From: Lachnospiraceae bacterium
GTDB taxonomy: Bacteria; Bacillota; Clostridia; Lachnospirales; Lachnospiraceae
Length of the DNA stretch: 64,000 bases
NCBI GenBank assembly: GCA_022791575.1
Contig: JAAVZI010000039.1
Location: 1-64,000 of the forward strand
Direction: 5' to 3'
Numbering within the stretch: position 1 is the stretch's first letter; the number at the start of each line of letters is the position of its first letter. Of this stretch, positions 1 through 64,000 are shown one piece after another. The notes under the pieces are model-generated. The model was not told the DNA's origin. It saw nothing but the letters and a program-made list of their open reading frames with translations, and ran no database searches. The translations under genes were made by a program, and so were the position numbers.

Positions 1-33
1 AAACTTATCAGATTATAAGTGATGAAACTATAA

Positions 34-296
34 TCAAACACATTGTAAAAATTGGAGTTTACACAGAAGCCGGCTGATAAGACGGTTTAAGATACCCTTG
101 TCCAATTCCTGTATCGTGGCATACTGCCGGATTTCCCGGATAAAGGTACGGACATCACTTTCCTGCTCATTGGAACGGCACAAGGAGAGGGTCAATTCTT
201 TTAGCTGCTTCTGGTTTTCCTCCTGTTCCCGCTCCATCGCCGCTGTCAGCTCACAAACCGCTGCTCAGACAGGATTCCCTTTGCTTTGTGGTATAC
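34..296 (-). pseudogene. Serine recombinase C-terminal remnant, frameshifted
   Basis: The minus strand encodes a segment resembling the C-terminal tail (DUF4368-like region) of large serine recombinases: ILSEQRFV, then ELTAAMEREQEENQKQL, then FIREIRQYATIQELDKGIL. The first part (about 252-296) and the second (34-248) lie in different frames. Restoring one G near position 250 (GTG GAG CTG instead of GTG AGC TG) joins them into one continuous recombinase-like sequence, so a single-base deletion has broken it. The tail also loses family resemblance after NRLISRLL near position 60. No recombinase catalytic domain is present upstream; the sequence in that place belongs to another broken gene. This is inferred to be a leftover of an integrated element. 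Family identity is by pattern only. Confidence 0.55.
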
Positions 297-578
297 AGAT
301 TCAAAAACATATTCTTCCAAAATATTATCTATATAATCACTTATATCATCTTCAGTAATTTGCGGAATCCCTAAATATTAATGTATATTTTTATAATTTG
401 CCAACTTCGTAATCTTACACTTCGATATTGCTTCTAATTCTAATATAGAATTCACAACTCTACTCAATTGAATTTCCTTGGGTATGCTAAGCCTCCAACA
501 AATTCCAATTACTACTAATACTAGTAAAGCAATGAAACAATTTAGACCTAAATTCTTAATATTATTTTTTTTCATCAT
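297..578 (-). pseudogene. Small membrane protein gene interrupted by in-frame stop and fused to the recombinase tail
   Basis: The intact part is 66 codons (578 to 378): a short basic N-terminus (MMKKNNIKN), one hydrophobic segment (about residues 13-28), then a soluble part ending KITKLANYKNIH before a TAA at 378-380. The same frame stays open past that stop with GIPQITEDDISDYIDNILEE and then runs straight into the recombinase remnant. The combined pattern (LANYKN ... ITEDDISDYIDNIL) resembles the segment of trigger-factor/FKBP-like peptidyl-prolyl isomerases that reads 'LGDYKG ... VTDEDVDAYI'. That suggests a degraded extracytoplasmic isomerase-like protein, but this is tentative. It starts 8 bp after the stop of the upstream gene, so the two were probably cotranscribed. 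Confidence 0.4.
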
Positions 579-586
579 TATACTAA

Positions 587-1051
587 CTACTGTTCAATAA
601 TACTATCTGGATCAATCACATTCTGTTCTGAGCCTTCACCATCTATTGAAAAATTATGATACTGAACAGTTACTATGCTGCCAGGTTTAATCGTACATTC
701 TTCTGCATTAGGATTCTCTATACTATATTCAAATATATCTCCATTTGAATATTTAATTGACAATTTATCGCTTACATCCCTTCCACCAAAAGCTACGTTG
801 ACCAATTCTTCCTTACTAAAGGTATCATTTGAACTGACAGTCTGTCCAACAAACCCCTCAATATACCATGAATCAATCTTTATTTGTATTTCCTGACCTT
901 CTTGCATATAAGAAATATAAATAGGGGCGTTTTGAATTACTCGATGCTGTCTATATAAGTATATTACAAGTATAGTTATTACTACTAATATACACGCCAC
1001 TATTATAAATATGTTCTTCCTTTTCCTAACTTTTTCAACTATAGTTCTCAC
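587..1051 (-). CDS. Hypothetical membrane-anchored protein
   Basis: 154 residues. A basic N-terminus (MRTIVEKVRKRKN) is followed by one strong hydrophobic segment at about residues 14-32 (IFIIVACILVVITILVIYL), then about 120 soluble residues presumably outside the membrane. The soluble part is rich in beta-prone and acidic stretches (IQIKIDSWYIEGFVG, FEYSIENPNAEE). I do not recognise the family. The start is GTG with a purine-rich AGAGAGG almost touching it, so the true start could differ slightly. Base composition is AT-rich compared with the genes after 3 kb. It sits just upstream of a broken membrane-protein gene and a recombinase remnant, which suggests residual cargo of a decayed mobile element. 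Confidence 0.5.
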   Translation of the reverse strand: MRTIVEKVRKRKNIFIIVACILVVITILVIYLYRQHRVIQNAPIYISYMQEGQEIQIKIDSWYIEGFVGQTVSSNDTFSKEELVNVAFGGRDVSDKLSIKYSNGDIFEYSIENPNAEECTIKPGSIVTVQYHNFSIDGEGSEQNVIDPDSIIEQ

Positions 1052-1437
1052 CCTCTCTTTAGATATATTTAGTTATAACATATTATTTAATTCATGTCTA
1101 TAATACTATTAAGTAAATCCCGTACAAACACATGAATGTTTATTCTCTTTACCTGACTTTTACACTTATATAGCGTAAACTCCTTACAAAACCCGAGAAC
1201 AAGGCGTTTGTAGGGAGCCATTTGTATTATGATCTTCTTGAGCCTGACTTTTACAGTTTTAAAACTCAAATTTTTTGTAATTAATGTAAATTAAAATTTT
1301 TTAGAAAGATATTGCGTTATGCTGTTAAGATCAAACTTTGTCACCAATAGGTTTTAGCGCTAAAAATGGAAAACCAATAAATTGTTTCTCACATTATTTC
1401 AGGTTATATCACTTACTTCAATATTTCCATGTTCCTA
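1052..1437. other. AT-rich intergenic stretch with 13-bp direct repeat and a palindrome
   Basis: No convincing gene. A 60-codon minus-strand frame at 1087-1269 lacks a ribosome binding site and recognisable motifs. A 13-bp direct repeat (plus strand CCTGACTTTTACA) occurs at 1152-1164 and 1243-1255. A perfect 14-bp palindrome, TTTTAGCGCTAAAA, lies at 1352-1365 downstream of the cellulase gene. It resembles LacI-family operators in form, but nothing downstream on either strand clearly uses it. No good terminator was found for the cellulase transcript. Confidence 0.4.
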
Positions 1438-3252
1438 TTATTCAAACCGAACAATACAGCCAATCCCCTCCGCTTTGCCTCCAGGCTGAATGGTTTTATT
1501 ATAGTCCATAGCTGAAAAATGAACGACATTACCACTCGAACTGAAGTTTGCATTCCAGCCGGATACTACCTGAGCATTCGCAGGAAATGTCAGTGAACCG
1601 TTCCAACCCTCTTGAACGCCGCCAGCCGTATTATTTACCTTAATTTCATATTGAATATTAAACGCATTGCCTTCCTGCCAGCTGTTGACAACCACAGCTT
1701 CTGCTCCACCTCCAGGCTGCGGCGTAAACTGTTCCGGTGTTTTCTGAACCGGCGGCTGCCAGCTGCTGTTCGAAGAATCAGAACCCATGTTGTTCTGCTG
1801 ATTATTATTCTGATCTGCCGAAGGAACCTGCTGTGAAGAATGATCCGGCTCAACTGGATTCTGCTGCGTATTCTGTACGCTGCCCGAATTCGCTGGAACG
1901 CTGCCAATACTGCCCTGCAAAGTCTTCAAAAGCCACCTTCCGCTTTCTGTCAAGTCCCCCTCCGTAATCCCATTTGTTCGGGAACAGCCTGACTGAATTA
2001 AGGCGGAACTTTCCGCTTTATTAGAAAGGTTCCATGCGATATAACTAACACCATATTGATTCAGTGTCTGAATCCAAAGATCCCCCTGTTCTGTATTGAC
2101 GCCCCCATTTCCAGAAGCATCGCAGATTCCAAACTCGGATACAAAGACTGGAAGTCCGCTTCCTACAGCCTTTGCAAGCGTATTTCTCAGGGAATCCCTA
2201 TGCGTATTTGCGTAGAAATGCAGTGTGTACATAATATTGTTATATCCAGTAATCGGATCTGCACTGGCTTGATCTACCTCCTGGCTCCAGGTAGGCGTAC
2301 CAACAAGAATCACGCCATCAGGGTCCCGTGCACGAATCACCGGAATCACCTCATTCGCATAACGTTTGATCTCACTCCATGATACTCCGCCATTGGGTTC
2401 ATTGCAGATTTCATAGAGTACATGATCGTTATCCTTGTACAAATCCGCCATTTCTGCAAAGAACTCAATAGCCTCTGCTTTATGTGTATTGGGATTGCCA
2501 TCGGAGAGAATATGCCAATCAATGATGACATATAAATCCTGCTCTGTAGCATACTGCACTCCTTGTTTTACCAAATTTTTCAGCTGGCTTTTATTTCCTC
2601 CGCTGCAATAACCATTATACTCTGCCGTATACATCGCAAGACGAACTGTATTCGCTCCCCAGGAACGAAGCTCGCCAAACATTGCAGCATTTACATATTC
2701 TGGAAACCAGCCGAGGCCATGCGTGCTAATTCCTCGCAGCTGAATCGGAGTCCCATCTGCTGTACAGAGCTGATTGCCGACAACAGCCAGTTTACCGGCA
2801 TAATTTCCAGTATGAGCTCCGCCTGCGGAAGCGGAACCTGTTGCTCCGCCCGCTGCTGCCTGCCCCTGACTGCCTGGCTGATTGTTGGGACCTTTTGACT
2901 GATTCTGAGCGTCTGTAGAAGAAACTGGTAACTCGTTTTCCGCGCTTACCGCATTTTCTGTACCTTCTTCTGCTGTAACCGATTCCGAAGTGATTACTGC
3001 TACAGCAGCCTGACTGGCAGCTTTGCTGATATCTACGACAGATGGGGAAGCCTCCGGTTTTGTTTCATATTTTAAAACGCTCTTGGCCTCCTCTGCCTGC
3101 TTCCCTGCATTTTCCTTCCCATCTCGTATTCCTCTGGAATAACATAATACGCACAGCCCAATAATCATAAGCCCTAATACAAGTCCTGATACAGAACATA
3201 TTAAAATTCGACTCTTCGGCTTCTCCAGCCACTGTTTCCATTTTTCGTTCAT
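1438..3252 (-). CDS. Membrane-anchored GH5 endoglucanase with C-terminal CBM2-like domain
   Basis: Predicted cellulase hydrolysing beta-1,4-glucan at the cell surface. From the chosen ATG (604 aa): transmembrane anchor about 14-38; low-complexity Ala/Gly/Gln/Ser linker to about 150; glycoside hydrolase family 5 domain about 155-445, with acid/base Glu285 in NEP (EICNEPNGG) and nucleophile Glu373 (VFVSEFG); Pro/Gln/Asn-rich linker 455-515; and a module about 519-604 with the WNANF and TIQPGG pattern of family 2 cellulose-binding modules. The start at 3252 is preferred because GGAGG lies 11 nt upstream; an ATG 14 codons earlier has no such site. It has its own promoter at 3351-3379 and no dockerin, unlike the pectate lyases at 30-36 kb, so attachment is by the N-terminal anchor rather than a scaffold. 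Confidence 0.88.
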   Translation of the reverse strand: MNEKWKQWLEKPKSRILICSVSGLVLGLMIIGLCVLCYSRGIRDGKENAGKQAEEAKSVLKYETKPEASPSVVDISKAASQAAVAVITSESVTAEEGTENAVSAENELPVSSTDAQNQSKGPNNQPGSQGQAAAGGATGSASAGGAHTGNYAGKLAVVGNQLCTADGTPIQLRGISTHGLGWFPEYVNAAMFGELRSWGANTVRLAMYTAEYNGYCSGGNKSQLKNLVKQGVQYATEQDLYVIIDWHILSDGNPNTHKAEAIEFFAEMADLYKDNDHVLYEICNEPNGGVSWSEIKRYANEVIPVIRARDPDGVILVGTPTWSQEVDQASADPITGYNNIMYTLHFYANTHRDSLRNTLAKAVGSGLPVFVSEFGICDASGNGGVNTEQGDLWIQTLNQYGVSYIAWNLSNKAESSALIQSGCSRTNGITEGDLTESGRWLLKTLQGSIGSVPANSGSVQNTQQNPVEPDHSSQQVPSADQNNNQQNNMGSDSSNSSWQPPVQKTPEQFTPQPGGGAEAVVVNSWQEGNAFNIQYEIKVNNTAGGVQEGWNGSLTFPANAQVVSGWNANFSSSGNVVHFSAMDYNKTIQPGGKAEGIGCIVRFE

Positions 3253-3301
3253 CTTCTTTTTATCCTCCCATACTGACAGATCTTGCCCCATCATAACAAT
3301 G

Positions 3302-3322
3302 ATATAGAAGAAACTACTCCGT
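3302..3322 (-). repeat. 21-bp repeat, copy 1, in the 5' UTR of the cellulase gene
   Basis: The plus-strand sequence from ATATAGAAG to CTACTCCGT is identical over 21 bp to 10385-10405 in the rpmJ-rpsM spacer. Here it runs directly into GTCTAATC (3321-3328). The 12-mer CTCCGTCTAATC (3317-3328) recurs at 10538-10549. The unit therefore looks like an uninterrupted version of a sequence that is split in the ribosomal operon. Both copies face the same way, upstream of minus-strand genes. Confidence 0.75.
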
Positions 3323-3350
3323 CTAATCTTTAATCGCTTCCTGTATCCAT

Positions 3351-3379
3351 ATTATATTGTATTTTTAAACTGATTACAA
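3351..3379 (-). promoter_or_regulatory. Sigma-A type promoter for the cellulase gene
   Basis: On the minus strand TTGTAA (3374-3379) and TATAAT (3351-3356) are separated by exactly 17 bp. Transcription would start near 3344, giving a leader of about 90 nt that contains the 21-bp repeat before the ATG at 3252. Two of six -35 positions differ from TTGACA (four match); the -10 is perfect. Confidence 0.6.
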
Positions 3380-3410
3380 CCCTTTTTGCCTGCTGTTCAA
3401 CCGCGTACTC

Positions 3411-5249
3411 CTATCCCTGCTGATACCACCCTGCCTGCTCACTAAACATCCGATAATATACGCCGCCTTTATCCATCAGCTCTTCATGGCTTCCCTGTTC
3501 TACCATCCTGCCATTATCCAAGACCACAATCAGATCTGCCAACCTGGCAAATCCGATTCGGTGTGATATCAGAACCGATGTTCGATCCATAATGGTATCT
3601 TTTATATGATTAAACTGCTCCATCTCCGCAATCGGATCAAGTGCAGCAGCCGGTTCATCTAGGACTAAGATCTCCCGATTGCTCAGATGAGCACGGGATA
3701 CAGCCAGCCGCTGCCACTCTCCGCCAGAGAACATACTGCTCTTCTGCTGATACCAGCGTCCCATATAATGATCCAACCCATCGTCAAATCGTCTTACCAG
3801 CTTATCCGCTCCACCCTTTTGAGCTGCTTCCATCAGCTCCTGATCCTCATTTACCTTAGAAATGTCTCCAAAAGCAATATTTTCCCGAATCATTAATTCA
3901 AATCGTACATAGTCCTGAAAGGTAACGCCCATTTTTTCTACTAACTCCTCACGGCTCCACTGGGAATAACGTTTCCCCTCAAAAAACATCTGTCCTTCGG
4001 TCGGTGCATAAATTCCCAGCAAAAGCTTGACCAGTGTACTTTTCCCAGCTCCGTTAGCTCCGACTAATGCAACATTTTGTCCTTTTCGAATTTGAAGAGT
4101 CAGATGCTCAATGGCATTTTTATCATCATTATAATGAAAACTGACATCCTTTAGCTCAAATACAATCGGCTTATCACCGGATGTTACCGGTGTGGGACTA
4201 ATACGTGGATCCTCCTCTGCACTGGGAATGACCTTTGTATAATCCGTGCCAAAGAAATGCTTCATAAAATACAGCTTCCGGCAGCTCTCCATCAGACTTG
4301 CCGCGTATCCTCCAACTTGTGAACAGCTGCCGACAATCTGGTCGAACACCGATATAAACAGTGTCAAGCCTCCAAGCTGCAGTTCCCCTTTCCGTACCAG
4401 CAGCAATCCGATTAACAGCACGCCGAATTTTACAAATGTCATAAACAGATGATAAAACTGATACCCAAGCTGAATCTTATTGTTCGATTTACGCCATTTC
4501 TTTCGAAGCGGATGGTAGATTTCACTCCATTTCTTACTAAGCATCCCAAACAAACCCTGAACCCGGAATTCTTTCGCTGCCTCTGTATTGAACACCAGTT
4601 CAAATAGATTGTCGCACCTGCGCCATGTTCCCCGCTCCTCTTCCCAGAACCCAATCGCTTCCTGTACATTCTTTCCACTGGAAAGAAGCCCTGCCACCAG
4701 AAACACCAGAGCCGTGAGCAACAGCACATAGGACGTTCCGGCTGCCAGTATCAGTACACCAACAAGAGAAATCAGAATCAACGCGGTTGTGCCGACATCA
4801 CTTAAGAACCATCCCAACCTCCCTGTCTCTGACTTCACCGCCTCCATATCATCCGCCGTCTCCTTATCGTCAAAACAACGCAGCGGAATATCTTTTACCT
4901 TATTTCCCATCTTTTTCACTATGGCAACAGAATATGTAATATTGGCCATTAAATTCATCAATACAGGTATCACCTGATAGACGGCTTTGACAAACATGAC
5001 CACTGCCAGTACCACTACAAGCAGAATCACATACTCCTGCTTTTCTCCGGCTTCCACATTTTGCTGAATCTGATCCACAATTTGTTTCGTCAGCGCCAGA
5101 AAGAATGTCGGCAGCAGCGCACCTGTAAAATACAACAGCATACAAAGTATCATCCGCGCTTTATCTATCTCCCATGCCTGTTTCATTCCCCAACAAAATC
5201 CCTGCCATGTATGTTTGATATTATCTTTTTTCTTTTTCTCTTTCTTCAT
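3411..5249 (-). CDS. ABC transporter, fused permease/ATPase (half-exporter), partner 1
   Basis: 612-residue half-exporter: N-terminal membrane domain with about six hydrophobic segments (roughly residues 32-325) and C-terminal nucleotide-binding domain. Visible motifs: Walker A GANGAGKS (397-404), signature FSGGE (507-511, a variant of LSGGQ), Walker B ILVLDEP (about 527-533) with the catalytic Glu, and switch His563 (ISHR). It pumps an unidentified substrate out of the cytoplasm using ATP. It lies 45 bp after a similar half-exporter, so the two probably form a heterodimer from one transcript. ATG with AGGAGG 7 nt upstream. No peptidase C39 domain, precursor peptide or regulator is visible nearby, so the substrate (peptide, lipid or drug) cannot be named. 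Confidence 0.85.
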   Translation of the reverse strand: MKKEKKKKDNIKHTWQGFCWGMKQAWEIDKARMILCMLLYFTGALLPTFFLALTKQIVDQIQQNVEAGEKQEYVILLVVVLAVVMFVKAVYQVIPVLMNLMANITYSVAIVKKMGNKVKDIPLRCFDDKETADDMEAVKSETGRLGWFLSDVGTTALILISLVGVLILAAGTSYVLLLTALVFLVAGLLSSGKNVQEAIGFWEEERGTWRRCDNLFELVFNTEAAKEFRVQGLFGMLSKKWSEIYHPLRKKWRKSNNKIQLGYQFYHLFMTFVKFGVLLIGLLLVRKGELQLGGLTLFISVFDQIVGSCSQVGGYAASLMESCRKLYFMKHFFGTDYTKVIPSAEEDPRISPTPVTSGDKPIVFELKDVSFHYNDDKNAIEHLTLQIRKGQNVALVGANGAGKSTLVKLLLGIYAPTEGQMFFEGKRYSQWSREELVEKMGVTFQDYVRFELMIRENIAFGDISKVNEDQELMEAAQKGGADKLVRRFDDGLDHYMGRWYQQKSSMFSGGEWQRLAVSRAHLSNREILVLDEPAAALDPIAEMEQFNHIKDTIMDRTSVLISHRIGFARLADLIVVLDNGRMVEQGSHEELMDKGGVYYRMFSEQAGWYQQG

Positions 5250-5294
5250 GATAAACCTCCTGCATCCACTTCAATCAAACTTTAGCAATCACTT

Positions 5295-7091
5295 CTAATT
5301 CGTATACCACTGGGACTGTGCATGATATGTGGATGTATACAAGCCGTTCTTTTTCATCAGTTCTTCGTGGCTCCCATCCTCTACAATCGCTCCCTCATGA
5401 AATACCAGGATTCGATCCGCCAGACGGGTTGCCCCCAGCCGATGAGATATAAGCAGTACCGTCTTATCACTGGTCAGCTTCCCGAATTCACGATAAAGAT
5501 CTGATTCTGCTACTGGGTCTAACGCTGCAGTCGGCTCGTCCAGAATCATAATTTTAGCCGAATCCTTCAACAGATTCTTAGCCATGGCCAGCTTCTGCCA
5601 TTGTCCCCCGGATAAATCTCTGCCGTTTTTTGCATAATTGCCAAGCGGTGTGTCAAAGCCGTCCGGCATGGCCATAATTTCTTCGTATATGCCCGCCTTT
5701 TTTGCTGCACATGCCACATCTTCATCTGTATGCGGACATCCGAGATCTCCCAGAAGAATATTTTCTTTTATAGTTAACTCATAATGAACAAAATTTTGAT
5801 AAGTACAGGACAAATTATCCCGCAGAATTCCCAGATTTTCTGAAATGTCAATTCCATTGACTAGAATCTGTCCTTCGGTCGGCTGATATAATCCAGTTAA
5901 CAAGGCAATAAAAGTACTTTTTCCGGAGCCATTTTCTCCGATAATTGCAATCTTTTCACCCTGTTTGATTTCCAGATTCAGATTCTTCAGCACCAGACGA
6001 TCGGTCTGCGGGTAGGTAAAGGAAACATTTTGAAAGGTAATGGTTATTTTCTCCGCCTGATTCTGCTGCGGATTTACCTCGTATTTTTCCTCTTCATACT
6101 CCATAACTGTATAATACTCTTCGATATAACGGCCCTCACTGCCAATCACGAGCAAACTCGAAAAGATCTTTTCCACTGCACTCTGGAGGTTGCGGGCGGA
6201 ACTGTAAATTAACACAAAGGAACCGATTCCCCTTTTGCCGCTGTAGATGTCCAATACAATCAGAACCAGAGCGATTCCTATGGCAATATAATTAATCAGA
6301 CTTCCTAACACATTCAGCCCCATATATTTCTTCGTGCTCTTAATTCTTGTTTTATTCAGGATCTCTGTAGATTCATCATATCGCTTGAAAATATAATCAA
6401 ATAAATTGTAAAATTGCATTTCTTTTAAGAATTTCCTGCGGGTCAAAAGCCAGCCGACATATGCCTGAAACCTTGACTCATGAGAATTGTTCTGTTCATT
6501 CCAGTAATTCTCCTCTGTCTGGCGATAACTGATATAAACTGCAGGAATGGAAGCCGCTATAATCATCAGCGCCGCCCAGGGATTTTCCCCCGCGATAATC
6601 ACGCCCACGGTTACAAACTGCGCTCCTGCAAGCAGCACGCCGAACACCGCATCTATCACACCCGACAGGCGCTGATGCATTCTGGCCTTAACAAATTCCA
6701 GAATTCTATGGGTTTCTACATTGTCAAAATATGACAAGCGGATTCGGGAAATTTTTTTCATAATTCCATACTGTACATAATATTCCACCTGATTCCAGAG
6801 CTTTACCTGTGCCCTTTGTGTAAAAATATTCATCACCGCCGACAGCAATTCCACACCCGCCCAGATACCAAGCCAGAACAACGCCGTCCGAAAAGCTGTC
6901 GAAACTCCGCCCAGCAGATCTGCCGCTGCATTTACAAAATATTTTTGAAATACGGCCGTTAATGAAGTAAATGCAGTAATCAACATCCAGACAGAAGTAA
7001 ATGCCAGATATCCACCGCCGCCAGACTGCGCAGTAAGGCGCAGGGACGACACAATCGTTTTGAATACATTTGCCCTTTTTTTCTTATCCAA
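5295..7091 (-). CDS. ABC transporter, fused permease/ATPase (half-exporter), partner 2
   Basis: 598 residues, same architecture as its downstream neighbour: membrane domain about 25-320 and ATPase domain with Walker A GENGSGKS (385-392), canonical signature LSGGQ (493-497), Walker B IMILDEP (514-520) and ISHR switch motif. Both catalytic sites therefore keep their glutamates, unlike exporters with one dead site. The start is TTG at 7089-7091 with GGGAG upstream. It is first in a two-gene operon beginning just after the terminator of the ribosomal operon. Substrate unknown; a multidrug or peptide efflux role is a family-level guess. Confidence 0.84.
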   Translation of the reverse strand: MDKKKRANVFKTIVSSLRLTAQSGGGGYLAFTSVWMLITAFTSLTAVFQKYFVNAAADLLGGVSTAFRTALFWLGIWAGVELLSAVMNIFTQRAQVKLWNQVEYYVQYGIMKKISRIRLSYFDNVETHRILEFVKARMHQRLSGVIDAVFGVLLAGAQFVTVGVIIAGENPWAALMIIAASIPAVYISYRQTEENYWNEQNNSHESRFQAYVGWLLTRRKFLKEMQFYNLFDYIFKRYDESTEILNKTRIKSTKKYMGLNVLGSLINYIAIGIALVLIVLDIYSGKRGIGSFVLIYSSARNLQSAVEKIFSSLLVIGSEGRYIEEYYTVMEYEEEKYEVNPQQNQAEKITITFQNVSFTYPQTDRLVLKNLNLEIKQGEKIAIIGENGSGKSTFIALLTGLYQPTEGQILVNGIDISENLGILRDNLSCTYQNFVHYELTIKENILLGDLGCPHTDEDVACAAKKAGIYEEIMAMPDGFDTPLGNYAKNGRDLSGGQWQKLAMAKNLLKDSAKIMILDEPTAALDPVAESDLYREFGKLTSDKTVLLISHRLGATRLADRILVFHEGAIVEDGSHEELMKKNGLYTSTYHAQSQWYTN

Positions 7092-7164
7092 AATACCAAC
7101 TCCCTTCTTAATATATAGTGTGTGATATCTAACATTGGTTCATTAATTATTTATTTTTTTAAAC

Positions 7165-7200
7165 AAAAAATCCCTATGCATGATTTATGCATAGGGATTT
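7165..7200 (-). terminator. Rho-independent terminator of the ribosomal operon
   Basis: A perfect 12-bp stem (7170-7181 with 7187-7198, ATCCCTATGCAT/ATGCATAGGGAT) with a 5-nt loop. On the minus strand it is followed by TTTTTTGTTT. It lies between rplQ and the ABC exporter genes, closing the long ribosomal transcript. Confidence 0.9.
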
Positions 7201-7232
7201 TACTTTTAAAATGTTAAATTGAAAAGCCTCTA

Positions 7233-7769
7233 TTATACTAGTTCAATTAAAACTTCCATTGCACCATCGCCTTTACGCTGGCCGATCTTAATAATTCTTG
7301 TATAACCACCGTTACGGTCTGTATACTTAGGTGCAATATCATCAAATAATTTTGCCGGAAGGTCTACTTTCTTCGTATTCCGCTTTTTGCCTGCAGCTTC
7401 CTTCGGAACTTCAGTGATCGGATAGAGAATCTTCAACATCTGGCGTCTAGCATGAAGACGGGAAGGCTGATCCTTCTTAATGGTTTTCTCTACTTCATCA
7501 TATACGGTCACTTTCTTACCGTCTACAACTTCTTTCACTCTTTTTCCGTCTGCATCTTTCCTCGGAACCTTCGCTGTAACAGTTACTTCTTCAAAATTAT
7601 CTTTTTCTTTTACAGCTAAGGCAATCAATTTTTCTGCAAATTTACGAATTTCTTTTGCCCTTGCTTCTGTTGTAACAATCTTGCCATGATACAAAAGGTT
7701 TGTCACCTGATTTCTAAGTAACGCCTTTCTCTGACTGGATGTTCTGCCAAGTTTTCTATATTTAGCCAT
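7233..7769 (-). CDS. rplQ: Ribosomal protein L17
   Basis: 50S subunit protein that lies near the peptide exit tunnel. The N-terminus [26 protein letters not shown] is the family hallmark, and the C-terminus [12 protein letters not shown] is typical. At 178 residues it is longer than many bacterial L17 (about 115-130) because of a charged insert (about residues 65-125) between the two conserved parts; such inserts occur in some Clostridia. Last gene of the alpha part of the operon, 78 bp after rpoA, before the terminator at 7165-7200. ATG with GGAGG upstream. Confidence 0.96.
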
Positions 7770-7847
7770 TTTATAATTCCTCCATTTGTGGAACAGTCAA
7801 CTATGCATCTTCGGTCTTACTACCTGACTGCTTTTACTCCATAAATT

Positions 7848-8807
7848 TTAATCATCACTTGGTCTTAACTGCAGACCGAGATCTTTTAATTTTGCTAATA
7901 CCTCTTCTAATGATTTACGTCCCAGATTCCGAACTTTCATCATATCATCTGAGGTCTTATTGGTCAATTCCTCAACCGTATTGATGCCTGCTCTCTTCAG
8001 GCAGTTGTAGGAACGTACGGAAAGCTCCAGTTCGTCGATATTCATCTCCATAACTTTTTCTTTCTCGTTGTATTCCTTCGTTATCATGACTTCTGCTTTG
8101 TTGCCTGCTTCAGATAAATCAACAAATAAACAAAGATGTTCACTTAAGACTTTTGCTGCTAGGCTTACCGCATCATCAGGTGCTAACGTTCCGTTGGTAT
8201 ATATATCTAATGTAAGCTTATCATAATCTGTAATCTGACCGACACGAGTATTGTCAACTGTCAGGTTAACCCTCTCCACCGGAGTATAGATGGAGTCTAC
8301 AGCGATCACACCAATTGGCAGGTCTTCTCTTTTATTCTTATCGGCACTTACATATCCCCTTCCTTTGGTGATTGTAAGTTCCATATACAATCTGCAGTCC
8401 GCACCGCCATTTAAATGTGCAATCACAAGATCCTTATTGAGAATTTCAATATCGGGATCTACATGAATATCTGCCGCTGTTACAATACCTTCACCCTCAA
8501 ATTCAATATAGGCAACCTTCGGGTCATTTGATTCACTATTGTTCTTAATAGCCAGACTTTTGATGTTCATAATGATTTCTGTTACATCTTCCTTAATGCC
8601 TGGTATGGAACTGAATTCGTGCAAAACCCCTTCTATTTTCACCTGGCTGACTGCCGCACCTGGTAACGAAGAAAGCATGATTCTTCTTAATGAATTACCC
8701 AGTGTGATTCCGTAGCCACGCTCTAATGGCTCTACAACAAATCTTCCATATTTCTTATCTTCAGATATCTCTTCAATACTAATATTTGGTTTTTCAAAAT
8801 CGAACAA
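7848..8807 (-). CDS. rpoA: RNA polymerase alpha subunit
   Basis: 319 residues. The N-terminal dimerisation domain (about 1-230; conserved [20 protein letters not shown] and LPGAAV) assembles the core enzyme. After a short linker, the C-terminal domain (about 250-315; [18 protein letters not shown] and [13 protein letters not shown]) contacts UP elements and activators. The start is TTG at 8807 with AAGGAGGGG 7 nt upstream, a strong site that decides this start. It follows rpsD after a 105-bp gap that can form several hairpins (for example GTGC-TTC-GCAC near 8874-8884). Confidence 0.97.
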
Positions 8808-8912
8808 TATAAAGCCCCTCCTTCTCGGGTTATCATGCTATTGAAGGTATACCCGCAGGGCATCCCATAATGCATGTGCTTCGCACGATAAAAACAAGGT
8901 ATATATTACAAA

Positions 8913-9506
8913 TTACTTGGAATATAACTCGACGATAAGCATCTCATCAACTGGAACATCAATGACCTCTCTGGAAGGAAGCTCTTTTACAGAACCCTTT
9001 AAGTTCTCTGCATCTGCCTCTAACCATTCTGGTACTATTTTTCCACCTGTTGATCCAAGAATATCTTTATATCTCTGGGAAGACTTCTTACTTTCTTTGA
9101 TTTCGATGGTGTCGCCGGCTTTTACCAGATAAGACGGGATATTCACCTGCTTGCCATTTACCAGTACATGCTTGTGATCTACGATCTGTCTTGCTTCTTT
9201 TCTTGTTCTTGCAAAGCCTAATCTGAAAATGATATTATCCAGTCTTGTCTCTAACAGAACCATCAGGTTCTCACCGGTCATACCTTTCATCTTCTCTGCT
9301 TTTTTATAATAATTTCTAAAAGGCTTCTCTAATACGCCATAGATGAATTTTGCTTTCTGTTTCTCTCTTAACTGCAGACCATACTCGCTCATCTTCTTAT
9401 TGGCTCTCTTTAACTGTCTCTTGGACTTTTTATCTATACCTAAATATACAGGATCTAAATCTAAAGATCTGCATCTTTTTAAAACAGGAACTCTATTAAC
9501 TGCCAT
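8913..9506 (-). CDS. rpsD: Ribosomal protein S4
   Basis: 197 residues. 30S assembly-initiating protein that binds 16S rRNA and, in several bacteria, represses its own operon. The S4 RNA-binding domain is seen at about residues 88-150 ([26 protein letters not shown], then [22 protein letters not shown]). The N-terminus lacks the CxxC zinc knuckle of some S4 forms: [14 protein letters not shown] has one Cys only, so this is the zinc-free type. Lies between rpsK and rpoA. In many Firmicutes rpsD is elsewhere; here it is within the alpha operon as in E. coli and many Clostridia. Confidence 0.96.
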
Positions 9507-9528
9507 CTTTCCTTACACCTCCTATAAA

Positions 9529-9924
9529 TTAGACTCTTCTGCGTTTTGGCGGACGACATCCGTTATGCGGCACCGGAGTAACGTCTCTGATGCTTGTCAC
9601 TTCCAGTCCACAAGCCTGAAGCGCACGAATCGCTGCTTCTCTTCCTGAACCTGGACCCTTAACCATAACTTCCACTGTCTTTAAACCATACGGCAGAGCT
9701 GCTTTTGTCGCAGTTTCTGCTGCCATCTGAGCAGCATAAGGAGTAGATTTCTTTGAACCTCTAAATCCCAGACCACCGGCACTTGCCCATGAAAGAGCAT
9801 TTCCTTCCATATCGGTTAATGTAACAATTGTATTATTAAAGGAAGACTGAATATGTGCCTGTCCGCGTTCAACGTTTTTTCTTACACGCTTTTTTGTCAC
9901 TTTTTTAGTAACTTTTTTAGCCAT
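9529..9924 (-). CDS. rpsK: Ribosomal protein S11
   Basis: 131 residues. 30S platform protein near the mRNA exit. Conserved [33 protein letters not shown] and the C-terminal [12 protein letters not shown] are all present. Lys/Arg-rich start ([16 protein letters not shown]). 24 bp after rpsM and 22 bp before rpsD, in the usual alpha-operon order. Confidence 0.97.
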
Positions 9925-9948
9925 CTTAAACTAACCTACTTTCTATAA

Positions 9949-10317
9949 TTATTTCTTCTTATTTGCAACTGTTCTCTTCGGACCTTTACGTGTTCTTGCA
10001 TTGGTCTTAGTCTTCTGTCCACGAACTGGAAGACCTTTTCTATGACGAATTCCTCTGTAGCATCCAATTTCCTGCAGTCTCTTAATATTCATGGCGATTT
10101 CTCTTCTTAAATCACCTTCCACCATCTGGGTCTCATCAATTACACTACTGATTCTCTTAACTTCTTCGTCTGTCAGATCTCTGACACGGGTATCCGGATT
10201 GACCTTTGCTTCTGCAAGAATACGGTTAGAGCTTGCTCTGCCAATTCCGTAGATATAAGTTAATCCAATTTCCACACGTTTTTCTCTTGGTAAGTCTACA
10301 CCAGCGATACGAGCCAT
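9949..10317 (-). CDS. rpsM: Ribosomal protein S13
   Basis: 122 residues. 30S head protein contacting the P-site tRNA and the 50S subunit (bridges B1). [24 protein letters not shown] and the basic tail [15 protein letters not shown] are family signatures. Normally rpmJ-rpsM are nearly adjacent; here a 353-bp spacer separates them, which may give the alpha genes (rpsM onward) their own control point. ATG with GGAGG upstream. Confidence 0.97.
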
Positions 10318-10670
10318 GTATACATTGCACCTCCATTGTTATTCTTCATTTTCTTTTCTACGATTGATTTTATTCATTACTAATATATAGAAGAAACTAC
10401 TCCGTACAGCCCGCCGGATTCTGGCGTCTGAAATGTGTGTACGTCCTTATTTCCTATTTCTTGTCCCTGCACTGCAATTGTGCGGACAAAGTGAAAATAC
10501 TGCTTTCCTCGGTAATAAAAAGCAGTTTTGATTCGTCCTCCGTCTAATCAACGGCGAACAATATAGTATCAGTATGAACAACGTATCCAGGTGTTCACAC
10601 TGCAGCCGCATCATTTTTACTATCCTGCTTTTGACGGTTGCGGATAGTGACAAGTCTGGCTTACTCCAGC
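10318..10670. other. Long structured spacer between rpmJ and rpsM
   Basis: No gene seen. On the minus strand (transcript sense) it holds an extended -10-like TGATACTAT (near 10570) with only a poor -35, then GATTAGACGGAG, then two hairpins. One is AAAACTGCTTT / AAAGCAGTATTTT. The other has nested arms TTGTCC-GCAC / GTGC-A-GGGACAA. After these come the 21-bp repeat at 10385-10405 and an AT-rich run to the rpsM ribosome binding site. An internal promoter, an attenuator or an insertion would all fit. Confidence 0.5.
10385..10405 (-). repeat. 21-bp repeat, copy 2, in the rpmJ-rpsM spacer
   Basis: Identical to 3302-3322. The companion 12-mer that follows directly in copy 1 is found here 132 bp away at 10538-10549, and CTCCGT is present at both edges (10400-10405 and 10538-10543). 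The intervening 10406-10537 therefore looks like an insertion with a 6-bp duplication, or copy 1 is a deletion product. Confidence 0.7.
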
Positions 10671-10784
10671 CTAGCCTTGTCTTTGTTTGTGCTTCGGGTT
10701 TTCACAGATTACTCTGATGCTTCCCTTTCTTTTAATGATTTTGCATTTTTCGCAAATCGGTTTAACTGACGATCTAACCTTCAC
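10671..10784 (-). CDS. rpmJ: Ribosomal protein L36 (zinc-binding type)
   Basis: 37 residues, read directly from the sequence: [20 protein letters not shown] through to the end NPKHKQRQG. The Cys-x2-Cys, a later Cys and the His of NPKH are the zinc ligands of the C+ form of L36, the smallest 50S protein. The start codon is GTG (10782-10784) with AAGGAGG 8 nt upstream; stop TAG at 10671-10673. Lies 118 bp after infA. Confidence 0.95.
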
Positions 10785-10902
10785 GGTAAATCCTCCTTCC
10801 TTCGCAAAAAGTTCGTTTAATAGTATATCACATAAATTTCCATATTGCAATACGAAATTTACATGTTTTTTTCACTTTTTAGCTGTTGTAGTGTATTATT
10901 TG

Positions 10903-11121
10903 CTACTTATCTCTCCAGACGATACGGCCTTTTGATAAATCGTATGGTGACATTTCAATTGTTACTTTATCACCCGGCAGGATACGAATATAATTCATTC
11001 TTAATTTGCCGCTGATGTGAGCCAGCACCGTATGCCCATTCTCCAATTCAACCTGAAACATCGCATTTGGAAGTTTCTCTACTACAGTTCCTTCAATTTC
11101 AATAACATCAGCTTTTGACAT
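10903..11121 (-). CDS. infA: Translation initiation factor IF-1
   Basis: 72 residues, one S1-like OB-fold domain. IF-1 sits in the ribosomal A site during initiation. The family pattern [59 protein letters not shown] is complete. Its first 14 bases overlap the end of the upstream KOW-domain gene, which suggests translational coupling. Confidence 0.97.
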
Positions 11122-11422
11122 TGCGTTTCCCTCCTATGCCACTCTGTTCTTCCAGCCGCTCCTTCTGGAACAGTCTGATTGCTCGTTTTATTTCTTCATT
11201 CCTCAACTCTTTGTCATTTTGTAAGTTTTCTATCATTTCCTGTATGGGTTTATAGATCAGCTGAATATGTTTTCTGTTCTTTTTCTTTAACTTATCCAGC
11301 GGCCGTAATCTGCCGTCTGACAGATATACATATTCTTCATCCTCTTTTATTATGACATAAATCTGCCCCTTATCATGTCCCGCTCTTGATTCTGCTAACA
11401 TTCCGATATGATTTCTATTCAT
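11108..11422 (-). CDS. KOW-domain RNA-binding protein (L14e-like)
   Basis: 104 residues. The N-terminal half (about 4-55: [19 protein letters not shown], then [18 protein letters not shown]) matches the KOW/L14e-like fold of small proteins often found between map and infA in Clostridia. The C-terminal half is charged and helical ([16 protein letters not shown]). Its placement and its 14-bp overlap with infA argue for a role linked to translation or ribosome assembly, but the function is not established. Lys-rich composition fits RNA binding. Confidence 0.75.
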
Positions 11423-11432
11423 AATACGCCCC

Positions 11433-12182
11433 TTACAGACTTAAAATTTCCGGTTCGCCTTTTGTAACCAGTACCGTGTTTTCATAATGGGCAGATAATG
11501 AACCATCATCGGTAACAACAGTCCAGTCATCATCCAGCCACACAACGTCGCTGCGGCCCAGATTGATCATCGGTTCAATTGCCAGCGTCATACCTGCCTG
11601 CAGCCGCATTCCTCTTCCTCTTTGCCGGAAATTGGGAATCTGCGGGTCTTCATGAAGATTGGCCCCGATACCATGTCCTACCAGATCTCGGACTACGCCA
11701 TATCCAAAACGATCCGCATAATTATTGATTGCAGCTGAAATTTCATATAGACGATGCCCTTCTTTGGCAAATTTAATTCCTTCAAAAAAACACTGTTTTG
11801 TAACATCCATCAGTTTTTTAGCTTCTTTGCTGATTTCCCCTACTGCTACGGTTCTGGCTGCATCGGAATGATACCCTTTATAGATGACTCCTGCATCCAA
11901 GCTGACAATATCGCCTTCCTGGACAATACGCTGTTTGCTTGGTATCCCATGTACAACCTCATCATTTACAGAGATACATATAGAAGCCGGATAGCCATTA
12001 TAATTTAAAAAGGAAGGAATACAATCAAAGCTCCTTATAATTTCTTCACCCTTTTTATTAATCTCATAAGTGGATATTCCTGGCTTAATCTCTGCCGCCA
12101 GTAATTCATGGGTCTTTGCCAGAATTTTACCGGCCTTTTTCATTAACTCTATTTCCCTTGCGGATTTCACTGTTACTGCCAT
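11433..12182 (-). CDS. map: Methionine aminopeptidase, type I
   Basis: 249 residues. Removes the initiator Met from nascent proteins using a dinuclear metal site. The pita-bread fold ligands are visible: Asp in VSLDAGV, Asp in GYHSDAARTV, His in LVGHGIG, Glu in LAIEPMI and Glu in HYENTVLV. The length is right for the short, type Ia form with no zinc finger. Sits between adk and the KOW gene, the classic spc-operon position. ATG start (MAVTVKSAREIELMKKAG). Confidence 0.96.
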   Translation of the reverse strand: MAVTVKSAREIELMKKAGKILAKTHELLAAEIKPGISTYEINKKGEEIIRSFDCIPSFLNYNGYPASICISVNDEVVHGIPSKQRIVQEGDIVSLDAGVIYKGYHSDAARTVAVGEISKEAKKLMDVTKQCFFEGIKFAKEGHRLYEISAAINNYADRFGYGVVRDLVGHGIGANLHEDPQIPNFRQRGRGMRLQAGMTLAIEPMINLGRSDVVWLDDDWTVVTDDGSLSAHYENTVLVTKGEPEILSL

Positions 12183-12206
12183 TTCCTACTCTCCTGCTTT
12201 CCGCTG

Positions 12207-12848
12207 CTATTGCATCATTTCTACCAGGCTCTGGAAAATTTCTTCGATTTCCTTTGTTCCGTCAATTTCTTTCAGCACTTTCTTAGCCTGATAATATTCT
12301 ATGAGTGGACTAGTCTGCTCATGATATACATCGAGACGCTTCTGAACAGTCTCTGGTTGATCATCGTCACGCAGAACAATTTCTTTACCGCATACATCAC
12401 ATATGCCTTCTACTTTTGTCGGCATATGTACCATATGATAAGTCGCGCCGCAATCCGGACAGGTGCGCCTCCCGGACATTCTGTTGACAATATTCTCATC
12501 TGGCACTTCTATATCAATTGCGTAGTCAATCTTAGTACCGTCCTCATCTAATGCCCGATCCAGACTCTGTGCCTGAGGAATGGTTCTGGGAAATCCATCC
12601 AGTATATAACCGTTTTTACAATCTTCTGCTCTCAATCTGTCAACCACCAGATCAACAACTAATTCATCTGGAACAAGCAGGCCCTGATCCATATAGGACT
12701 TTGCCTTTTTTCCCAGCTCTGTCTGCTGTTTTATATTTGCCCGGAAAATATCCCCTGTGGAAATATGAGGAATCTGATACTTTTCTGCCAGCTTTGCTGC
12801 CTGTGTCCCCTTTCCTGCACCTGGGGCCCCCAACATGATAATTTTCAT
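12207..12848 (-). CDS. adk: Adenylate kinase (zinc-containing lid)
   Basis: 213 residues from the ATG at 12848, which has GGAGG 7 nt upstream; an in-frame ATG 9 codons earlier lacks this. Interconverts ATP + AMP and 2 ADP. P-loop [10 protein letters not shown] at the N-terminus, AMP-binding DGFPRT, and a long lid carrying Cys-x2-Cys ... Cys-x2-Cys (CPDCGATYH ... CDVCG), the structural zinc site of Gram-positive enzymes. Located between secY and map as in most Firmicutes. The 103-bp secY-adk gap holds a perfect palindrome, ACCAGAATTCTGGT (12899-12912). Confidence 0.97.
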
Positions 12849-12951
12849 GATAAATCCTCCATTATACCTTATCAATTATTTCAAATACTACAAAACGCAC
12901 CAGAATTCTGGTAACATGTACCAAATCCTGCATGCGTCTGTGTATTTGAAG

Positions 12952-14274
12952 TTATTTCTTCAAAAATCCCTTATAATTACGTACTACCAGCTGTGACTCT
13001 AACTGTTTCATCGTCTCTAACGATACACTGACAATAATAATCAGTGAGGTTCCGCCAAATGAAACGCGGGCATTAAATACACCGCTGAATATAATCGGAA
13101 TCACGCAGATGATGATCAGTCCAACAACACCGATAAAGATTACGTAATTTAATATCTTTGTTAGATAATCAGAAGTTGGCTTACCCGGTCGGATACCAGG
13201 AATAAAACCGCCCTGCTTCTTCATATTATCTGCTACCTCTAATGGATTAAAGGTAATGGATGTGTAGAAATATGCAAAGAATACACATAACAGTATATAT
13301 ACCAAAAGTCCGATGGAATAAATCCAGTTATCTGGATTACACCAGTTGGAAGACTGCAGACCTTTGAATACATGCATCCAGAACCCGCTCTGAGGATTCT
13401 TGCCAATCAGGTTTGCAATTACGACTGGAAACGACATCAGGGATGATGCGAAAATAACCGGAATTACACCCGCCGTATTGATCTTTAAAGGAATATGGCT
13501 GGATTGTCCTCCCACCATTTTTCTTCCCTGAACCTTCTTGGAATATTGTACCGGAATTCTTCTCTCTGCATCCTGCAGAATCACAACCAGTACCACTGTT
13601 ATCAATATGACTGCCAGAATAATCAACGCTGCCAAACCTGCCATTGCAAGTTTCTTACCGCTTACAAACTGGCTATACAATGTTGCCATATCAGATGGTA
13701 TTCTTGATATAATGTTAATTACCAGAACGATGGAAATACCATTTCCAATTCCCTTCTCCGTAATCTGCTCACCGATCCACATTAATACCGCACTTCCTGC
13801 AGTAAATGCAACCACTACCTGTACTATGCTGAAGAATCCTTCCTCAATATATAAATTGTTCTGGAATCCAATTGCCATAGCGATTGACTGAATCAATGCC
13901 AAAGCAACCGTTACATAACGGGTGATCTCAGCAATTTTCTTTCTGCCTTCTTCTCCGTCCTTCTGTAGTTCCTCCAGCTTAGGAATCGCAATGGTTAACA
14001 GCTGCATAATAATGGAAGATGTAATATAAGGAGAAATACTTAACGCAAATATGGAAAGATTCTCAAAAGAACCTCCAGTCATGGCATTAAATAAAGCCCA
14101 TGCATCCCCGGCATTATTCTGCATACTAGACAGAAAGTTTTTAAAGTTATCCATGTTGGCTCCTGGTACAGGCACCTGTGATCCAATTCGGATAACAATC
14201 AGCATCATAAAGGTATAAAATAACTTTCTTCTAACATCTTCAACTTTAAATGCATTGCGGAGTGTTTTAAACAT
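12952..14274 (-). CDS. secY: Protein translocase subunit SecY
   Basis: 440 residues with ten hydrophobic segments; the channel-forming subunit of the Sec translocon in the cytoplasmic membrane. Recognised by GSQVPVPGAN near the N-terminus, the first cytosolic loops (LEELQKDGEEGRKKI), and the conserved late loops (RRIPVQYSKKVQGRKM, GGFIPGIRPG). Its ATG overlaps the TAA of rplO by one base (TAATG), so the two are translationally coupled. Confidence 0.97.
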   Translation of the reverse strand: MFKTLRNAFKVEDVRRKLFYTFMMLIVIRIGSQVPVPGANMDNFKNFLSSMQNNAGDAWALFNAMTGGSFENLSIFALSISPYITSSIIMQLLTIAIPKLEELQKDGEEGRKKIAEITRYVTVALALIQSIAMAIGFQNNLYIEEGFFSIVQVVVAFTAGSAVLMWIGEQITEKGIGNGISIVLVINIISRIPSDMATLYSQFVSGKKLAMAGLAALIILAVILITVVLVVILQDAERRIPVQYSKKVQGRKMVGGQSSHIPLKINTAGVIPVIFASSLMSFPVVIANLIGKNPQSGFWMHVFKGLQSSNWCNPDNWIYSIGLLVYILLCVFFAYFYTSITFNPLEVADNMKKQGGFIPGIRPGKPTSDYLTKILNYVIFIGVVGLIIICVIPIIFSGVFNARVSFGGTSLIIIVSVSLETMKQLESQLVVRNYKGFLKK

Positions 14275-14744
14275 TAGATCACCTCTGCTTTTCCACCAAC
14301 TGCCTCAATTTTTTCTTTTGCACTTGCACTGAATGCATTGGCCTGTACTGTAAGTTTCTTAGTTAACTCGCCTGTTCCGAGAATCTTTACTCCGTCATAG
14401 GCTCTTCTGTAACCATTTCTAATCTTCTTAGTATTGACCATACCATTCTCGATTAATGTATCTACTGTAACAACTGCGCCATCATCAAACTGGTTCAGCT
14501 GATCAAGGCTTACCGTTACGATGATCTTTGAATTTCTATTAGTGAATCCTCTTTTAGGGATTCTTCTGTATAATGGCATCTGACCGCCTTCAAAGCCAAT
14601 TCTTACACCGCCGCCTGAACGAGCCTTCTGACCTTTATGACCCTTACCGGCTGTCTTGCCATTGCCTGAACCATGGCCCCGGCCTCTTCTAAAATTATCA
14701 CTTGTCTTGGAACCTTTCGCAGGTCTTAAATTTGATAATTCCAT
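14274..14744 (-). CDS. rplO: Ribosomal protein L15
   Basis: 156 residues. Late-assembling 50S protein. The Gly/Lys/Arg-rich N-terminal extension ([20 protein letters not shown]) that threads into 23S rRNA is typical, followed by [15 protein letters not shown]. Follows rpmD by 23 bp and overlaps the start of secY by one base. Confidence 0.97.
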
Positions 14745-14767
14745 TCTGGCACCTCCTTATCCCTTTC

Positions 14768-14950
14768 TTAGATTTCTTCTACTTTTACCAGATGTCTTAC
14801 CTGCTGAACCATTCCGCGGGTTGCAGCATTATCTGGTAATTCCACTGTTCTATATAATTTCTTCAATCCTAAAGCTTCTACTGTTCTTTTATGCTTCGGG
14901 ATTGCACCAATGGTGGATTTTACTAATGTGATTTTTAACTTTCCTGCCAT
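14768..14950 (-). CDS. rpmD: Ribosomal protein L30
   Basis: 60 residues. Small 50S protein. LKITLVKSTIGAIPKHKRTV and the hydrophobic-basic pattern NAATRGMVQQVRHLV are diagnostic of the short bacterial form. Between rpsE and rplO with 13- and 23-bp gaps; strong GGAGG site. Confidence 0.96.
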   Translation of the reverse strand: MAGKLKITLVKSTIGAIPKHKRTVEALGLKKLYRTVELPDNAATRGMVQQVRHLVKVEEI

Positions 14951-14963
14951 GATAGACGCCTCC

Positions 14964-15473
14964 TTAGCCTAAAATTTCTTCAACGGATTTTCCGCGAAGC
15001 TTAGCAACCTCTTCAGGAGTTTTTAACATCTTCAAGCCTTCTATTGTCGCTAATACTACATTCTGCTTGTTGTTAGATCCCAAAGATTTTGTACGGATGT
15101 TCCTGATGCCGGCCAGCTCGCACACATTACGTGCAGGTCCTCCGGCAATAACGCCAGTACCTTCGGGAGCTCTCTTAAGCAATACAGACGCTCCTGTATG
15201 CTTACCAGTTATATCATGAGGAATACTGTTATTCTCATCCAGTGCAACCTTGATTAATTTCTTAGTTGCATCCTCTTTTCCTTTACGGATTGCTTCAGGG
15301 ATTTCAGTAGCTTTACCTAAGCCTGCGCCTACATGTCCATTGCCGTCTCCAACAACTACCAAAGCAGTAAATCTGAAGTTACGACCACCTTTAACAACCT
15401 TAGTTACACGCTTAATTGATACTACTTTTTCTGTTAATTCCAAATCACTTGTATCAATGATTGTTCTTTTCAT
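14964..15473 (-). CDS. rpsE: Ribosomal protein S5
   Basis: 169 residues. 30S protein important for decoding accuracy and mRNA helicase activity. The double-stranded RNA-binding-like N-terminal domain reads [20 protein letters not shown], and the loop with [17 protein letters not shown] is where ram and spectinomycin-resistance changes occur in other species. The C-terminal half carries [13 protein letters not shown]. Standard spc order rplR-rpsE-rpmD. Confidence 0.97.
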
Positions 15474-15488
15474 GTCTTATCCTCCTTA

Positions 15489-15857
15489 TTAGAATTGCAG
15501 TCCAGCTTCTCTTGCTGCATCTGCTAATGCCTGAACTTTACCCTGGTATATGAAGCCGCCTCTGTCAAAGACTACAGTTGTAATACCTTTTTCCAGTGCT
15601 CTTTTACCGATCACTGTTCCTACATATGCCGCTGCATCAACGTTATTGGTCTTCTCTAACTCTGCTTTTACATCCTTCTGCAGTGTAGAAGCAGAAACTA
15701 AAGTTTTGCCGACTGTATCATCAATAATCTGAGCATACATATGATTATTGCTTCTGAAAACAGCTAAACGTGGTCTCTCAGCAGTGCCGCTGTAACGATT
15801 ACGCTGTCTTCTATGCTTTTTCATTCGAACGTCTGTTCTGGATTTCTTCTTAATCAT
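15489..15857 (-). CDS. rplR: Ribosomal protein L18
   Basis: 122 residues from ATG at 15857. Binds 5S rRNA and helps load it onto the 50S subunit. Basic N-terminus ([24 protein letters not shown]), then YAQIIDD and the C-terminal [29 protein letters not shown] lies 8 nt before this ATG, whereas the GTG two codons earlier is only 2 nt from it, so the ATG is preferred. Confidence 0.96.
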
Positions 15858-15874
15858 GTTCACACTCTCCTTAA

Positions 15875-16414
15875 TTATTTCTTACCAGTCTTACCGACTT
15901 TACGTCTGATTACTTCATCAGCATACTTAATACCCTTGCCCTTATATGGCTCTGGTCTTCTCTTCTCTCTGATTTCAGCTGCGTATTGGCCAACTTTTTC
16001 TTTATCTATACCCTTAACAATAATCTTGTTTCCTTCAACGACTGCTTCCAGCCCTTCTGGATCTAACATTTCCACAGGATGAGAATAACCCAGGGATAAG
16101 GTTAATTTCTTACCGGACTTTGCAGCCTTGTAACCTACTCCATTTACTTCCAGTTCCTTTGTGTATCCTTCTGTAACACCGATCACCATATTAGAAACCA
16201 GTGTTCTTGTCAGACCATGTAAAGACTTCATCTTTTTTAGATCATTTGGTCTGGACACAACAACCTGATCTCCGTCTAATTTAATTTCCATTTCCTGCGG
16301 TAATACTTTCTCAAGTGTTCCCTTTGGACCTTTTACAGTCACTTTGTTATTTTCCGCAATATCCACAGTTACTCCTGCTGGAACTGCGATTGGCATTCTT
16401 CCTATACGTGACAT
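15875..16414 (-). CDS. rplF: Ribosomal protein L6
   Basis: 179 residues, two repeated alpha/beta domains. 50S protein near the sarcin-ricin loop and factor-binding site. [15 protein letters not shown] opens it, [12 protein letters not shown] and the C-terminal motif [21 protein letters not shown] confirm it. A 146-bp gap with hairpins separates it from rpsH upstream. Confidence 0.97.
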
Positions 16415-16560
16415 GCCTTTACCTCCTTAAATTATCGGAAGAGTCTTTGCGGCTCTTCTGTTTTCAGTTGATTTTATTTTGTCATCCTGCCTTTATATGG
16501 AAGTTCTTGTCACTGCGTTCCAAGAACGACCTTCACACTAGCTTTCAAACTGTGTTCAGG
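16415..16560 (-). other. Hairpin-rich spacer between rpsH and rplF
   Basis: In the usual operon these genes are nearly adjacent. Here three inverted repeats can be read on the plus strand: GAAGAGTC / GGCTCTTC (16438-16459), GTTCTTG / CAAGAAC (about 16503-16527) and ACAC / GTGT (about 16535-16556). There is no T-tract after any of them, so they are not terminators; processing or stabilising structures are possible. Confidence 0.5.
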
Positions 16561-16962
16561 TCACCATACAAATGCTAATACTTCTCCGCCGACATTCAGC
16601 TGTCTTGCTTTCTTATCTGTAATAATGCCCTGATTGGTAGAGATGATTGCTGTTCCCAGACCGCCAAGTACCTTCGGCAGTTCATCTTTGCCAGCGTATA
16701 CACGAAGTCCTGGTTTGGAAATTCTCTTAAGGCCTGTGATAATTTTTTCATTCTTATCAGCGCCATATTTTAATGTAATGCGGATGGTCTTGAAATTTCC
16801 ATCATCAACAATATCGTATCTCTTAATGTAGCCCTCTTCTGAAAGGATGTCAGCAATTGCAATTTTCATCTTTGAAGCAGGTACATCTACTGTATCATGT
16901 TTAGCAGTATTTGCATTACGGATTCTTGTAAGCATATCTGCGATTGGATCACTCATAGTCAT
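16561..16962 (-). CDS. rpsH: Ribosomal protein S8
   Basis: 133 residues. Binds the central domain of 16S rRNA and is the spc-operon autoregulator in E. coli. [23 protein letters not shown] and the C-terminal pattern [26 protein letters not shown] are diagnostic. The first ATG is preferred (GGAGG 9 nt upstream); the second is 15 nt away. Confidence 0.97.
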
Positions 16963-16985
16963 TTTAATTTGCCTCCTTCCTTCTA

Positions 16986-17171
16986 TTACCAGCTTGCCTT
17001 TTTCACACCTGGTATCTGTCCTTTGTATGCCAACTCACGGAAACAAATTCTGCAAATTCCGTATTTTCTTAAATAAGCATGTGGACGACCACAGATTCTG
17101 CAACGGCTGTATTCTCTGGTGGAGAATTTCTGCTTGCGCTGCTGCTTTACTTTCATTGCTGTCTTAGCCAT
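16986..17171 (-). CDS. rpsN: Ribosomal protein S14, zinc-type (type Z)
   Basis: 61 residues. 30S head protein of the short form. Four zinc ligands are visible as Cys-x2-Cys ... Cys-x2-Cys (CRICGRP and CRICFRE), and the end is [11 protein letters not shown]. This is the C+ paralogue; a zinc-independent S14 elsewhere in the genome cannot be judged here. Standard order rplE-rpsN-rpsH. Confidence 0.97.
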
Positions 17172-17187
17172 GAAATTACCCTCCTAT

Positions 17188-17727
17188 CTATTTTGTAAAC
17201 GGCATATTAAATAATGTCAATAATTCACGAGCTTCTTCGTCTGTGTGGGCGGTTGTAACAATGATCACATCCATACCCCTTACTTTATCAACCTTATCAT
17301 ATTCGATTTCAGGGAAAATCAGCTGCTCTTTAATACCAAGAGCATAATTACCTCTTCCATCAAATGCATTTGGATTCACACCGCGGAAGTCACGTACACG
17401 TGGAAGTGCCAGGTTCACTAAACGATCCAGGAACTCATACATCTTCTCGCCTCGCAATGTTACTTTACATCCAATAGCCATTCCCTCTCTGATTTTGAAG
17501 TTCGCTACAGAATTCTTGGCTCTTGTAACAACAGCCTTCTGTCCTGCAATAATCTCAAGATCTCTGACAGCTGAATCTAATATTTTAGCATTTTCCTTCG
17601 CTTCTCCAACACCCATATTAATGACAATCTTCTCAAGCTTGGGAACCTGCATAACGTTTTTATAACCAAATTTCTTAATCATAGCATCTTTGATTTCTGT
17701 GCTATATACTTCTTTAAGTCTACTCAA
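17188..17727 (-). CDS. rplE: Ribosomal protein L5
   Basis: 179 residues from a TTG start. 50S protein binding 5S rRNA and touching P-site t[39 protein letters not shown] and [20 protein letters not shown] are family signatures. TTG at 17727 is chosen because AAGGAGG lies 8 nt upstream and the protein then begins at the family's usual N-terminus. An upstream in-frame start would add ten residues and overlap rplX. Confidence 0.95.
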
Positions 17728-17749
17728 CTTTGGGACCTCCTTCCTGTAA

Positions 17750-18058
17750 TTAGTCAATTACATCGCCAGTTGTCTTGGCATAACGTACTTTAGAGTTACC
17801 TTCCATCTTGTAACCAAGCCTTGTAACTTTGCCTTTGTGTACGTACATAACATTAGAAGCATCAATAGGAGCTTCTTTCTGGATAATTCCGCCAGCCTGA
17901 TTTGCTGCATTAGCCTTGGTATGCTTGGAAACCATTGCGATTCCCTCTACAATTACCTTATTTTTCTTTCTGTCGATGGAAAGAATCTTTCCCTCTTTAT
18001 CTTTATCCTTACCTGTAATTACACGAACGGTATCACCTTTTTTAAGCTTTGTTGCCAT
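17750..18058 (-). CDS. rplX: Ribosomal protein L24
   Basis: 102 residues with a KOW motif ([20 protein letters not shown]), one of the two 50S assembly-initiator proteins, near the exit tunnel. The tail [17 protein letters not shown] is normal. 13 bp after rplN, 22 bp before the TTG start of rplE. Confidence 0.97.
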
Positions 18059-18071
18059 CTTTTGACACCTC

Positions 18072-18440
18072 CTATAATACTTCCGGTGCTAAAGAAACAA
18101 TTTTCATAAACTGTTTCTCTCTTAATTCTCTGGCTACCGGTCCAAAAATACGTGTTCCTCTTGGATTCTTGTCATCTTTAATAATGACTGCTGCATTCTC
18201 ATCAAATCTGATATAAGATCCATCTTTACGGCGCGCACCCTTTACGGTACGTACAACTACGGCTTTTACCACATCACCTTTTTTTACAACACCGCCTGGC
18301 GTTGCATCTTTAACCGTAGCAACAATCACATCTCCTATATTCGCATATCTTCTAGTTGAACCGCCCATAACGCGGATGCAAAGCAATTCTTTTGCACCAG
18401 TGTTATCTGCAACTTTCAGTCTAGTTTCCTGCTGTATCAT
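18072..18440 (-). CDS. rplN: Ribosomal protein L14
   Basis: 122 residues. 50S protein at the subunit interface. [20 protein letters not shown] opens the protein and [20 protein letters not shown] is the typical central signature; it ends [10 protein letters not shown]. Between rpsQ and rplX. Confidence 0.97.
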
Positions 18441-18485
18441 GCGGATAACCTCCTTTAATAATCCTGCCCGATCTTACGGCTAATC

Positions 18486-18740
18486 TTATTTTACTCTTTC
18501 GATAATCTCTACAAGTCTCCATCTCTTGTCCTTAGACAGCGGTCTTGTCTCCATTACCTTTACTGTATCGCCGATATTGCATTCGTTGTTTTCGTCATGT
18601 GCCTTTAACTTGTAGGTTCTCTTCACAATCTTCTTGTAAAGAGGATGCTTTACATGATCTTCAACAGCTACTACAATAGTTTTCTGCATTTTATTGCTGA
18701 CTACTTTACCTGTACGTGTTTTTCTTAAATTTCTTTCCAC
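18486..18740 (-). CDS. rpsQ: Ribosomal protein S17
   Basis: 84 residues, OB-fold 30S primary binder. [19 protein letters not shown] and the conserved [22 protein letters not shown]-type segment identify it. The start is GTG (18738-18740), with GGAG upstream. 38 bp after rpmC. Confidence 0.96.
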
Positions 18741-18778
18741 AACAGTAGCTCCTTTCTACGGTTTATTCCCAGTGCGGA

Positions 18779-18988
18779 TTATTCAGCGACCTTCTGCTTC
18801 TCAGCAATAATAGTCTGAATCCTCGCTATATTCTTTCTTACTTCTTTAATTCTGCTTGTATTGTCCAGCTGGTTTGTTGCATTCTGGAACCTTAAATTGA
18901 AAAGCTCTTTCTTAGCAGCTACTAATTGTTCCTGTAAATCTGTAGCTGATTGTCCTCTTAAATCTTCTACATACTTATTAATTTTCAC
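18779..18988 (-). CDS. rpmC: Ribosomal protein L29
   Basis: 69 residues from GTG at 18988. Small helical-hairpin 50S protein at the exit tunnel, where trigger factor and SRP dock. Conserved [18 protein letters not shown] and [15 protein letters not shown]. The GTG at 18988 has AAGGCGG 8 nt upstream and gives the family N-terminus [10 protein letters not shown]; a GTG three codons earlier is too close to that site. Overlaps the end of rplP by 11 bp. Confidence 0.94.
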
Positions 18989-19415
18989 TGTTATCACCGC
19001 CTTCTAAATCTGCACGAGAAACCACTTTACATTTACATGGCAACTTGTGTGTTGCAAGACGTAAAGCTTCTTTAGCTACTTCTTCCGGTACTCCGGAAAT
19101 CTCAAACATAACACGACCTGGTTTCACAACTGCTACCCAGTACTCCAAAGCTCCTTTACCGGAACCCATACGGGTTTCAGCTGGCTTAGCTGTCACTGGT
19201 TTATCTGGAAAGATTTTAATCCAAACTTTACCACCACGCTTAATATAACGTGTCATCGCAATACGGGCTGCCTCTATCTGGTTGGAACGAATCCAGCATG
19301 GCTCTAATGCCACAATACCATATTCACCATTGGAAATCTTATTGCCTCTTAAAGCTTTTCCCTTCATGGAGCCACGGAACTGCTTACGATGTTTTACTCT
19401 CTTCGGCATTAACAT
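18978..19415 (-). CDS. rplP: Ribosomal protein L16
   Basis: 145 residues. 50S protein near the A-site tRNA elbow and needed for peptidyltransferase-centre architecture. [19 protein letters not shown] at the N-terminus and KWIKIFP-like [11 protein letters not shown], then [18 protein letters not shown], are family signatures. Its ATG overlaps the rpsC stop by one base (TAATG). Confidence 0.97.
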
Positions 19416-20071
19416 TATTTATCGCTCCCTTCCTTATTTTCTTTCGTTGGAAGAACTTCGCCCTTGTAAATCCAAACTTTTACACCTAATTTTCCATAAG
19501 TTGTATCTGCTTCAGCAAAGCCGTAATCGATATCTGCTCTTAATGTCTGAAGCGGAATCGTTCCCTCGCTGTAGAACTCTGTACGGGCCATATCCGCACC
19601 ACCCAGACGACCAGCTACAGCTGTCTTAATTCCTTTTGCACCAGCTTTCATTGTTCTGGACATAGAGGACTTCATCGCTCTTCTGAAAGAAATACGGTTC
19701 TCTAATTGCAGTGCAATATTCTCTGCAACTAACTGTGCATCCTTATCCGGTCTCTTTACTTCTTTAATATCTACAATTAATTTCTTGGAAGTAAACTTCT
19801 GAACTTCTGCTTTCACCTTATCAATCTCAGCTCCGCCTTTACCGATTACAATACCTGGCTTTGCTGTGTAAATGATAACTTTTACTTTATCAGCAGTTCT
19901 CTCAATCTCTATTTTGGAAATGCCTGCGCTGTATAATTTATTCTTCAAAAATTTTCTGATATTATAATCTTCAACCAAGTAGTCTGCAAATTCTTCTTCT
20001 GCATACCACTTAGAGTCCCAATCCTTAATAATACCGACTCTCAAGCCATGAGGATTCACTTTCTGTCCCAT
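19415..20071 (-). CDS. rpsC: Ribosomal protein S3
   Basis: 218 residues. 30S protein at the mRNA entry tunnel, contributing to helicase activity. N-terminal [20 protein letters not shown], a KH domain (about 40-110) with [15 protein letters not shown], and a C-terminal S3 domain ([17 protein letters not shown]). Overlaps rplP by one base and follows rplV by 11 bp. Confidence 0.97.
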
Positions 20072-20082
20072 GTTTTACCTCC

Positions 20083-20472
20083 TTATTTCTCATTCAGCAC
20101 GATTGTAATGTGACTTGTTCTCTTCTCGATTCTATAAGCCCTGCCCTGTGCCCTTGGTCTGATTCTCTTCATTGTAGGTCCTTTATTTGCATAACATTCC
20201 TCAATATAGAGGTTTTCCGGGTTCATTCCGTTATTATTCTCTGCATTTGCAATTGCAGATTTTAATAACTTCTCAATCAAGCTTGATGCATATCTCGGAT
20301 TATAAGCTAAAATACCAAGCGCTGTCTGTACGTCTTTTCCTCTAATTGCGTCTAAAACGAAGCATGCTTTCTGTACAGAAACTCTGGCATAAGATAATTT
20401 TGCTGTTGGTCTGGTCTCTTTTGTTCTTTCGTTTCTTTCACGTTTAATTTGGGATCTATGTCCTTTTGCCAC
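20083..20472 (-). CDS. rplV: Ribosomal protein L22
   Basis: 129 residues. 50S protein whose long beta-hairpin lines the exit tunnel and is a macrolide-resistance site in other bacteria. ALGILAYNPRYASSLIEKLL, NAENNNG and the hairpin tip region KGPTMKRIRPRAQGRAYRI are present. Preceded by an unusual 179-bp spacer made of repeated hairpins. Confidence 0.97.
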   Translation of the reverse strand: MAKGHRSQIKRERNERTKETRPTAKLSYARVSVQKACFVLDAIRGKDVQTALGILAYNPRYASSLIEKLLKSAIANAENNNGMNPENLYIEECYANKGPTMKRIRPRAQGRAYRIEKRTSHITIVLNEK

Positions 20473-20486
20473 GACTAGAACCTCCT

Positions 20487-20640
20487 TTCATATTCTAAAG
20501 CCCTGTTTTTAGGGCAGCTTGGTACACTCGCAGAGTGTTTCATTATTTGACGTCCTGTATCACAGGACATATTGCACACCCAAAGGTGTTTCATATTTTA
20601 AAGCCCTGTTTTCTAGGGCAGCCTAGACACCCGAGGGTGT
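20487..20640 (-). repeat. Three tandem double-hairpin units between rpsS and rplV
   Basis: The spacer holds three units of about 50 bp, each with hairpin A then hairpin B then TTTCATATT-like sequence (plus strand). A stems: 20500-20504/20511-20515 (GCCCT/AGGGC), 20552-20557/20563-20568 (GTCCTG/CAGGAC), 20603-20607/20615-20619 (GCCCT/AGGGC). B stems: 20524-20529/20533-20538 (ACACTC/GAGTGT), 20576-20580/20585-20589 (ACACC/GGTGT), 20627-20632/20635-20640 (ACACCC/GGGTGT). Bases change between units but pairing is kept, which argues for selection on structure. No T-tracts follow, so they are not simple terminators. Confidence 0.8.
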
Positions 20641-20651
20641 TTCTCTATTTA

Positions 20652-20933
20652 TTAACGAACTTTTGATTTCTTCTCGTCTTTACCATGTCCTCTGTAAGTT
20701 CTGGTTGCAACAAACTCTCCAAGCTTATGTCCAACCATATCTTCCGTTACATACACCGGAACATGTTTTCTTCCATCATGAACTGCAAATGTATGGCCAA
20801 CGAATGATGGGAAAATCGTAGAACGACGTGACCATGTTTTGATCACAGACTTATTCCCTGATTCGTTCATAGCATCTACTTTCTTCAATAAACTTGCGTC
20901 AGCAAATGGTCCTTTCTTCAGTGAGCGAGCCAT
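20652..20933 (-). CDS. rpsS: Ribosomal protein S19
   Basis: 93 residues. 30S head protein that pairs with S13. [39 protein letters not shown] and [18 protein letters not shown] are all typical. 18 bp after rplB and followed by the repeat-filled spacer before rplV. Confidence 0.97.
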
Positions 20934-20951
20934 AGGTTCTAACCTCCTTTA

Positions 20952-21794
20952 TTATTTGATTGCCTTACCGTCTCTTCTTCTTACAATTAACTTATTAGAC
21001 TGTTTGTTCTTCTTTCTTGTCTTCAAACCAAGTGCAGGTTTACCCCAAGGTGTACATGGACCTGGACGTCCGATTCCAGTCTTACCTTCACCACCACCGT
21101 GCGGATGGTCATTCGGGTTCATAACGGAACCACGAACTGTAGGTCTGAAGCCCATGTGACGCTTACGTCCTGCCTTACCTACGTTAATCAGGTTATGATC
21201 TGTATTTCCGACAACTCCGACCGTTGCGCGGCAGATAATCGGAACCATTCTCATTTCACCTGAAGGCAATCTGAGGGTTGCATATTTACCTTCCTTAGCC
21301 ATTAACTGTGCACCATTTCCTGCGGAACGAACCATCTGTCCGCCCTTTCCAGGATGGAGTTCAATGTTGTGTACCATGGTACCAACCGGAATCTCTGTCA
21401 ATGGAAGGCAGTTGCCCACTCTTACTTCTGCTCCAACACCGTTCATAACAGTCATACCATCTGTTAATCCTTCTGGTGCAAGAATATATGCTTTCTCACC
21501 GTCTGCATAGCAGATCAGTGCAATGTTGGCTGTTCTGTTCGGATCGTATTCGATACCAATTACTTTAGCCGGAACTCCGTCTTTCTTTCTCTTAAAATCT
21601 ATAATTCTATATTTTCTCTTAGCGCCGCCGCCACGATGTCTTACTGTTATTTTACCCTGATTGTTACGACCAGCTGTTTTCTTTAGAGACACTACTAAGG
21701 ATTTCTCCGGAGTCTTCTTGGTGATTTCACTGAAATCAGAGCCAGTCATATGTCTTCTGGAAGGTGTATATGGGTTATAAGTTTTAATTCCCAT
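20952..21794 (-). CDS. rplB: Ribosomal protein L2
   Basis: 280 residues. One of the most conserved 50S proteins, required for peptidyltransferase activity and subunit joining. [20 protein letters not shown] near the N-terminus and the C-terminal [17 protein letters not shown] with the functional His are present. Usual order rplW-rplB-rpsS. Confidence 0.98.
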
Positions 21795-21834
21795 TACAAA
21801 TTCTCCTTTCTATATTGGTTGTCGTCGATCCCTT

Positions 21835-22134
21835 TTAAAGTCCTTCGAAAATTTCAATTTCTGCACTGTCTGCAGTTAACTGAACGATTGCTTTTTTTGT
21901 TTTGGCTGTTCTGCCGACAACATTTCCTCTTCTTCTTTTCTTGCCGTTGATATTCATGGTATTTACCTTGGAAACTTTAGTTCCTGCAAACATTTTCTCA
22001 ACTGCATCTTTAATCATTGATTTGTTAGCTTCCGGATGAACGAAGAATGTGTATTTCTTTTCAGCCATAGCTGCCATACTTTTCTCAGTAATAACTGGTT
22101 TAAGGATTACGTCATAATACTGTACATTAGCCAT
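21835..22134 (-). CDS. rplW: Ribosomal protein L23
   Basis: 99 residues. Exit-tunnel 50S protein and main docking site for trigger factor, SRP and the Sec translocon. [20 protein letters not shown] and [19 protein letters not shown] are typical, as is the loop [15 protein letters not shown]. Its ATG overlaps the rplD stop by one base (TAATG). Confidence 0.97.
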
Positions 22135-22754
22135 TATGCATACACCTCCTCAATCTTTTCTACAGCTGCCTTTGTTGCAATGACTGTGCTGTATTTCATA
22201 ATATCATATACATTGATTGTGTTGGTCAGTGCGGTCTGTACTGCCGGAAGATTTCTTGCAGACATAACTACATTCTGATCATTCTCATCCAATACAACCA
22301 AAGCCTTATTTACATTTAAGTTCTCAAGTACTGCCTTGAAGTTCTTAGTCTTAATTTCATCCATCTTTAATTCATCTACAACGATGAACTTGTTGTCCTG
22401 AACTCTGGATGTTAAAGCGGACTGCAGAGCCGCTCTCTTTTCTTTTCTATTTAACTTGAAAGAATAATCTCTTGGAGTCGGGGCAAATACAACGCCGCCG
22501 CCTGTCCACTGCGGAGATCTGGTTGAACCCTGTCTTGCATGTCCGGTTCCTTTCTGCCTCCATGGTTTTCTTCCACCGCCGGATACTTCCGAACGTGTCT
22601 TTGCTTTCTGCGTTCCTTGACGCTTGTTGGCAAGATTCTGAACAACTGCCATATGCACTAAGTGCTCATTTACTTCCACACCAAAGACTGCATCATTCAG
22701 TTCCATAGTTCCGACTTCTTTGCCTTCCATATTGTAAACAGATACGTTTGCCAT
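22134..22754 (-). CDS. rplD: Ribosomal protein L4
   Basis: 206 residues. 50S protein with an extended tunnel loop (about residues 45-95; [20 protein letters not shown], then [17 protein letters not shown]). In E. coli it also represses the S10 operon by acting on the leader; whether it does so here on the structured leader at 23931-24044 is an open question. Lies 29 bp after rplC. Confidence 0.97.
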
Positions 22755-22783
22755 CTGTGTTTTCCTCCTTTCTTATAAGAGCA

Positions 22784-23419
22784 TTAAACAACTGCCTTAA
22801 CGGTTTCTTTGATTGTTACCAGGCATTTCTTCGGTCCCGGTACTGCACCCTTTACTAATAAAAGGTTCTGATCTGCATCTACCCTTACAACCTCTAAATT
22901 CTGAATGGTAACTCTCTTGTGTCCCATATGTCCTGGCATTTTCTTGCCTTTGAACACCTTGCTGGGGCTGGAACATGCACCATTGGAACCTGCATGGCGA
23001 TGATATTTGGAACCATGTGTCATAGGTCCTCTGGACTGTCCGTGCCGTTTGATTGCACCCTGGAAACCTTTACCTTTGGAAATAGCAGTTGCATCCACCT
23101 TATCTCCTGCTGCAAATACATCCGCTTTGATTTCCTGAGCCAGTGCATACTCTTGTGCATTGTCTAATCTGAATTCTCTTACATATCTCTTATAAGATAC
23201 TCCTGCTTTGTCAAAATGACCTTTTAATGGCTTGTTGATTAATTTTTCTCTTTTATCAACAAAACCAACCTGTACAGCGCTGTAACCGTCGTTCTCAACT
23301 GTCTTAACCTGTGTTACCACACATGGACCAGCTTGAAGTACAGTTACCGGAGTTAATACTCCGTCTTCATTAAAGATCTGTGTCATACCGATCTTTGTAG
23401 CTAAAATCGCTTTCTTCAT
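22784..23419 (-). CDS. rplC: Ribosomal protein L3
   Basis: 211 residues from the ATG at 23419, which has AGGAGG upstream; an in-frame ATG 12 codons earlier lacks one. 50S assembly-initiator protein reaching the peptidyltransferase centre. [20 protein letters not shown], the loop [14 protein letters not shown]-type region ([18 protein letters not shown]) and [13 protein letters not shown] are diagnostic. A 158-bp spacer with hairpins separates it from rpsJ. Confidence 0.97.
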
Positions 23420-23577
23420 TAATAATACCTCCTGTTTTAATCTACAGCGGAACATGGATTCCCATGTTCATCCTAGAACAGTCAATATAAGTGGAACTTA
23501 TGGCTGTGCTTTATGTATCCGCATTGCCATTTACTGTTGCTTCTATATAAACCCTTCAGGATTGTCTCTTCTTAAAA
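23420..23577 (-). other. Hairpin-rich spacer between rpsJ and rplC
   Basis: No gene. Plus-strand inverted repeats include GAACATG / CATGTTC (about 23451-23470) and nested ATAAGT / ACTTAT inside ACAG / CTGT (about 23478-23506). This gap is larger than the usual tens of bases between rpsJ and rplC. Terminator T-tracts are absent. Confidence 0.5.
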
Positions 23578-23895
23578 TTACTTCTGTTTCATCTTGATAT
23601 CAATGTGAACGCCAGCCGGCATTTCCAGTCTGGACAATGCATCAACGGTCTTCTGTGTCGGTGCAATGATATCAATCAGTCTTTTGTGAGTTCTCTGCTC
23701 GAACTGCTCTCTTGAATCCTTGTACTTGTGTACAGCTCTAAGAATTGTAACTACTTCCTTCTTAGTCGGAAGCGGTACTGGTCCGCTCACCTGAGATCCA
23801 TTCTTCTTAACAGTTTCGATGATTTTCTTGGCAGATGCATCAATGATCTGATGATCATATGCTTTCAATGTGATTCTCATTATTTGACTTGCCAT
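23578..23895 (-). CDS. rpsJ: Ribosomal protein S10 (NusE)
   Basis: 105 residues. 30S head protein that also acts with NusB/NusG in transcription antitermination. [38 protein letters not shown] and the end [17 protein letters not shown] are family signatures. First gene of the operon, with promoter at 24136-24164 and a long folded leader. ATG after GAAGGAGG. The str operon (rpsL, rpsG, fusA, tuf) is not upstream here; a plus-strand operon begins instead. Confidence 0.97.
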
Positions 23896-23930
23896 AAAAA
23901 AAGTCGCCTCCTTCGCACTTATTTGCAGTA

Positions 23931-24044
23931 CGACAAGCGGTGACTGTACACTCTCCCGTGTGTATCCTAAAATATTTCACACGTCGCTTTGGCATGTTCT
24001 TCATAAAATATGATAAAATGCCTGTATTGTACAGTGACTTGTCG
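23931..24044 (-). promoter_or_regulatory. Structured leader RNA of the S10 operon (candidate regulatory element)
   Basis: In transcript sense, CGACAAG-UC-ACUGUAC (24044 to 24029) can pair with GUACAGU-CACCG-CUUGUCG (23949 to 23931), giving two 7-bp helices around an asymmetric internal loop. Inside are P2 (GGCAU/AUGCC, plus strand 23991-23995/24018-24022, with inner UCAUA/UAUGA) and P3 (CGUGUG/CACACG, 23957-23962/23978-23983), forming a three-way junction. The element ends about 35 nt before the rpsJ start. The position suggests feedback control of ribosomal protein synthesis by an unknown ligand, possibly L4 or another operon product. The fold is drawn by eye. Confidence 0.55.
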
Positions 24045-24135
24045 CCAGTTTCCTAACTTGACATTCGCTCCACGGAAAAACCTGCCCAGCAGCAGCAACC
24101 TCACGCTTCGTCGCTATCATGTCACAGCAACGTCT

Positions 24136-24164
24136 ATTATATAGGATATTTCGGGGAATTGCAA
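24136..24164 (-). promoter_or_regulatory. Sigma-A promoter of the S10 operon
   Basis: Minus strand TTGCAA (24159-24164), 17-bp spacer, perfect TATAAT (24136-24141). Start expected near 24129, giving a leader of about 235 nt ahead of rpsJ. The first ~85 nt of that leader, 5' of the three-way junction, have no clear fold to my eye. Confidence 0.75.
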
Positions 24165-24272
24165 GCATTTTTTTAATTGATAGCCATAAAAAACCAAACA
24201 ATTTTTCTTTCTTACCACAAAATATTTTTGTGCATTTTTACCAATTCCACTGCATGGGATATAAAATGAGAC

Positions 24273-24301
24273 TTGACTGTACAGAAAACAGTGCCTACAA
24301 T
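24273..24301 (+). promoter_or_regulatory. Sigma-A promoter of the acylation operon
   Basis: TTGACT (24273-24278), 17-bp spacer, TACAAT (24296-24301). Transcription would begin near 24308, about 30 nt before the SGNH-hydrolase ATG. It is divergent from the S10 promoter; the two -35 boxes are about 110 bp apart. Confidence 0.75.
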
Positions 24302-24339
24302 AGATTACAACAGAAAATTGTCAAACTAAGGTGAGCACA

Positions 24340-25158
24340 ATGAAAGAACATAGAAATTCCCAAAGATACCATAAACAAGATATAAAAAGACAAAAAAGAC
24401 TGATTATACGTTCTTCTGTTATTCTAATCGCAGCAGCCAGTCTGTTCATTACCTATAGATTCTGGAACAAAAGCAGTCATACTCAGCCAGAGGCCTCTCC
24501 TGAATTAGAAGAAGGCATAGCTATTTTAAAAAATATGGAAGCAAAAGAAGTGATGGCAGTCGAATCCGAAATTCAAGCCGTACATAATCTAACAGCACAG
24601 GCAGAAAAACAAACTTCCGCCGCCCCACAGGAACGGAATCTAAATGAGTGTTATGCTGCAAGCGTGATCATGGGCGATTCGATTGCCGAAGGAATTTCTT
24701 TATATGGATTCTTATCCCCATCCAATGTGATTGCCAAAAAAGGCGCTAGTCTGATTGAAATGGAAGAATTATTAACAACCGCACAGAATCTGAATCCTCA
24801 GAATGTGTTTTTATATGTTGGGTTTAATGATATCGGCCATTGTAAAGGCGATTTGAATAAGTTCCGAAGCAAATATGAGACCTTTATTCTCAAGCTAAAA
24901 GAGGCTCTTCCAGGAGCCAGAATCTATGCAAATGCCCTTTTCCCGGTATTAGATCACTTTATTACAGAATGCGGTTATTATTCTGAGATTAGCAACTGTA
25001 ATCAAATCGTACAGGAATTATGCACGCAGTACAACCTTACTTATATGGATTTTACCAGCCTTGCTCAAGCAGATTCCTATGCCTCAGACGGCTATCATTT
25101 TAAAAAATCATTTTATCCATCTTGGTTATATGGCATGGCGGAGGCGGCAGGATTATGA
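24340..25158 (+). CDS. Membrane-anchored SGNH/GDSL hydrolase
   Basis: 272 residues from ATG at 24340, with AAGGTGA 5 nt upstream; a GTG 3 codons earlier overlaps that site. Basic N-terminus, one membrane segment (about 21-41), a Glu/Ala-rich stalk, then an SGNH esterase/transferase domain (about 105-270). Block I is MGDSIAEG with Ser114, block III is GFNDIG with Asn163, and block V is SDGYHF with Asp250 and His253. The active site faces outside. First gene of a four-gene operon with an MBOAT acyltransferase and a DHHW protein, so it likely transfers or removes an O-acyl group on an exported polymer. Its stop overlaps the next start (ATGA). Confidence 0.85.
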   Translation: MKEHRNSQRYHKQDIKRQKRLIIRSSVILIAAASLFITYRFWNKSSHTQPEASPELEEGIAILKNMEAKEVMAVESEIQAVHNLTAQAEKQTSAAPQERNLNECYAASVIMGDSIAEGISLYGFLSPSNVIAKKGASLIEMEELLTTAQNLNPQNVFLYVGFNDIGHCKGDLNKFRSKYETFILKLKEALPGARIYANALFPVLDHFITECGYYSEISNCNQIVQELCTQYNLTYMDFTSLAQADSYASDGYHFKKSFYPSWLYGMAEAAGL

Positions 25159-25643
25159 GAAAAACAAGCCGTATGTCCATCTTATTAAGCAAATATATCC
25201 TTATTATGTGTATACTGCTGTTTATGTTCCTGGTGTATCGCCATGCCGGCAGCACTACAAAACGTTTTGAAGATACCAGAACAGACTTTTGCCGGGAACT
25301 GAATCTAAAATCTCTATCTGATAACGGGCCCCGGGGCTTAAAACGGTATTATGGATTAAATGCAGAAGACTATGCTGGTATCTTGCTCTATACTGCCAAA
25401 ACCAGCATGTCCGCCGAAGAAATTCTTCTAATACAAGTAAAGGATTCCACACAGCTTAATGAAATCGAACGTGCTATTTCTAAGCGACTGGAAAACCGTA
25501 AAAAAGATTTCGGCAATTATGCCCCGGAACAAACTGCTCTGCTGAAACAGGCACAGTTCACCATAAAAGGAACTTACATATTTATGGCGGTTTCTGAACA
25601 TGCAGAAGATTATAAAGCTGCATTTATCAAAAGCTTATTCTAA
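25155..25643 (+). CDS. DUF4358 membrane-anchored protein
   Basis: 162 residues from the ATG overlapping the previous stop (ATGA, 25155-25158). One N-terminal hydrophobic segment (about 9-24, LLSKYILIMCILLFMFLV), then an extracytoplasmic domain with YYGLNAEDYAGILLY, MSAEEILLIQVKD, and a helix near KRLENRKKDFGNYAP. This pattern (phase of a Tyr-containing N-part, then AEEIL and a helical stretch) matches DUF4358 lipoprotein-like proteins known from Firmicutes. No function is established. Its overlap with the SGNH gene and its place before the MBOAT gene imply a part in the same surface acylation process, perhaps as an adaptor. Confidence 0.7.
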   Translation: MRKTSRMSILLSKYILIMCILLFMFLVYRHAGSTTKRFEDTRTDFCRELNLKSLSDNGPRGLKRYYGLNAEDYAGILLYTAKTSMSAEEILLIQVKDSTQLNEIERAISKRLENRKKDFGNYAPEQTALLKQAQFTIKGTYIFMAVSEHAEDYKAAFIKSLF

Positions 25644-25662
25644 TGTACCAGAGGAGAAGATT

Positions 25663-27069
25663 ATGTTATTTTCCAGTATCACTTTTTTATTTACTTTTTT
25701 ACCGCTTACTATGGTACTTTATTATATTTGTCCGCAGAACGGCAAAAATGCTGTTCTGTTAACTGCCAGCCTAATTTTTTATGCATGGGGAGAACCAGTT
25801 TATGTGGTACTAATGATCCTGGTCATTCTTTTTAATTATATATGCGGAAAAGATATTTACTTGAAATTACGCAATAAAAAAGCGGCAAAACGCAGCCTGA
25901 TTTCTGCAGTGGCCATAAATCTTTTGATTCTTGGTTTCTTTAAATATTATGGATTTTTTGTAGATCTGTGTGATGCATTTTTACCTATTCGAATTCCCAA
26001 AAGAGAACTAAGCCTGCCGATCGGCATTTCCTTTTATGTCTTTCAGGCTGTGTCTTATCTAATTGATGTCTACCGTGGGGAAGTAAAAGCACAGAAGCAT
26101 CTTCTGCATTTCGCCTTATATATCAGTATGTTTCCGCAATTAATTGCCGGTCCCATCGTCCGTTATATAGATATTGAGGTTCAGCTGAATAAACGTACGG
26201 TTTCACTCGCAAAGTTCGGTTCTGGAGTCCGCTTCTTTATTATCGGTCTTGGCAAAAAGGTAATTCTGGCTAATGGCATAGGAGCGATTTTTGATTCCAT
26301 TTACTCAGGATTTGCAGCTGGGGGAAAACTTTCTGTCCTTACAGCATGGCTGGGAGCAGCTGCCTATACCCTGCAGATTTATTTTGATTTCAGTGGTTAC
26401 TCGGATATGGCAATGGGACTGGGCAGAATGTTTGGTTTTCAGTTTCCTAAAAACTTTGATTACCCTTATACAGCCAAAAGTATTACTGACTTCTGGCGCC
26501 GCTGGCATATCTCACTTAGCACATGGTTCCGGGAATATGTCTACATACCGCTTGGCGGAAACCGCGTAAATACTGGAAGACATATCTTTAATCTGATGGC
26601 AGTGTGGTCTCTGACCGGATTCTGGCATGGTGCAGCCTGGAATTTTCTATTCTGGGGATTTTATTATGGTGTTTTGCTTATTATGGAAAAGTATATCTGG
26701 GGAGAGCGCCTAAAACAGCTTCCACTGGCAATACAGCATCTGTATACATTGTTCATCATTGTGATTGGCTGGGTATTTTTCTTCAGCTCTAGCTTAAAAG
26801 AAGCTCTTGCTTACCTTGGCATGCTGTTCGGCCTCGGTGCTGCGGGCCTGTCCGATTCTGCTGTACTGTTTCTGCTCTGTTCTAACTGGCTACTACTTTT
26901 TGCGGCACTGGCTGCCTGTGTGCCGCTGCCGTTTCGCATACTTATGCAGGTTAAAAATGCCTTTTTTCAGAAATACTGTGCAAATATCATTTATCTGCTG
27001 CTCTTTCTGATTTCCATAGCCAGTCTGGTCAGCGGTACATTTAACCCATTTTTATACTTTAGATTTTAA
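25663..27069 (+). CDS. MBOAT-family membrane O-acyltransferase (AlgI/DltB-like)
   Basis: 468 residues from ATG at 25663 (GAGGAGA upstream). Polytopic: about 10-12 hydrophobic segments. MBOAT signatures: FYAWGEP near the N-terminus, SYLIDVYRG, IYFDFSGYSDMAMG, FWRRWHISLSTWFREYVYIPLGGNR-type motif around residues 276-300, and TGFWHGAAWNF with the catalytic-type His around 320. Such proteins hand an acyl group across the membrane to a surface sugar polymer, working with an SGNH partner. Here that partner is either the upstream GDSL protein or the downstream DHHW protein. No dltA/dltC carrier genes are nearby, so D-alanylation is unlikely; O-acetylation is the better guess. Confidence 0.9.
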   Translation: MLFSSITFLFTFLPLTMVLYYICPQNGKNAVLLTASLIFYAWGEPVYVVLMILVILFNYICGKDIYLKLRNKKAAKRSLISAVAINLLILGFFKYYGFFVDLCDAFLPIRIPKRELSLPIGISFYVFQAVSYLIDVYRGEVKAQKHLLHFALYISMFPQLIAGPIVRYIDIEVQLNKRTVSLAKFGSGVRFFIIGLGKKVILANGIGAIFDSIYSGFAAGGKLSVLTAWLGAAAYTLQIYFDFSGYSDMAMGLGRMFGFQFPKNFDYPYTAKSITDFWRRWHISLSTWFREYVYIPLGGNRVNTGRHIFNLMAVWSLTGFWHGAAWNFLFWGFYYGVLLIMEKYIWGERLKQLPLAIQHLYTLFIIVIGWVFFFSSSLKEALAYLGMLFGLGAAGLSDSAVLFLLCSNWLLLFAALAACVPLPFRILMQVKNAFFQKYCANIIYLLLFLISIASLVSGTFNPFLYFRF

Positions 27070-27122
27070 AGCAAGATTGACATAAATCATCTGTCAAATA
27101 TGTCCCAGAAGGAGATACTTTC

Positions 27123-28286
27123 ATGAGAAATAGAAAGAATAGCCGAAAGCTTCACCGTCAAGCAGATTGTATATTAGGAATCTTATTTCTGGTCTGCTTT
27201 TCATTGTTAACCATTATTAATATATTGAAGAAGGATCAAAGCATTTCTGAAGAAGAAAACCGTGCATTGGCAGAAAAGCCTACGATTACTGCTGACAGCC
27301 TTTTAAATGGTATTTATATGGAACAGTATGAGGATTATGTCTCGGATCAATTTGCCGGACGTAATTTCTGGCGCAGATTATACTTAGCCTGGAAGAAAGC
27401 TGGAGGAAGCCGCAAGGAAAACGGCGTATTTCTGGGAAAGGACGGCCAGCTTATGGAGGACATTACCGCAGCAGACAAAGAGGCTCTACAGAAAACGATC
27501 GACAGCATTAATGCATTTGCCCTTCGTCATTCCGATATCCGAACCTATATGCTGCTGATTCCGGATTCGGCTGCAATTCTCACCAGCCAGCTTCCGCCGC
27601 ATGCTTCTATCATAAATCAGCCCGAACAATTTTCCTTGATAAAAAATAAAATGGAACCAGCCATTGTCTGGATTGATGCCGTATCCGCATTGCAGAAGCA
27701 TAAAACCGAGAAAATTTACTATAAAACTGATCATCACTGGACCAGCCTTGGCGCATATTATTCATTTATAAATGCAGCAAAAAGTCTTGGAATTGACGGA
27801 GATTTTACTCAAGCCTATGACATTTATCCAATTACAGAGAACTTTAATGGTGTATTATCAAGCACTAGCGGCTTCTGCCAGGATGAACAGGAAACCATCT
27901 ACGTTTACCTGCCAAAAGAGAATTCGGTCTCGGTTGTGGCTCATTATGTGGAAGAACAGAACAAACGTACGTCACTGTATGATACCAGTAAATTAAAAAC
28001 AAAAGATCAATACGCATTATTTCTTGGAGGAAACTTTCCGCTGATTGATATCAAAACCTCTGCGGCAGAAGATAGGAAACTACTACTGGTAAAGGATTCC
28101 TTTGCTAACAGCTTTATTCCCTTCCTTGTGCCTTTTTATCAAGAAATTGTTGTTGTTGATCCTAGATATTATGCTGGTACTTTGGAAGAGGTTATGAATT
28201 TGTATGAAATTACAGATATGCTGTATTTATACAGCGGAAATACATTTCTCAGCGATCATAATATCAGTGGTGTATTAGAAAACTAA
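27123..28286 (+). CDS. DHHW-family (AlgX/AlgJ-like) protein
   Basis: 387 residues. N-terminal membrane anchor (about 16-35), then an extracytoplasmic domain with EEENRALAEKP, the EQYEDYVSDQFAGRNFW pattern, and YKTDHHWTSLGAYYSF around residues 200-215, the DHHW signature. Near the C-terminus LLVKDSFANSF (about 322-332) looks like the SGNH Ser block, so Asp/His of DHHW plus this Ser could form an acyltransferase triad. The family accompanies MBOAT acyltransferases in polysaccharide O-acetylation. ATG after AAGGAG. Last gene of the operon; no clear terminator before the next promoter at 28324. Confidence 0.85.
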   Translation: MRNRKNSRKLHRQADCILGILFLVCFSLLTIINILKKDQSISEEENRALAEKPTITADSLLNGIYMEQYEDYVSDQFAGRNFWRRLYLAWKKAGGSRKENGVFLGKDGQLMEDITAADKEALQKTIDSINAFALRHSDIRTYMLLIPDSAAILTSQLPPHASIINQPEQFSLIKNKMEPAIVWIDAVSALQKHKTEKIYYKTDHHWTSLGAYYSFINAAKSLGIDGDFTQAYDIYPITENFNGVLSSTSGFCQDEQETIYVYLPKENSVSVVAHYVEEQNKRTSLYDTSKLKTKDQYALFLGGNFPLIDIKTSAAEDRKLLLVKDSFANSFIPFLVPFYQEIVVVDPRYYAGTLEEVMNLYEITDMLYLYSGNTFLSDHNISGVLEN

Positions 28287-28323
28287 CTGGCAGAAATATT
28301 TTAAAATTTTCTTTAAATCTTTG

Positions 28324-28353
28324 TTGACAATTATTACTTATCTGTGCTAGACT
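28324..28353 (+). promoter_or_regulatory. Sigma-A promoter ahead of the riboswitch
   Basis: TTGACA (28324-28329), 18-bp spacer, TAGACT (28348-28353, preceded by GC). The start would fall near 28360, exactly where helix P1 of the riboswitch begins. Confidence 0.65.
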
Positions 28354-28360
28354 ATTCACA

Positions 28361-28495
28361 GATATAAGGGAGTAGTCGCTATGGTTGTAAGTCATCCATA
28401 GGATTAAGTCAACATACGTGAGTACTGGCTTGTAATAACAAGTTACAGCTCTGGTTTGATCTTTTTGACCTTTCAAAAATGACAAGACTTATATC
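28361..28495 (+). promoter_or_regulatory. yybP-ykoY-type (Mn2+-sensing) riboswitch
   Basis: P1 is GATATAAG (28361-28368) with CTTATATC (28488-28495). The 5' strand is followed by GGAGTAG and the 3' strand preceded by ACAAGA, the two conserved loops (GGGGAGUAG and GCAAGACC) of the yybP-ykoY class. Between them lie a CTATGG/CCATAG hairpin and AAGTCAACATACGTGAGTAC, then TGGCTT, matching the conserved GUCAACA ... CUGGC helix with a tetraloop. The P1 3' strand overlaps the terminator stem, so ligand binding would favour read-through (an ON switch). Class assignment is by eye against the known consensus and the L. lactis example recalled from the literature. Confidence 0.72.
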
Positions 28496-28530
28496 ACCTT
28501 AATAGGTGGTATGGGTCTTTTTCTTTTTTT
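28484..28530 (+). terminator. Riboswitch-controlled intrinsic terminator
   Basis: Stem AAGAC ... TATCACCT (28484-28499) pairs with AGGTGGTA ... GTCTT (28504-28519), followed by TTTTCTTTTTTT. It competes with P1 for 28488-28495, the textbook arrangement for transcriptional control. Confidence 0.85.
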
Positions 28531-28644
28531 CAAATACCTCCTGTTCAGGCGGGTGAATCAAATCCATGGTTTAAAAAATACGAATGCTCAAGCATTCTTA
28601 ATATAAATACATCCAAACCATATATGTGATAAGGAGGTAGTTTT

Positions 28645-29787
28645 ATGGATTTTTTATTGTCTGGTATTCAGGGAATTATGGAGCATCCTGAATACATCAT
28701 TATGTATCTGATCGGCGCCTTGCTGATCTATCTGGCAATTGTTAAGGACTTAGAACCTGCACTTTTGCTGCCTATGGGATTCGGAGCTATTCTGGTGAAC
28801 CTTCCGGCCTCCGGCGTTCTGACCCAGCAGCTGACGGAACAGATCTCTTCAACCGGAATTATTGAATGGCTGTTTGAGGTAGGAATTGAAGCCTCTGAAG
28901 CAATGCCGCTTTTACTGTTTATAGGAATTGGTGCTATGATCGACTTTGGACCTCTTCTATCCAACCCGAGAATGTTTTTATTCGGAGCTGCTGCCCAGTT
29001 CGGTATCTTCGCAGCCGTATTCGTGGCAGGACTTATGGGATTCGAATTAAACGATGCCGCTTCTATTGGTATTATCGGAGCTGCCGATGGCCCTACCGCC
29101 ATTTTAGTTGCCAATGTATTGAATTCCAAGTATATGGGGGCAATCGCCGTTGTTGCCTATTCTTATATGGCATTGGTTCCTATCGTACAGCCCGCTGTTA
29201 TTAAGACGCTTACCACCAAAAAAGAACGTTGTATGCATATGGAATATAAGCAAAATACCGTTTCTAAGCGAGCTAAAATTATTTTCCCAATTGTTGTAAC
29301 CTTTGTTGCAGGCCTGGTTGCCCCAACCTCTGTTTCTCTGGTAGGTTTTCTAATGTTCGGCAATCTATTAAGAGAATGCGGCGTATTAGGTAATCTCTCG
29401 GATACTGCACAGAATGTCCTCGCTAACCTTGTGACTCTTCTGCTTGGAATCACAATCGCCTTTAGTATGAAGGCAGAGGCTTTTGTGAATACACAGACTT
29501 TAATGATTCTTGTGATTGGTCTGGCAGCCTTTGTATTTGATACTGCAGCAGGTGTTATCTTCGCCAAGATTTTAAACCTGTTCTCTAAAAACAAAGTAAA
29601 TCCCATGATTGGAGCAGCTGGTATTTCTGCCTTCCCTATGTCCGCCCGTGTCGTACAGAAGCTTGCTCTGAAAGAAGACCCCACAAATATCATCATTATG
29701 CAGGCAACAGGCACCAACGTATCTGGACAGATTGCCTCTGTCGTTGCCGGCGGCGTAATCTTGAACCTTGTTACATCTATGTTTTAA
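28645..29787 (+). CDS. Sodium ion-translocating decarboxylase, beta subunit (OadB family)
   Basis: 380 residues, very hydrophobic, about 9-11 membrane segments. Family signatures: GIGAMIDFGPLL, IIGAADGPTAILVAN (the ion-binding region Asp), NLVTLLLGITIAFSM and MQATGTNVSGQIASVVAGG at the C-terminus. OadB/MmdB/GcdB couples decarboxylation of a biotin-bound carboxyl group to Na+ export. The substrate (oxaloacetate, methylmalonyl-CoA or glutaconyl-CoA) is set by the alpha subunit, which is not in this window. Followed 27 bp later by a tiny OadG-like gene. The promoter carries a manganese-type riboswitch, an unexpected regulator for this family. ATG after AAGGAGG. Confidence 0.88.
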   Translation: MDFLLSGIQGIMEHPEYIIMYLIGALLIYLAIVKDLEPALLLPMGFGAILVNLPASGVLTQQLTEQISSTGIIEWLFEVGIEASEAMPLLLFIGIGAMIDFGPLLSNPRMFLFGAAAQFGIFAAVFVAGLMGFELNDAASIGIIGAADGPTAILVANVLNSKYMGAIAVVAYSYMALVPIVQPAVIKTLTTKKERCMHMEYKQNTVSKRAKIIFPIVVTFVAGLVAPTSVSLVGFLMFGNLLRECGVLGNLSDTAQNVLANLVTLLLGITIAFSMKAEAFVNTQTLMILVIGLAAFVFDTAAGVIFAKILNLFSKNKVNPMIGAAGISAFPMSARVVQKLALKEDPTNIIIMQATGTNVSGQIASVVAGGVILNLVTSMF

Positions 29788-29814
29788 TAGAATTAGAAAT
29801 GGAGGAATCGGCTT

Positions 29815-29955
29815 ATGAACGAAACTGCATGGCAGGCTCTGGAAATCATGTGGAAAGGTATGGTCAGCATTTTTGCTGTTATCCTTGTTCTGACACTATT
29901 GGTTTACCTAATTACAAAATTTGTAAAAGACCCGGAAAAGAAAACAGATGATTAA
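29815..29955 (+). CDS. Small OadG-like subunit of a sodium-pumping decarboxylase
   Basis: 46 residues, read directly: MNETAWQALEIMWKGMVSIF, a hydrophobic segment (FAVILVLTLLVYLI), then a short charged tail ending KKTDD. One membrane span at about residues 17-34 and the GMxxIFxVxxxLxLLVY pattern match the gamma (OadG) subunits that hold the beta subunit and carboxyltransferase together. ATG at 29815 with GGAGG 9 nt upstream. It is truncated relative to long OadG forms but similar to the short Firmicute ones. Confidence 0.75.
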   Translation: MNETAWQALEIMWKGMVSIFAVILVLTLLVYLITKFVKDPEKKTDD

Positions 29956-29993
29956 TCTTATAGAACATAATAAAACATTTGAAAATAATTAAA

Positions 29994-30066
29994 TCAAGCC
30001 AGGTTCTGGTCGCATTTTCAGCTGCATTTTGCTGCTTTGCCTCCAGCCCTGGCTTGACTTTCTTTT
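29994..30066. terminator. Bidirectional terminator between the oadB operon and spoVT
   Basis: TCAAGCCAGG (29994-30003) pairs perfectly with CCTGGCTTGA (30048-30057), with an inner CTGG/CCAG pair. CTTTCTTTTATT follows on the plus strand, and TTTAATTATTTTC on the minus strand. The genes on both sides end toward it. Confidence 0.75.
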
Positions 30067-30142
30067 ATTCTGTTGTTTGTAATATTTTTACAGAACGATC
30101 TTTTACTATAAGCAAACGTGTATAGGAATTTTCAAATACGTT

Positions 30143-30691
30143 CTAGGATTCCATCTGCCGGCCTAAAAATCCAGCAGCGGAAAGAGCCAGCTTCTGCTCA
30201 ACCTCTCCCATTTTACTGCTGCCTTCCTTATCCAGCAGTACCACTGCGCCAATGGCATCCCCTTCACAGATGATCGGGCTTATGGTCTGAGCTGCAAAAT
30301 CCTCTCCTGTATCATTTGTAATTTTAACATACTTACGGTCTTCCTTAGAAGCCGTAACGAACTCACGTTCGGTAATAACACTATCCAGCTGTTTACTGAT
30401 TTCCTTACCCAGAAATTCCTTCTTAGAACCGCCTGCCATAGCAATAATCTGATCGCGGTCGGTGATACATACGATATGCCCGCTGGTCTGTGCCAAAGAA
30501 TCTGCATACTGTTTGGCAAACAAGCTTAATTCTCCAATCGGAGAATATTTTTTGAGAATAATTTCACCTTCCCGGTCTGTAAATATTTCTAATGGATCTC
30601 CTTCGCGGATTCTGAGAGTTCTCCTGATCTCTTTCGGAACCACTACTCTGCCCAAATCATCAATTCTTCTCACAATTCCTGTTGCTTTCAT
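30143..30691 (-). CDS. spoVT: Stage V sporulation protein T
   Basis: 182 residues. AbrB/MraZ-like DNA-binding domain (about 1-50: MKATGIVRRIDDLGRVVVPK, then EIRRTLRIREGDPLEI) followed by a GAF-like domain (about 55-180). This is the layout and length of SpoVT, the late forespore regulator of sigma-G genes. In Clostridia spoVT is commonly near mfd/prsA; here it stands between the oadB operon and the pectate lyases. GAATCT/AGATTC (30732-30750) lies just upstream in the promoter region, but no clear sigma-G promoter was found by eye. Confidence 0.93.
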   Translation of the reverse strand: MKATGIVRRIDDLGRVVVPKEIRRTLRIREGDPLEIFTDREGEIILKKYSPIGELSLFAKQYADSLAQTSGHIVCITDRDQIIAMAGGSKKEFLGKEISKQLDSVITEREFVTASKEDRKYVKITNDTGEDFAAQTISPIICEGDAIGAVVLLDKEGSSKMGEVEQKLALSAAGFLGRQMES

Positions 30692-30823
30692 ATATTTTTT
30701 CCTCCATTTACACTTTAAATTCTATTCTTAAGAATCTCAAAATAAGATTCATATTGACTGTAAGAGTAGTATTTGTAAAATCGAGGAATGTATGCGCGGA
30801 TTTGGAAAAATTTATTCTTTCTT

Positions 30824-33496
30824 CTATTGTAAATTTTCGTCGAAATCTGTCGTTATTTTTAATACGTTTCTTAGTATCATTTGTGCATCTTTAAGCGTTA
30901 CATTGCCGTCTTTACTTACATCTGCCGCATTTTTCTGAAACGGCGCTGGGAATTCTGTAATATGCAATGCAACTTTTAATGTCATGGCTACATCCTCCAG
31001 TTCGATCCGCTCATCTCCATTTACATCGCCAGGTGCATATACAATCTCTGGAATCGTATGATCTTCCTCTTTGGTTTTGTCAGGCGCATCCTCCTGTTTT
31101 AAATAGGCTCGGTCAAGATCGATTCTGTCCGCTAGAATACACTCTGCTCTAACTGGTATATAGTAAAATTCCAGTCCTTTTACCTGTACCCCGTTGGGTG
31201 TCCCAATCGTTCCCTGGCCAATCTTCTCTGCTCCAAGTCCCACTCCGCCGACGGTCAACGTGGTTCGATCATCAGAAATGAATTCCAGCAGGCTTCGGCT
31301 GGTCTGCCGCAGAGGCGCCGGCCTGTTCCGATAATTCCGATTATGCCCAAACCCCAGATTAAAAGATTCTCCAGCAGCACGCACATCAAACTTTTCTCCA
31401 AAATAATTTAGATATTCTGAACTTAATTCCAGTCCATCCATATAGTATTGAACCCAGTCATTTTGAATGACTGCCACCATATAATGCCATTGATCCCGTT
31501 CATCCAGGCCCGGCGGAACCATGCCCGGCATAAAATCAGTTGTTTTATCTCCCCAGAACATATAATCACTGCCATTCGTCCAGTAGAAATACTGATTAAA
31601 AATATGCATGGCAGTTGTATCTCCATAAGTTTCTAGGTAGGGATTGCGCTGGATTCCTGTCCAATTATCCTGACGGAACCCCATGGAACCGGACGCATAC
31701 AGGCTAAACGACCCGCTGATATCCGCTTCTCTGATCTTACTGTTTACACCGCCCTTCTCAAAATACCTCGCACTGTAATTAGAATACATGCCTTCTCCGA
31801 TGTAATTCAAATACTTCCAATTCAGTGGATTCGCAGGATCGGTTCCCTGCCGATATGCATAATAAGCTCCGCCATCATAGGAGGTTCTATAACAGCCCTC
31901 AGCCGGATAGTTGGGATTATAACAGACATTTTTCCCATATCCTTCTAATACATCAAAGCTTCGGCCTCTGGCATCTATGTAAGTAACACGTGCTCCCATA
32001 GAATAGGAAGAATCCATCGAACTATATGCTTTACAAAGTTTGTACTTGGCCAAGTCACTTCGTTCTATCTGACGATCATTTTCCAGATTAAAGTTTAATA
32101 CTGCTGCATCATGGATACTATAATCCTGCGGCATTTTCACCCAGTAAGCAATTGTTGCCCCTTTCTCCCAATAGGGAACCTGTCCTGCGTTCTGTTCCTC
32201 ACTGTAATCCTTGCCTGCAAATGGGTTCTCAATCTCATAATAGGCATTGGAACCATCTGAATTCTGTCCATGATAAGTATAAGTATCGTCTTCTTCACGA
32301 TAAGTAATCGGATTGTCATTTTTCTTGCTGGCCGGTGCTGAAGAAGGTAGCGGAGCTGGAACGATTTTCACATGTTCTTTTTCCACTGCCTTTACATAAG
32401 TTCCCTTCGCTGGTGCCTGCACCGAAGAAGCACACGGCCCCACATAGCTTTGTACAATCCGCGGCACATCTGCGGCTAGATCTAAGTAATAATCATAATT
32501 GGTCGTTTCATATGGAACGACGCGCAGGCTATTCTTTTGTCCTGCTGCCCTGCTGCCTTTCGTTCGATTATACATATTTCCGCGGGCAGTGATAGAGGCT
32601 GGATAATCATTATCTGGATAATTAAATATATGCGGATTATTTACATTCTCAAAGTAATTATTTTCCACCAATAGCGCGGCATAACAATCTGCTCCGATAC
32701 AATAATTGTTATTTTGGCTGGAATAATAATTGTTATATAAATGTACCTGACCATACATGACTCTGGGCATCCGCTCCTTAATCCAATCGGCAAACCAGTT
32801 GTGGTGAAATGTTATATGCAATTTGCCCATATCGGTATCTTCATGATCCCCCGCGCCGGAACTAACTAGTGCATTAAGCCGGTGTGGATGCCTATATTGA
32901 GCACGCTCTGTATACCAAAACTTACACCAGGACACCGTTATATAATCAGAACCCTGCGTAATATCCATATTGCCGTCAGGAGCGTTCCATATGCTTAAGT
33001 GGTTAAACCACAGATGATGGCTGTTCTGCACCTGTACCCCGTCATCAGGGCCTGTACTGGGCCAGGTTCCCTGTATATTTAGATTGTGGACAATGACATT
33101 GCTGGCGTTATGAATACGGATACCGCCGTAGATCGTCGCATTTTCATCCATTCCAACAATCGTCTTATTGCTTCCAATCATAATCCCAGGACCGATGGTC
33201 TCAATTTTCCCCGATACAACTAAAACACGAGGAATATCATCCCCTGCCAGCCTAGTTAGCTCTTCAAATGTGGTTACCAGCTGCGGGCTGGCACTGCCGC
33301 CTCCGGTTACACCTTCCAGCCCTTCTGCATGGACCGCTGCCCAACCGTAAAGTTCATTCAGTTTCAGCGGACTGCTGATATTTAATGCTGCCCGTTCTTC
33401 TGCACGTACCTCCAGAATTCTACTGTCAACTGTCAACGGAACAAAAACAGTCAAAAGCAGTACCAGAGTTACCAGCACAGAAATCATTTTTTTCAT
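30824..33496 (-). CDS. Secreted pectate lyase (PL1) with LamG-like and dockerin domains, copy 2
   Basis: 890 residues from ATG at 33496 (GGAGG 8 nt upstream); signal peptide about 1-30. Domains: PL1 pectate lyase (about 45-370; TIVGMDENATIYGGIRI, DGNMDITQGSDYITVSWCKF, and KERMPRVMYG with the catalytic Arg); a concanavalin-like/LamG region (about 400-790; QWHYMVAVIQNDWVQYYMDG); and a type I dockerin at the end with two Ca2+ loops (DVNGDERIELED and DVSKDGNVTLKD). It cleaves polygalacturonate by beta-elimination outside the cell. The dockerin implies docking to a cohesin-bearing scaffold or surface protein not seen here. Second gene of a tandem pair; a 55-bp gap and the same strand suggest one transcript. 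Confidence 0.9.
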   Translation of the reverse strand: MKKMISVLVTLVLLLTVFVPLTVDSRILEVRAEERAALNISSPLKLNELYGWAAVHAEGLEGVTGGGSASPQLVTTFEELTRLAGDDIPRVLVVSGKIETIGPGIMIGSNKTIVGMDENATIYGGIRIHNASNVIVHNLNIQGTWPSTGPDDGVQVQNSHHLWFNHLSIWNAPDGNMDITQGSDYITVSWCKFWYTERAQYRHPHRLNALVSSGAGDHEDTDMGKLHITFHHNWFADWIKERMPRVMYGQVHLYNNYYSSQNNNYCIGADCYAALLVENNYFENVNNPHIFNYPDNDYPASITARGNMYNRTKGSRAAGQKNSLRVVPYETTNYDYYLDLAADVPRIVQSYVGPCASSVQAPAKGTYVKAVEKEHVKIVPAPLPSSAPASKKNDNPITYREEDDTYTYHGQNSDGSNAYYEIENPFAGKDYSEEQNAGQVPYWEKGATIAYWVKMPQDYSIHDAAVLNFNLENDRQIERSDLAKYKLCKAYSSMDSSYSMGARVTYIDARGRSFDVLEGYGKNVCYNPNYPAEGCYRTSYDGGAYYAYRQGTDPANPLNWKYLNYIGEGMYSNYSARYFEKGGVNSKIREADISGSFSLYASGSMGFRQDNWTGIQRNPYLETYGDTTAMHIFNQYFYWTNGSDYMFWGDKTTDFMPGMVPPGLDERDQWHYMVAVIQNDWVQYYMDGLELSSEYLNYFGEKFDVRAAGESFNLGFGHNRNYRNRPAPLRQTSRSLLEFISDDRTTLTVGGVGLGAEKIGQGTIGTPNGVQVKGLEFYYIPVRAECILADRIDLDRAYLKQEDAPDKTKEEDHTIPEIVYAPGDVNGDERIELEDVAMTLKVALHITEFPAPFQKNAADVSKDGNVTLKDAQMILRNVLKITTDFDENLQ

Positions 33497-33551
33497 GATT
33501 GATTCCTCCATTTTATCAAGAAACATTCAGAAGCAGTAGCTCTGATTTTCC

Positions 33552-36374
33552 TTATCCCGGAAATGTCTTTATAATTTTTAATACATATCTCAATAAAATC
33601 TGTGCGTCCATCAGGGTGATTCGGTCATCTCCATCTACATCTGCTGCCTGCTTCTGTTGATCGTCTTCCAGATTAATGATATGAAGAGCTGCTTTTAATG
33701 TCCACTGAACATCTGCCAAGTTAATCTGTCCATTCCCATCTGCATCTCCTAAAATATACGCTTCTTCTGTTGGACTCGGCTTATCTGAAACTTCCGGTGC
33801 TTCTGTATCCCCTGGCTGACCGGTATCTCCTGGGGCTTCTGTATTTCCAGGCTCACTGCTGCCTCCCGGAAGATCGGTTCCTCCTGGTTCCTCGGAACTT
33901 CCAGGTTTCTCCGTCGGATTAGGTTCTGTTGTTTTATCCGGCGCTTCTTCCTGCTGCACATCCAAACTTAAATCAATCCGATCATTTAAAATACATTTTG
34001 CAGAAACTGGGAAATAGTAGAATTCCAGTCCTTTTACCTGGGCGCCATCTGGTGTTCCAATACTATTTTGCGTCAGTAATTGGGCTGATACACCCATTCC
34101 TCCAACGGTTAATACAGTATCCTCATCTGCAATAAAATCTAACAGATTCATACTAGTCTGACAAATCGTATTCGGTGAATCTTTCAAATAAGCTTTATTA
34201 CAGCCATAACCAAGATTAAAGGATTCTCCAGCGGGTCTGGCCTTTGAATCATTCAAGGCACGTGTAAAATAATTCAGATAATCAGATGTAATCTCCTGAC
34301 CATCCATATAAAATTGCACCCAATCATTCTGAATCACTGCTACTACATAATGCCATTGATTCTTTTCCGCCATTACCGGCGTCATCTTATTAGAATTACT
34401 CAGCGTATAAATCCCGCCATTTCCAAAATAGAAAAACTGATTAAATATATGCGCTGATATTTTATTGCCATAATTATCCAAGTTTGGATTGCGCTGCAGA
34501 CCTTCCCAGTTATCCTGTCTATATCCCATACTGCCTGAAGCGTAGAGGCTGAAAGAACCGCTGATATCTGCCTCCTGAATCATACTGCCTTCTCCGCCCT
34601 CTTCCTCAAACCGCCGTCCATATTTTTGAAACATTCCTTGTCCGATATAGTTCAGATAAGTCCAGTTTGAAGTATCTGCCGAATCGGTTCCTTTCTCATA
34701 TGCATAATATGCGCCCCCTGTATGATCTGTATAATAATATCCTTCTTCTGGATATCCCGGATTATAACAGACATTTTTTCCATATTCTTGAAGTACCGTA
34801 AATTCCCTGCCTCTAGCATCCACATAGGTTTTCTTCTTTCCCAAGGAATACGATGGATCCTGAGAACTGTAAGCCTGACAAAGATTATATTTCGCTGCAT
34901 CACTTCGTTCCATCTGTCGGTCATTTTCCAAATTGAAATTCAACACAGCAATATCTTTAGCAGAAGAAGGAACCTTAACCCAATAGGCGATGGTTGCTCC
35001 CTTTTTCCATACCGGTTTTCCATTTTTATAGGAAGGAACCTCACTAAAATCTTTTGTTGAAAATGGATTCTCAATCTCATAGTAAGCATTGGACCCATCC
35101 TTATTCTGCCCATGATAGCTATAGGTATCACTGTTCTTATCATAGGTAACCGCATTATCATTCACCTTTTTGACTGGTGTACTGGTTGGCAGCGGCGGCG
35201 GAGATGGTCTAGGCTCTTCCACAGCCGCTTTCACCAGCGTCCCCTTTGTCGGAACAGTTGTATCAGCAGAATAAGTCCCAGCATAGCTCTGAACAATTTC
35301 CGGCACATCTTTCGCCTCATTTAGATAGTAATCATAATTTGTTGTCTCATAGAGGGGAACCTTTAAATCACTCTTTTTTTGTCCCTGTGCCCGCGTACCA
35401 GTGGTATTGTCATATTCATTACCACGTGCTACAATACCTGCTGGCTGCGGATTTCCCGGATAGGAAAATATATGCGGATCTCTAACATCTTTAAAATAGT
35501 TGTTTTCCACCAGCAAAGAGGCATAACAATCTGCACCGATACAATAAAGATTGCCCTTGCTTGTATAATAATTATTATAAGCATGTACACGCCCATACAT
35601 AACTCTAGGCATACGTTCATTTAGATGGTCTGCAAACCAGTTGTGATGATAGGTAACATGCAGTCTGCCCATGTCTGTATCCTCATGATCACCTGCGCCA
35701 GAACTGATCAGATTGCTCAACCGATGAGTATGCTTCTTTAACACTCCATCTACCATTACTCCGTTAATGGCATCATCTGTATACCAGAACTTACACCAGG
35801 ATACGGTGATATAATCAGAGCCCAGTGTAATATCCATATTCCCATCCGTAGAATTCCATATATTCAGATGATTAAACCATAAATGATGACTATTCTTCAC
35901 TTCTACACAATCGTCCGGCCCGCTGTACGGCCATGTACCCTCAATATTCAAATTGCTGACAATAATATTATTGGCATTATGTATACGAATCCCGCCATAA
36001 ATTGTGGCATTTTCATCCTTACCAACTATCGTTTTGTTATTTCCTACCAGAACGCCATATCCTTCACATTCAATTCTTCCATCAATAACAAGCGTTCTTG
36101 GTAGATTGTCACCTGCGAGTCTGGTAAACTCTTCCAATGAACTTACCACTTGCGGCTGAGCAGCCCCGCCGCCTGTCACTCCTTCCAATCCCTCTGCATG
36201 AACGGAGGCCCATCCTGTTAATTCTTCCATGTTCAAAAGATTATCTACAATCAAATTCTGTGCTTCACCAGCATAAGCTGCATCTACCTCTGTTCCAACT
36301 CCCTGTAATGTCATCGGAATACTGACTAGCAGCAGTGCTACACTTAGCAGCCAGGCCAATCCTCTTTTCTTCAT
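33552..36374 (-). CDS. Secreted pectate lyase (PL1) with LamG-like and dockerin domains, copy 1
   Basis: 940 residues from ATG at 36374 (AGGAGG 8 nt upstream); signal peptide about 1-36. PL1 domain about 45-385 with GGIRIHNANNIIV, SSGAGDHEDTDMG and NERMPRVMYGRVHAYNN (catalytic Arg). LamG-like part about 425-800. It adds a Pro/Glu/Gly/Thr-rich linker (about 815-870) that copy 2 lacks, then a dockerin with DADGNGQINLAD and DVDGDDRITLMD loops. The two enzymes share order and long identical blocks, so they arose by duplication. A short insertion after WYTDDA (about 201-214) differs from copy 2. Promoter at 36440-36468. Confidence 0.9.
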   Translation of the reverse strand: MKKRGLAWLLSVALLLVSIPMTLQGVGTEVDAAYAGEAQNLIVDNLLNMEELTGWASVHAEGLEGVTGGGAAQPQVVSSLEEFTRLAGDNLPRTLVIDGRIECEGYGVLVGNNKTIVGKDENATIYGGIRIHNANNIIVSNLNIEGTWPYSGPDDCVEVKNSHHLWFNHLNIWNSTDGNMDITLGSDYITVSWCKFWYTDDAINGVMVDGVLKKHTHRLSNLISSGAGDHEDTDMGRLHVTYHHNWFADHLNERMPRVMYGRVHAYNNYYTSKGNLYCIGADCYASLLVENNYFKDVRDPHIFSYPGNPQPAGIVARGNEYDNTTGTRAQGQKKSDLKVPLYETTNYDYYLNEAKDVPEIVQSYAGTYSADTTVPTKGTLVKAAVEEPRPSPPPLPTSTPVKKVNDNAVTYDKNSDTYSYHGQNKDGSNAYYEIENPFSTKDFSEVPSYKNGKPVWKKGATIAYWVKVPSSAKDIAVLNFNLENDRQMERSDAAKYNLCQAYSSQDPSYSLGKKKTYVDARGREFTVLQEYGKNVCYNPGYPEEGYYYTDHTGGAYYAYEKGTDSADTSNWTYLNYIGQGMFQKYGRRFEEEGGEGSMIQEADISGSFSLYASGSMGYRQDNWEGLQRNPNLDNYGNKISAHIFNQFFYFGNGGIYTLSNSNKMTPVMAEKNQWHYVVAVIQNDWVQFYMDGQEITSDYLNYFTRALNDSKARPAGESFNLGYGCNKAYLKDSPNTICQTSMNLLDFIADEDTVLTVGGMGVSAQLLTQNSIGTPDGAQVKGLEFYYFPVSAKCILNDRIDLSLDVQQEEAPDKTTEPNPTEKPGSSEEPGGTDLPGGSSEPGNTEAPGDTGQPGDTEAPEVSDKPSPTEEAYILGDADGNGQINLADVQWTLKAALHIINLEDDQQKQAADVDGDDRITLMDAQILLRYVLKIIKTFPG

Positions 36375-36439
36375 AAGCGTTTCCTCCTGTTTCATCCATT
36401 TACCTCAAATTATTTAATCAGTCTCTTATTTTATGATTA

Positions 36440-36468
36440 ATTATACTGTTATTTCAACACTACGTCAA
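36440..36468 (-). promoter_or_regulatory. Sigma-A promoter of the pectate lyase pair
   Basis: Minus strand TTGACG (36463-36468), 17-bp spacer, perfect TATAAT (36440-36445). About 60 nt of leader precede the first pectate lyase ATG. It is back to back with the PII promoter. Confidence 0.8.
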
Positions 36469-36548
36469 TCCACACCCGTTAAAGAGAAATAGAATCAGCA
36501 ATGCCAGAACATACGTTCTTTCCCTCCGATAAAATCCAAGAAAAAACA

Positions 36549-36577
36549 TTGACTCTACAGTATTTTACCGTTATAAT
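36549..36577 (+). promoter_or_regulatory. Sigma-A promoter of the PII-potABC operon
   Basis: TTGACT (36549-36554), 17-bp spacer, perfect TATAAT (36572-36577). The leader can form a small hairpin TCCGC/GCGGA (36600-36617) before the AGGAGG site of the PII gene. Confidence 0.82.
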
Positions 36578-36639
36578 TGTAACAATTGAATATGCAAACT
36601 CCGCTTTAATAGGCGGAATAAAAATCAGGAGGAATAGGA

Positions 36640-36981
36640 ATGAAAAAATTAGAACTAATCATCAGACCTGAGAAATTAAATGACTTAAAAACTATATTAG
36701 AAGAATATGAATACAGCGGCCTTACGGTTATGTCTGCTATGGGCTGCGGACACCAGAAAGGCATGTCCAATCCAGAATTCAAAAAACTGGGTTTGGAAGC
36801 TAATCTGCTGCCCAAACTCTATGTTATGACCGTTGTCTGGGATGAAGACTTAGAAGATATCCTGGCAACTCTTGTGGAACAGCTTTCTACCGGAAGCGTC
36901 GGAGACGGCAAAATCTTTATCTCTGATATGGCTGACGTAGTCAGAATTCGAACCGGCGAACGGGGCAAGCAGATTTTATAA
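36640..36981 (+). CDS. PII-family nitrogen regulatory protein
   Basis: 113 residues, the normal length for GlnB/GlnK. MKKLELIIRPEKLNDLKTIL, GDGKIFISDMADVVRIRTGERG are PII hallmarks. The T-loop has the normal length, but Tyr51, the uridylylation site, is replaced (SNPEFKKLGLEANLL carries no Tyr), so this protein cannot be uridylylated there. PII proteins sense ATP/ADP and 2-oxoglutarate and gate transporters or enzymes by direct contact. The gene lies 22 bp before potA, implying control of that ABC importer rather than of AmtB, which is absent. Confidence 0.88.
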   Translation: MKKLELIIRPEKLNDLKTILEEYEYSGLTVMSAMGCGHQKGMSNPEFKKLGLEANLLPKLYVMTVVWDEDLEDILATLVEQLSTGSVGDGKIFISDMADVVRIRTGERGKQIL

Positions 36982-37003
36982 TAACCAAAAGGAGATTCCT
37001 GCG

Positions 37004-38116
37004 TTGCATAAAGTAATGATTCAATTAAAAAATGTTGTGAAAAATTTTGAAAACCAGGAAGTGGTAAAATCCATTAATTTAGACGTTTATGAAGGCGAGT
37101 TCCTAACACTTCTTGGCGCCTCTGGCTGCGGCAAAACCACCACACTTAGAATGATTGCAGGTTTTGAAGAAGTTACAGAAGGTGAAATCTATCTGGATCA
37201 GGAGAACATGGCCGGCAAGCCTCCCTATGCCCGCAATGTCAACACCGTCTTCCAGACTTATGCCCTCTTTCCCCATATGAATGTATATGATAACATTGCT
37301 TTCGGCCTAGTTGAGAAAAAAATGCCAAAGAAAGAAATTAAGGAAAAAGTCTCACAAGCATTGGAAATGGTTCAGCTGCAGGGCTTTGAAAAACGCCGCC
37401 CTTCTCAAATGTCTGGCGGTCAAAAGCAGCGGGTGGCAATTGCACGCGCCTTGGTTAATAACCCCAAAGTTCTTCTGTTGGACGAACCCCTAGGCGCTCT
37501 GGACTTAAAACTGCGGAAACAGATGCAGGTAGAACTAAAGCACCTACAGCAAAAACTGGGAATTACCTTTCTGTATGTTACACATGATCAGGAGGAAGCA
37601 CTTACTATGAGTGACCGGATTGCAGTAATGAACCACGGCCGGATTGAACAAATTGGTTCTGCCCAGGAAATTTATGAACATCCAGCCAGTAGATTTGTAG
37701 CCGACTTTATCGGCGAATCCAATATACTGGAAGGATATGTAACATCTATCGATGAACCCTATATGACTGTCAGCTTCGAATTTGGACAGATTGACCATCT
37801 TCCCTCTTCTGGCTATGTCAAAGAAGAGATGTTGTATGTCTCCATCCGCCCGGAGAATGTCAGATATTCCACGGAACCTGTCCCAGACTTCCAGCTGCAG
37901 GGAATCATCAAAGAACATATATACGCTGGCTCTGCGATCCGCACGATTGCCGAACTGCCCAACAGCCAGGAAATTAAGATTACCAATCATCCAGAACAGA
38001 CTCTGCCGGAACCGGGCTCTTCCGTATATCTGTACTGGAACAAGGATAAAACCGTATTGCTTCATACAGCTGGAGATAAACTGTATGATTTGATTGAAGA
38101 TGCCGTATTAAAATAG
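37004..38116 (+). CDS. potA: Spermidine/putrescine-type ABC importer, ATP-binding protein
   Basis: 370 residues. Walker A GASGCGKT (about 38-45), Q-loop in NTVFQTYALFPHM, signature MSGGQKQR (about 138-145), Walker B VLLLDEPLGALD and switch His in YVTHDQ. The C-terminal TOBE-like domain (VSIRPENVR) is as in PotA. Start TTG at 37004 with AAGGAGA 9 nt upstream; an internal ATG at 37016 is the alternative. Cytoplasmic, feeding PotB/PotC. The substrate class is inferred from family and neighbours. Confidence 0.86.
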   Translation: MHKVMIQLKNVVKNFENQEVVKSINLDVYEGEFLTLLGASGCGKTTTLRMIAGFEEVTEGEIYLDQENMAGKPPYARNVNTVFQTYALFPHMNVYDNIAFGLVEKKMPKKEIKEKVSQALEMVQLQGFEKRRPSQMSGGQKQRVAIARALVNNPKVLLLDEPLGALDLKLRKQMQVELKHLQQKLGITFLYVTHDQEEALTMSDRIAVMNHGRIEQIGSAQEIYEHPASRFVADFIGESNILEGYVTSIDEPYMTVSFEFGQIDHLPSSGYVKEEMLYVSIRPENVRYSTEPVPDFQLQGIIKEHIYAGSAIRTIAELPNSQEIKITNHPEQTLPEPGSSVYLYWNKDKTVLLHTAGDKLYDLIEDAVLK

Positions 38117-38128
38117 AAAGGTATGAAA

Positions 38129-38995
38129 ATGAAGGCTATAAAACCTGTAAACAAACATAGAAATCTCCTGCCCATTACATGCATGGTCGGTCCTACTGGT
38201 CTCTGGCTTTTGTTTTTTCTGCTGTTTCCACTGGCCTATGTATTTGTAATCAGTGTTATGACACGCTCCTTTTATGGTGGTGTACAATGGGTCTTTTCAC
38301 TAGAAAGCTATCAATCGCTAGTCGATTCCAAATACCTTGCCATCATATGGCGTTCCATCGTCATGGCCTTTCAGACAAGCGTGATCTGTCTCATTGTTGC
38401 CTATCCGTTTGCCTATCTATTGTCTAAAATGCGTCCGGTTATGAAGGGCTTTTGCATCCTTTTTGTTATGCTGCCTTTCTGGATTAACGGCCTGATTCGT
38501 TTGGACGGATGGGCGAATATTATTCGGGATTCCGGCCTGATCAATACCATACTGATGCGGCTCGGTATCATATCCAGGCCTATTACTATGCTGAAAACCA
38601 ACGGTGCTGTATTATTCGGTATGGTTTATACGTTTCTTCCATATATGATTCTGCCTTTGCAGACCTCCCTCTCCAAGATTGATCCTTCTCTGATTGAAGC
38701 TTCTCATGATCTTGGCGCCGGTAAATTTAGAACGTTTGTTCGAGTTATTTTTCCATTGACTCTGCCAGGTATTTTTTCAGGCACGATTCAAGTATTTATC
38801 CCTAGTCTGGGAGCTTTCTATATTGCAGATATGATGGGAGACAATAAACCCTTTTTGGGCAACCTGATTAAAAATCTATTTCAGGGGGACCGAAACTGGC
38901 CGGCTGGCGCAGCACTGTCCGTTATATTAATTTTATTTACACTGGCTGCACTGAAATTATACAGCAAAATAGGAAATATGGATGATCTAGCATAG
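38129..38995 (+). CDS. potB: Spermidine/putrescine-type ABC importer, permease
   Basis: 288 residues from the second ATG (38129), which is 7 nt after AAAGG; the first ATG at 38123 is too close. About six membrane segments and the EAA loop EASHDLGAGKFRTFVRVIFPLTLPG, where the ATPase docks. WGINGLIR-like region reads FWINGLIRLDGW as in PotB. Overlap-free, 12 bp after potA. Confidence 0.88.
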   Translation: MKAIKPVNKHRNLLPITCMVGPTGLWLLFFLLFPLAYVFVISVMTRSFYGGVQWVFSLESYQSLVDSKYLAIIWRSIVMAFQTSVICLIVAYPFAYLLSKMRPVMKGFCILFVMLPFWINGLIRLDGWANIIRDSGLINTILMRLGIISRPITMLKTNGAVLFGMVYTFLPYMILPLQTSLSKIDPSLIEASHDLGAGKFRTFVRVIFPLTLPGIFSGTIQVFIPSLGAFYIADMMGDNKPFLGNLIKNLFQGDRNWPAGAALSVILILFTLAALKLYSKIGNMDDLA

Positions 38996-39007
38996 AGGAG
39001 GAAGCAT

Positions 39008-39808
39008 ATGAAAAAAAGAAAAAAACAGCATACGATCGGCCCCTTATCCACCCTGTATGCTTGTCTTGTATATTTATTTTTATACCTGCCTATAATTATG
39101 GTAATCATCTATTCCTTTAATACGAAGGATAACAATATTGTATTTGAAGGATTTTCGCTGGAAGGCTACCGCTCTCTGCTTCACAATAGTGCTCTTCTGG
39201 ACAGCTTCTGGATGACGGTCAAGCTTGCCGTTGTAAGCACTTTCATCTCAGTTGTTCTGGGAACGCTTGCGACAATCGGCCTTCATCGTTACCAATTCCG
39301 GCTGAAAGGGCTGATTAACAGCCTTTTGTATATTCCCATAGTAATCCCGGAACTGATTATCGGTGTTGCTTCACTTGCAACCTTCACCATACTGGGCTTT
39401 GACATGGGCTTTGCTACTCTGGTAATTGCCCATGTAACATTCTGCCTTCCTTTTGTAATTGTAAATATCCGGGCTCGGATTGCCGGTTTTGACCCGGCTA
39501 TTGAGGAAGCTGCCATGGATCTAGGTGCTACCAGACTGCACACGCTGCGAAGAGTCACCATTCCCATGCTGGTTCCCGGCATTATCTCTGGTGCACTGAT
39601 TTCCATTACACTGTCTTTAGATGATCTGGTTATCAGCAGTTTTGTATATGGAAGAGACATTACCTTTCCCATTAAAGTATATGGTATGGTCCGGGGAAAA
39701 GTAACTACAGATGTCTATGCATTATCCACCTTGATGATCCTTGGTACGGTCCTAATCTACTCTACCGCTCAATTAATCCAGAAGCGTCTGGTCAAAGAAC
39801 GGACCTAG
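39008..39808 (+). CDS. potC: Spermidine/putrescine-type ABC importer, permease
   Basis: 266 residues, six membrane segments. EAA loop EEAAMDLGATRLHTLRRVTIP; the C-terminal SLDDLVISSFVYG is a strong PotC signature. AGAGGAGG precedes the ATG. The operon stops here: the next gene is on the other strand and overlaps the last 4 bp. No potD, the periplasmic-type binding lipoprotein, follows as it would in most bacteria, so binding protein must come from another locus. Confidence 0.88.
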   Translation: MKKRKKQHTIGPLSTLYACLVYLFLYLPIIMVIIYSFNTKDNNIVFEGFSLEGYRSLLHNSALLDSFWMTVKLAVVSTFISVVLGTLATIGLHRYQFRLKGLINSLLYIPIVIPELIIGVASLATFTILGFDMGFATLVIAHVTFCLPFVIVNIRARIAGFDPAIEEAAMDLGATRLHTLRRVTIPMLVPGIISGALISITLSLDDLVISSFVYGRDITFPIKVYGMVRGKVTTDVYALSTLMILGTVLIYSTAQLIQKRLVKERT

Positions 39809-40368
39809 TATGCCCAATATTCTTCTAAAGTAAGATTCATTTTGGTCAGATAGAATGCCAAATCCTTTGTCACATACCGGATATGCCATGGTTCATATGC
39901 ATATCCGGTTATATTTTCTCTGCCCTTGGGATAACGGAGAATAAATCCAAACAGCGAGGCATTCTTCTGAATCCAAATTCCTGCTTCTGTCTGTTCAAAT
40001 TCTTCCTCCAGCTCATAATCCATTTCCTGACAGGAAACATCCATAGCCAGACCCGTTTGATGCTCACTGCCGCCCGGCGGTGCAATATATTTCTCCGTAT
40101 GTGCCTTTCCTTTGGTTAAGAGACTGTTCTGATAGATTTCCTCCTGCCGTTCATAAGAACGATACCCAGAGACACCTGCCAGATAGAGCCCCTCTTCTTC
40201 TGCCCTCTGAAACATCTCCTTCAAATTCCGCGCTGCCTCTTTCCGCAGCAGTCGTTTTCCTGGTTCCGTTTCTGGCGCAAAACAGATCATAGCCTCTTCT
40301 AGGTCAGCCGGACAATCCTCTCGACCTAAACGATGTTCCTTATTTACTAAAATATGATAGAACTGCAT
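39805..40368 (-). CDS. VanY/DdcB-family D-alanyl-D-alanine carboxypeptidase (M15B)
   Basis: 187 residues. Zinc peptidase motifs: SGYRSYERQ (Arg of the substrate pocket), SEHQTGLAMDV with His and Asp zinc ligands, and YEPWHIRYV with the catalytic Glu and third ligand His. Members trim the terminal D-Ala from peptidoglycan stems or release L,D-linked ends. There is no signal peptide, membrane anchor or lipobox here, unusual for an enzyme that acts on the wall: either secretion is non-classical or it recycles murein peptides in the cytoplasm. Convergent with potC, overlapping by 4 bp. Confidence 0.82.
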   Translation of the reverse strand: MQFYHILVNKEHRLGREDCPADLEEAMICFAPETEPGKRLLRKEAARNLKEMFQRAEEEGLYLAGVSGYRSYERQEEIYQNSLLTKGKAHTEKYIAPPGGSEHQTGLAMDVSCQEMDYELEEEFEQTEAGIWIQKNASLFGFILRYPKGRENITGYAYEPWHIRYVTKDLAFYLTKMNLTLEEYWAY

Positions 40369-40536
40369 ACATTTCTCCTTGTCTCAGATATTTTATATGA
40401 TTTTGAAGTTTGAATGTAAGCGGCACTTTTCGATCAAATGTAAAACACCGTTCAACAGCAAACCATATTAACCACCATATATCGCGCATTACCTAATAAC
40501 ATATGCCTGACAAGGAAATTATATGACCTATCATTA

Positions 40537-41976
40537 TTATATTCCGCCCAGCAGTTCCTTCTTAATCTCATAAAGCTTTCTGGACAAATCCACATACACC
40601 TTATGTGGATTAACCAAACGGCGTGTTTCCTCCCAAAGTGTATCCAGCTCTTGCCGACAATAATCACGGATCTCCATAACAGCCGGAGACTGATAGATAC
40701 ATTCTCCATTCTTCATAACTGGAACCAACATTTCTCTCATGGTAAATGTCCCGCCAATCAGCCTTGTCTTCTTCCAGGTCTCTAACGGATCAAATAACAG
40801 CAGTTCATCCTCTTCATCAAAACTTTCTTCTTCCAAAGTAATCAGATCTGCTTTCATCTTGCCTGTCTTTTTATCATAAACACGATAAAAAGTCTTATTG
40901 CCTGGATTGGTAATCTTCTGAGTATTTTCTGACACCTTAATCTTAGGAATCAATGCTCCGTCTTCCCCTTCTACAGCAACCAGCTTATATACCCCGCCAA
41001 AAGCCGGACAATCCCCAGAAGTAATCAGATTCGTTCCCACACCCCAGGAATGTATAGCTGCCTCTTGCTGCTTTAAGCTGTCAATCAGATATTCATCCAA
41101 ATCACTAGAAGCTGCTATTACTGCATCGGTAAATCCAGCTTCATCCAGCATTTTTCGTGCCTTCTTTGAGAGATAGGCTAGATCCCCGCTATCCAGCCGG
41201 ATTCCATAATTCTTTAACAAAATACCGGCTTCCCGCATTTCTCTGAATACACGAATGGCATTGGGAACACCCGATTTCAACGTATCATACGTATCCACGA
41301 GCAAAGTGCATGCATTTGGATACAATCTGGCATATTCTTTAAATGCTGAATACTCATCGGAAAAGCTCATAATCCAGCTGTGAGCATGGGTCCCCATAAC
41401 CGGAACCCCAAACATTCTACCTGCCAGTACATTAGAAGTTCCCACACAGCCGCCAATCATTGCCGCCCTTGCACCATAGATTCCCGCATCTGGCCCCTGC
41501 GCCCGCCGCAGGCCGAACTCCATAATTCCGTCTCCCTGCGCCGCATATACTACACGAGAAGCCTTCGTAGCGATCAAACTCTGATGATTCAGAATATTCA
41601 ATACTGCAGTTTCAATCAGCTGCGCCTCCATTACAGGCGCCACTACTTTAATAAGCGGTTCCTGTGGAAATACAACGCTTCCCTCCTTAACTGCATAGAT
41701 ATCTCCTGTAAATCGGAAGGAACGCAGATATTTCAGAAATTCCGCAGTAAAACATCCTGTTGTCTTCAGATATTCAATATCCTCATCTGTAAACCGCAAT
41801 TGGTTTACATAATCCAGCACCTGTTCTAATCCCGCAGCAATCGCATAGCCCCCGCCACTTGGATTCTTCCGATAAAATGCATCAAATACTACGTTCTTCT
41901 GATTTCCGCTATTCAGATATCCCTGCATCATAGTTAATTGATACAAATCGGTCATTAATGTCAGATTTCTTGTCAT
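40537..41976 (-). CDS. pncB: Nicotinate phosphoribosyltransferase
   Basis: 479 residues, about the long Firmicute form. Converts nicotinate + PRPP to nicotinate mononucleotide in NAD salvage. DLYQLTMMQGY at the N-terminus, FGLRRAQGPDAG, GTHAHSWIMSF and LDSGDLAYLSKKAR are conserved active-site stretches; GVGTNLITSG carries a phosphate-binding loop. Stand-alone gene, ATG after AAGGA; the 5' gap shows no NiaR or riboswitch site to my eye. Confidence 0.95.
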   Translation of the reverse strand: MTRNLTLMTDLYQLTMMQGYLNSGNQKNVVFDAFYRKNPSGGGYAIAAGLEQVLDYVNQLRFTDEDIEYLKTTGCFTAEFLKYLRSFRFTGDIYAVKEGSVVFPQEPLIKVVAPVMEAQLIETAVLNILNHQSLIATKASRVVYAAQGDGIMEFGLRRAQGPDAGIYGARAAMIGGCVGTSNVLAGRMFGVPVMGTHAHSWIMSFSDEYSAFKEYARLYPNACTLLVDTYDTLKSGVPNAIRVFREMREAGILLKNYGIRLDSGDLAYLSKKARKMLDEAGFTDAVIAASSDLDEYLIDSLKQQEAAIHSWGVGTNLITSGDCPAFGGVYKLVAVEGEDGALIPKIKVSENTQKITNPGNKTFYRVYDKKTGKMKADLITLEEESFDEEDELLLFDPLETWKKTRLIGGTFTMREMLVPVMKNGECIYQSPAVMEIRDYCRQELDTLWEETRRLVNPHKVYVDLSRKLYEIKKELLGGI

Positions 41977-42054
41977 AATTATCCTTTCCTTCCCTATTCC
42001 AATTGCCGCAACATGTTTGAAGATCGCTCCAGCATCTCTAAGCTGCCAGCTTCT

Positions 42055-42786
42055 TCATCTCTTCTGTTCCGTAATATCAATCGATTCTATTACCACATCC
42101 ATAAGTGGCTTATTACCAGCGTCCGTTCTGGAAGCAGCAATTTTATCAACGACATCCATCCCCTCTACTACCTGTCCAAATACAGTATGTTCATAGATCA
42201 AATGTGATGCTCCGCCATGTTCCTCAAACATTTTCTTCTGCTTATCATTCAGGGCTATATTTGCATAACTAAGATTAGGCTCTTTCGTCTGTACAATAAA
42301 AAACTGGCTGCCGTTCGTATTCTGACCAGCATTAGCCATACATAAGGAACCACGGATCGGCATTAAATTCTCTGCAAATTCATCCTCAAAATTCTTCCCC
42401 CATATACTCTCCCCTCCATTTCCAATACCATTCGGATCTCCTCCCTGAATCATAAAATCATTAATCACCCTATGAAAAATCACACCATTATAATAACCGT
42501 CCTTAGCATGAGTCACAAAATTCTCCACCGCCTTAGGTGCTCCCTTAGGAAACAATTTTACTGTAATATCTCCATAATCCTTTATATGAAAGACCGCCAG
42601 CGTATCTCCTTTCACCGGCTCTGCCAGCTGATCCTCTCCGCTGGATGGAAAAGTGCTTTCATTCGATGCTGCTCCTGTATTACTATTGTTTTCCTGCTTT
42701 TTTTCAGAGGAAGAACAGCCCGCTAATCCTCCAGTTGTCAGCACCACAAAAGATGCCGCAATTATAATTTTTTTCCATAATTTCAT
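42055..42786 (-). CDS. Cyclophilin-type peptidyl-prolyl isomerase lipoprotein
   Basis: 243 residues from the second ATG (42786), which has AAGGAGA at good distance; the first ATG (42792) touches it. Signal with lipobox GLAGC (Cys about residue 24), a Ser/Asn/Glu-rich linker, then a cyclophilin domain (about 60-240) with FHRVINDFMIQGGDP, the active-site Arg and Phe, NTNGSQFFIV, and HTVFGQVVEGMDVVD. Exported and lipid-anchored; assists folding of secreted proteins such as the cellulase and pectate lyases in this window. Confidence 0.94.
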   Translation of the reverse strand: MKLWKKIIIAASFVVLTTGGLAGCSSSEKKQENNSNTGAASNESTFPSSGEDQLAEPVKGDTLAVFHIKDYGDITVKLFPKGAPKAVENFVTHAKDGYYNGVIFHRVINDFMIQGGDPNGIGNGGESIWGKNFEDEFAENLMPIRGSLCMANAGQNTNGSQFFIVQTKEPNLSYANIALNDKQKKMFEEHGGASHLIYEHTVFGQVVEGMDVVDKIAASRTDAGNKPLMDVVIESIDITEQKR

Positions 42787-42808
42787 ATTCATTCTCCTTA
42801 TATTATTT

Positions 42809-42952
42809 TATAGGCATTAACAAACTCTTATTTCACTGTCAGAGTTTGAACAATCTATACAAAAATGCAGCGAATTTAAAACGTATTTGAGCGAAATTTT
42901 TGTATAGATTGTTCAAACTCGTGGCCATGATCCAGTCTTTTTACAATGCCTA
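42809..42952. repeat. Palindromic repeat element, copy A
   Basis: Arms of 25 bp are perfect inverted repeats: 42842-42866 (GAGTTTGAACAATCTATACA...) and 42896-42920. The 29-nt centre is AT-rich with flanking GCGAA on both sides. An outer pair, TAGGCATT (42811-42818) / AATGCCTA (42945-42952), extends the symmetry. Same family as copy B (48205-48320): both continue with GTGGC and a similar 30-bp tail. It lies in the gap between the cyclophilin gene and pilO. Confidence 0.85.
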
Positions 42953-42981
42953 GTTCTATATCCTACTACAATGCTATGTTC

Positions 42982-43608
42982 TTACTGTCCAAAAACATTG
43001 CTAGTTCCATGTGCATTTACTCCTGTATCCAGCTGCGCTTTCTTCTGCCCCGGCACCTCCAGTGAATACAAATTCAAAACTGCCGTACCGCTAAGCCCTG
43101 TCTGACCATCTTTTTTGATATCCAAAGCAACCAGCCTGCGCTTTTGCGGATAAATCTGTATATTGTCAATCATCTGCTTTACCATTTGATAAGTTCCTGT
43201 AAAATGAAACACCGTACGGTAACTGTACAGACTTCTCCGTCTCTGACCGGCTCCTATATGATATAAACATACACCTGGTTCTGTATCCAGACGATCAATC
43301 CGCAGACCAAGACCAGACTCTAACTCTTTTGCATATAAAAGAGCCGTCTCTTTATTCATATCAGCCGGAAACTGTGCCATGATTGAACTGATTTCTTTAT
43401 ACCGCTTCTCGGTATCCGCTCTGTTTTCTTCTAAATGAAGCTCATAGTCCTCTAAAACTGCAACTTCTTTCTGCAGATTCTCAATCTCGTCATCCAGTTT
43501 CATCATTTTTTCTCTTCTGTTGGCGAAATATGGGAGAAATACAACAGCCGCGATCAATACGGCCACAAAGTATAATAGTATTTTCTTTCTTTTTCTCCTA
43601 TTTTTCAT
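42982..43608 (-). CDS. pilO: PilO-like type IV pilus assembly protein
   Basis: 208 residues: basic N-terminus (MKNRRKRKK), one membrane segment (about 10-27), coiled coil (about 35-75; MMKLDDEIENLQKEVAVLED) and a ferredoxin-like extracytoplasmic domain whose residues TGTYQMVKQMIDNI match the PilO core. It forms the inner-membrane platform of a type IV pilus with PilM and PilN. Follows the pilM-pilN gene by 9 bp. Confidence 0.75.
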   Translation of the reverse strand: MKNRRKRKKILLYFVAVLIAAVVFLPYFANRREKMMKLDDEIENLQKEVAVLEDYELHLEENRADTEKRYKEISSIMAQFPADMNKETALLYAKELESGLGLRIDRLDTEPGVCLYHIGAGQRRRSLYSYRTVFHFTGTYQMVKQMIDNIQIYPQKRRLVALDIKKDGQTGLSGTAVLNLYSLEVPGQKKAQLDTGVNAHGTSNVFGQ

Positions 43609-43617
43609 ATAAGCCCC

Positions 43618-45219
43618 CTATTCTTCCGCTGCCCAAACCGCATACGTACAAGTTATAACAGCATGTACCTTCACATTTCCCAATTCATCCACAGATTGTG
43701 TAATCTCTCCGCTGGAAACAGTATCGGCTGTCTTCAAGCTGCCTAGGCGTGATAATACATCTGCCATCGACTCTTTCGATGATACAGAAATCTCCATTGT
43801 AATCCCCTTATCATCCGATTTCCATGAATCAATACTGATATCAGACGGCATTTCAGCTTCCATTTCAGAAAAAAAATCCTTACTTCTGTTAACAGGCGTT
43901 TTCATCAGTTTACTAATATTTTGACAGAGCTGCAGCTCCTGTTCTGCCTCAAGATATTTATGATAATCCTGTCTGACTGCATAAAGTTCATTCATTCTAT
44001 TATTATATTCCGACTTTTCTTCTTCCAAAGACATCATGCGATATTCACAAAAGCCGATGCAGGCGGCACTGGCCAGTATACAGAGAACTACAATAAATGC
44101 CGGCAGAGCTAGAGAGCCCTGTTCTACTGAATATCGCTCCTTATTTTCTCCGAACTGAAAATGCAGAGGCTTCATGGCAGCACCTATATTGACTGCATAC
44201 TCTGCCATCAAGGTATCTGTCTCATCCACTCCTTCACTGAAAGTGATTCCTGGTATTCCCGTAATGGGTGCTACTTTTATGCCCAGTTCATTCGACAACA
44301 AGAGATCCAGACCTTTACAGCCAGCTCCTGAGCCAATCAAAGCAATGCGGCGGAATTCTTCTTTTGGATTATGAATCATATAATCTTCCCAAATCTCTTT
44401 GATTCCGTCCATTAATTTTCGCAGAGCCTCTGTAATCTCTGCTCTTTGTTCAGAAAAATCCTGCTCTTCTCCTACAGACAGATGAGGATTAATATAAACT
44501 GCTTGATTCATCATCCGCAGAACCTCCGCAGATGATAATTCATTTCCATACGCATCATATTTTTTAAATGCTTCTATGGCAGGCCCAAGACCGCAAGGCA
44601 AATCCTTCTGCAGTTTCACACGGCCATTTTTTCTAATGAGCAGCCCTGAAGTATCTGTATCGATCCTCAACAGCATGGTTCCTTTCTCAGTCATACTTTT
44701 TTCTGCAGCTTGATTAACGCTATTACCAGCATAATCCATGGCCACAATCGTCAAGTCACAGGCATTCGCCAGCTCTTCATAAGATTTAATCAATTTCTGG
44801 GGTACAGTCAGCACATATAACCGGTAATTTTTCTTCTTTCTGGTACTAATCTTCTCTTCTATCCGATATACCAACTGATACTGGGACATATCCACCGGAA
44901 AATATTTTGAGGACTGCTCTGTAAGCATACCTGCAATTCTGTTTTCCTTAACCAAAGGCACCAGTACTTCCCGTTCTGTAATGCGGCTGGAATTCACTGT
45001 GAATATAACCTTATTCGTCTTTACCCGATAATGTCTGATTTCCCTCTTAAGAATCCCAAGAAAATTCTCACTTGGCCGGAGCACACCATCTTCCAATACC
45101 CCTTTCGGCGTTTCAAAACTGAAACAGGAATAAATCTTAGGTTTTTTCGCTTTATAATCCATCTCAACTAAGCGGGTAATATGAATTCCTACCTCAATAC
45201 TTATAACCCTTTCTGCCAT
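43618..45219 (-). CDS. PilM-PilN fusion, type IV pilus platform protein
   Basis: 533 residues. N-terminal actin-like PilM (about 1-350): MAERVISIEVGIHITRLVEM, SSKYFPVDMSQYQLVYRI, LLRIDTDTSGLLI, and ALIGSGAGCKGLDLLLS carrying the ATP-binding loop. Then one membrane segment (about 372-394), a coiled coil, and a PilN-like extracytoplasmic domain ending NVKVHAVITCTYAVW. In most bacteria pilM and pilN are separate genes. No PilB/PilT ATPase, PilC or pilin gene is in the window. Confidence 0.8.
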   Translation of the reverse strand: MAERVISIEVGIHITRLVEMDYKAKKPKIYSCFSFETPKGVLEDGVLRPSENFLGILKREIRHYRVKTNKVIFTVNSSRITEREVLVPLVKENRIAGMLTEQSSKYFPVDMSQYQLVYRIEEKISTRKKKNYRLYVLTVPQKLIKSYEELANACDLTIVAMDYAGNSVNQAAEKSMTEKGTMLLRIDTDTSGLLIRKNGRVKLQKDLPCGLGPAIEAFKKYDAYGNELSSAEVLRMMNQAVYINPHLSVGEEQDFSEQRAEITEALRKLMDGIKEIWEDYMIHNPKEEFRRIALIGSGAGCKGLDLLLSNELGIKVAPITGIPGITFSEGVDETDTLMAEYAVNIGAAMKPLHFQFGENKERYSVEQGSLALPAFIVVLCILASAACIGFCEYRMMSLEEEKSEYNNRMNELYAVRQDYHKYLEAEQELQLCQNISKLMKTPVNRSKDFFSEMEAEMPSDISIDSWKSDDKGITMEISVSSKESMADVLSRLGSLKTADTVSSGEITQSVDELGNVKVHAVITCTYAVWAAEE

Positions 45220-45313
45220 TTTTTATCCCAACTTTCCTAACATGACTTACAGCTATAAGTATCATACAATAATCTGGAAATATTTTCAATAAATTTTGTC
45301 AGATTTATTATGC

Positions 45314-45342
45314 TTGCTTTTCTGGAAATGGCTCGATATAAT
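45314..45342 (+). promoter_or_regulatory. Sigma-A promoter of the C_GCAxxG_C_C gene
   Basis: TTGCTT (45314-45319), 17-bp spacer, perfect TATAAT (45337-45342). It lies about 30 bp before the ATG at 45373 and is divergent from the pilM-pilN start at 45219. Confidence 0.65.
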
Positions 45343-45372
45343 AGTAATTATCATAAGAAAGGGCGGATTATT

Positions 45373-45837
45373 ATGAAGGATTACGAAGCAATTGCAAAAG
45401 ATTTATTTAAAGAAGGTTATAATTGTTCCCAGGCAGTACTGCTGGCATTCGCCGAAGAGTGTGGACTGGATGAGAAAACCGCTGCTGCCGTTGCGTCCTC
45501 CTTTGGTGGCGGCATGGGAAGGCTTAGAGAGGTATGCGGTACAGTCAGCGGCATGTTTCTTGCAGCCGGCATTCTATATGGTTATACCGAGCCAAAAGAT
45601 TATGAAGGTAAAAAGGAGCATTACGCAAGAATCCAGGAACTTGCTCATACATTCAAAGAAAAAAACGGCTCCATCATCTGCCGGGAACTTCTGGGCCTGA
45701 AAGACGCCTCACTTTCACCCGTACCAGAAAAGCGTACAGATGAATATTACAAGAAACGCCCCTGCATGGAACTGGCAGGCTGCGCCGCAGGCATTCTGTC
45801 TGAATATATGAAAACACATCCCCTCAGCAGCAAATAA
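45373..45837 (+). CDS. C_GCAxxG_C_C family protein
   Basis: 154 residues from ATG at 45373 (GGGCGG upstream, modest). Conserved cysteines: GYNCSQAVLLAF, GGMGRLREVCGTVSGMFLAAG, CRELLG and RPCMELAGCAAGIL, which is the C_GCAxxG_C_C signature of putative redox or metal-binding proteins. Function is not established. It is alone on the plus strand between pilM-pilN and sipL. Confidence 0.8.
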   Translation: MKDYEAIAKDLFKEGYNCSQAVLLAFAEECGLDEKTAAAVASSFGGGMGRLREVCGTVSGMFLAAGILYGYTEPKDYEGKKEHYARIQELAHTFKEKNGSIICRELLGLKDASLSPVPEKRTDEYYKKRPCMELAGCAAGILSEYMKTHPLSSK

Positions 45838-45890
45838 AATGATGATTGTACTCACCAGATATTCTGAGATCTGCTTACTTATTTTAACAA

Positions 45891-45945
45891 ATAGTGCTGG
45901 CATTGTGACCTTCCACACTGCCAGCACTATCAATTACTTTTTATA
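45891..45945. terminator. Bidirectional terminator between C_GCAxxG gene and sipL
   Basis: ATAGTGCTGGCA (45891-45902) with TGCCAGCACTAT (45919-45930), 12 perfect pairs, with an inner TGTG/CACA extension. TTTTTATATTTTT follows on the plus side. It lies between two genes that end toward it. Confidence 0.85.
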
Positions 45946-45955
45946 TTTTTATGCT

Positions 45956-47521
45956 TTATCCACTCACGGTCTTAAGAATCAGGAATTTATCCCCTCTTCT
46001 AACCTCTTCCCCCTTGAAATCATTCATCTGCCGCAAAAGATCTACTGTTGTAGAATATTCTTTTGCTATTTTCCAGAGTGTATCTCCTTCCTCTGCAATG
46101 TAGCCGGTCATACCTGGTATATCATTGAGACGTGCATAATCCATTTCCCGTACATCAAGTTCTTTAATAACCGAAGTCTGGCGATGTCCCAGCACCAGTA
46201 CATTTAAATTAATCATTCCTTTGAATTCTACTTCTTCACTGTCAGACATAATTGCCTGAAGCTGTTCCATATCTGCCTGAATCATATAATCTGCCTCTTC
46301 TTCCATGTCCGGCACTTCAACCAACTGCTGGAATGGAATCTGTCCTTTCATAGAAGCATAAGGCATCTCATCATCAGAGGTAACATACAGAAGCTGTACG
46401 CATACAACCCCTTCTACCATAAGCCCCTCGTCTGTTTCCTGTATTTCATCCGCCCGAACCTCACCCATAGCTTGATAAATCTGTAAGATTCTCGGCTGAT
46501 TTTTACCTATAGAAAGATTGCCGTTCACCCTTGATTTGGACTGGTTTTTCACTAAAAGTGTCTGGTACGTAATATCCGCCATGACTGGTACTGCCTCCTG
46601 AGCTGTCGAATATACATCTGCCAGAATCTGAACATTTTCCTCTCCAAACAGGCGGATCTCAAGCTCCATAATCCCCTCAATACCAAACACACGTTCTTCT
46701 CCATCGTAATCCGGCCGTACTTCAACATGAAACTGATTCATTTCCCACTGAATCTGAGATACTAGATCTTCTGAACATCCCGTACAGTCCACGGTATTAT
46801 GAAATGGTAGTATTTCCTCAACAATTTGTATTGGATGATTTTCTTCTTCCGAAGAATAAAGAATAAAAATTTTTAATTCACCATGTATGGATAACTGACC
46901 ATCCAGCTTCTTAATTTCTACATTGCAGGGCTGAATCTGATACCAGAGCATCTGATAAATATTCGGTTTTGCTGAGGACAAAACAATCTCATCTTTCATA
47001 CGACAGTTATCCTTTTTGTGCATACGCATCTGCAATAAGGACAACTCCCGTCCCATGGTCTGAACCGCTTTTTTCTCATCCATGATTTCTACAATCACTT
47101 CTTCATCCCTCAGTTCATCTGCTGAGGCAGAAAGAGAAATAATTCCCTTTAAATTAATTTTTCTTGAATTAATAAGGCTTAAAGATACATCCTCCAAATC
47201 TCCCCTAACATTAATGTTATCAAGAGGAGATACCCCGTCCATATGTATCACCTGCTCTACTGGAATTCTAGTATTCATAACCTGAAGCCGGCCCTCTCCC
47301 ACCGCATCGGAGTATAACAGGTCCAGCTGCACACTTCCCTTAATCAGAGCCTGATTATCTTCCCCTTTTACCTCATCAATATGAAAGCAAGCCTTTTCCT
47401 GTATCATTCTTCCGATATCTTCATTCGTATCTGGAACATTAATGTCTTCATCCAGGGTAAGCTGCGTAACCGCTTTGGCCTTTACCCCATGCATATGGAT
47501 ATTTTTCCTGATTAATTCCAT
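45956..47521 (-). CDS. sipL: Spore coat assembly protein SipL-like (SPOCS repeats + LysM)
   Basis: 521 residues. Three DUF3794 (SPOCS) repeats (about 30-150, 180-300, 320-450) recognisable by TLDEDINVPDTNEDIGRMI and the recurring valine-rich beta blocks. The C-terminal LysM domain is about 470-520 (YIAEEGDTLWKIAKEYSTTV). SipL in C. difficile binds SpoIVA during coat and cortex assembly. The layout and length match. Promoter not identified. Confidence 0.87.
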   Translation of the reverse strand: MELIRKNIHMHGVKAKAVTQLTLDEDINVPDTNEDIGRMIQEKACFHIDEVKGEDNQALIKGSVQLDLLYSDAVGEGRLQVMNTRIPVEQVIHMDGVSPLDNINVRGDLEDVSLSLINSRKINLKGIISLSASADELRDEEVIVEIMDEKKAVQTMGRELSLLQMRMHKKDNCRMKDEIVLSSAKPNIYQMLWYQIQPCNVEIKKLDGQLSIHGELKIFILYSSEEENHPIQIVEEILPFHNTVDCTGCSEDLVSQIQWEMNQFHVEVRPDYDGEERVFGIEGIMELEIRLFGEENVQILADVYSTAQEAVPVMADITYQTLLVKNQSKSRVNGNLSIGKNQPRILQIYQAMGEVRADEIQETDEGLMVEGVVCVQLLYVTSDDEMPYASMKGQIPFQQLVEVPDMEEEADYMIQADMEQLQAIMSDSEEVEFKGMINLNVLVLGHRQTSVIKELDVREMDYARLNDIPGMTGYIAEEGDTLWKIAKEYSTTVDLLRQMNDFKGEEVRRGDKFLILKTVSG

Positions 47522-47553
47522 ATTCTCCTCCCTTTTATTTTGGATAATAAATA

Positions 47554-47955
47554 TTACTGGAATACAACGGATTCGTCCCTGTGTCCGGTCTTAACCACAA
47601 TATAAGGATAGGACCGTACTTGATTATCAACATCCTTTTTCTTCGGCCCCTTTAATTCTGTATCAAAATAAACTGCATTTTCCGATAAATACAAGTCCCT
47701 GACCTGTATACTGTACCCACCGGTCTGCTGTTCACCATAGCCGACAGCAATATAAAGCTGATTCTGATCCTCATAGGTCAGCTTAAATACCTGCTGCTTT
47801 TTATCCTCAATAATTGCTTTTAGTTCCTCAGGGATATCCTCTTCTTTCACAACCGTGAATTCCAAATCACTTAATTTCTTTCCGCTTTCTTTTTCAGTAC
47901 TGCAGGCACAGCACACAAAGAGAATGAAAAGAAGGGCTGCAATGATTCTTTTCAT
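47554..47955 (-). CDS. PrcB-family lipoprotein
   Basis: 133 residues. Signal with lipobox CCAC (VCCACST), then about 110 residues. FTVVKEEDIPEELKAIIEDKKQQ, FKLTYEDQNQLYIAVGYGEQQTGGYSIQV and YPYIVVKT match the PrcB C-terminal family, described as the subunit of a treponemal protease complex; in Clostridia its role is unknown. Lies just downstream of a repeat-rich gap and 32 bp before sipL, same strand. Confidence 0.7.
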   Translation of the reverse strand: MKRIIAALLFILFVCCACSTEKESGKKLSDLEFTVVKEEDIPEELKAIIEDKKQQVFKLTYEDQNQLYIAVGYGEQQTGGYSIQVRDLYLSENAVYFDTELKGPKKKDVDNQVRSYPYIVVKTGHRDESVVFQ

Positions 47956-48053
47956 AGTTATCCATATTGGCTTTTTATATTGTTATGCGGGGGGGAGTCA
48001 GAATAGAACTTATTATATATTTGGAGATATGGGGAAGGAAGGTGGCAGGCGAC

Positions 48054-48132
48054 GAACTGGGGCGTCATAGGAACGTCAGGAGCTCAAAGACGTTTTTGAT
48101 TCGCTCCTGACGTTCCTATGACGCCCCAGTTC
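48054..48132. repeat. 30-bp perfect inverted repeat
   Basis: Left arm 48054-48083, right arm 48103-48132, perfectly complementary (GAACTGGGGCGTCATAGGAA ... mirrored), 19-nt loop TCAAAGACGTTTTTGATTC. The loop is not followed by a T-run on either strand, so it is unlike a terminator. Its GC-rich arms stand out in an AT-rich gap; it may be a MITE remnant, a recombination site or a very stable RNA hairpin. Confidence 0.85.
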
Positions 48133-48204
48133 TGGTTGTGAAAGCGTATTCGCCGGATATCTTTTTCATGCGTGGCGGGAAATGGTAAATTTGATTTTTT
48201 GTGG

Positions 48205-48320
48205 TCAGAGTTTGGGCAATCTATACAAATATGACGCGAATGAAGAATGTCTTGGCGCGGGATTTTGTATAGATTGTTCAAACTTGTGGCTTTGAATGCG
48301 ACTTTTGCAAGTGCCTAATT
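48205..48320. repeat. Palindromic repeat element, copy B
   Basis: AGTTTGGGCAATCTATACAA (from 48209) pairs with TTGTATAGATTGTTCAAACT (to 48284) with two mismatches. The order 'GTCAGAG - arm - about 35-nt centre with GCGAA and GGCGCG - arm - GTGGC - tail' is the same as copy A at 42.8 kb and in the same orientation. The tail (CTTTTGCAAGTGCCTAATT) parallels CTTTTTACAATGCCTAGTT of copy A. Confidence 0.8.
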
Positions 48321-48372
48321 GTATTGCGAATTTATTTATTGGGTTCGTGGGCATTTTATAGGGGGGTATCAG

Positions 48373-49551
48373 TTATGCTTCTTCGGGTTCGCCTTTATAT
48401 AGTAATTTTAATAGAATTGGTGTTATCACGGAGGAGGTGATAATTAGAATTATTACTGCTGCGAAGTATTGGCTTTCTACTAGGCCTTCGCTCATGCCTT
48501 TTTGGGCTACGATGAGGGCGACTTCTCCGCGGGTCATCATACCGACTCCTATTTTCAGGCTGTCCTTCCACTTAAAATGGCACAATCGGGCAACTAGGCC
48601 ACAGCCGATGATTTTGGTGATTAGTCCGACAAGGACAAAACCTATTGTGAATAGAAGGATTCCAGAATTAAATCCGGAAATATCTGTTTTTAAACCGATG
48701 CTGGAGAAGAATACAGGGCCGAATACCATATAGGAACTGATATCAGTTCTTCTGGCAATGTATTCAGAATCTCTGAGGCTGCAGAGAATGATTCCTGCTG
48801 CATATGCTCCGGTGATGTCTGCAATACCGAAGAATTCTTCTGCTATGTAGGCCATGGCAAAGCATAGACACAGTCCTAAGATCGGAATTCTTCTGTGATG
48901 TTCATATCGTGTGTCCAGCCATTTGAAGATTTTATATATTATGATTCCGCCGATAATGGCAGCTGCAAAAAATGCGGCTGTAGATAGAATGACTTTCATT
49001 GAATTTGTATCGGGGTCCTTCATTCCGATTACCAGGGTCAGAACAATAATGCCGATTACATCATCTATAATGGCAGCATTGAGAATGGTTGTTCCGACTT
49101 CTCCCTGCAGTCGTCCCATCTCCCGCAGGCTCTGGACGGTAATGCTGACCGAAGTAGCTGTTAGAATGACGCCGATAAATAGATTGCGGATAAATTGATC
49201 GCTTCCGAATCCGGCAAAACCATAAAAGCAGCTGTTTAGTAGTAATCCGCCTAAAAGCGGTACTGCAACACCTGCGCAGGCAAGCAGGAAGGATTTGATT
49301 CCTGTTTTTTTCAAGGCCGGCAGATTGGTCTCGACTCCGGCGGAAAACATTAGAAGAACTACACCGATTTCTGCCATCATATCCAGAAACTCATTTTTGG
49401 CTACCAGGCCAAATACACTGGGACCGATTAAAAGTCCAGCTACAATTTGACCTGCTACCCGCGGTACTCTCAACTTTCCTGCCAGCAATGCTCCAAGTTC
49501 TGCGCACATAATAATAATTGCTAACTGCATAAATATATCTATCTTACTCAT
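48373..49551 (-). CDS. Monovalent cation/proton antiporter (CPA2)
   Basis: 392 residues, about 12 hydrophobic segments. The KefB/NapA-type core: AGLLIGPSVFG, VLLMFSAGVETNL, LTATSVSITVQSLREMG with the ion-site TxTSVS, and ADITGAYAAGIIL. No TrkA-N domain, so it is the short, unregulated form. Exchanges Na+ or K+ for H+ across the cytoplasmic membrane. Same strand as plsC and the glycogen genes; ATG not preceded by a strong site. Confidence 0.88.
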   Translation of the reverse strand: MSKIDIFMQLAIIIMCAELGALLAGKLRVPRVAGQIVAGLLIGPSVFGLVAKNEFLDMMAEIGVVLLMFSAGVETNLPALKKTGIKSFLLACAGVAVPLLGGLLLNSCFYGFAGFGSDQFIRNLFIGVILTATSVSITVQSLREMGRLQGEVGTTILNAAIIDDVIGIIVLTLVIGMKDPDTNSMKVILSTAAFFAAAIIGGIIIYKIFKWLDTRYEHHRRIPILGLCLCFAMAYIAEEFFGIADITGAYAAGIILCSLRDSEYIARRTDISSYMVFGPVFFSSIGLKTDISGFNSGILLFTIGFVLVGLITKIIGCGLVARLCHFKWKDSLKIGVGMMTRGEVALIVAQKGMSEGLVESQYFAAVIILIITSSVITPILLKLLYKGEPEEA

Positions 49552-49633
49552 CTTTATTCGCTCCTATTAATTTCATCCTTCAGGAATACTTCTATTTTAC
49601 AACTACTAATAAAAACAGCTGTTTTTATAATTG

Positions 49634-50368
49634 TCAGATATTGGGAGTATTTTTATCCAGCATTTCCTGTATGACTTTCTGAGTACGGACTCCCAGATTC
49701 TTCTTTTCGTCTTTGTCCAGCTGGTCTGTATATATGGGCTGGCCATATTCTAATATCACATGTGCCGGCCGCATTTTAGGAAATTGTTTTTCCCAGATGG
49801 AATAAGTATTGGAAAGCGCCATTGGAATGATGGGTGCCCCGGCCTTTTCTGCCATCTTAAGGCTTCCGCCTTTAAAGGGAAGAAGCTTACCTTCCTCTTC
49901 CCCGCGGGTTCCTTCTGGAAAAATGCAGACAGAGATTCCCTTTTTCAAATACTCGACTCCTGTCAGAATCATTTTCATACCCTCTTTCATATTATCACGG
50001 TCCAGAAAAAGGCAGTACAAAAACTTCATCCACATATTCAGAAGCGGCACCTTCTGCAAAGATTTCTTGGCTACATAGCCAGTCAAACCCGGACAGCGGG
50101 AATAGGTCACCAGAATATCAAAATAACTTCGATGATTTCCTATATAAAGCACTGCCCGGTCTCTGGGAATATTCTCTTCTCCTATTACAGTCAGCTTTGT
50201 ACCGGTTATAAACAAAAATGACTTAAATGCTCCCTGAACCATACGCAGAAACATATAATCCCTTGCTTTCCGATTAAATACTCCAATTAGCAGGCCAAAC
50301 GGAACAATTACCAGCGTCAGAATCAAATACAGGATAAATCCTGAAAAAACCAGTATAAATCGTATCAT
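49634..50368 (-). CDS. plsC: 1-acyl-sn-glycerol-3-phosphate acyltransferase (PlsC family)
   Basis: 244 residues with an N-terminal membrane segment (about 2-25). Active-site HX4D is GNHRSYFD (about 78-85); the substrate-binding FPEGTRGEEEGKL is about 149-160, and a PMALSNT stretch follows. It adds the second acyl chain in phosphatidate synthesis at the membrane. 12 bp after malQ, so probably part of the same transcript, an odd metabolic pairing. Confidence 0.87.
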   Translation of the reverse strand: MIRFILVFSGFILYLILTLVIVPFGLLIGVFNRKARDYMFLRMVQGAFKSFLFITGTKLTVIGEENIPRDRAVLYIGNHRSYFDILVTYSRCPGLTGYVAKKSLQKVPLLNMWMKFLYCLFLDRDNMKEGMKMILTGVEYLKKGISVCIFPEGTRGEEEGKLLPFKGGSLKMAEKAGAPIIPMALSNTYSIWEKQFPKMRPAHVILEYGQPIYTDQLDKDEKKNLGVRTQKVIQEMLDKNTPNI

Positions 50369-50380
50369 TTCTGCCTCCTA

Positions 50381-51922
50381 TTAACGGCGGTATATTTTTG
50401 TTAATTTCCGCAGATATTCCGCCCAGTGGGCATCCAGATCTTTTGTTTCAAAGCGCCAGCCCCAATTGCCTGCCGCCCGGCCCGGCATATTCATCCTGGC
50501 TTCGCTGTCCAGCGACATTACATCCTGCAGTGGGATAATTACATATTTGGCGACGCTTCCCAGCGCTGTACGGATAAATGCCCATGAAACGGTAGCTGCG
50601 CCGGTATTCATATAACGGCGTACCTTTTTCTGGCTCTTCTTGGGCGCATGCTTATACCAGCCCACAGTTGTATCATTATCATGGGTTCCTGTGTAACAGA
50701 TACAGTTGGGAATATGATGGTGGGGCATCATATCATTATCCTCAATATCTTCAAAGGCAAACTGCAGTATTTTCATACCCGGAAACTGAAAATCATCCCG
50801 AAGCTTTTCTACTTCTTCCGTTATGACCCCAAGATCTTCCGCCCAGATGGGGAGATCCTTTCCCAGTTCCTTCTGTATGGCCTCGAACAGCTTTTCTTTT
50901 GGTCCATCCATCCACTCACCGTCAACAGCCGTCGGCTCTCCATATTTCACTGCCCAGTACGCATCAAATCCCCGAAAATGGTCAATTCTTACTATATCAA
51001 CCAGCTTTAACTGGCTTTTAATTCTGGAAATCCACCAAGCAAATCCCTGTTTCTCATGAGCACTCCAATCATAAAGCGGGTTCCCCCACAGCTGTCCGGT
51101 CTCACTGAAATAATCCGGCGGAACTCCTGCCACTACGGTTGGATAACCGTCTTCCTCTAACTGAAACAATTCCCGGTTCGCCCATACATCCGCACTGTCA
51201 AGTGATACGAAGATTGGAATATCTCCGATAATACGAATTCCTTTTTGATTTGCATAAGCTTTCAGAGCATGCCACTGATCAAAAAATAGGAACTGCAGCA
51301 TCTTATAATATCCCATCCGTTCTTCATGAATCTTAGCCAGCTTTTCCATACCCGCTTTGGTTGGTATGCGTAATTCCTCGTCCCATTCCAGCCAGAGCCG
51401 GCCCTCGTTAGCATCTTTAAGCGCCATAAACAAGGTATAGCCGTTGAGCCATTCCACATTTTCTTCACAAAACTTGTGATATCTCTTTTTCATATTGTTA
51501 GTTTCATCTAACCTCTGAAAGCGCTGATAAGCACTGGCAAACAGACTGTTTTTCGCCTGAATAACAGCTCCATAATCTACACATTTCACCGGAAGATTTG
51601 GGTAGGCTGACAGTTCCTCTTCTGTCAAAAGCCCCTCATCTGCCATACGATCTGGACTGATTAATAGAGGCTGCCCTGCAAAAGCAGAAAATCCCTGATA
51701 TGGAGAATCTCCAAATCCCGTCGGGCCAAGAGGCAGAACCTGCCAAAGCGTCTGTCCTGCTGAAATAAGATAATCTATAAAATCATAAGCGTTCTTACCA
51801 AGATCACCAATCCCATAATAAGAGGGAAATGAAGTTGGATGTGCAAGAATTCCTGCATATCTCTCACTGTTCAAAACCGGATGAGTCTGCGTTTGTGTCT
51901 GCATTGGTACATTACTTGTCAT
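50381..51922 (-). CDS. malQ: 4-alpha-glucanotransferase (amylomaltase)
   Basis: 513 residues, GH77. Catalytic region: VRIDHFRGFDAYWAV with the nucleophile Asp, EDLGVITEEVEKLRDDF with the acid/base Glu, and TGTHDNDTTVGW. Transfers alpha-1,4-glucan segments between maltodextrins in the cytoplasm. Pairs naturally with the debranching enzyme encoded just upstream (glgX). ATG is preceded by GAAAGGAAG and the protein has 22 leading residues before SFPSYYGIGDLG. Confidence 0.94.
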   Translation of the reverse strand: MTSNVPMQTQTQTHPVLNSERYAGILAHPTSFPSYYGIGDLGKNAYDFIDYLISAGQTLWQVLPLGPTGFGDSPYQGFSAFAGQPLLISPDRMADEGLLTEEELSAYPNLPVKCVDYGAVIQAKNSLFASAYQRFQRLDETNNMKKRYHKFCEENVEWLNGYTLFMALKDANEGRLWLEWDEELRIPTKAGMEKLAKIHEERMGYYKMLQFLFFDQWHALKAYANQKGIRIIGDIPIFVSLDSADVWANRELFQLEEDGYPTVVAGVPPDYFSETGQLWGNPLYDWSAHEKQGFAWWISRIKSQLKLVDIVRIDHFRGFDAYWAVKYGEPTAVDGEWMDGPKEKLFEAIQKELGKDLPIWAEDLGVITEEVEKLRDDFQFPGMKILQFAFEDIEDNDMMPHHHIPNCICYTGTHDNDTTVGWYKHAPKKSQKKVRRYMNTGAATVSWAFIRTALGSVAKYVIIPLQDVMSLDSEARMNMPGRAAGNWGWRFETKDLDAHWAEYLRKLTKIYRR

Positions 51923-51997
51923 ATTATAATTCTTCCTTTCTTTTATTCCTCATCAACTTTCCCCAAATTAAGCGCTGCCTGAGTCAGGCGCCCTTGC

Positions 51998-54103
51998 TTA
52001 ATAATAAAATGACTCTGCATAAAGAACCATCACCGAACGCGGCTGCAGCTCAATTTCCCCGGTTATACACAATTTTCCTGGTCTGTAAAACCTTCCCTCA
52101 TACGTATCTGCTGCTATTTTCCAACTATAGCTGACGGGAACCTTTGGCAGTGTCAGCCGTCTTGGCTCCCAAAAAGCATTAACAGCGATATAGACAATAT
52201 CCTCCCTGCTATTGCTGTTTCGTCCCGCAAACATAACACCAATAACCCGCGCTTCCCAATCAAACCTTTCTACAAAAGGCTGTTCTCCATGAAAACTCAC
52301 ATCCGGGAATCCATATTGACAGGGCCGTAATTTCTTACGAATAACTGGATGTTCCTTGCGAAATGCAATCATAAATTTAAAGAACTCAAATATATCCTTA
52401 TATTTCTCTTTTCTTTCCCAATCCAGCCAAGATATCTCATTATCCTGACAATAAGGATTATTATTGCCAAACTGCGTATTGCAGAATTCATCTCCAGCCA
52501 GAAACATCGGAGTTCCTCTGCTGCACATTAATACTGCACAGGCATTTCGGATCATGCGCATACGCAGCAGCTTGATCTCTTCATTATCCGTTTCACCTTC
52601 TACTCCACAGTTCCAGCTGCGGTTATCATCGGCTCCATCCGTATTATTCCAGCCATTAGCCTCATTATGCTTTATACTATAGCAATATAGATCATAAAGT
52701 GTAAAACCATCATGGCAGGTCAGAAAATTCACAGAAGCATTATCTTCCCGTTCTTCCATGGCATACATATCCTGAGAACCAGCGATCCTCTTCACCGCTG
52801 CTGAAGCAAAACCACCATCTCCTTTTAAGAAGCTTCTCAAATCATCCCGGTACTTGCCGTTCCATTCTGCCCAGCGGTTCCAGGACGGAAAACTTCCCAC
52901 CTGATATAATCCTCCTGCATCCCATGCCTCTGCAATCAATTTGACATCACTCAATACCGAATCAAATGCCAAGGACTGCAGAAGCGGCGGTTTACTCATA
53001 GGTGAACCATCCTCGCTTCTACCTAGAATCGAAGCCAGATCAAACCGGAATCCATCTATCCGATATTCAATGACCCAGTACCTCAGACATTCCAAAATCA
53101 GCTGCTGTACCACCGGATGATTACAGTTGAGAGTATTCCCACAGCCGCTGAAATTATAGTACTCACCTTCTGGCGTCAGAAGATAATAGACCTGATTATC
53201 AAATCCTTTGAACGAAAACATACGTCCATCTTGATTTCCCTCTGCTGTATGATTAAATACTACATCCAGAATCACCTCAATTCCATTCTGGTGCAGTTCA
53301 TGAATTACTTTCTTTAATTCCAGCCCCTCATGATTTCTCTTCGGCTTGGAAGAATAACTGGTATTCGGCGCAAAAAAACTAACTGGGTTATATCCCCAAT
53401 AATCAAGCAGCTGTTTTCCATCCTTTTCGCGGTAATTTCCCATTTCATCAAACTCGAAAATCGGCATCAGCTCCACTGCATTGATCCCCAGTTCTTTCAA
53501 ATAAGGTATTTTCTCCGCCAGCCCTGCAAACGTGCCGGGAAATTCCACACCAGAAGACGGATGATAGGTAAACCCTCTGACATGCAGCTCATAAATAATC
53601 AAATCCTGCATAGAATGCTTCTTATATGTGTGATTCCCCCAGTCATAATTATGACGGACAACCCTGGCGCGGTAACACTCTCCATCATCTACCCGTTCTC
53701 CCCACTTACTCTGTCCGCAGACTGCATGAGCATATGGGTCTAACAGAATCTTTTCTTTGTCAAATATCAGACCCTTTTCCGGTATATAAGGCCCATCCAG
53801 ACGATAGGCATATTCAAATTCATCTATTTTCAGACCAAAAACAATCATGGAATAAACATTTCCGATTTTATAATTCTCTGGAAATGGTATTACTGCATAG
53901 TATTCTTTCGTATGCGGTTTAAACAACAACAGCTCACAGCTCACGGCCTCGCAGGAATGTACGGTAAAGCTTACGCCGCCTGGAATTGCTCTGGCACCGT
54001 TTATTTCATATAGTCCCGGACGTACATCATAGCCGGCCACTTTATCCAAAGGCATTAAAGCGCTCGGATTATCTACCTGCAGCTGTTCTCCAACTAATGA
54101 CAT
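51998..54103 (-). CDS. glgX: Glycogen debranching enzyme (isoamylase type)
   Basis: 701 residues, GH13 subfamily 11. N-terminal CBM48-like domain (about 1-120), catalytic barrel with LDVVFNHTAEGN, YRIDGFRFDLA (nucleophile Asp), IAEAWDAGG (acid/base Glu) and FLTCHDGFTLYDL, and a C-terminal beta domain. It hydrolyses alpha-1,6 branches of glycogen or limit dextrins in the cytoplasm. Followed by malQ 75 bp later. Promoter at 54137-54165. Confidence 0.93.
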   Translation of the reverse strand: MSLVGEQLQVDNPSALMPLDKVAGYDVRPGLYEINGARAIPGGVSFTVHSCEAVSCELLLFKPHTKEYYAVIPFPENYKIGNVYSMIVFGLKIDEFEYAYRLDGPYIPEKGLIFDKEKILLDPYAHAVCGQSKWGERVDDGECYRARVVRHNYDWGNHTYKKHSMQDLIIYELHVRGFTYHPSSGVEFPGTFAGLAEKIPYLKELGINAVELMPIFEFDEMGNYREKDGKQLLDYWGYNPVSFFAPNTSYSSKPKRNHEGLELKKVIHELHQNGIEVILDVVFNHTAEGNQDGRMFSFKGFDNQVYYLLTPEGEYYNFSGCGNTLNCNHPVVQQLILECLRYWVIEYRIDGFRFDLASILGRSEDGSPMSKPPLLQSLAFDSVLSDVKLIAEAWDAGGLYQVGSFPSWNRWAEWNGKYRDDLRSFLKGDGGFASAAVKRIAGSQDMYAMEEREDNASVNFLTCHDGFTLYDLYCYSIKHNEANGWNNTDGADDNRSWNCGVEGETDNEEIKLLRMRMIRNACAVLMCSRGTPMFLAGDEFCNTQFGNNNPYCQDNEISWLDWERKEKYKDIFEFFKFMIAFRKEHPVIRKKLRPCQYGFPDVSFHGEQPFVERFDWEARVIGVMFAGRNSNSREDIVYIAVNAFWEPRRLTLPKVPVSYSWKIAADTYEGRFYRPGKLCITGEIELQPRSVMVLYAESFYY

Positions 54104-54136
54104 TCATTAATCACCCTTTCCTTTTACTACATTTCT

Positions 54137-54165
54137 ATTTTAATACAGCTTTACTTCTTTGACAA
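54137..54165 (-). promoter_or_regulatory. Sigma-A promoter of glgX-malQ-plsC
   Basis: Minus strand TTGTCA (54160-54165), 17-bp spacer, TAAAAT (54137-54142). About 30 nt of leader to the glgX ATG. Confidence 0.65.
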
Positions 54166-54203
54166 GTAAAAAGTGACCTGACGTCATATTTTTATAGATT
54201 CCC

Positions 54204-54232
54204 AAAAAAACTGGCAGATATCATTCTGCCAG
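54204..54232 (-). terminator. Terminator of the double-HTH regulator gene
   Basis: CTGGCAG (54211-54217) with CTGCCAG (54226-54232), followed on the minus strand by seven T residues (54204-54210). Clean intrinsic terminator 40 bp after the stop at 54272. Confidence 0.85.
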
Positions 54233-54271
54233 ATAAAATGTATATTAATAACTGCTGTCAAGCAGATTCAC

Positions 54272-54973
54272 TCATTTGTTTTCCTCAAATAAAGCATAGG
54301 CCCGATCCAATATTTCTAAAAGACGTTTCTTAATCTCCGGGGTAAATTCCTTCCATATCAGGTTCATCACACTTAGATTACTGATTTCCTCACCTAACAG
54401 AATCGATGGCAAAATCCCTGTTTTCTCATAAAGATTAACCAATACTTCTGCGTCTGGTATCCGATTTTCACGCTCAATATCACGATATTTTTTAATATTG
54501 ATATCCAGCAGCTTTGCCATCCGATCCTGAGTTAAATGCTTCATTTTGCGAATCCCATACCAGATACTGTCTCGAATCTCTCCATTCCGCTCCTTCATAC
54601 GAAGAAGTTCAACTTCTCTACTGTAATCTACGCTGCCCCATTCTTCCACCTTATTCATCATATTCGTTCCACGGTTTACAAGCCATACCATAAGCATAAT
54701 CAGTTCTCTCTTGTATTCGCTCTTACATTTGGAAAGATAATCGTCTAACTCTGTAACTAGTGTTTCCTGTCCCGTCAGGAAAAAATCCATATCCACATTG
54801 TATTTGCTCAAATTTAACAGAGCAGTTCCAGAAATCATCTTCTTTCCCTGCTCCACCTTACTGTAATGGCTCTGGGTAATTCCCATAATATTTCCCATTT
54901 CTTCCTGGCTTAAATGATTCATTTCACGATACTTTGTCAGTCTTACCAGCGTTTCCTCATACAATGTACTCAT
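54272..54973 (-). CDS. XRE-family regulator with two helix-turn-helix domains
   Basis: 233 residues. First HTH about 10-62 (REMNHLSQEEMGNIMGITQS, SHYSKVEQGKKMISG). Middle (about 70-150) is helical and carries a hydrophobic-basic stretch (KRELIMLMVWLVNRGTNMM). Second HTH about 145-200 (MKHLTQDRMAKLLDINIKK, YRDIERENRIPDAEVLV). Both have the typical Gln/Glu recognition-helix pattern. Two HTHs in one chain suggest recognition of a long or direct-repeat operator. Target unknown; it is alone between two terminators. ATG with AAGGA upstream. A 157-bp gap to spmB contains GCGATTTTTCGC. Confidence 0.8.
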   Translation of the reverse strand: MSTLYEETLVRLTKYREMNHLSQEEMGNIMGITQSHYSKVEQGKKMISGTALLNLSKYNVDMDFFLTGQETLVTELDDYLSKCKSEYKRELIMLMVWLVNRGTNMMNKVEEWGSVDYSREVELLRMKERNGEIRDSIWYGIRKMKHLTQDRMAKLLDINIKKYRDIERENRIPDAEVLVNLYEKTGILPSILLGEEISNLSVMNLIWKEFTPEIKKRLLEILDRAYALFEENK

Positions 54974-55130
54974 GCCAATTCCTTTCTGAATCAGGCTCTG
55001 CAGCTTCCCCTATTGTTGGTTGTCATTCGCGCCTTTGATACTGAATTATTTACTACATTGTAGCGAAAAATCGCATTCCTATTATAACCCTATTTGTGAA
55101 TAATCATGCATTTTACCGGAAATTTAAATA

Positions 55131-55646
55131 TTACGCAAGCAACACAGAAGCAACGATCCCAGCAAGGGTACTAACGAGAGCCCCGGCAAGGGTCCAACGA
55201 GTTTTCTTTACCTTTGCTGTCATAAAATAAACAGACATTGTATAAAAAATAGTCTCGGTACAGCTCATCATAATAGACGTCAGGCGCCCAAGAGAAGAGT
55301 CTGGTCCAAACTCCTTAAATATATCCAGGGCAAGCCCGGTTGCTGCCGAAGACGAGAACATACGTACAATTGTCATTGGGACCAACTCTGCTGGAAAATG
55401 CAGAAAACCAATCCATTTTCCAATCAATTCTCCTAGCAAATCCAGAAAACCGGAGGCCCGCAGTACTCCTACGCCTACCATCAGACCGATCAGGGTCGGC
55501 ATGATCTTAATCACCGTTTTAAAGCCATCCTCTGCGCCCTTAACAAAATCCTCATATATATTTTTTTTCATAAGAATTCCAAAGCCTACTATGTAGAAAA
55601 CCAGAAGCGGAACAATAAAATCCGATAAAAATAAAATAAATTCCAT
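55131..55646 (-). CDS. spmB: Spore maturation protein B
   Basis: 171 residues from ATG at 55646 (GAGG 6 nt upstream); a longer TTG-started reading adds 8 residues without a ribosome binding site. Five or so membrane segments; IMPTLIGLMVGVGVLRASGFLD and MSCTETIFYTMSVYF are conserved SpmB stretches. Needed with SpmA for spore core dehydration. In most Clostridia and Bacillus spmA and spmB lie head-to-tail in one operon; here they diverge. Confidence 0.9.
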   Translation of the reverse strand: MEFILFLSDFIVPLLVFYIVGFGILMKKNIYEDFVKGAEDGFKTVIKIMPTLIGLMVGVGVLRASGFLDLLGELIGKWIGFLHFPAELVPMTIVRMFSSSAATGLALDIFKEFGPDSSLGRLTSIMMSCTETIFYTMSVYFMTAKVKKTRWTLAGALVSTLAGIVASVLLA

Positions 55647-55745
55647 AAGCAGCCTCATTTTCTTTGTCAAAAAATTATATGAAATCTGCCTGGAATAAAT
55701 TCTTTTTTCCGTTCATAAAATTAAAAAAATCCCCGGAGGAATTTT
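55647..55745. promoter_or_regulatory. Shared divergent region of spmB and spmA
   Basis: 99 bp between two start codons on opposite strands. CATATAAT on the minus strand (near 55673) and TTCATAAAATT on the plus strand (near 55718) both resemble the -10 of sigma-E-type mother-cell promoters (CATACANT) with one mismatch; the -35 boxes are not clear. If real, both genes would be expressed from this region together. Confidence 0.35.
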
Positions 55746-56351
55746 ATGTTAAATTATCTATGGGGCATGATGATTATTGTTGGGATTGCCTATGGGGCAA
55801 TTCAGGGCAGAATGCCTGAGATTACCAACGCTATACTGGATTCTTCCAAGGAAGCTGTGACCCTATGCATTACTATGATTGGAGTGATGTCGGTCTGGGT
55901 CGGTCTAATGGAAATTGCTAAAAATACAGGACTGATTGACAGTGCTACTAAGAAAATCCAACCTCTTGTTCATTTTCTCTTTCCTAATATTCCAAAAGGA
56001 CATCCAGCCAGACAATACATCACAACCAATATTATTGCCAATATCCTTGGCCTGGGCTGGGCCGCTACGCCGGCTGGATTAAAGGCTATGGACGCCCTGG
56101 CTGAACTAGAGAAGGAACGGGGAACTCCAGAATACCTAGAACATAAAAAGAACCGGACTGCCAGCAAGGAAATGTGCACCTTTCTGGTTATCAACATTTC
56201 CTCTCTTCAGCTGATTCCGGTTAATATTATTGCATATCGTTCCCAGTATGGAAGCGTAAATCCTGCTGACATCTTGATTCCAGCAATCATTGCTACTTCC
56301 GTCAGCACCATTACCGGAATTATTTTCTGTAAACTAATGCCCAGACGCTAA
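55746..56351 (+). CDS. spmA: Spore maturation protein A
   Basis: 201 residues. About five membrane segments; IIGMMAGAGAIG-like N-terminal pattern reads GMMIIVGIAYGAIQG, then SKEAVTLCITMIGVMSVWVGLMEIA and IIANILGLGWAATPAGLKAMD, which is the SpmA signature. Partner of SpmB in spore dehydration. ATG after CCGGAGGAATTTT. Confidence 0.92.
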   Translation: MLNYLWGMMIIVGIAYGAIQGRMPEITNAILDSSKEAVTLCITMIGVMSVWVGLMEIAKNTGLIDSATKKIQPLVHFLFPNIPKGHPARQYITTNIIANILGLGWAATPAGLKAMDALAELEKERGTPEYLEHKKNRTASKEMCTFLVINISSLQLIPVNIIAYRSQYGSVNPADILIPAIIATSVSTITGIIFCKLMPRR

Positions 56352-56370
56352 CTGGCCTGGGCATTTTCTT
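56336..56370 (+). terminator. Terminator of spmA
   Basis: AATGCCCAG (56336-56344) with CTGGGCATT (56357-56365), followed by TTTCTT. The 5' arm lies inside the last codons of spmA, which is common for compact terminators. Convergent with the PrsA-like gene at 56418. Confidence 0.75.
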
Positions 56371-56417
56371 AGTAACTGTGAATAAGTAATTGAACCGGCC
56401 TACTTGCCTGCAGTTCC

Positions 56418-57482
56418 TTATTCTTTAGAAGGATCTTGATATGCAGCAATTGCTTTCTCCATTGTTACCTGACTCCAGATCTCATCTTTTATCTGGTAAG
56501 TCGATTCTTGGGTCCATTGCTGTATTGTCTTTTTTAACTGTTTTAGCTGTTCATTCTTTAACAGACTTTGTTTGGCACTCTCCAGGCTGTCCGGATCTAC
56601 TTCCTGCCGGCGGCCGATAAAAATTCCATGATTATTTCCAACATAAGAAACTTCTGATACTTCTCCCTGCTCCAGCTGATCCATAATCTGATTTAATTCT
56701 GCCAGCTGGTCACTTTCATCTTCTGCAAAATACGTATGCAGAGCCGTCGGATAACCGGCCTCAGCTGCTGCCTGGTCAAGATTGCCTCCGGCTGCTGCCT
56801 TATCATGAATATTCTGGAAATTCTCTATCAAAGTCCCTGCGCTTTCATCTGGGTCATTCAAATCAACCGCCTTATCCCCAAAAGAAGCATACACATAAGA
56901 ATAGGTTTTGGCCTCGCTTTCTCCTGCTTTTACCCCCTTGGTTATAGAGGTGATTACCTTACTGAGAATGGTATAATCGGTCAATATCTCTGTAAGAATC
57001 TCTTTATCTGCCATCATCGCTTCCAGCGCCTTATCTGAATTACCTGCGAAAAAAGTTTCAACGGTTTTTTCTATCTGCTCGTTCTCCTTATCGCTGATAC
57101 TGACTCCATATTCCTCCTGATGCTGTCTAGCCAGACTCATACGCACCAACAGATTCATAATGGATTCTTTCATATTGTCCTGAAACGTCCGGTCTCCTTC
57201 ATAGATTGGCAGACGATACCATAGATTGCCATAGACGCCCTTTTGCATCTCCTGCACAATCGCCTGCTGAAACTTCAGAAGAAAATATGCTTTTTTCAAG
57301 GGAACCTGGTCCTCACCCACTGTCAGTACAACTGTCTCAGGGTCCAATCCATTGTAGGGATCTATCGCTTCTTTCGGTGCTGCTGTTTCCTTTGTCGACT
57401 CCTCCGCCCAGCCAGGGACTGCGGACACTGCCAAGACAGCTGCCAAAATAACCCCCATTACTTTTTTCTTTAATTTCTTCAT
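56418..57482 (-). CDS. PrsA/SurA-like extracytoplasmic foldase
   Basis: 354 residues with signal peptide (about 1-26, MKKLKKKVMGVILAAVLAVS, cleavage near GWA-EES). A SurA_N-like region (about 45-190: LKKAYFLLKFQQAIVQEMQKG, LARQHQEEYGVSISDKE) and a weak parvulin-like region (about 200-300) with gaps. No lipobox Cys is visible, unlike classical PrsA. It probably helps fold exported proteins. Lies 30 bp after mfd on the same strand, as in many Clostridia. Confidence 0.75.
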   Translation of the reverse strand: MKKLKKKVMGVILAAVLAVSAVPGWAEESTKETAAPKEAIDPYNGLDPETVVLTVGEDQVPLKKAYFLLKFQQAIVQEMQKGVYGNLWYRLPIYEGDRTFQDNMKESIMNLLVRMSLARQHQEEYGVSISDKENEQIEKTVETFFAGNSDKALEAMMADKEILTEILTDYTILSKVITSITKGVKAGESEAKTYSYVYASFGDKAVDLNDPDESAGTLIENFQNIHDKAAAGGNLDQAAAEAGYPTALHTYFAEDESDQLAELNQIMDQLEQGEVSEVSYVGNNHGIFIGRRQEVDPDSLESAKQSLLKNEQLKQLKKTIQQWTQESTYQIKDEIWSQVTMEKAIAAYQDPSKE

Positions 57483-57512
57483 AAATAACCTCCTGTACGT
57501 TCTCTATCATGC

Positions 57513-60500
57513 TTATAACTGCAGCAGTTTCATATCCTCAAGCAACTGCAGCAATTCCTTAAGAATATTTTCTTTTCCCTTCTCTTTACGGTTATTCTTA
57601 ACTAACCGATAAATAAAATACGGTGGTGTATCCGCTTTAAATGTCAGTATTCCTTTATATTGCTCCAGAAGCTCAGGAATCCTGGCAACATCTATTTTGG
57701 CCTTTTCATACATGGACAGCCGCACATATTCTGTCCGCGCCTTAATCTCCGTTATATCCAGCTGACTGGCCTTAGCACGGATCAAAGCAATATCAAATAG
57801 ATTCTCTACTGCCGGCGGAATATCTGAAAAACGATCTATCAGTTCTTCCTTCATATCCTCGCACTCTTCTTCATTTTCAATGGCCGCAATCCGCTTATAG
57901 ATATCCAGCTTCTGGAATTCATTCGGTATATAGCGTTCTGGAATAAATGCATCCACATCTACCTCAACCACCGCCTGTACCTTCTCTTCTTCACCAGTGC
58001 CCTTCAGCTGCTTCACGGCTTCATTGAGCATCTTACAATAAAGGTCATAACCTACAGCCTCCATATGTCCGCTCTGCTGCTCGCCCAAAATACTGCCTGC
58101 ACCACGAATCTCCAAATCCTTCATTGCAATTTTTATACCAGAACCCAGGTCCGTAAATTCGCGGATCGCCTGCAGCCGTTTTTCTGCCACCTCTTTAAGC
58201 ATTTTATTTCTCCGATACATTAAAAAGGCATAGGCCGTCCTATTTGACCTTCCTACCCGCCCCCGAAGCTGGTACAGCTGGGATAAGCCAAAGTTATCCG
58301 CATCATGAATAATAATAGTATTCACATTGGAAATGTCCAGCCCGGTCTCAATAATCGTTGTTGATACCAATACATCAATATCCCCATTGACAAAATCATA
58401 CATAATCCGCTCCAGTTCCCGCTCCCGCATCTGTCCATGGGCAAATGCCACGTTGGCCTCTGGAACAAGTGACTGAACCTTAAGCGCCATTTCATCAATA
58501 TCTTTCACCCGATTGTATACATAATATACCTGCCCGTTGCGGTTCAGTTCTCGATTCAGTGCTTCTCTTATCATTTCCTCACTAAACTCCATCACATAAG
58601 TCTGAATCGGCACACGGTCCATTGGCGGCTCTTCCAGCACACTCATATCCCGGATTCCGATCAAACTCATATGCAAAGTCCTTGGGATCGGCGTTGCCGT
58701 TAAAGTCAGGACATCGATATTTTCCTTCATCTTTTTGATTTTCTCCTTGTGGGTAACGCCAAAACGCTGTTCCTCATCAATAATCAGAAGCCCCAGATCT
58801 TTAAATGTTACATCCTTCGACAATACCCTATGTGTACCAATAACGATATCTACCGTACCTTTCTTAAGCCCTTCAATGGCGGCTTTCTGCTGTCCTGGTG
58901 TCCGAAAACGGCAGAGGAGTTCAATCTTTATAGGATAGCCTTTCATCCTTTGAGCAAAATTACTATAATGCTGCTGAGCCAAAATCGTAGTCGGCACCAG
59001 GTAAACCACCTGTTTGCTCTCCTGCACAGCCTTAAAGGCCGCCCGAATGGCTATTTCCGTTTTGCCAAACCCTACATCTCCGCAGATTAGACGATCCATC
59101 ATCTTCCGGCTTTCCATATCCCGCTTGGCAGCTTCTATAGCAAGCAGCTGGTCCTCCGTCTCCTCAAATGGAAATAATTCTTCGAATTCTTTCTGCCATA
59201 CCGTATCTTCACTATATACATAACCACTGTGCTGTTGACGTTTGGCATAGAGTTCCACCAAATCCTTTGCCACTTCCTGCACAGCACCTTTGACCCGCTT
59301 CTTTGTCTTTTTCCATTCCTTTGACCCCAGTTTATTCAGCCGCGGCTGTTTTGCTGAACCATCTGCATATTTCTGGATGGCATCCATACGGGTTGCCAGT
59401 ACATAGAGATTACCGCCATCACCATACTCAATTTTCATGTAATCCTTTTCAATATGCTCCACCGTAATTTTCTCAATTCCACGGTAAATGCCGATTCCAT
59501 GATCCTCATGGACTACATAATCTCCAACCTTTAAATCATTAAAATTCGATATCTTCTGACCTTCATACTGCTTGCGCTTCTTCTTTTTCTTCTTCTCTGC
59601 GCCAAAGATATCACCCTCAGATATTACTACATACTTCAACAGCGGATATTCATATCCTCTACGGATTCCGCACTTTACAGTCATAATTTCTCCTGGCTGG
59701 ATATTATGAGCTTCGTCTTCTGTATAAAAACTGCTTAGCTCCCTTTGCATAAATTCTTCGGCAAGCCTCTTTGCCCTTGTTGCCGATGGGGAAGCAAGCA
59801 GTACCCGGTAACCCTTCTTCTTCCATTGTCCCAGATCTTTTACCAGCATTTCAAAATCTCCTCGGTAACTGGGAACTCCCCGGACGTCCAGCCAATTCGT
59901 ATCTGCCATATGAAAACCGGCCTGCTGTTTCTCCAGAATCGAATAGGCCACACATTTATAAGTGTTAATTCTGCCGATAATCTCTCTTGCTTCAAATAAC
60001 ACTTTCGTTTGTCCTGACAGTATATGTCCCTGCTCTAAACGGTGCAGCATACTTTCCCGAAATTCCGTTTCCACCACACTGGCTTTTTCTCCCAGCCTTG
60101 CCGGATCATCTAAAGTAATTAATGTCTGCTCCTTTGGGAAATAATCAAGGAAGCTGACCGGATGCTCCACAAAATAAGGAAGGTACATATCCAATCCATC
60201 CATTTGTCCATTTTGTACACGTTCTAACAATTCCTCTACATTGGTTTTCAGGCGAAAGCCTTCTTCCGTCTGCATGGCTTTACGGAATTTTTCCACGGCT
60301 TTCTTCTCTTCCTTCTCAATCTTCTGCAAGCCCTTTTCCAGAGTTGCCGAATCCACTGCTAACTCCGCTGCCGGATAAATCGTTATATTTTCTAAATTCT
60401 CAATAGAACGCTGGCTTTGCACATCAAAAGAACGTATGGAATCGATTTCATCTCCCCATAGCTCAATTCGAAATGGATTTTCTTCTGTCAAAGGAAATAG

Positions 60501-61043
60501 ATCAATAATACCACCGCGAATAGAAAACTGTCCCTTAACATCCACCTGCCCTGTATGCTCATATCCCATATGCACCAGCTGTTTTCGCAGGCTCTCCAGA
60601 TGAATCGTACTGTCATAATCAATATGCAGTCTCCGTTCCCGAATCTGGATCAGAGGCATTACTTTATCCATCAATCCGTCTATCGTTGTGATAACGGTTA
60701 CATGTCCAGATTTTAACTCTGCAATCTGCTGGATGACTGCCATTCTCTGACGTACCAGCAGATTTCCATGAATATCCGCTGCAAAAAAAATAAAGTCCTT
60801 GGCTGGATAGAGATAAACATTTTCTTCTAACTGAACATATTCCTCATAGATTTCCTTGGCTTTCTGTTCCTCATAGGTCAAAATCAAATGATATTGGATA
60901 TCTCTAGCCAAACCGCATGCCATATGCAGTTTTTGTGAATCGGTACAGCCCAGAAACTGCCAGATTCCATTATGGTTCTGAAGCCATTCTTTGGCCTGCT
61001 CATATTCATTTAGCTCCTGTAAAGGCTGCAAAAATGCATTCAT
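57513..61043 (-). CDS. mfd: Transcription-repair coupling factor
   Basis: 1176 residues, the full Mfd length. UvrB-homology part (about 1-340, IDLFPLTEENPFRIELWGDEID), RNA-polymerase-interacting CarD/RID (about 490-560: LKVGDYVVHEDHGIGIYRGI), translocase motor (about 610-950) with Walker A GDVGFGKTEIAIRA, DEEQ box IIDEEQRFGV, ETGLDISNVNTIIIHDADNFG, and the C-terminal TRCF domain (about 1000-1150). It releases stalled RNA polymerase and recruits UvrA. Its ATG overlaps the pth stop (ATGA). Confidence 0.97.
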   Translation of the reverse strand: MNAFLQPLQELNEYEQAKEWLQNHNGIWQFLGCTDSQKLHMACGLARDIQYHLILTYEEQKAKEIYEEYVQLEENVYLYPAKDFIFFAADIHGNLLVRQRMAVIQQIAELKSGHVTVITTIDGLMDKVMPLIQIRERRLHIDYDSTIHLESLRKQLVHMGYEHTGQVDVKGQFSIRGGIIDLFPLTEENPFRIELWGDEIDSIRSFDVQSQRSIENLENITIYPAAELAVDSATLEKGLQKIEKEEKKAVEKFRKAMQTEEGFRLKTNVEELLERVQNGQMDGLDMYLPYFVEHPVSFLDYFPKEQTLITLDDPARLGEKASVVETEFRESMLHRLEQGHILSGQTKVLFEAREIIGRINTYKCVAYSILEKQQAGFHMADTNWLDVRGVPSYRGDFEMLVKDLGQWKKKGYRVLLASPSATRAKRLAEEFMQRELSSFYTEDEAHNIQPGEIMTVKCGIRRGYEYPLLKYVVISEGDIFGAEKKKKKKRKQYEGQKISNFNDLKVGDYVVHEDHGIGIYRGIEKITVEHIEKDYMKIEYGDGGNLYVLATRMDAIQKYADGSAKQPRLNKLGSKEWKKTKKRVKGAVQEVAKDLVELYAKRQQHSGYVYSEDTVWQKEFEELFPFEETEDQLLAIEAAKRDMESRKMMDRLICGDVGFGKTEIAIRAAFKAVQESKQVVYLVPTTILAQQHYSNFAQRMKGYPIKIELLCRFRTPGQQKAAIEGLKKGTVDIVIGTHRVLSKDVTFKDLGLLIIDEEQRFGVTHKEKIKKMKENIDVLTLTATPIPRTLHMSLIGIRDMSVLEEPPMDRVPIQTYVMEFSEEMIREALNRELNRNGQVYYVYNRVKDIDEMALKVQSLVPEANVAFAHGQMRERELERIMYDFVNGDIDVLVSTTIIETGLDISNVNTIIIHDADNFGLSQLYQLRGRVGRSNRTAYAFLMYRRNKMLKEVAEKRLQAIREFTDLGSGIKIAMKDLEIRGAGSILGEQQSGHMEAVGYDLYCKMLNEAVKQLKGTGEEEKVQAVVEVDVDAFIPERYIPNEFQKLDIYKRIAAIENEEECEDMKEELIDRFSDIPPAVENLFDIALIRAKASQLDITEIKARTEYVRLSMYEKAKIDVARIPELLEQYKGILTFKADTPPYFIYRLVKNNRKEKGKENILKELLQLLEDMKLLQL

Positions 61044-61642
61044 GCTTCTTCCTTTCTCTGCTGGGAGATTTCTTTGTTTTTCTGATTATAGATATTCATG
61101 GCAGAATCCATCTCACCTTCCACAATCATTCCTGCTGCCCGAATGGCATGTTCGATGGCCTCATCCATCAAAACCCTCTCAGACTTTGTAAAATGCCCCA
61201 GCACATAATCCACCAAGTCCATTTTCTTGGGTTTTTCTCCTACTCCTATTTTTATTCGCGCAAAATTCTGGGTATTCAGATTCGCTATAATATTTTTAAT
61301 CCCATTATGTCCTCCTGCACTGCCTTTTTTCCGAATTCGAAGCTGGCCAACATCCAGACTGATATCATCAAACAGAACCAATAGTTCCGATTCTGGATCG
61401 ATTTTATAATAATCCACAACTGACCGCAGACTCTCTCCGCTCAAATTCATATAAGTCTGAGGTTTTACCAATACAACTTTATTTCCATTAATCATACCCT
61501 TACCGCAATAGGCACGATGCTTTCTGATGGATATATCTATATTATATTTTTCTGCCAAGGCGTCAATCGCATCAAACCCTATGTTATGCCTAGTATTTTC
61601 ATATTGTTTGTCAGGATTTCCCAGACCTGCAATTACATACAT
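61040..61642 (-). CDS. pth: Peptidyl-tRNA hydrolase
   Basis: 200 residues from ATG at 61642 (AGAAGGAG 8 nt upstream); longer in-frame readings have no such site. Recycles peptidyl-tRNA. MYVIAGLGNPDKQYENTRHNIG has the His20 and Asn10 region, LVKPQTYMNLSGESL and DDISLDVGQLRIRKKGSAGGHNG hold the substrate groove and catalytic Asp. Coupled to mfd by a 4-bp overlap, the normal pth-mfd arrangement. Confidence 0.95.
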   Translation of the reverse strand: MYVIAGLGNPDKQYENTRHNIGFDAIDALAEKYNIDISIRKHRAYCGKGMINGNKVVLVKPQTYMNLSGESLRSVVDYYKIDPESELLVLFDDISLDVGQLRIRKKGSAGGHNGIKNIIANLNTQNFARIKIGVGEKPKKMDLVDYVLGHFTKSERVLMDEAIEHAIRAAGMIVEGEMDSAMNIYNQKNKEISQQRKEEA

Positions 61643-61799
61643 GACTTTCTCCTTCTCTTTCCGAAATATGTTTAGAAACATACGTATTTTCTCCATTCTC
61701 AGATAACTAATCGCCTTTCCTTCTTTCAGCCAAAACCGCAATTTCTTCCCAATCAATAGTAACACAGCCTGCCGCGATTTACAAGGCATTTATTCCATA

Positions 61800-63116
61800 T
61801 CAATACTGCAGTACTAGGACAAATGCCATTCCCTCATTTTCTCTCTCTGCAAAGATAGAACCTCCCATCTTCTGCATAATCTCACGGCAAATATACAGAC
61901 CCAGACCATTTCCTGGCTGTCCTTTACTGTTAGAGGCTCGAAAAAAGCTTTCAAATATATGGTTAAAATCATTTTCTGCAACGGGTGTTCCAGTGTTGAA
62001 GATACGAATCAGCTGACAATCGTCTTCTTCATAAAAAGTGACAGCAATTGTTCTCCCGTCTCCATATTTAAAAGCATTCTCGAAAATATTCTCAAAAACC
62101 TCCAAAGTTCTGTTTCTATCACCTTTTAACAAACGGTTTACATATCTCCCGATCTCCAATTCCATTTTTCGGATCGCGCATTTCTCTCCATAGGCTTCTC
62201 TTACTTGTTCCATTAGCTCTTTTAGATAGAATTCTCCCTGTATTACCTGGATGTCCAGAATATCCTCTCGTGAATTCTTCATAATTTCTTCTACATATCC
62301 TTCGATTTCTGCTGCCTTTCTGGTAATCTGCAAGAGTGCAGACTGCCGTTTCTCTTCCTTCTCATACAGATTCTCCTGCAGTGCTTTTGCATAGAGTTTG
62401 ATGCTGTTCAAAGGTGTTTTTATATCATGGGATAAGGACAGAAGCAGCAGCTTTTTTTCCTTTTCCAGCTCCAGTGTCCTCTTGCGGCTGGTCTCCAATG
62501 AATCCTTTAACTGACCGATCCCCCAAAGGAACTTACCAAAATATTTGTTTTTTTCTTCTTTCACGATTCCTTTTAAATGTCCCTGCGCCAGCTCATACGG
62601 CAGACTGGTTAACTGACGGAAGGGGCGCAGCAGCTTATATTTCATATAAAACAACAAACTAAGCAGAAAAATTTCTACAAACCCAAGCCCGATCTCGATT
62701 ATAATCAAAACCGTTCTAAGCGGATACGCTGCTTCTATATAATCAAAGCGAAGCATTCCCTGTAATTGTCCATCTCGAAATACCGGCCGAATATCCGACT
62801 TCCAGTGGTTGTCCTCCTTATAAAAGCTTTCTGCCTGTTGTTCCTGTTCCATTTGTGCCCCAGGTAGATATTCCACCGCCTTTATCCACTGACAGGAAGC
62901 CAGTAGGGAATCCGCTGACTGCTTTTGATCTGCCTGCATGCGAAATCGCCTATCAGGATCTAGTTCTCCTGATAAGCGACTATATACACGATTGATTTCT
63001 ACTTTATAATATGTGTCTGCCTGCGTTTCTATTGTCTGTATCCAAAATACCAGTGAGCCAGCTAGAACTCCATACACAATGACAGACAACGCAATTAGCT
63101 GATTATATCTCTTCAT
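61800..63116 (-). CDS. Sensor histidine kinase (HAMP-type)
   Basis: 438 residues from ATG at 63116. Two membrane segments (about 9-32 and 134-160) bracket an extracytoplasmic sensor of about 100 residues. A HAMP-like region (about 165-220) precedes the dimerisation domain with H-box LLSLSHDIKTPLNSIKL. Catalytic boxes: N-box FENIFENAFKYGDG and G-box NGLGLYICREIMQKMGG. The ATG overlaps the last 14 bp of the response-regulator gene, so translation is coupled. A longer start 20 codons upstream is possible. Confidence 0.9.
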   Translation of the reverse strand: MKRYNQLIALSVIVYGVLAGSLVFWIQTIETQADTYYKVEINRVYSRLSGELDPDRRFRMQADQKQSADSLLASCQWIKAVEYLPGAQMEQEQQAESFYKEDNHWKSDIRPVFRDGQLQGMLRFDYIEAAYPLRTVLIIIEIGLGFVEIFLLSLLFYMKYKLLRPFRQLTSLPYELAQGHLKGIVKEEKNKYFGKFLWGIGQLKDSLETSRKRTLELEKEKKLLLLSLSHDIKTPLNSIKLYAKALQENLYEKEEKRQSALLQITRKAAEIEGYVEEIMKNSREDILDIQVIQGEFYLKELMEQVREAYGEKCAIRKMELEIGRYVNRLLKGDRNRTLEVFENIFENAFKYGDGRTIAVTFYEEDDCQLIRIFNTGTPVAENDFNHIFESFFRASNSKGQPGNGLGLYICREIMQKMGGSIFAERENEGMAFVLVLQY

Positions 63117-63786
63117 AGCGATAGCCAATCCCCCAAACCGTTCGAATTCTTTCTGGCTCTCTGGGGTTTTTTTCAATCTTTTTTCTAAGCATTTTAATAT
63201 GGACTGTTAAGGTCTGATTTTCACTGAAGCAGTCCAGACCCCAGATTTCTCCAAAAATGTAATCCTTATGGAGAGTCTTGCCAGGATTTTTGACAAACAA
63301 AAGCAGCAATTCATATTCCTTTACATTCAGCTCTAGTTCCCTTCCCTCCAGAAATACTTTCCTAGCCTCTGTATCCACTTCGATCCCACCAGACTTCAAA
63401 ATCCTGGCGTCCTGTAAAGTACCATATGTTCTCTGTAGCAGCGCTTTAATTTTAGCTGACAGAAGCTCAATATCGACCGGCTTTTCCATATAGTCGTCTG
63501 CTCCCAGTTCGTAACCGTTCAACTTATCCTCCCGGCCAGTCCGGGCACTGATGACAAGAATAGGCAGATTCCAGCTCTCCCTAATTATCCGGCAAATGGC
63601 AAATCCATCCATTCCCGGTAGACAGATATCCAGAATTAATAATTTATATTTCTGTTCCTCTCTTATCAGCTGAACTGCCTCCTCTCCGCAGAACACACGT
63701 TCTACCGAAAATCCATCTCTTTTTAGAAATACTTGTATCAGCTCTGCCAGTTCTTCATTATCTTCTACTAACAAAATATCTGCCAT
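63103..63786 (-). CDS. OmpR/PhoB-family response regulator
   Basis: 227 residues. Receiver domain (about 1-115): acidic pocket EDNEE, phospho-acceptor Asp53 in LILDICLPGMDGF, conserved Lys in YMEKPVD. Winged-helix DNA-binding domain (about 125-225; LNVKEYELLLLFVKNPGKTL, LTVHIKMLRKKIE, TVWGIGYRYEE). ATG at 63786 only 3 bp after the upstream ABC ATPase gene, so the three genes are one operon; the pair probably senses a threat at the envelope and controls the ABC transporter. Confidence 0.95.
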   Translation of the reverse strand: MADILLVEDNEELAELIQVFLKRDGFSVERVFCGEEAVQLIREEQKYKLLILDICLPGMDGFAICRIIRESWNLPILVISARTGREDKLNGYELGADDYMEKPVDIELLSAKIKALLQRTYGTLQDARILKSGGIEVDTEARKVFLEGRELELNVKEYELLLLFVKNPGKTLHKDYIFGEIWGLDCFSENQTLTVHIKMLRKKIEKNPREPERIRTVWGIGYRYEEI

Positions 63787-63789
63787 ACT

Positions 63790-64000
63790 TTACCATCCTA
63801 ATTGAATCAACCAGTCATTGATCTGCCGTTCCCTTGTTCTTTTATCGGTGGTTTCTCCCCATTTCCCCAGTGTAATCTCATCTTTGATATCTCCATCTTC
63901 TATATACAGCACTCTTTGGCATCTGGATGCAACCTTCATATCATGTGTAACCAGCATGATACTAGTTCCTTCTTCATTGATACGGTTCAGCTCTTCCATA
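63790..64000 (-). CDS. ABC transporter ATP-binding protein, C-terminal part (cut by window edge)
   Basis: Only the last ~70 residues are in view: LNRINEEGTSIMLVTHDMKVASRCQRVLYIEDG contains the switch His (LVTHD) of an ABC ATPase. The protein ends WLIQLGW. The gene continues past position 64000. Being directly upstream of a two-component system suggests a BceAB-like or MacB-like antimicrobial peptide detoxification module, but the permease is not visible here. Confidence 0.8.
   Translation of the reverse strand, partial: MEELNRINEEGTSIMLVTHDMKVASRCQRVLYIEDGDIKDEITLGKWGETTDKRTRERQINDWLIQLGW

Follow-up and report, generated by a model that had tools for sequence, protein, structure and literature searches.

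The stretch of DNA analysed here, referred to as the window, comprises 64,000 nucleotides of a Lachnospiraceae genome (contig JAAVZI010000039.1, assembly GCA_022791575.1) and carries the S10 operon on its minus strand. The intercistronic gap between rpsS and rplV of this operon extends over 179 nt, compared with a median of about 30 nt in Lachnospiraceae, and is composed in mRNA sense of three tandem units with lengths of 52, 51 and 52 nt. All of them consist of a hairpin A of the ACACC/GGUGU type, a linker of 7–8 nt, a hairpin B of the GCCCU/AGGGC type and a tail rich in A, which reads AAUAUGAAA in units 1 and 3. An earlier note based on the sequence alone had described three tandem hairpin-pair units at this place, and both sequence and coordinates were confirmed; the array RNA corresponds to the strand opposite to the one used there, and its units follow in the reverse order. 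The features are listed below, R1 and R2 denoting the two covariance models introduced later; the hairpins were defined by sequence, folding and pair scoring.

20652–20933, minus strand: rpsS (S19), the upstream gene
20473–20651, minus strand: rpsS–rplV intercistronic gap holding the array, 179 nt
20589–20643, minus strand: unit 1, the 5'-most in the mRNA, matched by R1 with 47.5 bits
20627–20640, minus strand: hairpin A of unit 1, ACACC-CUCG-GGUGU
20603–20619, minus strand: hairpin B of unit 1, GCCCU-AGAAAAC-AGGGC
20537–20592, minus strand: unit 2, the most diverged, recognized by sequence and by alignment with the family; R2 counts three matches in the window genome
20576–20589, minus strand: hairpin A of unit 2, ACACC-UUUG-GGUGU
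20552–20568, minus strand: hairpin B of unit 2, GUCCUG-UGAUA-CAGGAC, with a compensated change
20486–20541, minus strand: unit 3, adjoining the Shine-Dalgarno (SD) sequence, matched by R2 with 62.3 bits and by R1 with 78.9 bits, R1 itself having been built from this unit and one unit of genome G001
20524–20538, minus strand: hairpin A of unit 3, ACACUC-UGC-GAGUGU, with a compensated change
20500–20515, minus strand: hairpin B of unit 3, GCCCU-AAAAAC-AGGGC
20481–20489, minus strand: GAAAGGAGG, where the tail of unit 3 passes into the SD sequence of rplV, as judged from the sequence and from the same junction in relatives
20083–20472, minus strand: rplV (L22), the downstream gene, with a GTG start
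24119–24039, minus strand: S10-Clostridia ribosomal-protein leader (RF03136), an Rfam match

The program TRF reported the array unprompted (20486–20643, period 51, 3.1 copies, score 147, 66% matches) as one of only two tandem arrays in the window; the other is a 12-bp repeat, CTTTTTTAGTAA, present in 2.8 copies at 9889–9920. Folding of the gap RNA yields −54.8 kcal/mol (z = −3.5), a value reached by none of 200 shuffled sequences. In units 1, 2 and 3 the stems of hairpin A are ACACC/GGUGU, ACACC/GGUGU and ACACU/AGUGU and those of hairpin B GCCCU/AGGGC, GUCCU/AGGAC and GCCCU/AGGGC, respectively, and all 30 scored pairs are intact. Between the units 15/32, 9/34 and 16/34 of the unpaired positions differ but only 2, 2 and 4 of 20 stem positions, each of these being compensated, so that the pairing-preserving exchanges pointed out in the earlier note hold without exception. 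At a divergence of 10–15% per unit, the chance of finding 30/30 pairs intact is 0.006–0.0005. The rpsS–rplV array with its three units is the only site of this kind in the window genome and has kept all of its stems, which argues, on the basis of the sequence, that the stem structure is useful at this locus.

The unit is not restricted to the window. Model R1 was derived from two units, one of the window genome and one of G001, the only other genome of the genus examined, which contains two units in the same rpsS–rplV gap. R1 matched 57 of 397 Lachnospiraceae genomes at E ≤ 0.1, with E values down to 2.5e-11 in genomes outside the model's input; many positive genomes have matches at several places as well as tandem matches spaced by about 52 nt. 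Model R2, built from 40 units, detected the unit at E ≤ 1e-4 in 57/397 Lachnospiraceae genomes and 49/334 genera, and in a phylum-wide sample of 398 genomes matches were confined to the window genome and one marginal case (7e-4). Because few candidates per genome are scored in either wide scan, the copy numbers obtained from them are minimum values. Upon fuller scoring, 3 units were counted in the window genome, 3 in G001, 24–29 in G016 and G364, 54 in G076 and 55 in G397. The expansion is lineage-specific: G395 contains at least 149 units (149 of 150 scored candidates) and G090 of the same genus 3. Neither the array nor canonical copies match Rfam 15 at curated thresholds or at permissive E-values, and the literature searched, with subscription journals thinly covered, holds no account of such a repeat family. 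The units apparently constitute an undescribed family of small RNA-structured repeats in gut Lachnospiraceae.

The consensus of the family unit comprises GAAA, which is also the most frequent 5' tetranucleotide, hairpin A, the linker UACC(A/U)NNAUG, hairpin B and a purine-rich AANAAGGAA tail. In an alignment of 40 units, which was fitted to the covariance model, 89% of the pair cells are standard pairs, compared with 15–42% in slid controls; 46 cells are changed on both sides versus 14 in shuffles, and the covariation score amounts to 0.319 versus 0.123 in shuffles and at most 0.075 in slid controls. A structure-free MAFFT alignment of 31 units returned the same two hairpins as predicted fold, with compensatory changes in 6 of 8 pairs. 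The repeated RNA element postulated between rpsS and rplV is thus supported by its fold, its compensated stems and the covariation in relatives. The best conserved unpaired part is the linker, in which A, U and G of the AUG are each found in 97–100% of 156 units and the CC in about 95%; window units 1 and 3 have CUG at the AUG position. The frame opened by the conserved AUG ends within the unit in 54/84 arrays, and a leader peptide starting there was rejected in view of the early stop and of the lack of a frame coupled to the downstream start.

The position of the units was analysed for 91 distinct arrays (151 units, about 30 genomes), the neighbouring genes being ORF calls of the present analysis and not curated annotation. 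In 85/91 arrays, no more than 60 nt separate the 3' end from a sense start codon, with a peak at 10–17 nt, compared with 14/91 when the same test is applied to the opposite strand. Random positions are a poor null (58%) because in-gene ATGs are counted, and the argument therefore rests on the peak of distances and on the opposite-strand control. Two or more units are present in 39/91 arrays. Usually the tail continues into GGAG; some arrays have the SD sequence within the tail itself. The downstream genes code for functionally unrelated products, among them L2 (rplB), S17 (rpsQ), L22 (rplV), S11 (rpsK), RimP, adenylate kinase (adk), the α, β and b subunits of ATP synthase (atpA, atpD, atpF), PheS, thioredoxin, anaerobic ribonucleotide reductase (nrdD), FeoA, ferritin and transporters. 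An RNA element within the S10 operon, as previously described, is thus retained, but it is not specific for that operon and lies dispersed before the SD sequences of many genes across the family, where its stems continue to covary.

The arrays appear to lie in transcribed leaders, since that before feoA follows a −35/−10-like promoter and a dyad, that of G090 follows a promoter-like sequence, and at L272 (genome G332) a T-box leader is placed directly upstream of three units preceding pheS. Their hairpins do not occlude the SD sequence, whose mean unpaired probability is 0.595 compared with 0.561 behind a shuffled leader (p = 0.09). Several units may be found within one operon: a single S10-operon region (contig C93 of G279; L036, L267) carries arrays before rplB, rplV (degraded) and rpsQ, and a single ATP-synthase operon (contig C32 of G261; L270, L158) carries units before atpF, atpA and atpD.

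Comparison of related genomes indicates how the arrays change. G395 carries the element at two syntenic sites, the DHOD-B-subunit gap and the region upstream of feoA, which lack it in G090, the loci being compared at about 73% DNA identity. Such a presence/absence pattern at orthologous sites is expected of a mobile element; acquisition by a common ancestor with later loss from G090 is the less parsimonious alternative. In G016 and G364, which are about 92% identical, comparable orthologous arrays are shared and differ in unit number: before adk, one unit corresponds to two identical ones (an exact 52-nt duplication), and before rpsK, one unit corresponds to a lone hairpin B. Unit identity is 76% between tandem neighbours, 68% between units elsewhere in the same genome and 62% between genomes. 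This gradient, together with the differences in unit number, fits a spread within lineages accompanied by tandem gain and loss.

No mobilizing enzyme linked to the unit was found. The Y1 transposase (PF01797) is absent from G395, G261, G247, G405, G001 and G090 as far as these incomplete genomes reach, and its absence from G395, the highest-copy genome, led us to reject a RAYT/Y1 transposase as mobilizer. The units are bordered by GAAA on both sides as a rule, the 5' copy overlapping the stem, so that a clean target-site duplication is not demonstrable, and no long terminal inverted repeat of MITE type was seen. Phage and plasmid records contained no match to a G395 array, nor did viral contigs contain two consensus patterns of the repeat. 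As a separate observation, some copies of the two-hairpin unit in G200 (L259, L260, L261) are part of a repeat about 334 bp long, the ends of which form inverted repeats (AGGTAATTGCGAAACT) and which has many near-identical matches across contigs; it accounts for only those copies of G200.

On the basis of these data we propose, with a probability of roughly 0.6, that the array is a single site of an interspersed repeat of the Lachnospiraceae which settles 5' of SD sequences, changes in tandem, is tolerated there and has its structure maintained by selection. In this scenario, units would settle in sense orientation directly 5' of the SD sequence of a gene, either in an mRNA leader or in an intercistronic gap, with the unit tail merging into or supplying the SD sequence. 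Subsequently, whole units of 50–52 nt would be gained or lost in tandem. The repeat would be tolerated because both hairpins are self-contained and initiation is left open, the SD sequence being about as accessible as behind a shuffled leader. Hairpins in place would then be kept by selection on their structure, the most likely role being that of a folded mRNA segment which separates the ribosome binding site (RBS) from the upstream message. We infer that the dispersal arose by mobility with a target linked to the SD sequence, and that any effect of the units might concern translation or mRNA stability. Mobility alone does not explain the upkeep of the units, because the structure is retained at the single locus of the window genome.

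A more far-reaching version, which we consider tentative and somewhat less probable than not, regards the unit as a mobile structured element that actively targets RBSs, recognized via an SD-like DNA target or in an RNA step, inserts there exclusively in sense orientation and multiplies head-to-tail. If so, a genome would gain more than 100 copies of one shared folded mRNA leader in front of its genes.

The units might instead form a host post-transcriptional regulon, each serving as leader operator for a putative protein or RNA and their number tuning the response. The single-stranded linker, as conserved as the stems, the recurrent sites in ribosomal-protein and ATP-synthase operons (rplB, rplV, rpsQ, rpsK, atpA, atpD, atpF) and the preservation of structure where a genome has one array only would suit such an operator. 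However, the tagged genes are functionally unrelated, the copy number rises from 3 to at least 149 within one genus and the element is missing from the relative at both sites compared between members of that genus, which renders a regulon unlikely. The probability appears still lower for an mRNA processing or stability element, whose hairpins would be cleaved or would block exonucleases and thereby make the cistrons on either side decay at different rates, an effect reported for ERIC and NEMIS repeats (PMC2229807). The intercistronic position, the compact stems and the sense orientation would be compatible with this function, but some arrays reside in first-gene leaders behind a promoter or a T-box and not between cistrons. 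Moreover, stems of about 5–6 bp are short substrates for RNase III.

Very improbable, in our view, is a bistable leader in which strand A' and the linker pair with the 5' strand of hairpin B (GGGYAUACC..UAUGCC), such that hairpins A and B alternate with a middle hairpin. Of the cells of the middle helix, 88.5% are paired, compared with 21–61% in slid controls; this helix is the more stable form in 13/40 units and would account for the frequent C-A mismatch in helix A. Nevertheless, no pair is changed on both sides, shuffles perform equally and the helix is broken in window unit 3 (4/7 pairs); the pairing may thus follow from sequence conservation alone. A purely local tandem duplication of non-functional S10-operon sequence, to which the tandem units with 66% matches and the exact duplications changing unit number elsewhere might point, is refuted by the dispersed copies, the unit preceding many other genes in 57/397 genomes with compensated stems.

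Mycobacterial interspersed repetitive units (MIRUs) also occur in tandem and are oriented along the neighbouring gene. The Lachnospiraceae repeat resembles them as a short repeat at the translation start from which little disturbance of expression is expected, and as interspersed tandem units directed along the downstream gene. It differs in host bacteria and apparently in sequence, in its two covarying hairpins 5' of the SD sequence and in the lack of a conserved coupled ORF. MIRUs, which appear to be mobile, are inserted at start codons, hardly affect expression there and contain an internal ORF coupled to the gene (PMC12548453). In analogy, we favour a comparable logic for the Lachnospiraceae repeat, which would be tolerated with initiation left intact. 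REP elements and BIMEs share with it the small hairpins, the high lineage-specific copy number and the clustering. REPs, however, carry GTAG or CGTC tags and form few head-to-tail dimers, the GTAG type accompanying RAYT genes (PMC3733652), whereas the unit described here has a 5' GAAA instead of such a tag at the hairpin foot, head-to-tail tandem copies, a site upstream of the SD sequence and no Y1 transposase in G395. ERIC and Correia/NEMIS elements are likewise small, structured and gene-associated, and their co-transcription with genes allows the RNA structure to affect the neighbouring mRNA (PMC2229807); they are MITE-like and about 100–170 bp long, in contrast to a tandem unit of about 52 nt that hardly varies in its position and orientation with respect to the SD sequence.

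Known small bacterial repeats mostly lie between genes at loose positions, whereas here a single covarying unit keeps a fixed place just ahead of translation starts. It does so in numerous unrelated leaders of a major gut family, and sister species differ in the number of units. The resulting natural series of 0, 1, 2, 3 and up to 6 units before like sites offers a test of how leader structure sets expression, and it becomes testable how RBSs are located by a repeat for which no transposase is visible.

Another structured RNA within the S10 operon of the window is RF03136, the leader of the operon, which the array fails to match; in addition, the unit precedes non-ribosomal genes. A location before ribosomal-protein genes only, as expected of an autoregulatory leader, is not observed in view of adk, atp, pheS, nrdD, feoA and many others. 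At about 158 nt, the rpsJ–rplC gap (23420–23577, minus strand) is long as well; it includes an inverted repeat, GAACATGGGAATCCATGTTC, and has no match to the covariance model of the two-hairpin unit. Among five S10-operon gaps compared, that between rpsS and rplV is most often long (over 60 nt in 25/111). Other GC-rich structured inserts occupy it at L004, L008, L074, L084, L087, L106, L109 and L110, all from Lachnospiraceae and some Acetatifactor-like; those tested gave no Rfam match, and several contain a CACCCGAGAGGGG-like sequence closed by AACGCA...UGCGUU. At L084 and L109, the gap holds sequence similar to the 3' end of rpsS, either as additional copies or as remnants, a picture that would result if the end of the gene had been duplicated in tandem.

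Follow-up and report, generated by a model that had tools for sequence, protein, structure and literature searches.

What task is performed by four adjoining genes encoding SGNH, DUF4358, MBOAT and DHHW proteins in a Lachnospiraceae bacterium, and what does the orphan domain DUF4358 contribute to it? We analysed a window of 64,000 nucleotides in which these genes lie and read them, at a probability of roughly 0.6, as a four-part membrane-attached O-acyl module that would act on an extracytoplasmic envelope polymer. The features of the region are as follows.

24273..24301, + strand: TTGACT-17-TACAAT, a candidate promoter preceding the operon (weak)
24340..25158, + strand: SGNH/GDSL protein, 272 aa; PF13472 (GDSL_2), 4.1e-12
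25155..25643, + strand: DUF4358 protein, 162 aa; PF14270, 1.7e-28
25663..27069, + strand: MBOAT O-acyltransferase, 468 aa; PF03062, 6.6e-29 (translated from 25660)
26626..26628, + strand: codon of the MBOAT catalytic His322, a conserved residue in the alignment
27049..27066, + strand: C-terminal FLYFRF of the MBOAT, an FXYXXF acyl-shuttle motif by sequence (motif function from PMC12148441)
27123..28286, + strand: DHHW/AlgX-like SGNH acyltransferase, 387 aa; PF14286, 1.1e-27, and PF16822 (ALGX), 7.3e-11

The four + strand open reading frames occupy positions 24340-28286 in the order SGNH, DUF4358, MBOAT, DHHW. The SGNH stop codon TGA (25156-25158) shares bases with the DUF4358 ATG (25155-25157), forming an ATGA overlap, and gaps of 19 nt and 53 nt separate DUF4358 from MBOAT and MBOAT from DHHW, respectively; the MBOAT start is the ATG at 25663, not that of the longer mechanical reading frame from 25600. 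All four proteins match Pfam above the curated cut-offs. The same gene order recurs in 42 of 43 named loci spanning three families (Lachnospiraceae, Intestinibacter/Clostridium and Acetobacterium), the 43rd being truncated by a contig end, and the SGNH stop overlaps the DUF4358 ATG in 29 of 42 loci (18 ATGA, 11 TAATG); this layout is therefore not due to chance. Since the named loci come from a scan with a single short peptide motif built on the KRYYGLN region, 43 of whose 63 matches were confirmed, the scan favours close, cassette-type relatives. Thus the four genes are a tight operon, and the preliminary description of them as such is borne out by reading frames, Pfam matches, gaps and conserved order alike. 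Genes and motifs are direct observations, as are the conservation, co-occurrence and fusions reported below. The candidate promoter is graded weak because promoter-like matches in the region (17) do not exceed the shuffle expectation of 14.1 (sd 3.8). A defence role was also considered, for which PADLOC gave no match.

Judged by their sequences, the MBOAT and DHHW proteins carry all the signatures of a known MBOAT-SGNH acyl relay. The MBOAT scores 101.7 bits against PF03062 (cut-off 27) and 153.5 bits against the DltB equivalog TIGR04091, below its cut-off of 375; its closest PDB relatives are DltB 6bug (2.6e-27) and 8jem (2.9e-27). Its catalytic position is His in 37 and Tyr in 5 of 42 aligned MBOATs, the FXYXXF motif is present in 36 of 41 locus MBOATs and the shuttle Tyr in 41 of 42 rows. 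Tyr465 of the terminal FLYFRF is most likely the acyl carrier; the FXYXXF acyl-Tyr mechanism is proven for PatA, and its authors extend it to other MBOAT-SGNH systems (PMC12148441). The DHHW protein carries a Ser-His-Asp set and possesses an N-terminal membrane anchor, DHHW at 203-206, the nucleophile Ser326 and DPRY (DXRY) at 346-349, and matches PF14286 with 97.7 bits (cut-off 25). Its best solved relative is PatB1 of B. cereus (5v8d, 3.9e-22), a proven O-acetyltransferase (PMC9487903). The Ser is conserved in 43 and the Arg in 40 of 44 rows (the cassette alignment omits locus L066 for the MBOAT, omits L070 and includes L106 for the SGNH, and holds the DHHW protein of L081 as two rows). The long N-terminal extension of the L087 DHHW protein gave, besides DHHW, one sub-cut-off match only. 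Signatures, conserved residues and the relationship to PatB1 together support the surface acylation system envisaged in the preliminary description, with MBOAT providing the membrane step and DHHW the transferase.

That description had also made its case depend on DUF4358 accompanying MBOAT across genomes, and the pairing held. DUF4358 occurs in 58 of 120 sampled family genomes, of which 56 also contain DHHW (Fisher 2.6e-12); phylum-wide, DHHW is present in 26 of the 27 DUF4358 genomes (1.6e-22) found among 299. Adjacency follows the same pattern, with 59 of 67 DUF4358 genes lying beside or fused to an SGNH, MBOAT or DHHW gene and 8 adjoining no partner. Beyond the family sample the figure is 24 of 26, the 26 being those examined of 32 non-own phylum matches (three had no locus and three fell below the cut-off). 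An SGNH gene lies directly upstream of 38 of the 67 and an MBOAT gene directly downstream of 43, so DUF4358 belongs to SGNH about as much as to MBOAT. Nevertheless, SGNH is not always needed, since 15 of the 67 have MBOAT and no recognised SGNH upstream, recognition here meaning a match at E<=1e-3 to a profile of cassette SGNHs that may miss distant ones. Three DUF4358-DHHW fusions and one MBOAT-DHHW fusion were found, and a transglutaminase-like domain stands beside or is fused to two DUF4358 genes. By these counts DUF4358 is a widespread partner of MBOAT-DHHW acylation machines.

What this companion does is suggested by what it lacks. The protein combines an N-terminal transmembrane helix with an extracytoplasmic α/β domain and scores 99.3 bits against PF14270 (cut-off 25); its AF2 model (pLDDT 89.9, pTM 0.76) predicts a single α/β domain. 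Foldseek against the PDB gave no match at E<=1e-3, the best structural match being VIA (Z 5.2), and no sequence relative was found in the PDB (best E 0.53); AlgF is absent from both the fold and the sequence match lists. Positions conserved to at least 60% across 60 sequences (7 of 67 were excluded, namely three fusions and four others) are Tyr66, Gly67, Glu89, 94 (mostly Lys), Tyr122, Pro124, Gly139 and Tyr141, and contain no Ser/His/Asp or Cys set. The literature searched mentions DUF4358 in a proteomics table only. We read DUF4358, by analogy, as a non-enzymatic adaptor, the Gram-positive counterpart of AlgF and not its homologue. AlgF is required for alginate acetylation, binds AlgJ and AlgX and has no esterase activity (PMC10641220). 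The likeness is one of analogy because the folds, α/β and two β-sandwiches, are not homologous; gene order, fusions and the missing catalytic residues point to the same role. It is also conceivable that DUF4358 is a second, DltX-like acyl carrier with the acyl group on its YYGL tyrosines, as Tyr65 and Tyr66 never vary among the 42 rows of the cassette alignment and a small membrane-anchored protein stands in a DltX-like place. However, position 66 is Tyr in only 63% of the 60 wider sequences, FXYXXF is already carried by the MBOAT, and DUF4358 ends in KSLF instead, all of which renders this reading highly improbable.

The SGNH protein raises the question of whether it writes or edits. An N-terminal membrane helix and a helical linker precede its extracytoplasmic SGNH domain (about 105-272), in which we find block I (GDS112-114), block II (G135, a position inferred from spacing), block III (N163, in GFND) and block V (D250/H253). 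Across the cassette alignment the Ser is kept in 41, the Asp in 43, the His in 42 and the block II Gly in 42 of 43 rows. At block II, Gly is the usual hydrolase state, in contrast to the Ser or Asn of OatA and PatB (PMC12148441); the window's protein retains the Gly. The AF2 model (mean pLDDT 87.3, SGNH domain >93) has carbohydrate O-acetylesterases as its nearest folds, headed by 7pzg, a sialate O-acetylesterase (Z 19.0; rmsd 2.5 with 165 aligned). The protein thus resembles an O-acetylesterase more than a second transferase, and a role in editing is a somewhat better fit than one as the relay's second Ser. This preference hangs on a single residue and on fold scores that place OatA not far below (Z 16.4 against 19.0).

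A relay through two serines, as in alginate acetylation, would instead pass the acyl group from MBOAT to an AlgJ-like SGNH, then to an AlgX-like DHHW and on to the polymer, with DUF4358 as an AlgF-like bridge. The inventory of an MBOAT, two SGNH-clan proteins and a small extracytoplasmic protein matches AlgI/J/F/X, for which an acetyl relay has been proposed (PMC10641220), and SGNH and DUF4358 are translationally coupled. Set against this are the retained block II Gly, the esterase-like nearest folds and the DUF4358 genes with MBOAT and no recognised upstream SGNH, and we consider such a relay possible but rather doubtful. Hence, of the scheme suggested earlier, with two Ser enzymes and a membrane carrier, the MBOAT-DHHW relay stands, the hydrolase-like SGNH speaks somewhat against a second Ser, and the likeliest carrier is the MBOAT's own Tyr.

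Writing and editing therefore remains the somewhat better fit. By homology, the MBOAT would load its own Tyr465 with an acyl group (most likely O-acetyl) drawn from a donor in the cytoplasm, which is probably acetyl-CoA; the acyl-Tyr tail would then swing to the anchored DHHW protein, where Ser326 would accept the group and hand it on to a hydroxyl of a sugar or polyol. The anchored SGNH protein would act on the same polymer, more probably as a trimming or editing O-acetylesterase than as a second transferase, and DUF4358 may join it to the MBOAT-DHHW pair, much as the unrelated AlgF does in AlgI-AlgJ-AlgF-AlgX.

The recurrent neighbours in the 43 loci are what we take, from their sequences, to be a pseudouridine synthase, a DNA ligase and ClpX-like and HtpG-like proteins, with presumed glycerol kinase-like and glycerol-3-phosphate oxidase-like genes beside the Acetobacterium cassettes. 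No polymer synthase or glycosyltransferase genes were recognised beside the cassette in these loci, so the substrate is not readable from context. Such housekeeping surroundings would suit a glycolipid or protein acceptor presented by DUF4358 in place of a polymer. This is unlikely, because the DHHW protein of known activity works on a secondary cell wall polysaccharide (PMC9487903), and MBOAT-SGNH systems are linked to polymers (PMC12148441).

Simple catalysis does not explain every cassette, since parts of the MBOAT relay signature are missing in 6 of 42. The His-to-Tyr change (as in cassettes of the Muricomes and Faecalicatena contorta type) or loss of the shuttle motif arose in three separate lineages with the genes remaining open, and dN/dS between L071 and L072, which share an MBOAT loss, is 0.07-0.26; the altered cassettes are apparently under purifying selection and retain the invariant residues of DUF4358. 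In some lineages the cassette could be a non-catalytic complex (a sensor, scaffold or polymer binder), with adaptor or binding function as the older core. We find this improbable: the window's cassette and most relatives are intact, the altered-cassette genomes carry one or more further MBOATs whose His or shuttle motif is intact, L071 and L072 are close (dS 0.08-0.23), the other two pairs are near saturation (dS 1.06-3.12), and the decay may be recent.

With moderate confidence, the lipoproteins upstream of MBOAT-DHHW pairs without DUF4358 may be remote DUF4358 relatives. In hhalign comparisons they matched DUF4358 at 92.7% with the bridging sequence L165 and at 76.8% without it, the 'B' type lipoproteins alone at 25.5%, and the value fell to about 1% when A3, the narrow cassette alignment, was the partner; twenty column-shuffled controls reached at most 0.14%. 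By reading, 10 of 20 non-DUF4358 pairs, chosen from a list and not randomly, have no such lipoprotein directly upstream. It is tempting, if only tentatively, to speculate that DUF4358 and these lipoproteins form a single superfamily whose members are an obligate third component of the MBOAT-DHHW machines of Bacillota, a Gram-positive answer to AlgF that also occurs with anchored SGNH esterases; SGNH-DUF4358 might then be a movable editing unit coupled to an MBOAT-DHHW writer, and at least three lineages might keep the complex for a second, non-acylating function after the writer's catalytic residues were lost.

The O-acyl module proposed here would give a widespread orphan domain a concrete, testable role and add to the components known for MBOAT-SGNH acylation of the Gram-positive envelope, among others in a gut-type Lachnospiraceae relative without a DltD match. 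Should an SGNH esterase indeed stand beside the transferase, the writing of an envelope modification would be genetically coupled to its editing, and the cassettes with altered active sites would be natural mutants for the role of the complex beyond catalysis.

Among known systems, PatA1/PatB1, which O-acetylates the secondary cell wall polysaccharide of the Bacillus cereus group, shares the MBOAT-DHHW pair; DUF4358 and the extra SGNH are not described for it in the accessible part of its source. CcsH/CcsI of the clostridial cellulose operon likewise provide such a pair within Clostridia, tied to the cellulose synthase CcsA, of which none was recognised beside the cassette in relatives; the accessible part of PMC7710045 does not mention DUF4358. 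DltB-DltX-DltD D-alanylation shares the MBOAT fold (the best PDB match) and an acyl-Tyr shuttle, whereas the cassette's shuttle is fused to an MBOAT that falls short of the DltB equivalog cut-off. DltD gave no match in the window's genome and occurs in just 9 of 120 family genomes, so a test of lineage replacement of Dlt by exclusion has low power. PatA-PatB-Ape1 peptidoglycan O-acetylation combines an FXYXXF-tailed MBOAT writer, an SGNH-clan transferase and a separate SGNH esterase; the cassette has DHHW in place of PatB/DUF459, adds DUF4358, and its SGNH is membrane-anchored with no carbohydrate-binding module found by Pfam search. AlgI-AlgJ-AlgF-AlgX alginate acetylation, and WssH/I/F/G, resemble the cassette in uniting an MBOAT, two SGNH-clan proteins and a small non-enzymatic extracytoplasmic protein, although the cassette is Gram-positive, has no synthase operon, and carries a membrane-anchored α/β DUF4358 unrelated in fold to the two β-sandwiches of AlgF. 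MBOAT-SGNH acylation is already known, and the cassette with DUF4358 and an extra SGNH is a variant of it.

Four consecutive genes on the forward strand form a compact cassette, lying between a divergent S10 ribosomal operon on one side and a Na+-decarboxylase beta-subunit gene, beginning at 28645, on the other. The features of this part of the window are as follows.

24039-24119, minus strand, S10-Clostridia leader (Rfam)
24340-25158, plus strand, SGNH gene, first of the cassette
25155-25643, plus strand, DUF4358 gene, second
25663-27069, plus strand, MBOAT gene, third
27123-28286, plus strand, DHHW gene, fourth
28355-28537, plus strand, divergent yybP-ykoY (Mn2+) riboswitch-like leader, upstream of the Na+-decarboxylase beta-subunit gene (28645-29787)
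30824-33526, minus strand, pectate lyase of 900 aa
33552-36395, minus strand, paralogous pectate lyase of 947 aa

An ATGA overlap joins the SGNH and DUF4358 genes, and the remaining intergenic gaps are 19 nt and 53 nt. In the SGNH, DUF4358 and DHHW proteins alike, hydrophobicity peaks in a segment close to the N-terminus; in AF2 models the SGNH and DUF4358 domains follow this N-terminal helix. A search of 321 bases gave the riboswitch-like leader a score of 26.0 bits (E 1.7e-5), under the gathering score of 45; it retains GGGAGUAG and UCAACAUAC, has a terminator-like hairpin at 28484-28519 and shows a fold z of -5.8. Both pectate lyases have a type I dockerin at the C-terminal end, and the second also shows a sub-cut-off laminin-G-like match; the two are cellulosome-style parts.

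The four-gene operon of the preliminary description proved to be real and strongly conserved. When a DUF4358 alignment was used to scan named genomes, 43 loci were obtained from Lachnospiraceae, Intestinibacter/Clostridium and Acetobacterium. The order SGNH-DUF4358-MBOAT-DHHW was kept in 42 of these, the contig of the 43rd stopping within DUF4358; the MBOAT of locus L066 and the SGNH of L070, both missed by an ORF filter, were recovered by tblastn. The DUF4358 ATG overlaps the SGNH stop in 29/42 loci. No polymer synthases were recognised among the genes flanking the cassettes of relatives, neighbours that read as housekeeping from their sequences.

DUF4358 is a companion of acyl machinery, tied to SGNH proteins as well as to the MBOAT-DHHW pair, as co-occurrence, gene neighbours and fusions all attest. 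Co-occurrence across genomes, which the preliminary description had proposed as a check, was confirmed. Among 120 Lachnospiraceae genomes, DUF4358 was present in 58, MBOAT in 111 (too common to be informative alone) and DHHW in 80; DHHW occurred in 56/58 genomes with DUF4358 versus 24/62 without (Fisher 2.6e-12). Likewise, of 299 genomes sampled from the Bacillota, 27 encode DUF4358 and 50 encode DHHW; both occur together in 26 of the 27 (1.6e-22). Gene neighbours agree. SGNH lay immediately upstream and MBOAT immediately downstream of 28 of the 67 DUF4358 genes in the family; a further 15 adjoined only MBOAT, 10 only SGNH and 3 DHHW, with 3 in-frame fusions to DHHW and 8 lacking any partner. 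The 26 genes of the phylum sample comprised 9 with MBOAT only, 8 with SGNH only, 6 with both, 1 with DHHW and 2 with none. Two loci showed a context outside acylation, a transglutaminase-like domain being fused to or adjoining DUF4358 (L047:5392-6579, L058:5671-7452). Elsewhere, a natural MBOAT-DHHW fusion occupies a single 843-aa frame (locus L225, G370:C190:2500-9500, 2243-4771, minus strand), adjoined by an apparent glycosyltransferase, as read from sequence.

The MBOAT of the window retains the MBOAT His (His322) and ends in FLYFRF, matching the FXYXXF motif whose Tyr, in PatA, accepts an acetyl group and hands it to the SGNH partner PatB (excerpt of PMC12148441). The DHHW protein possesses the DHHW box, Ser326 and DPRY, and is akin to PatB1 of B. 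cereus (5v8d, 3.9e-22), a secondary cell wall polysaccharide O-acetyltransferase (excerpt of PMC9487903). The DltB equivalog model ruled out a DltB identity for the MBOAT, and DltD had no match in the genome. This genome contains two MBOAT genes, each adjoined by a DHHW gene.

The second pair (L048, G000:C58:44000-59175) lacks a Pfam DUF4358 and has a lipoprotein gene immediately upstream. Of 20 further MBOAT-DHHW pairs retrieved that have no DUF4358, 10 are likewise preceded by a lipoprotein of this sort. Profile comparison of these lipoproteins with DUF4358 gave 92.7% (76.8% without the bridging sequence; shuffles ≤0.14%), suggesting that they may be remote DUF4358 kin. At L158 and L159, the lipoprotein upstream of MBOAT-DHHW carries a PRWNIC-type domain in tandem duplicate.

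For the extra SGNH protein, an esterase is moderately favoured. The triad is kept (Ser 41/43, Asp 43/43, His 42/43), and Gly135, assigned to block II by spacing, is Gly in 42/43; this position is Ser or Asn in OatA and PatB and Gly in most hydrolases (PMC12148441, in part). By fold, the protein comes closest to carbohydrate O-acetylesterases (7pzg: Z 19.0, rmsd 2.5 over 165 aligned), compared with Z 16.4 for the OatA domain (144 aligned, rmsd 2.4).

DUF4358 is confidently predicted (pLDDT 89.9) as a membrane helix plus an alpha/beta domain, and no solved structure matched it with confidence. Over 60 sequences, conservation is confined to Tyr122, Gly139, Tyr141 and a small number of other positions, and no catalytic residue set was found. 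Within the literature searched, DUF4358 turned up in a single paper, as one entry in a table of Turicibacter proteins under bile treatment (log2 differences: bile 1.0, TCDCA 1.2, TCA 0.9); it was found in neither of the two papers that mention both DHHW and MBOAT, subscription papers and preprints being outside the search.

Some cassettes have altered active sites, and these losses are real in the sequence records. The MBOAT His is Tyr in L067, L071, L072, L077 and L082; the shuttle motif is lost in L075 and L077 (FLYYAV, or absent) and altered in L067, L071, L072 and L082. Additionally, the DHHW Arg is changed in L075, L077 and L082, SGNH Asn163 is Gly in L071 and L072, and in the L082 SGNH Ala replaces Ser and Cys replaces His. 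Well-supported branches force three changes on the MBOAT tree. The genes of these six cassettes, from three lineages, are intact. Between L071 and L072, which have the loss in common, dN/dS is 0.07-0.26; the L067/L071 and L075/L077 pairs give 0.06-0.19, but at dS 1.06-3.12. A single DUF4358 copy was found in 5/6 of these genomes, G123 (L075) having a second within an intact cassette, and all six encode one or more additional MBOATs in which the His or the shuttle motif is intact. The altered active sites may or may not signify a new function.

Taken together, the core chemistry is of an established type, MBOAT-SGNH envelope acylation. If the extra SGNH is an esterase, the cassette would constitute a writer and editor set resembling PatA-PatB-Ape1, with an AlgF-like adaptor added. 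In alginate acetylation AlgF is required, binds both SGNH proteins and is not an esterase (excerpt of PMC10641220); DUF4358 fills the same slot but has an unrelated fold, and by this analogy we propose that it may act as an adaptor. What is new is that DUF4358 is a consistent partner, that an esterase-like SGNH is coupled to the machinery and that some lineages have altered active sites.
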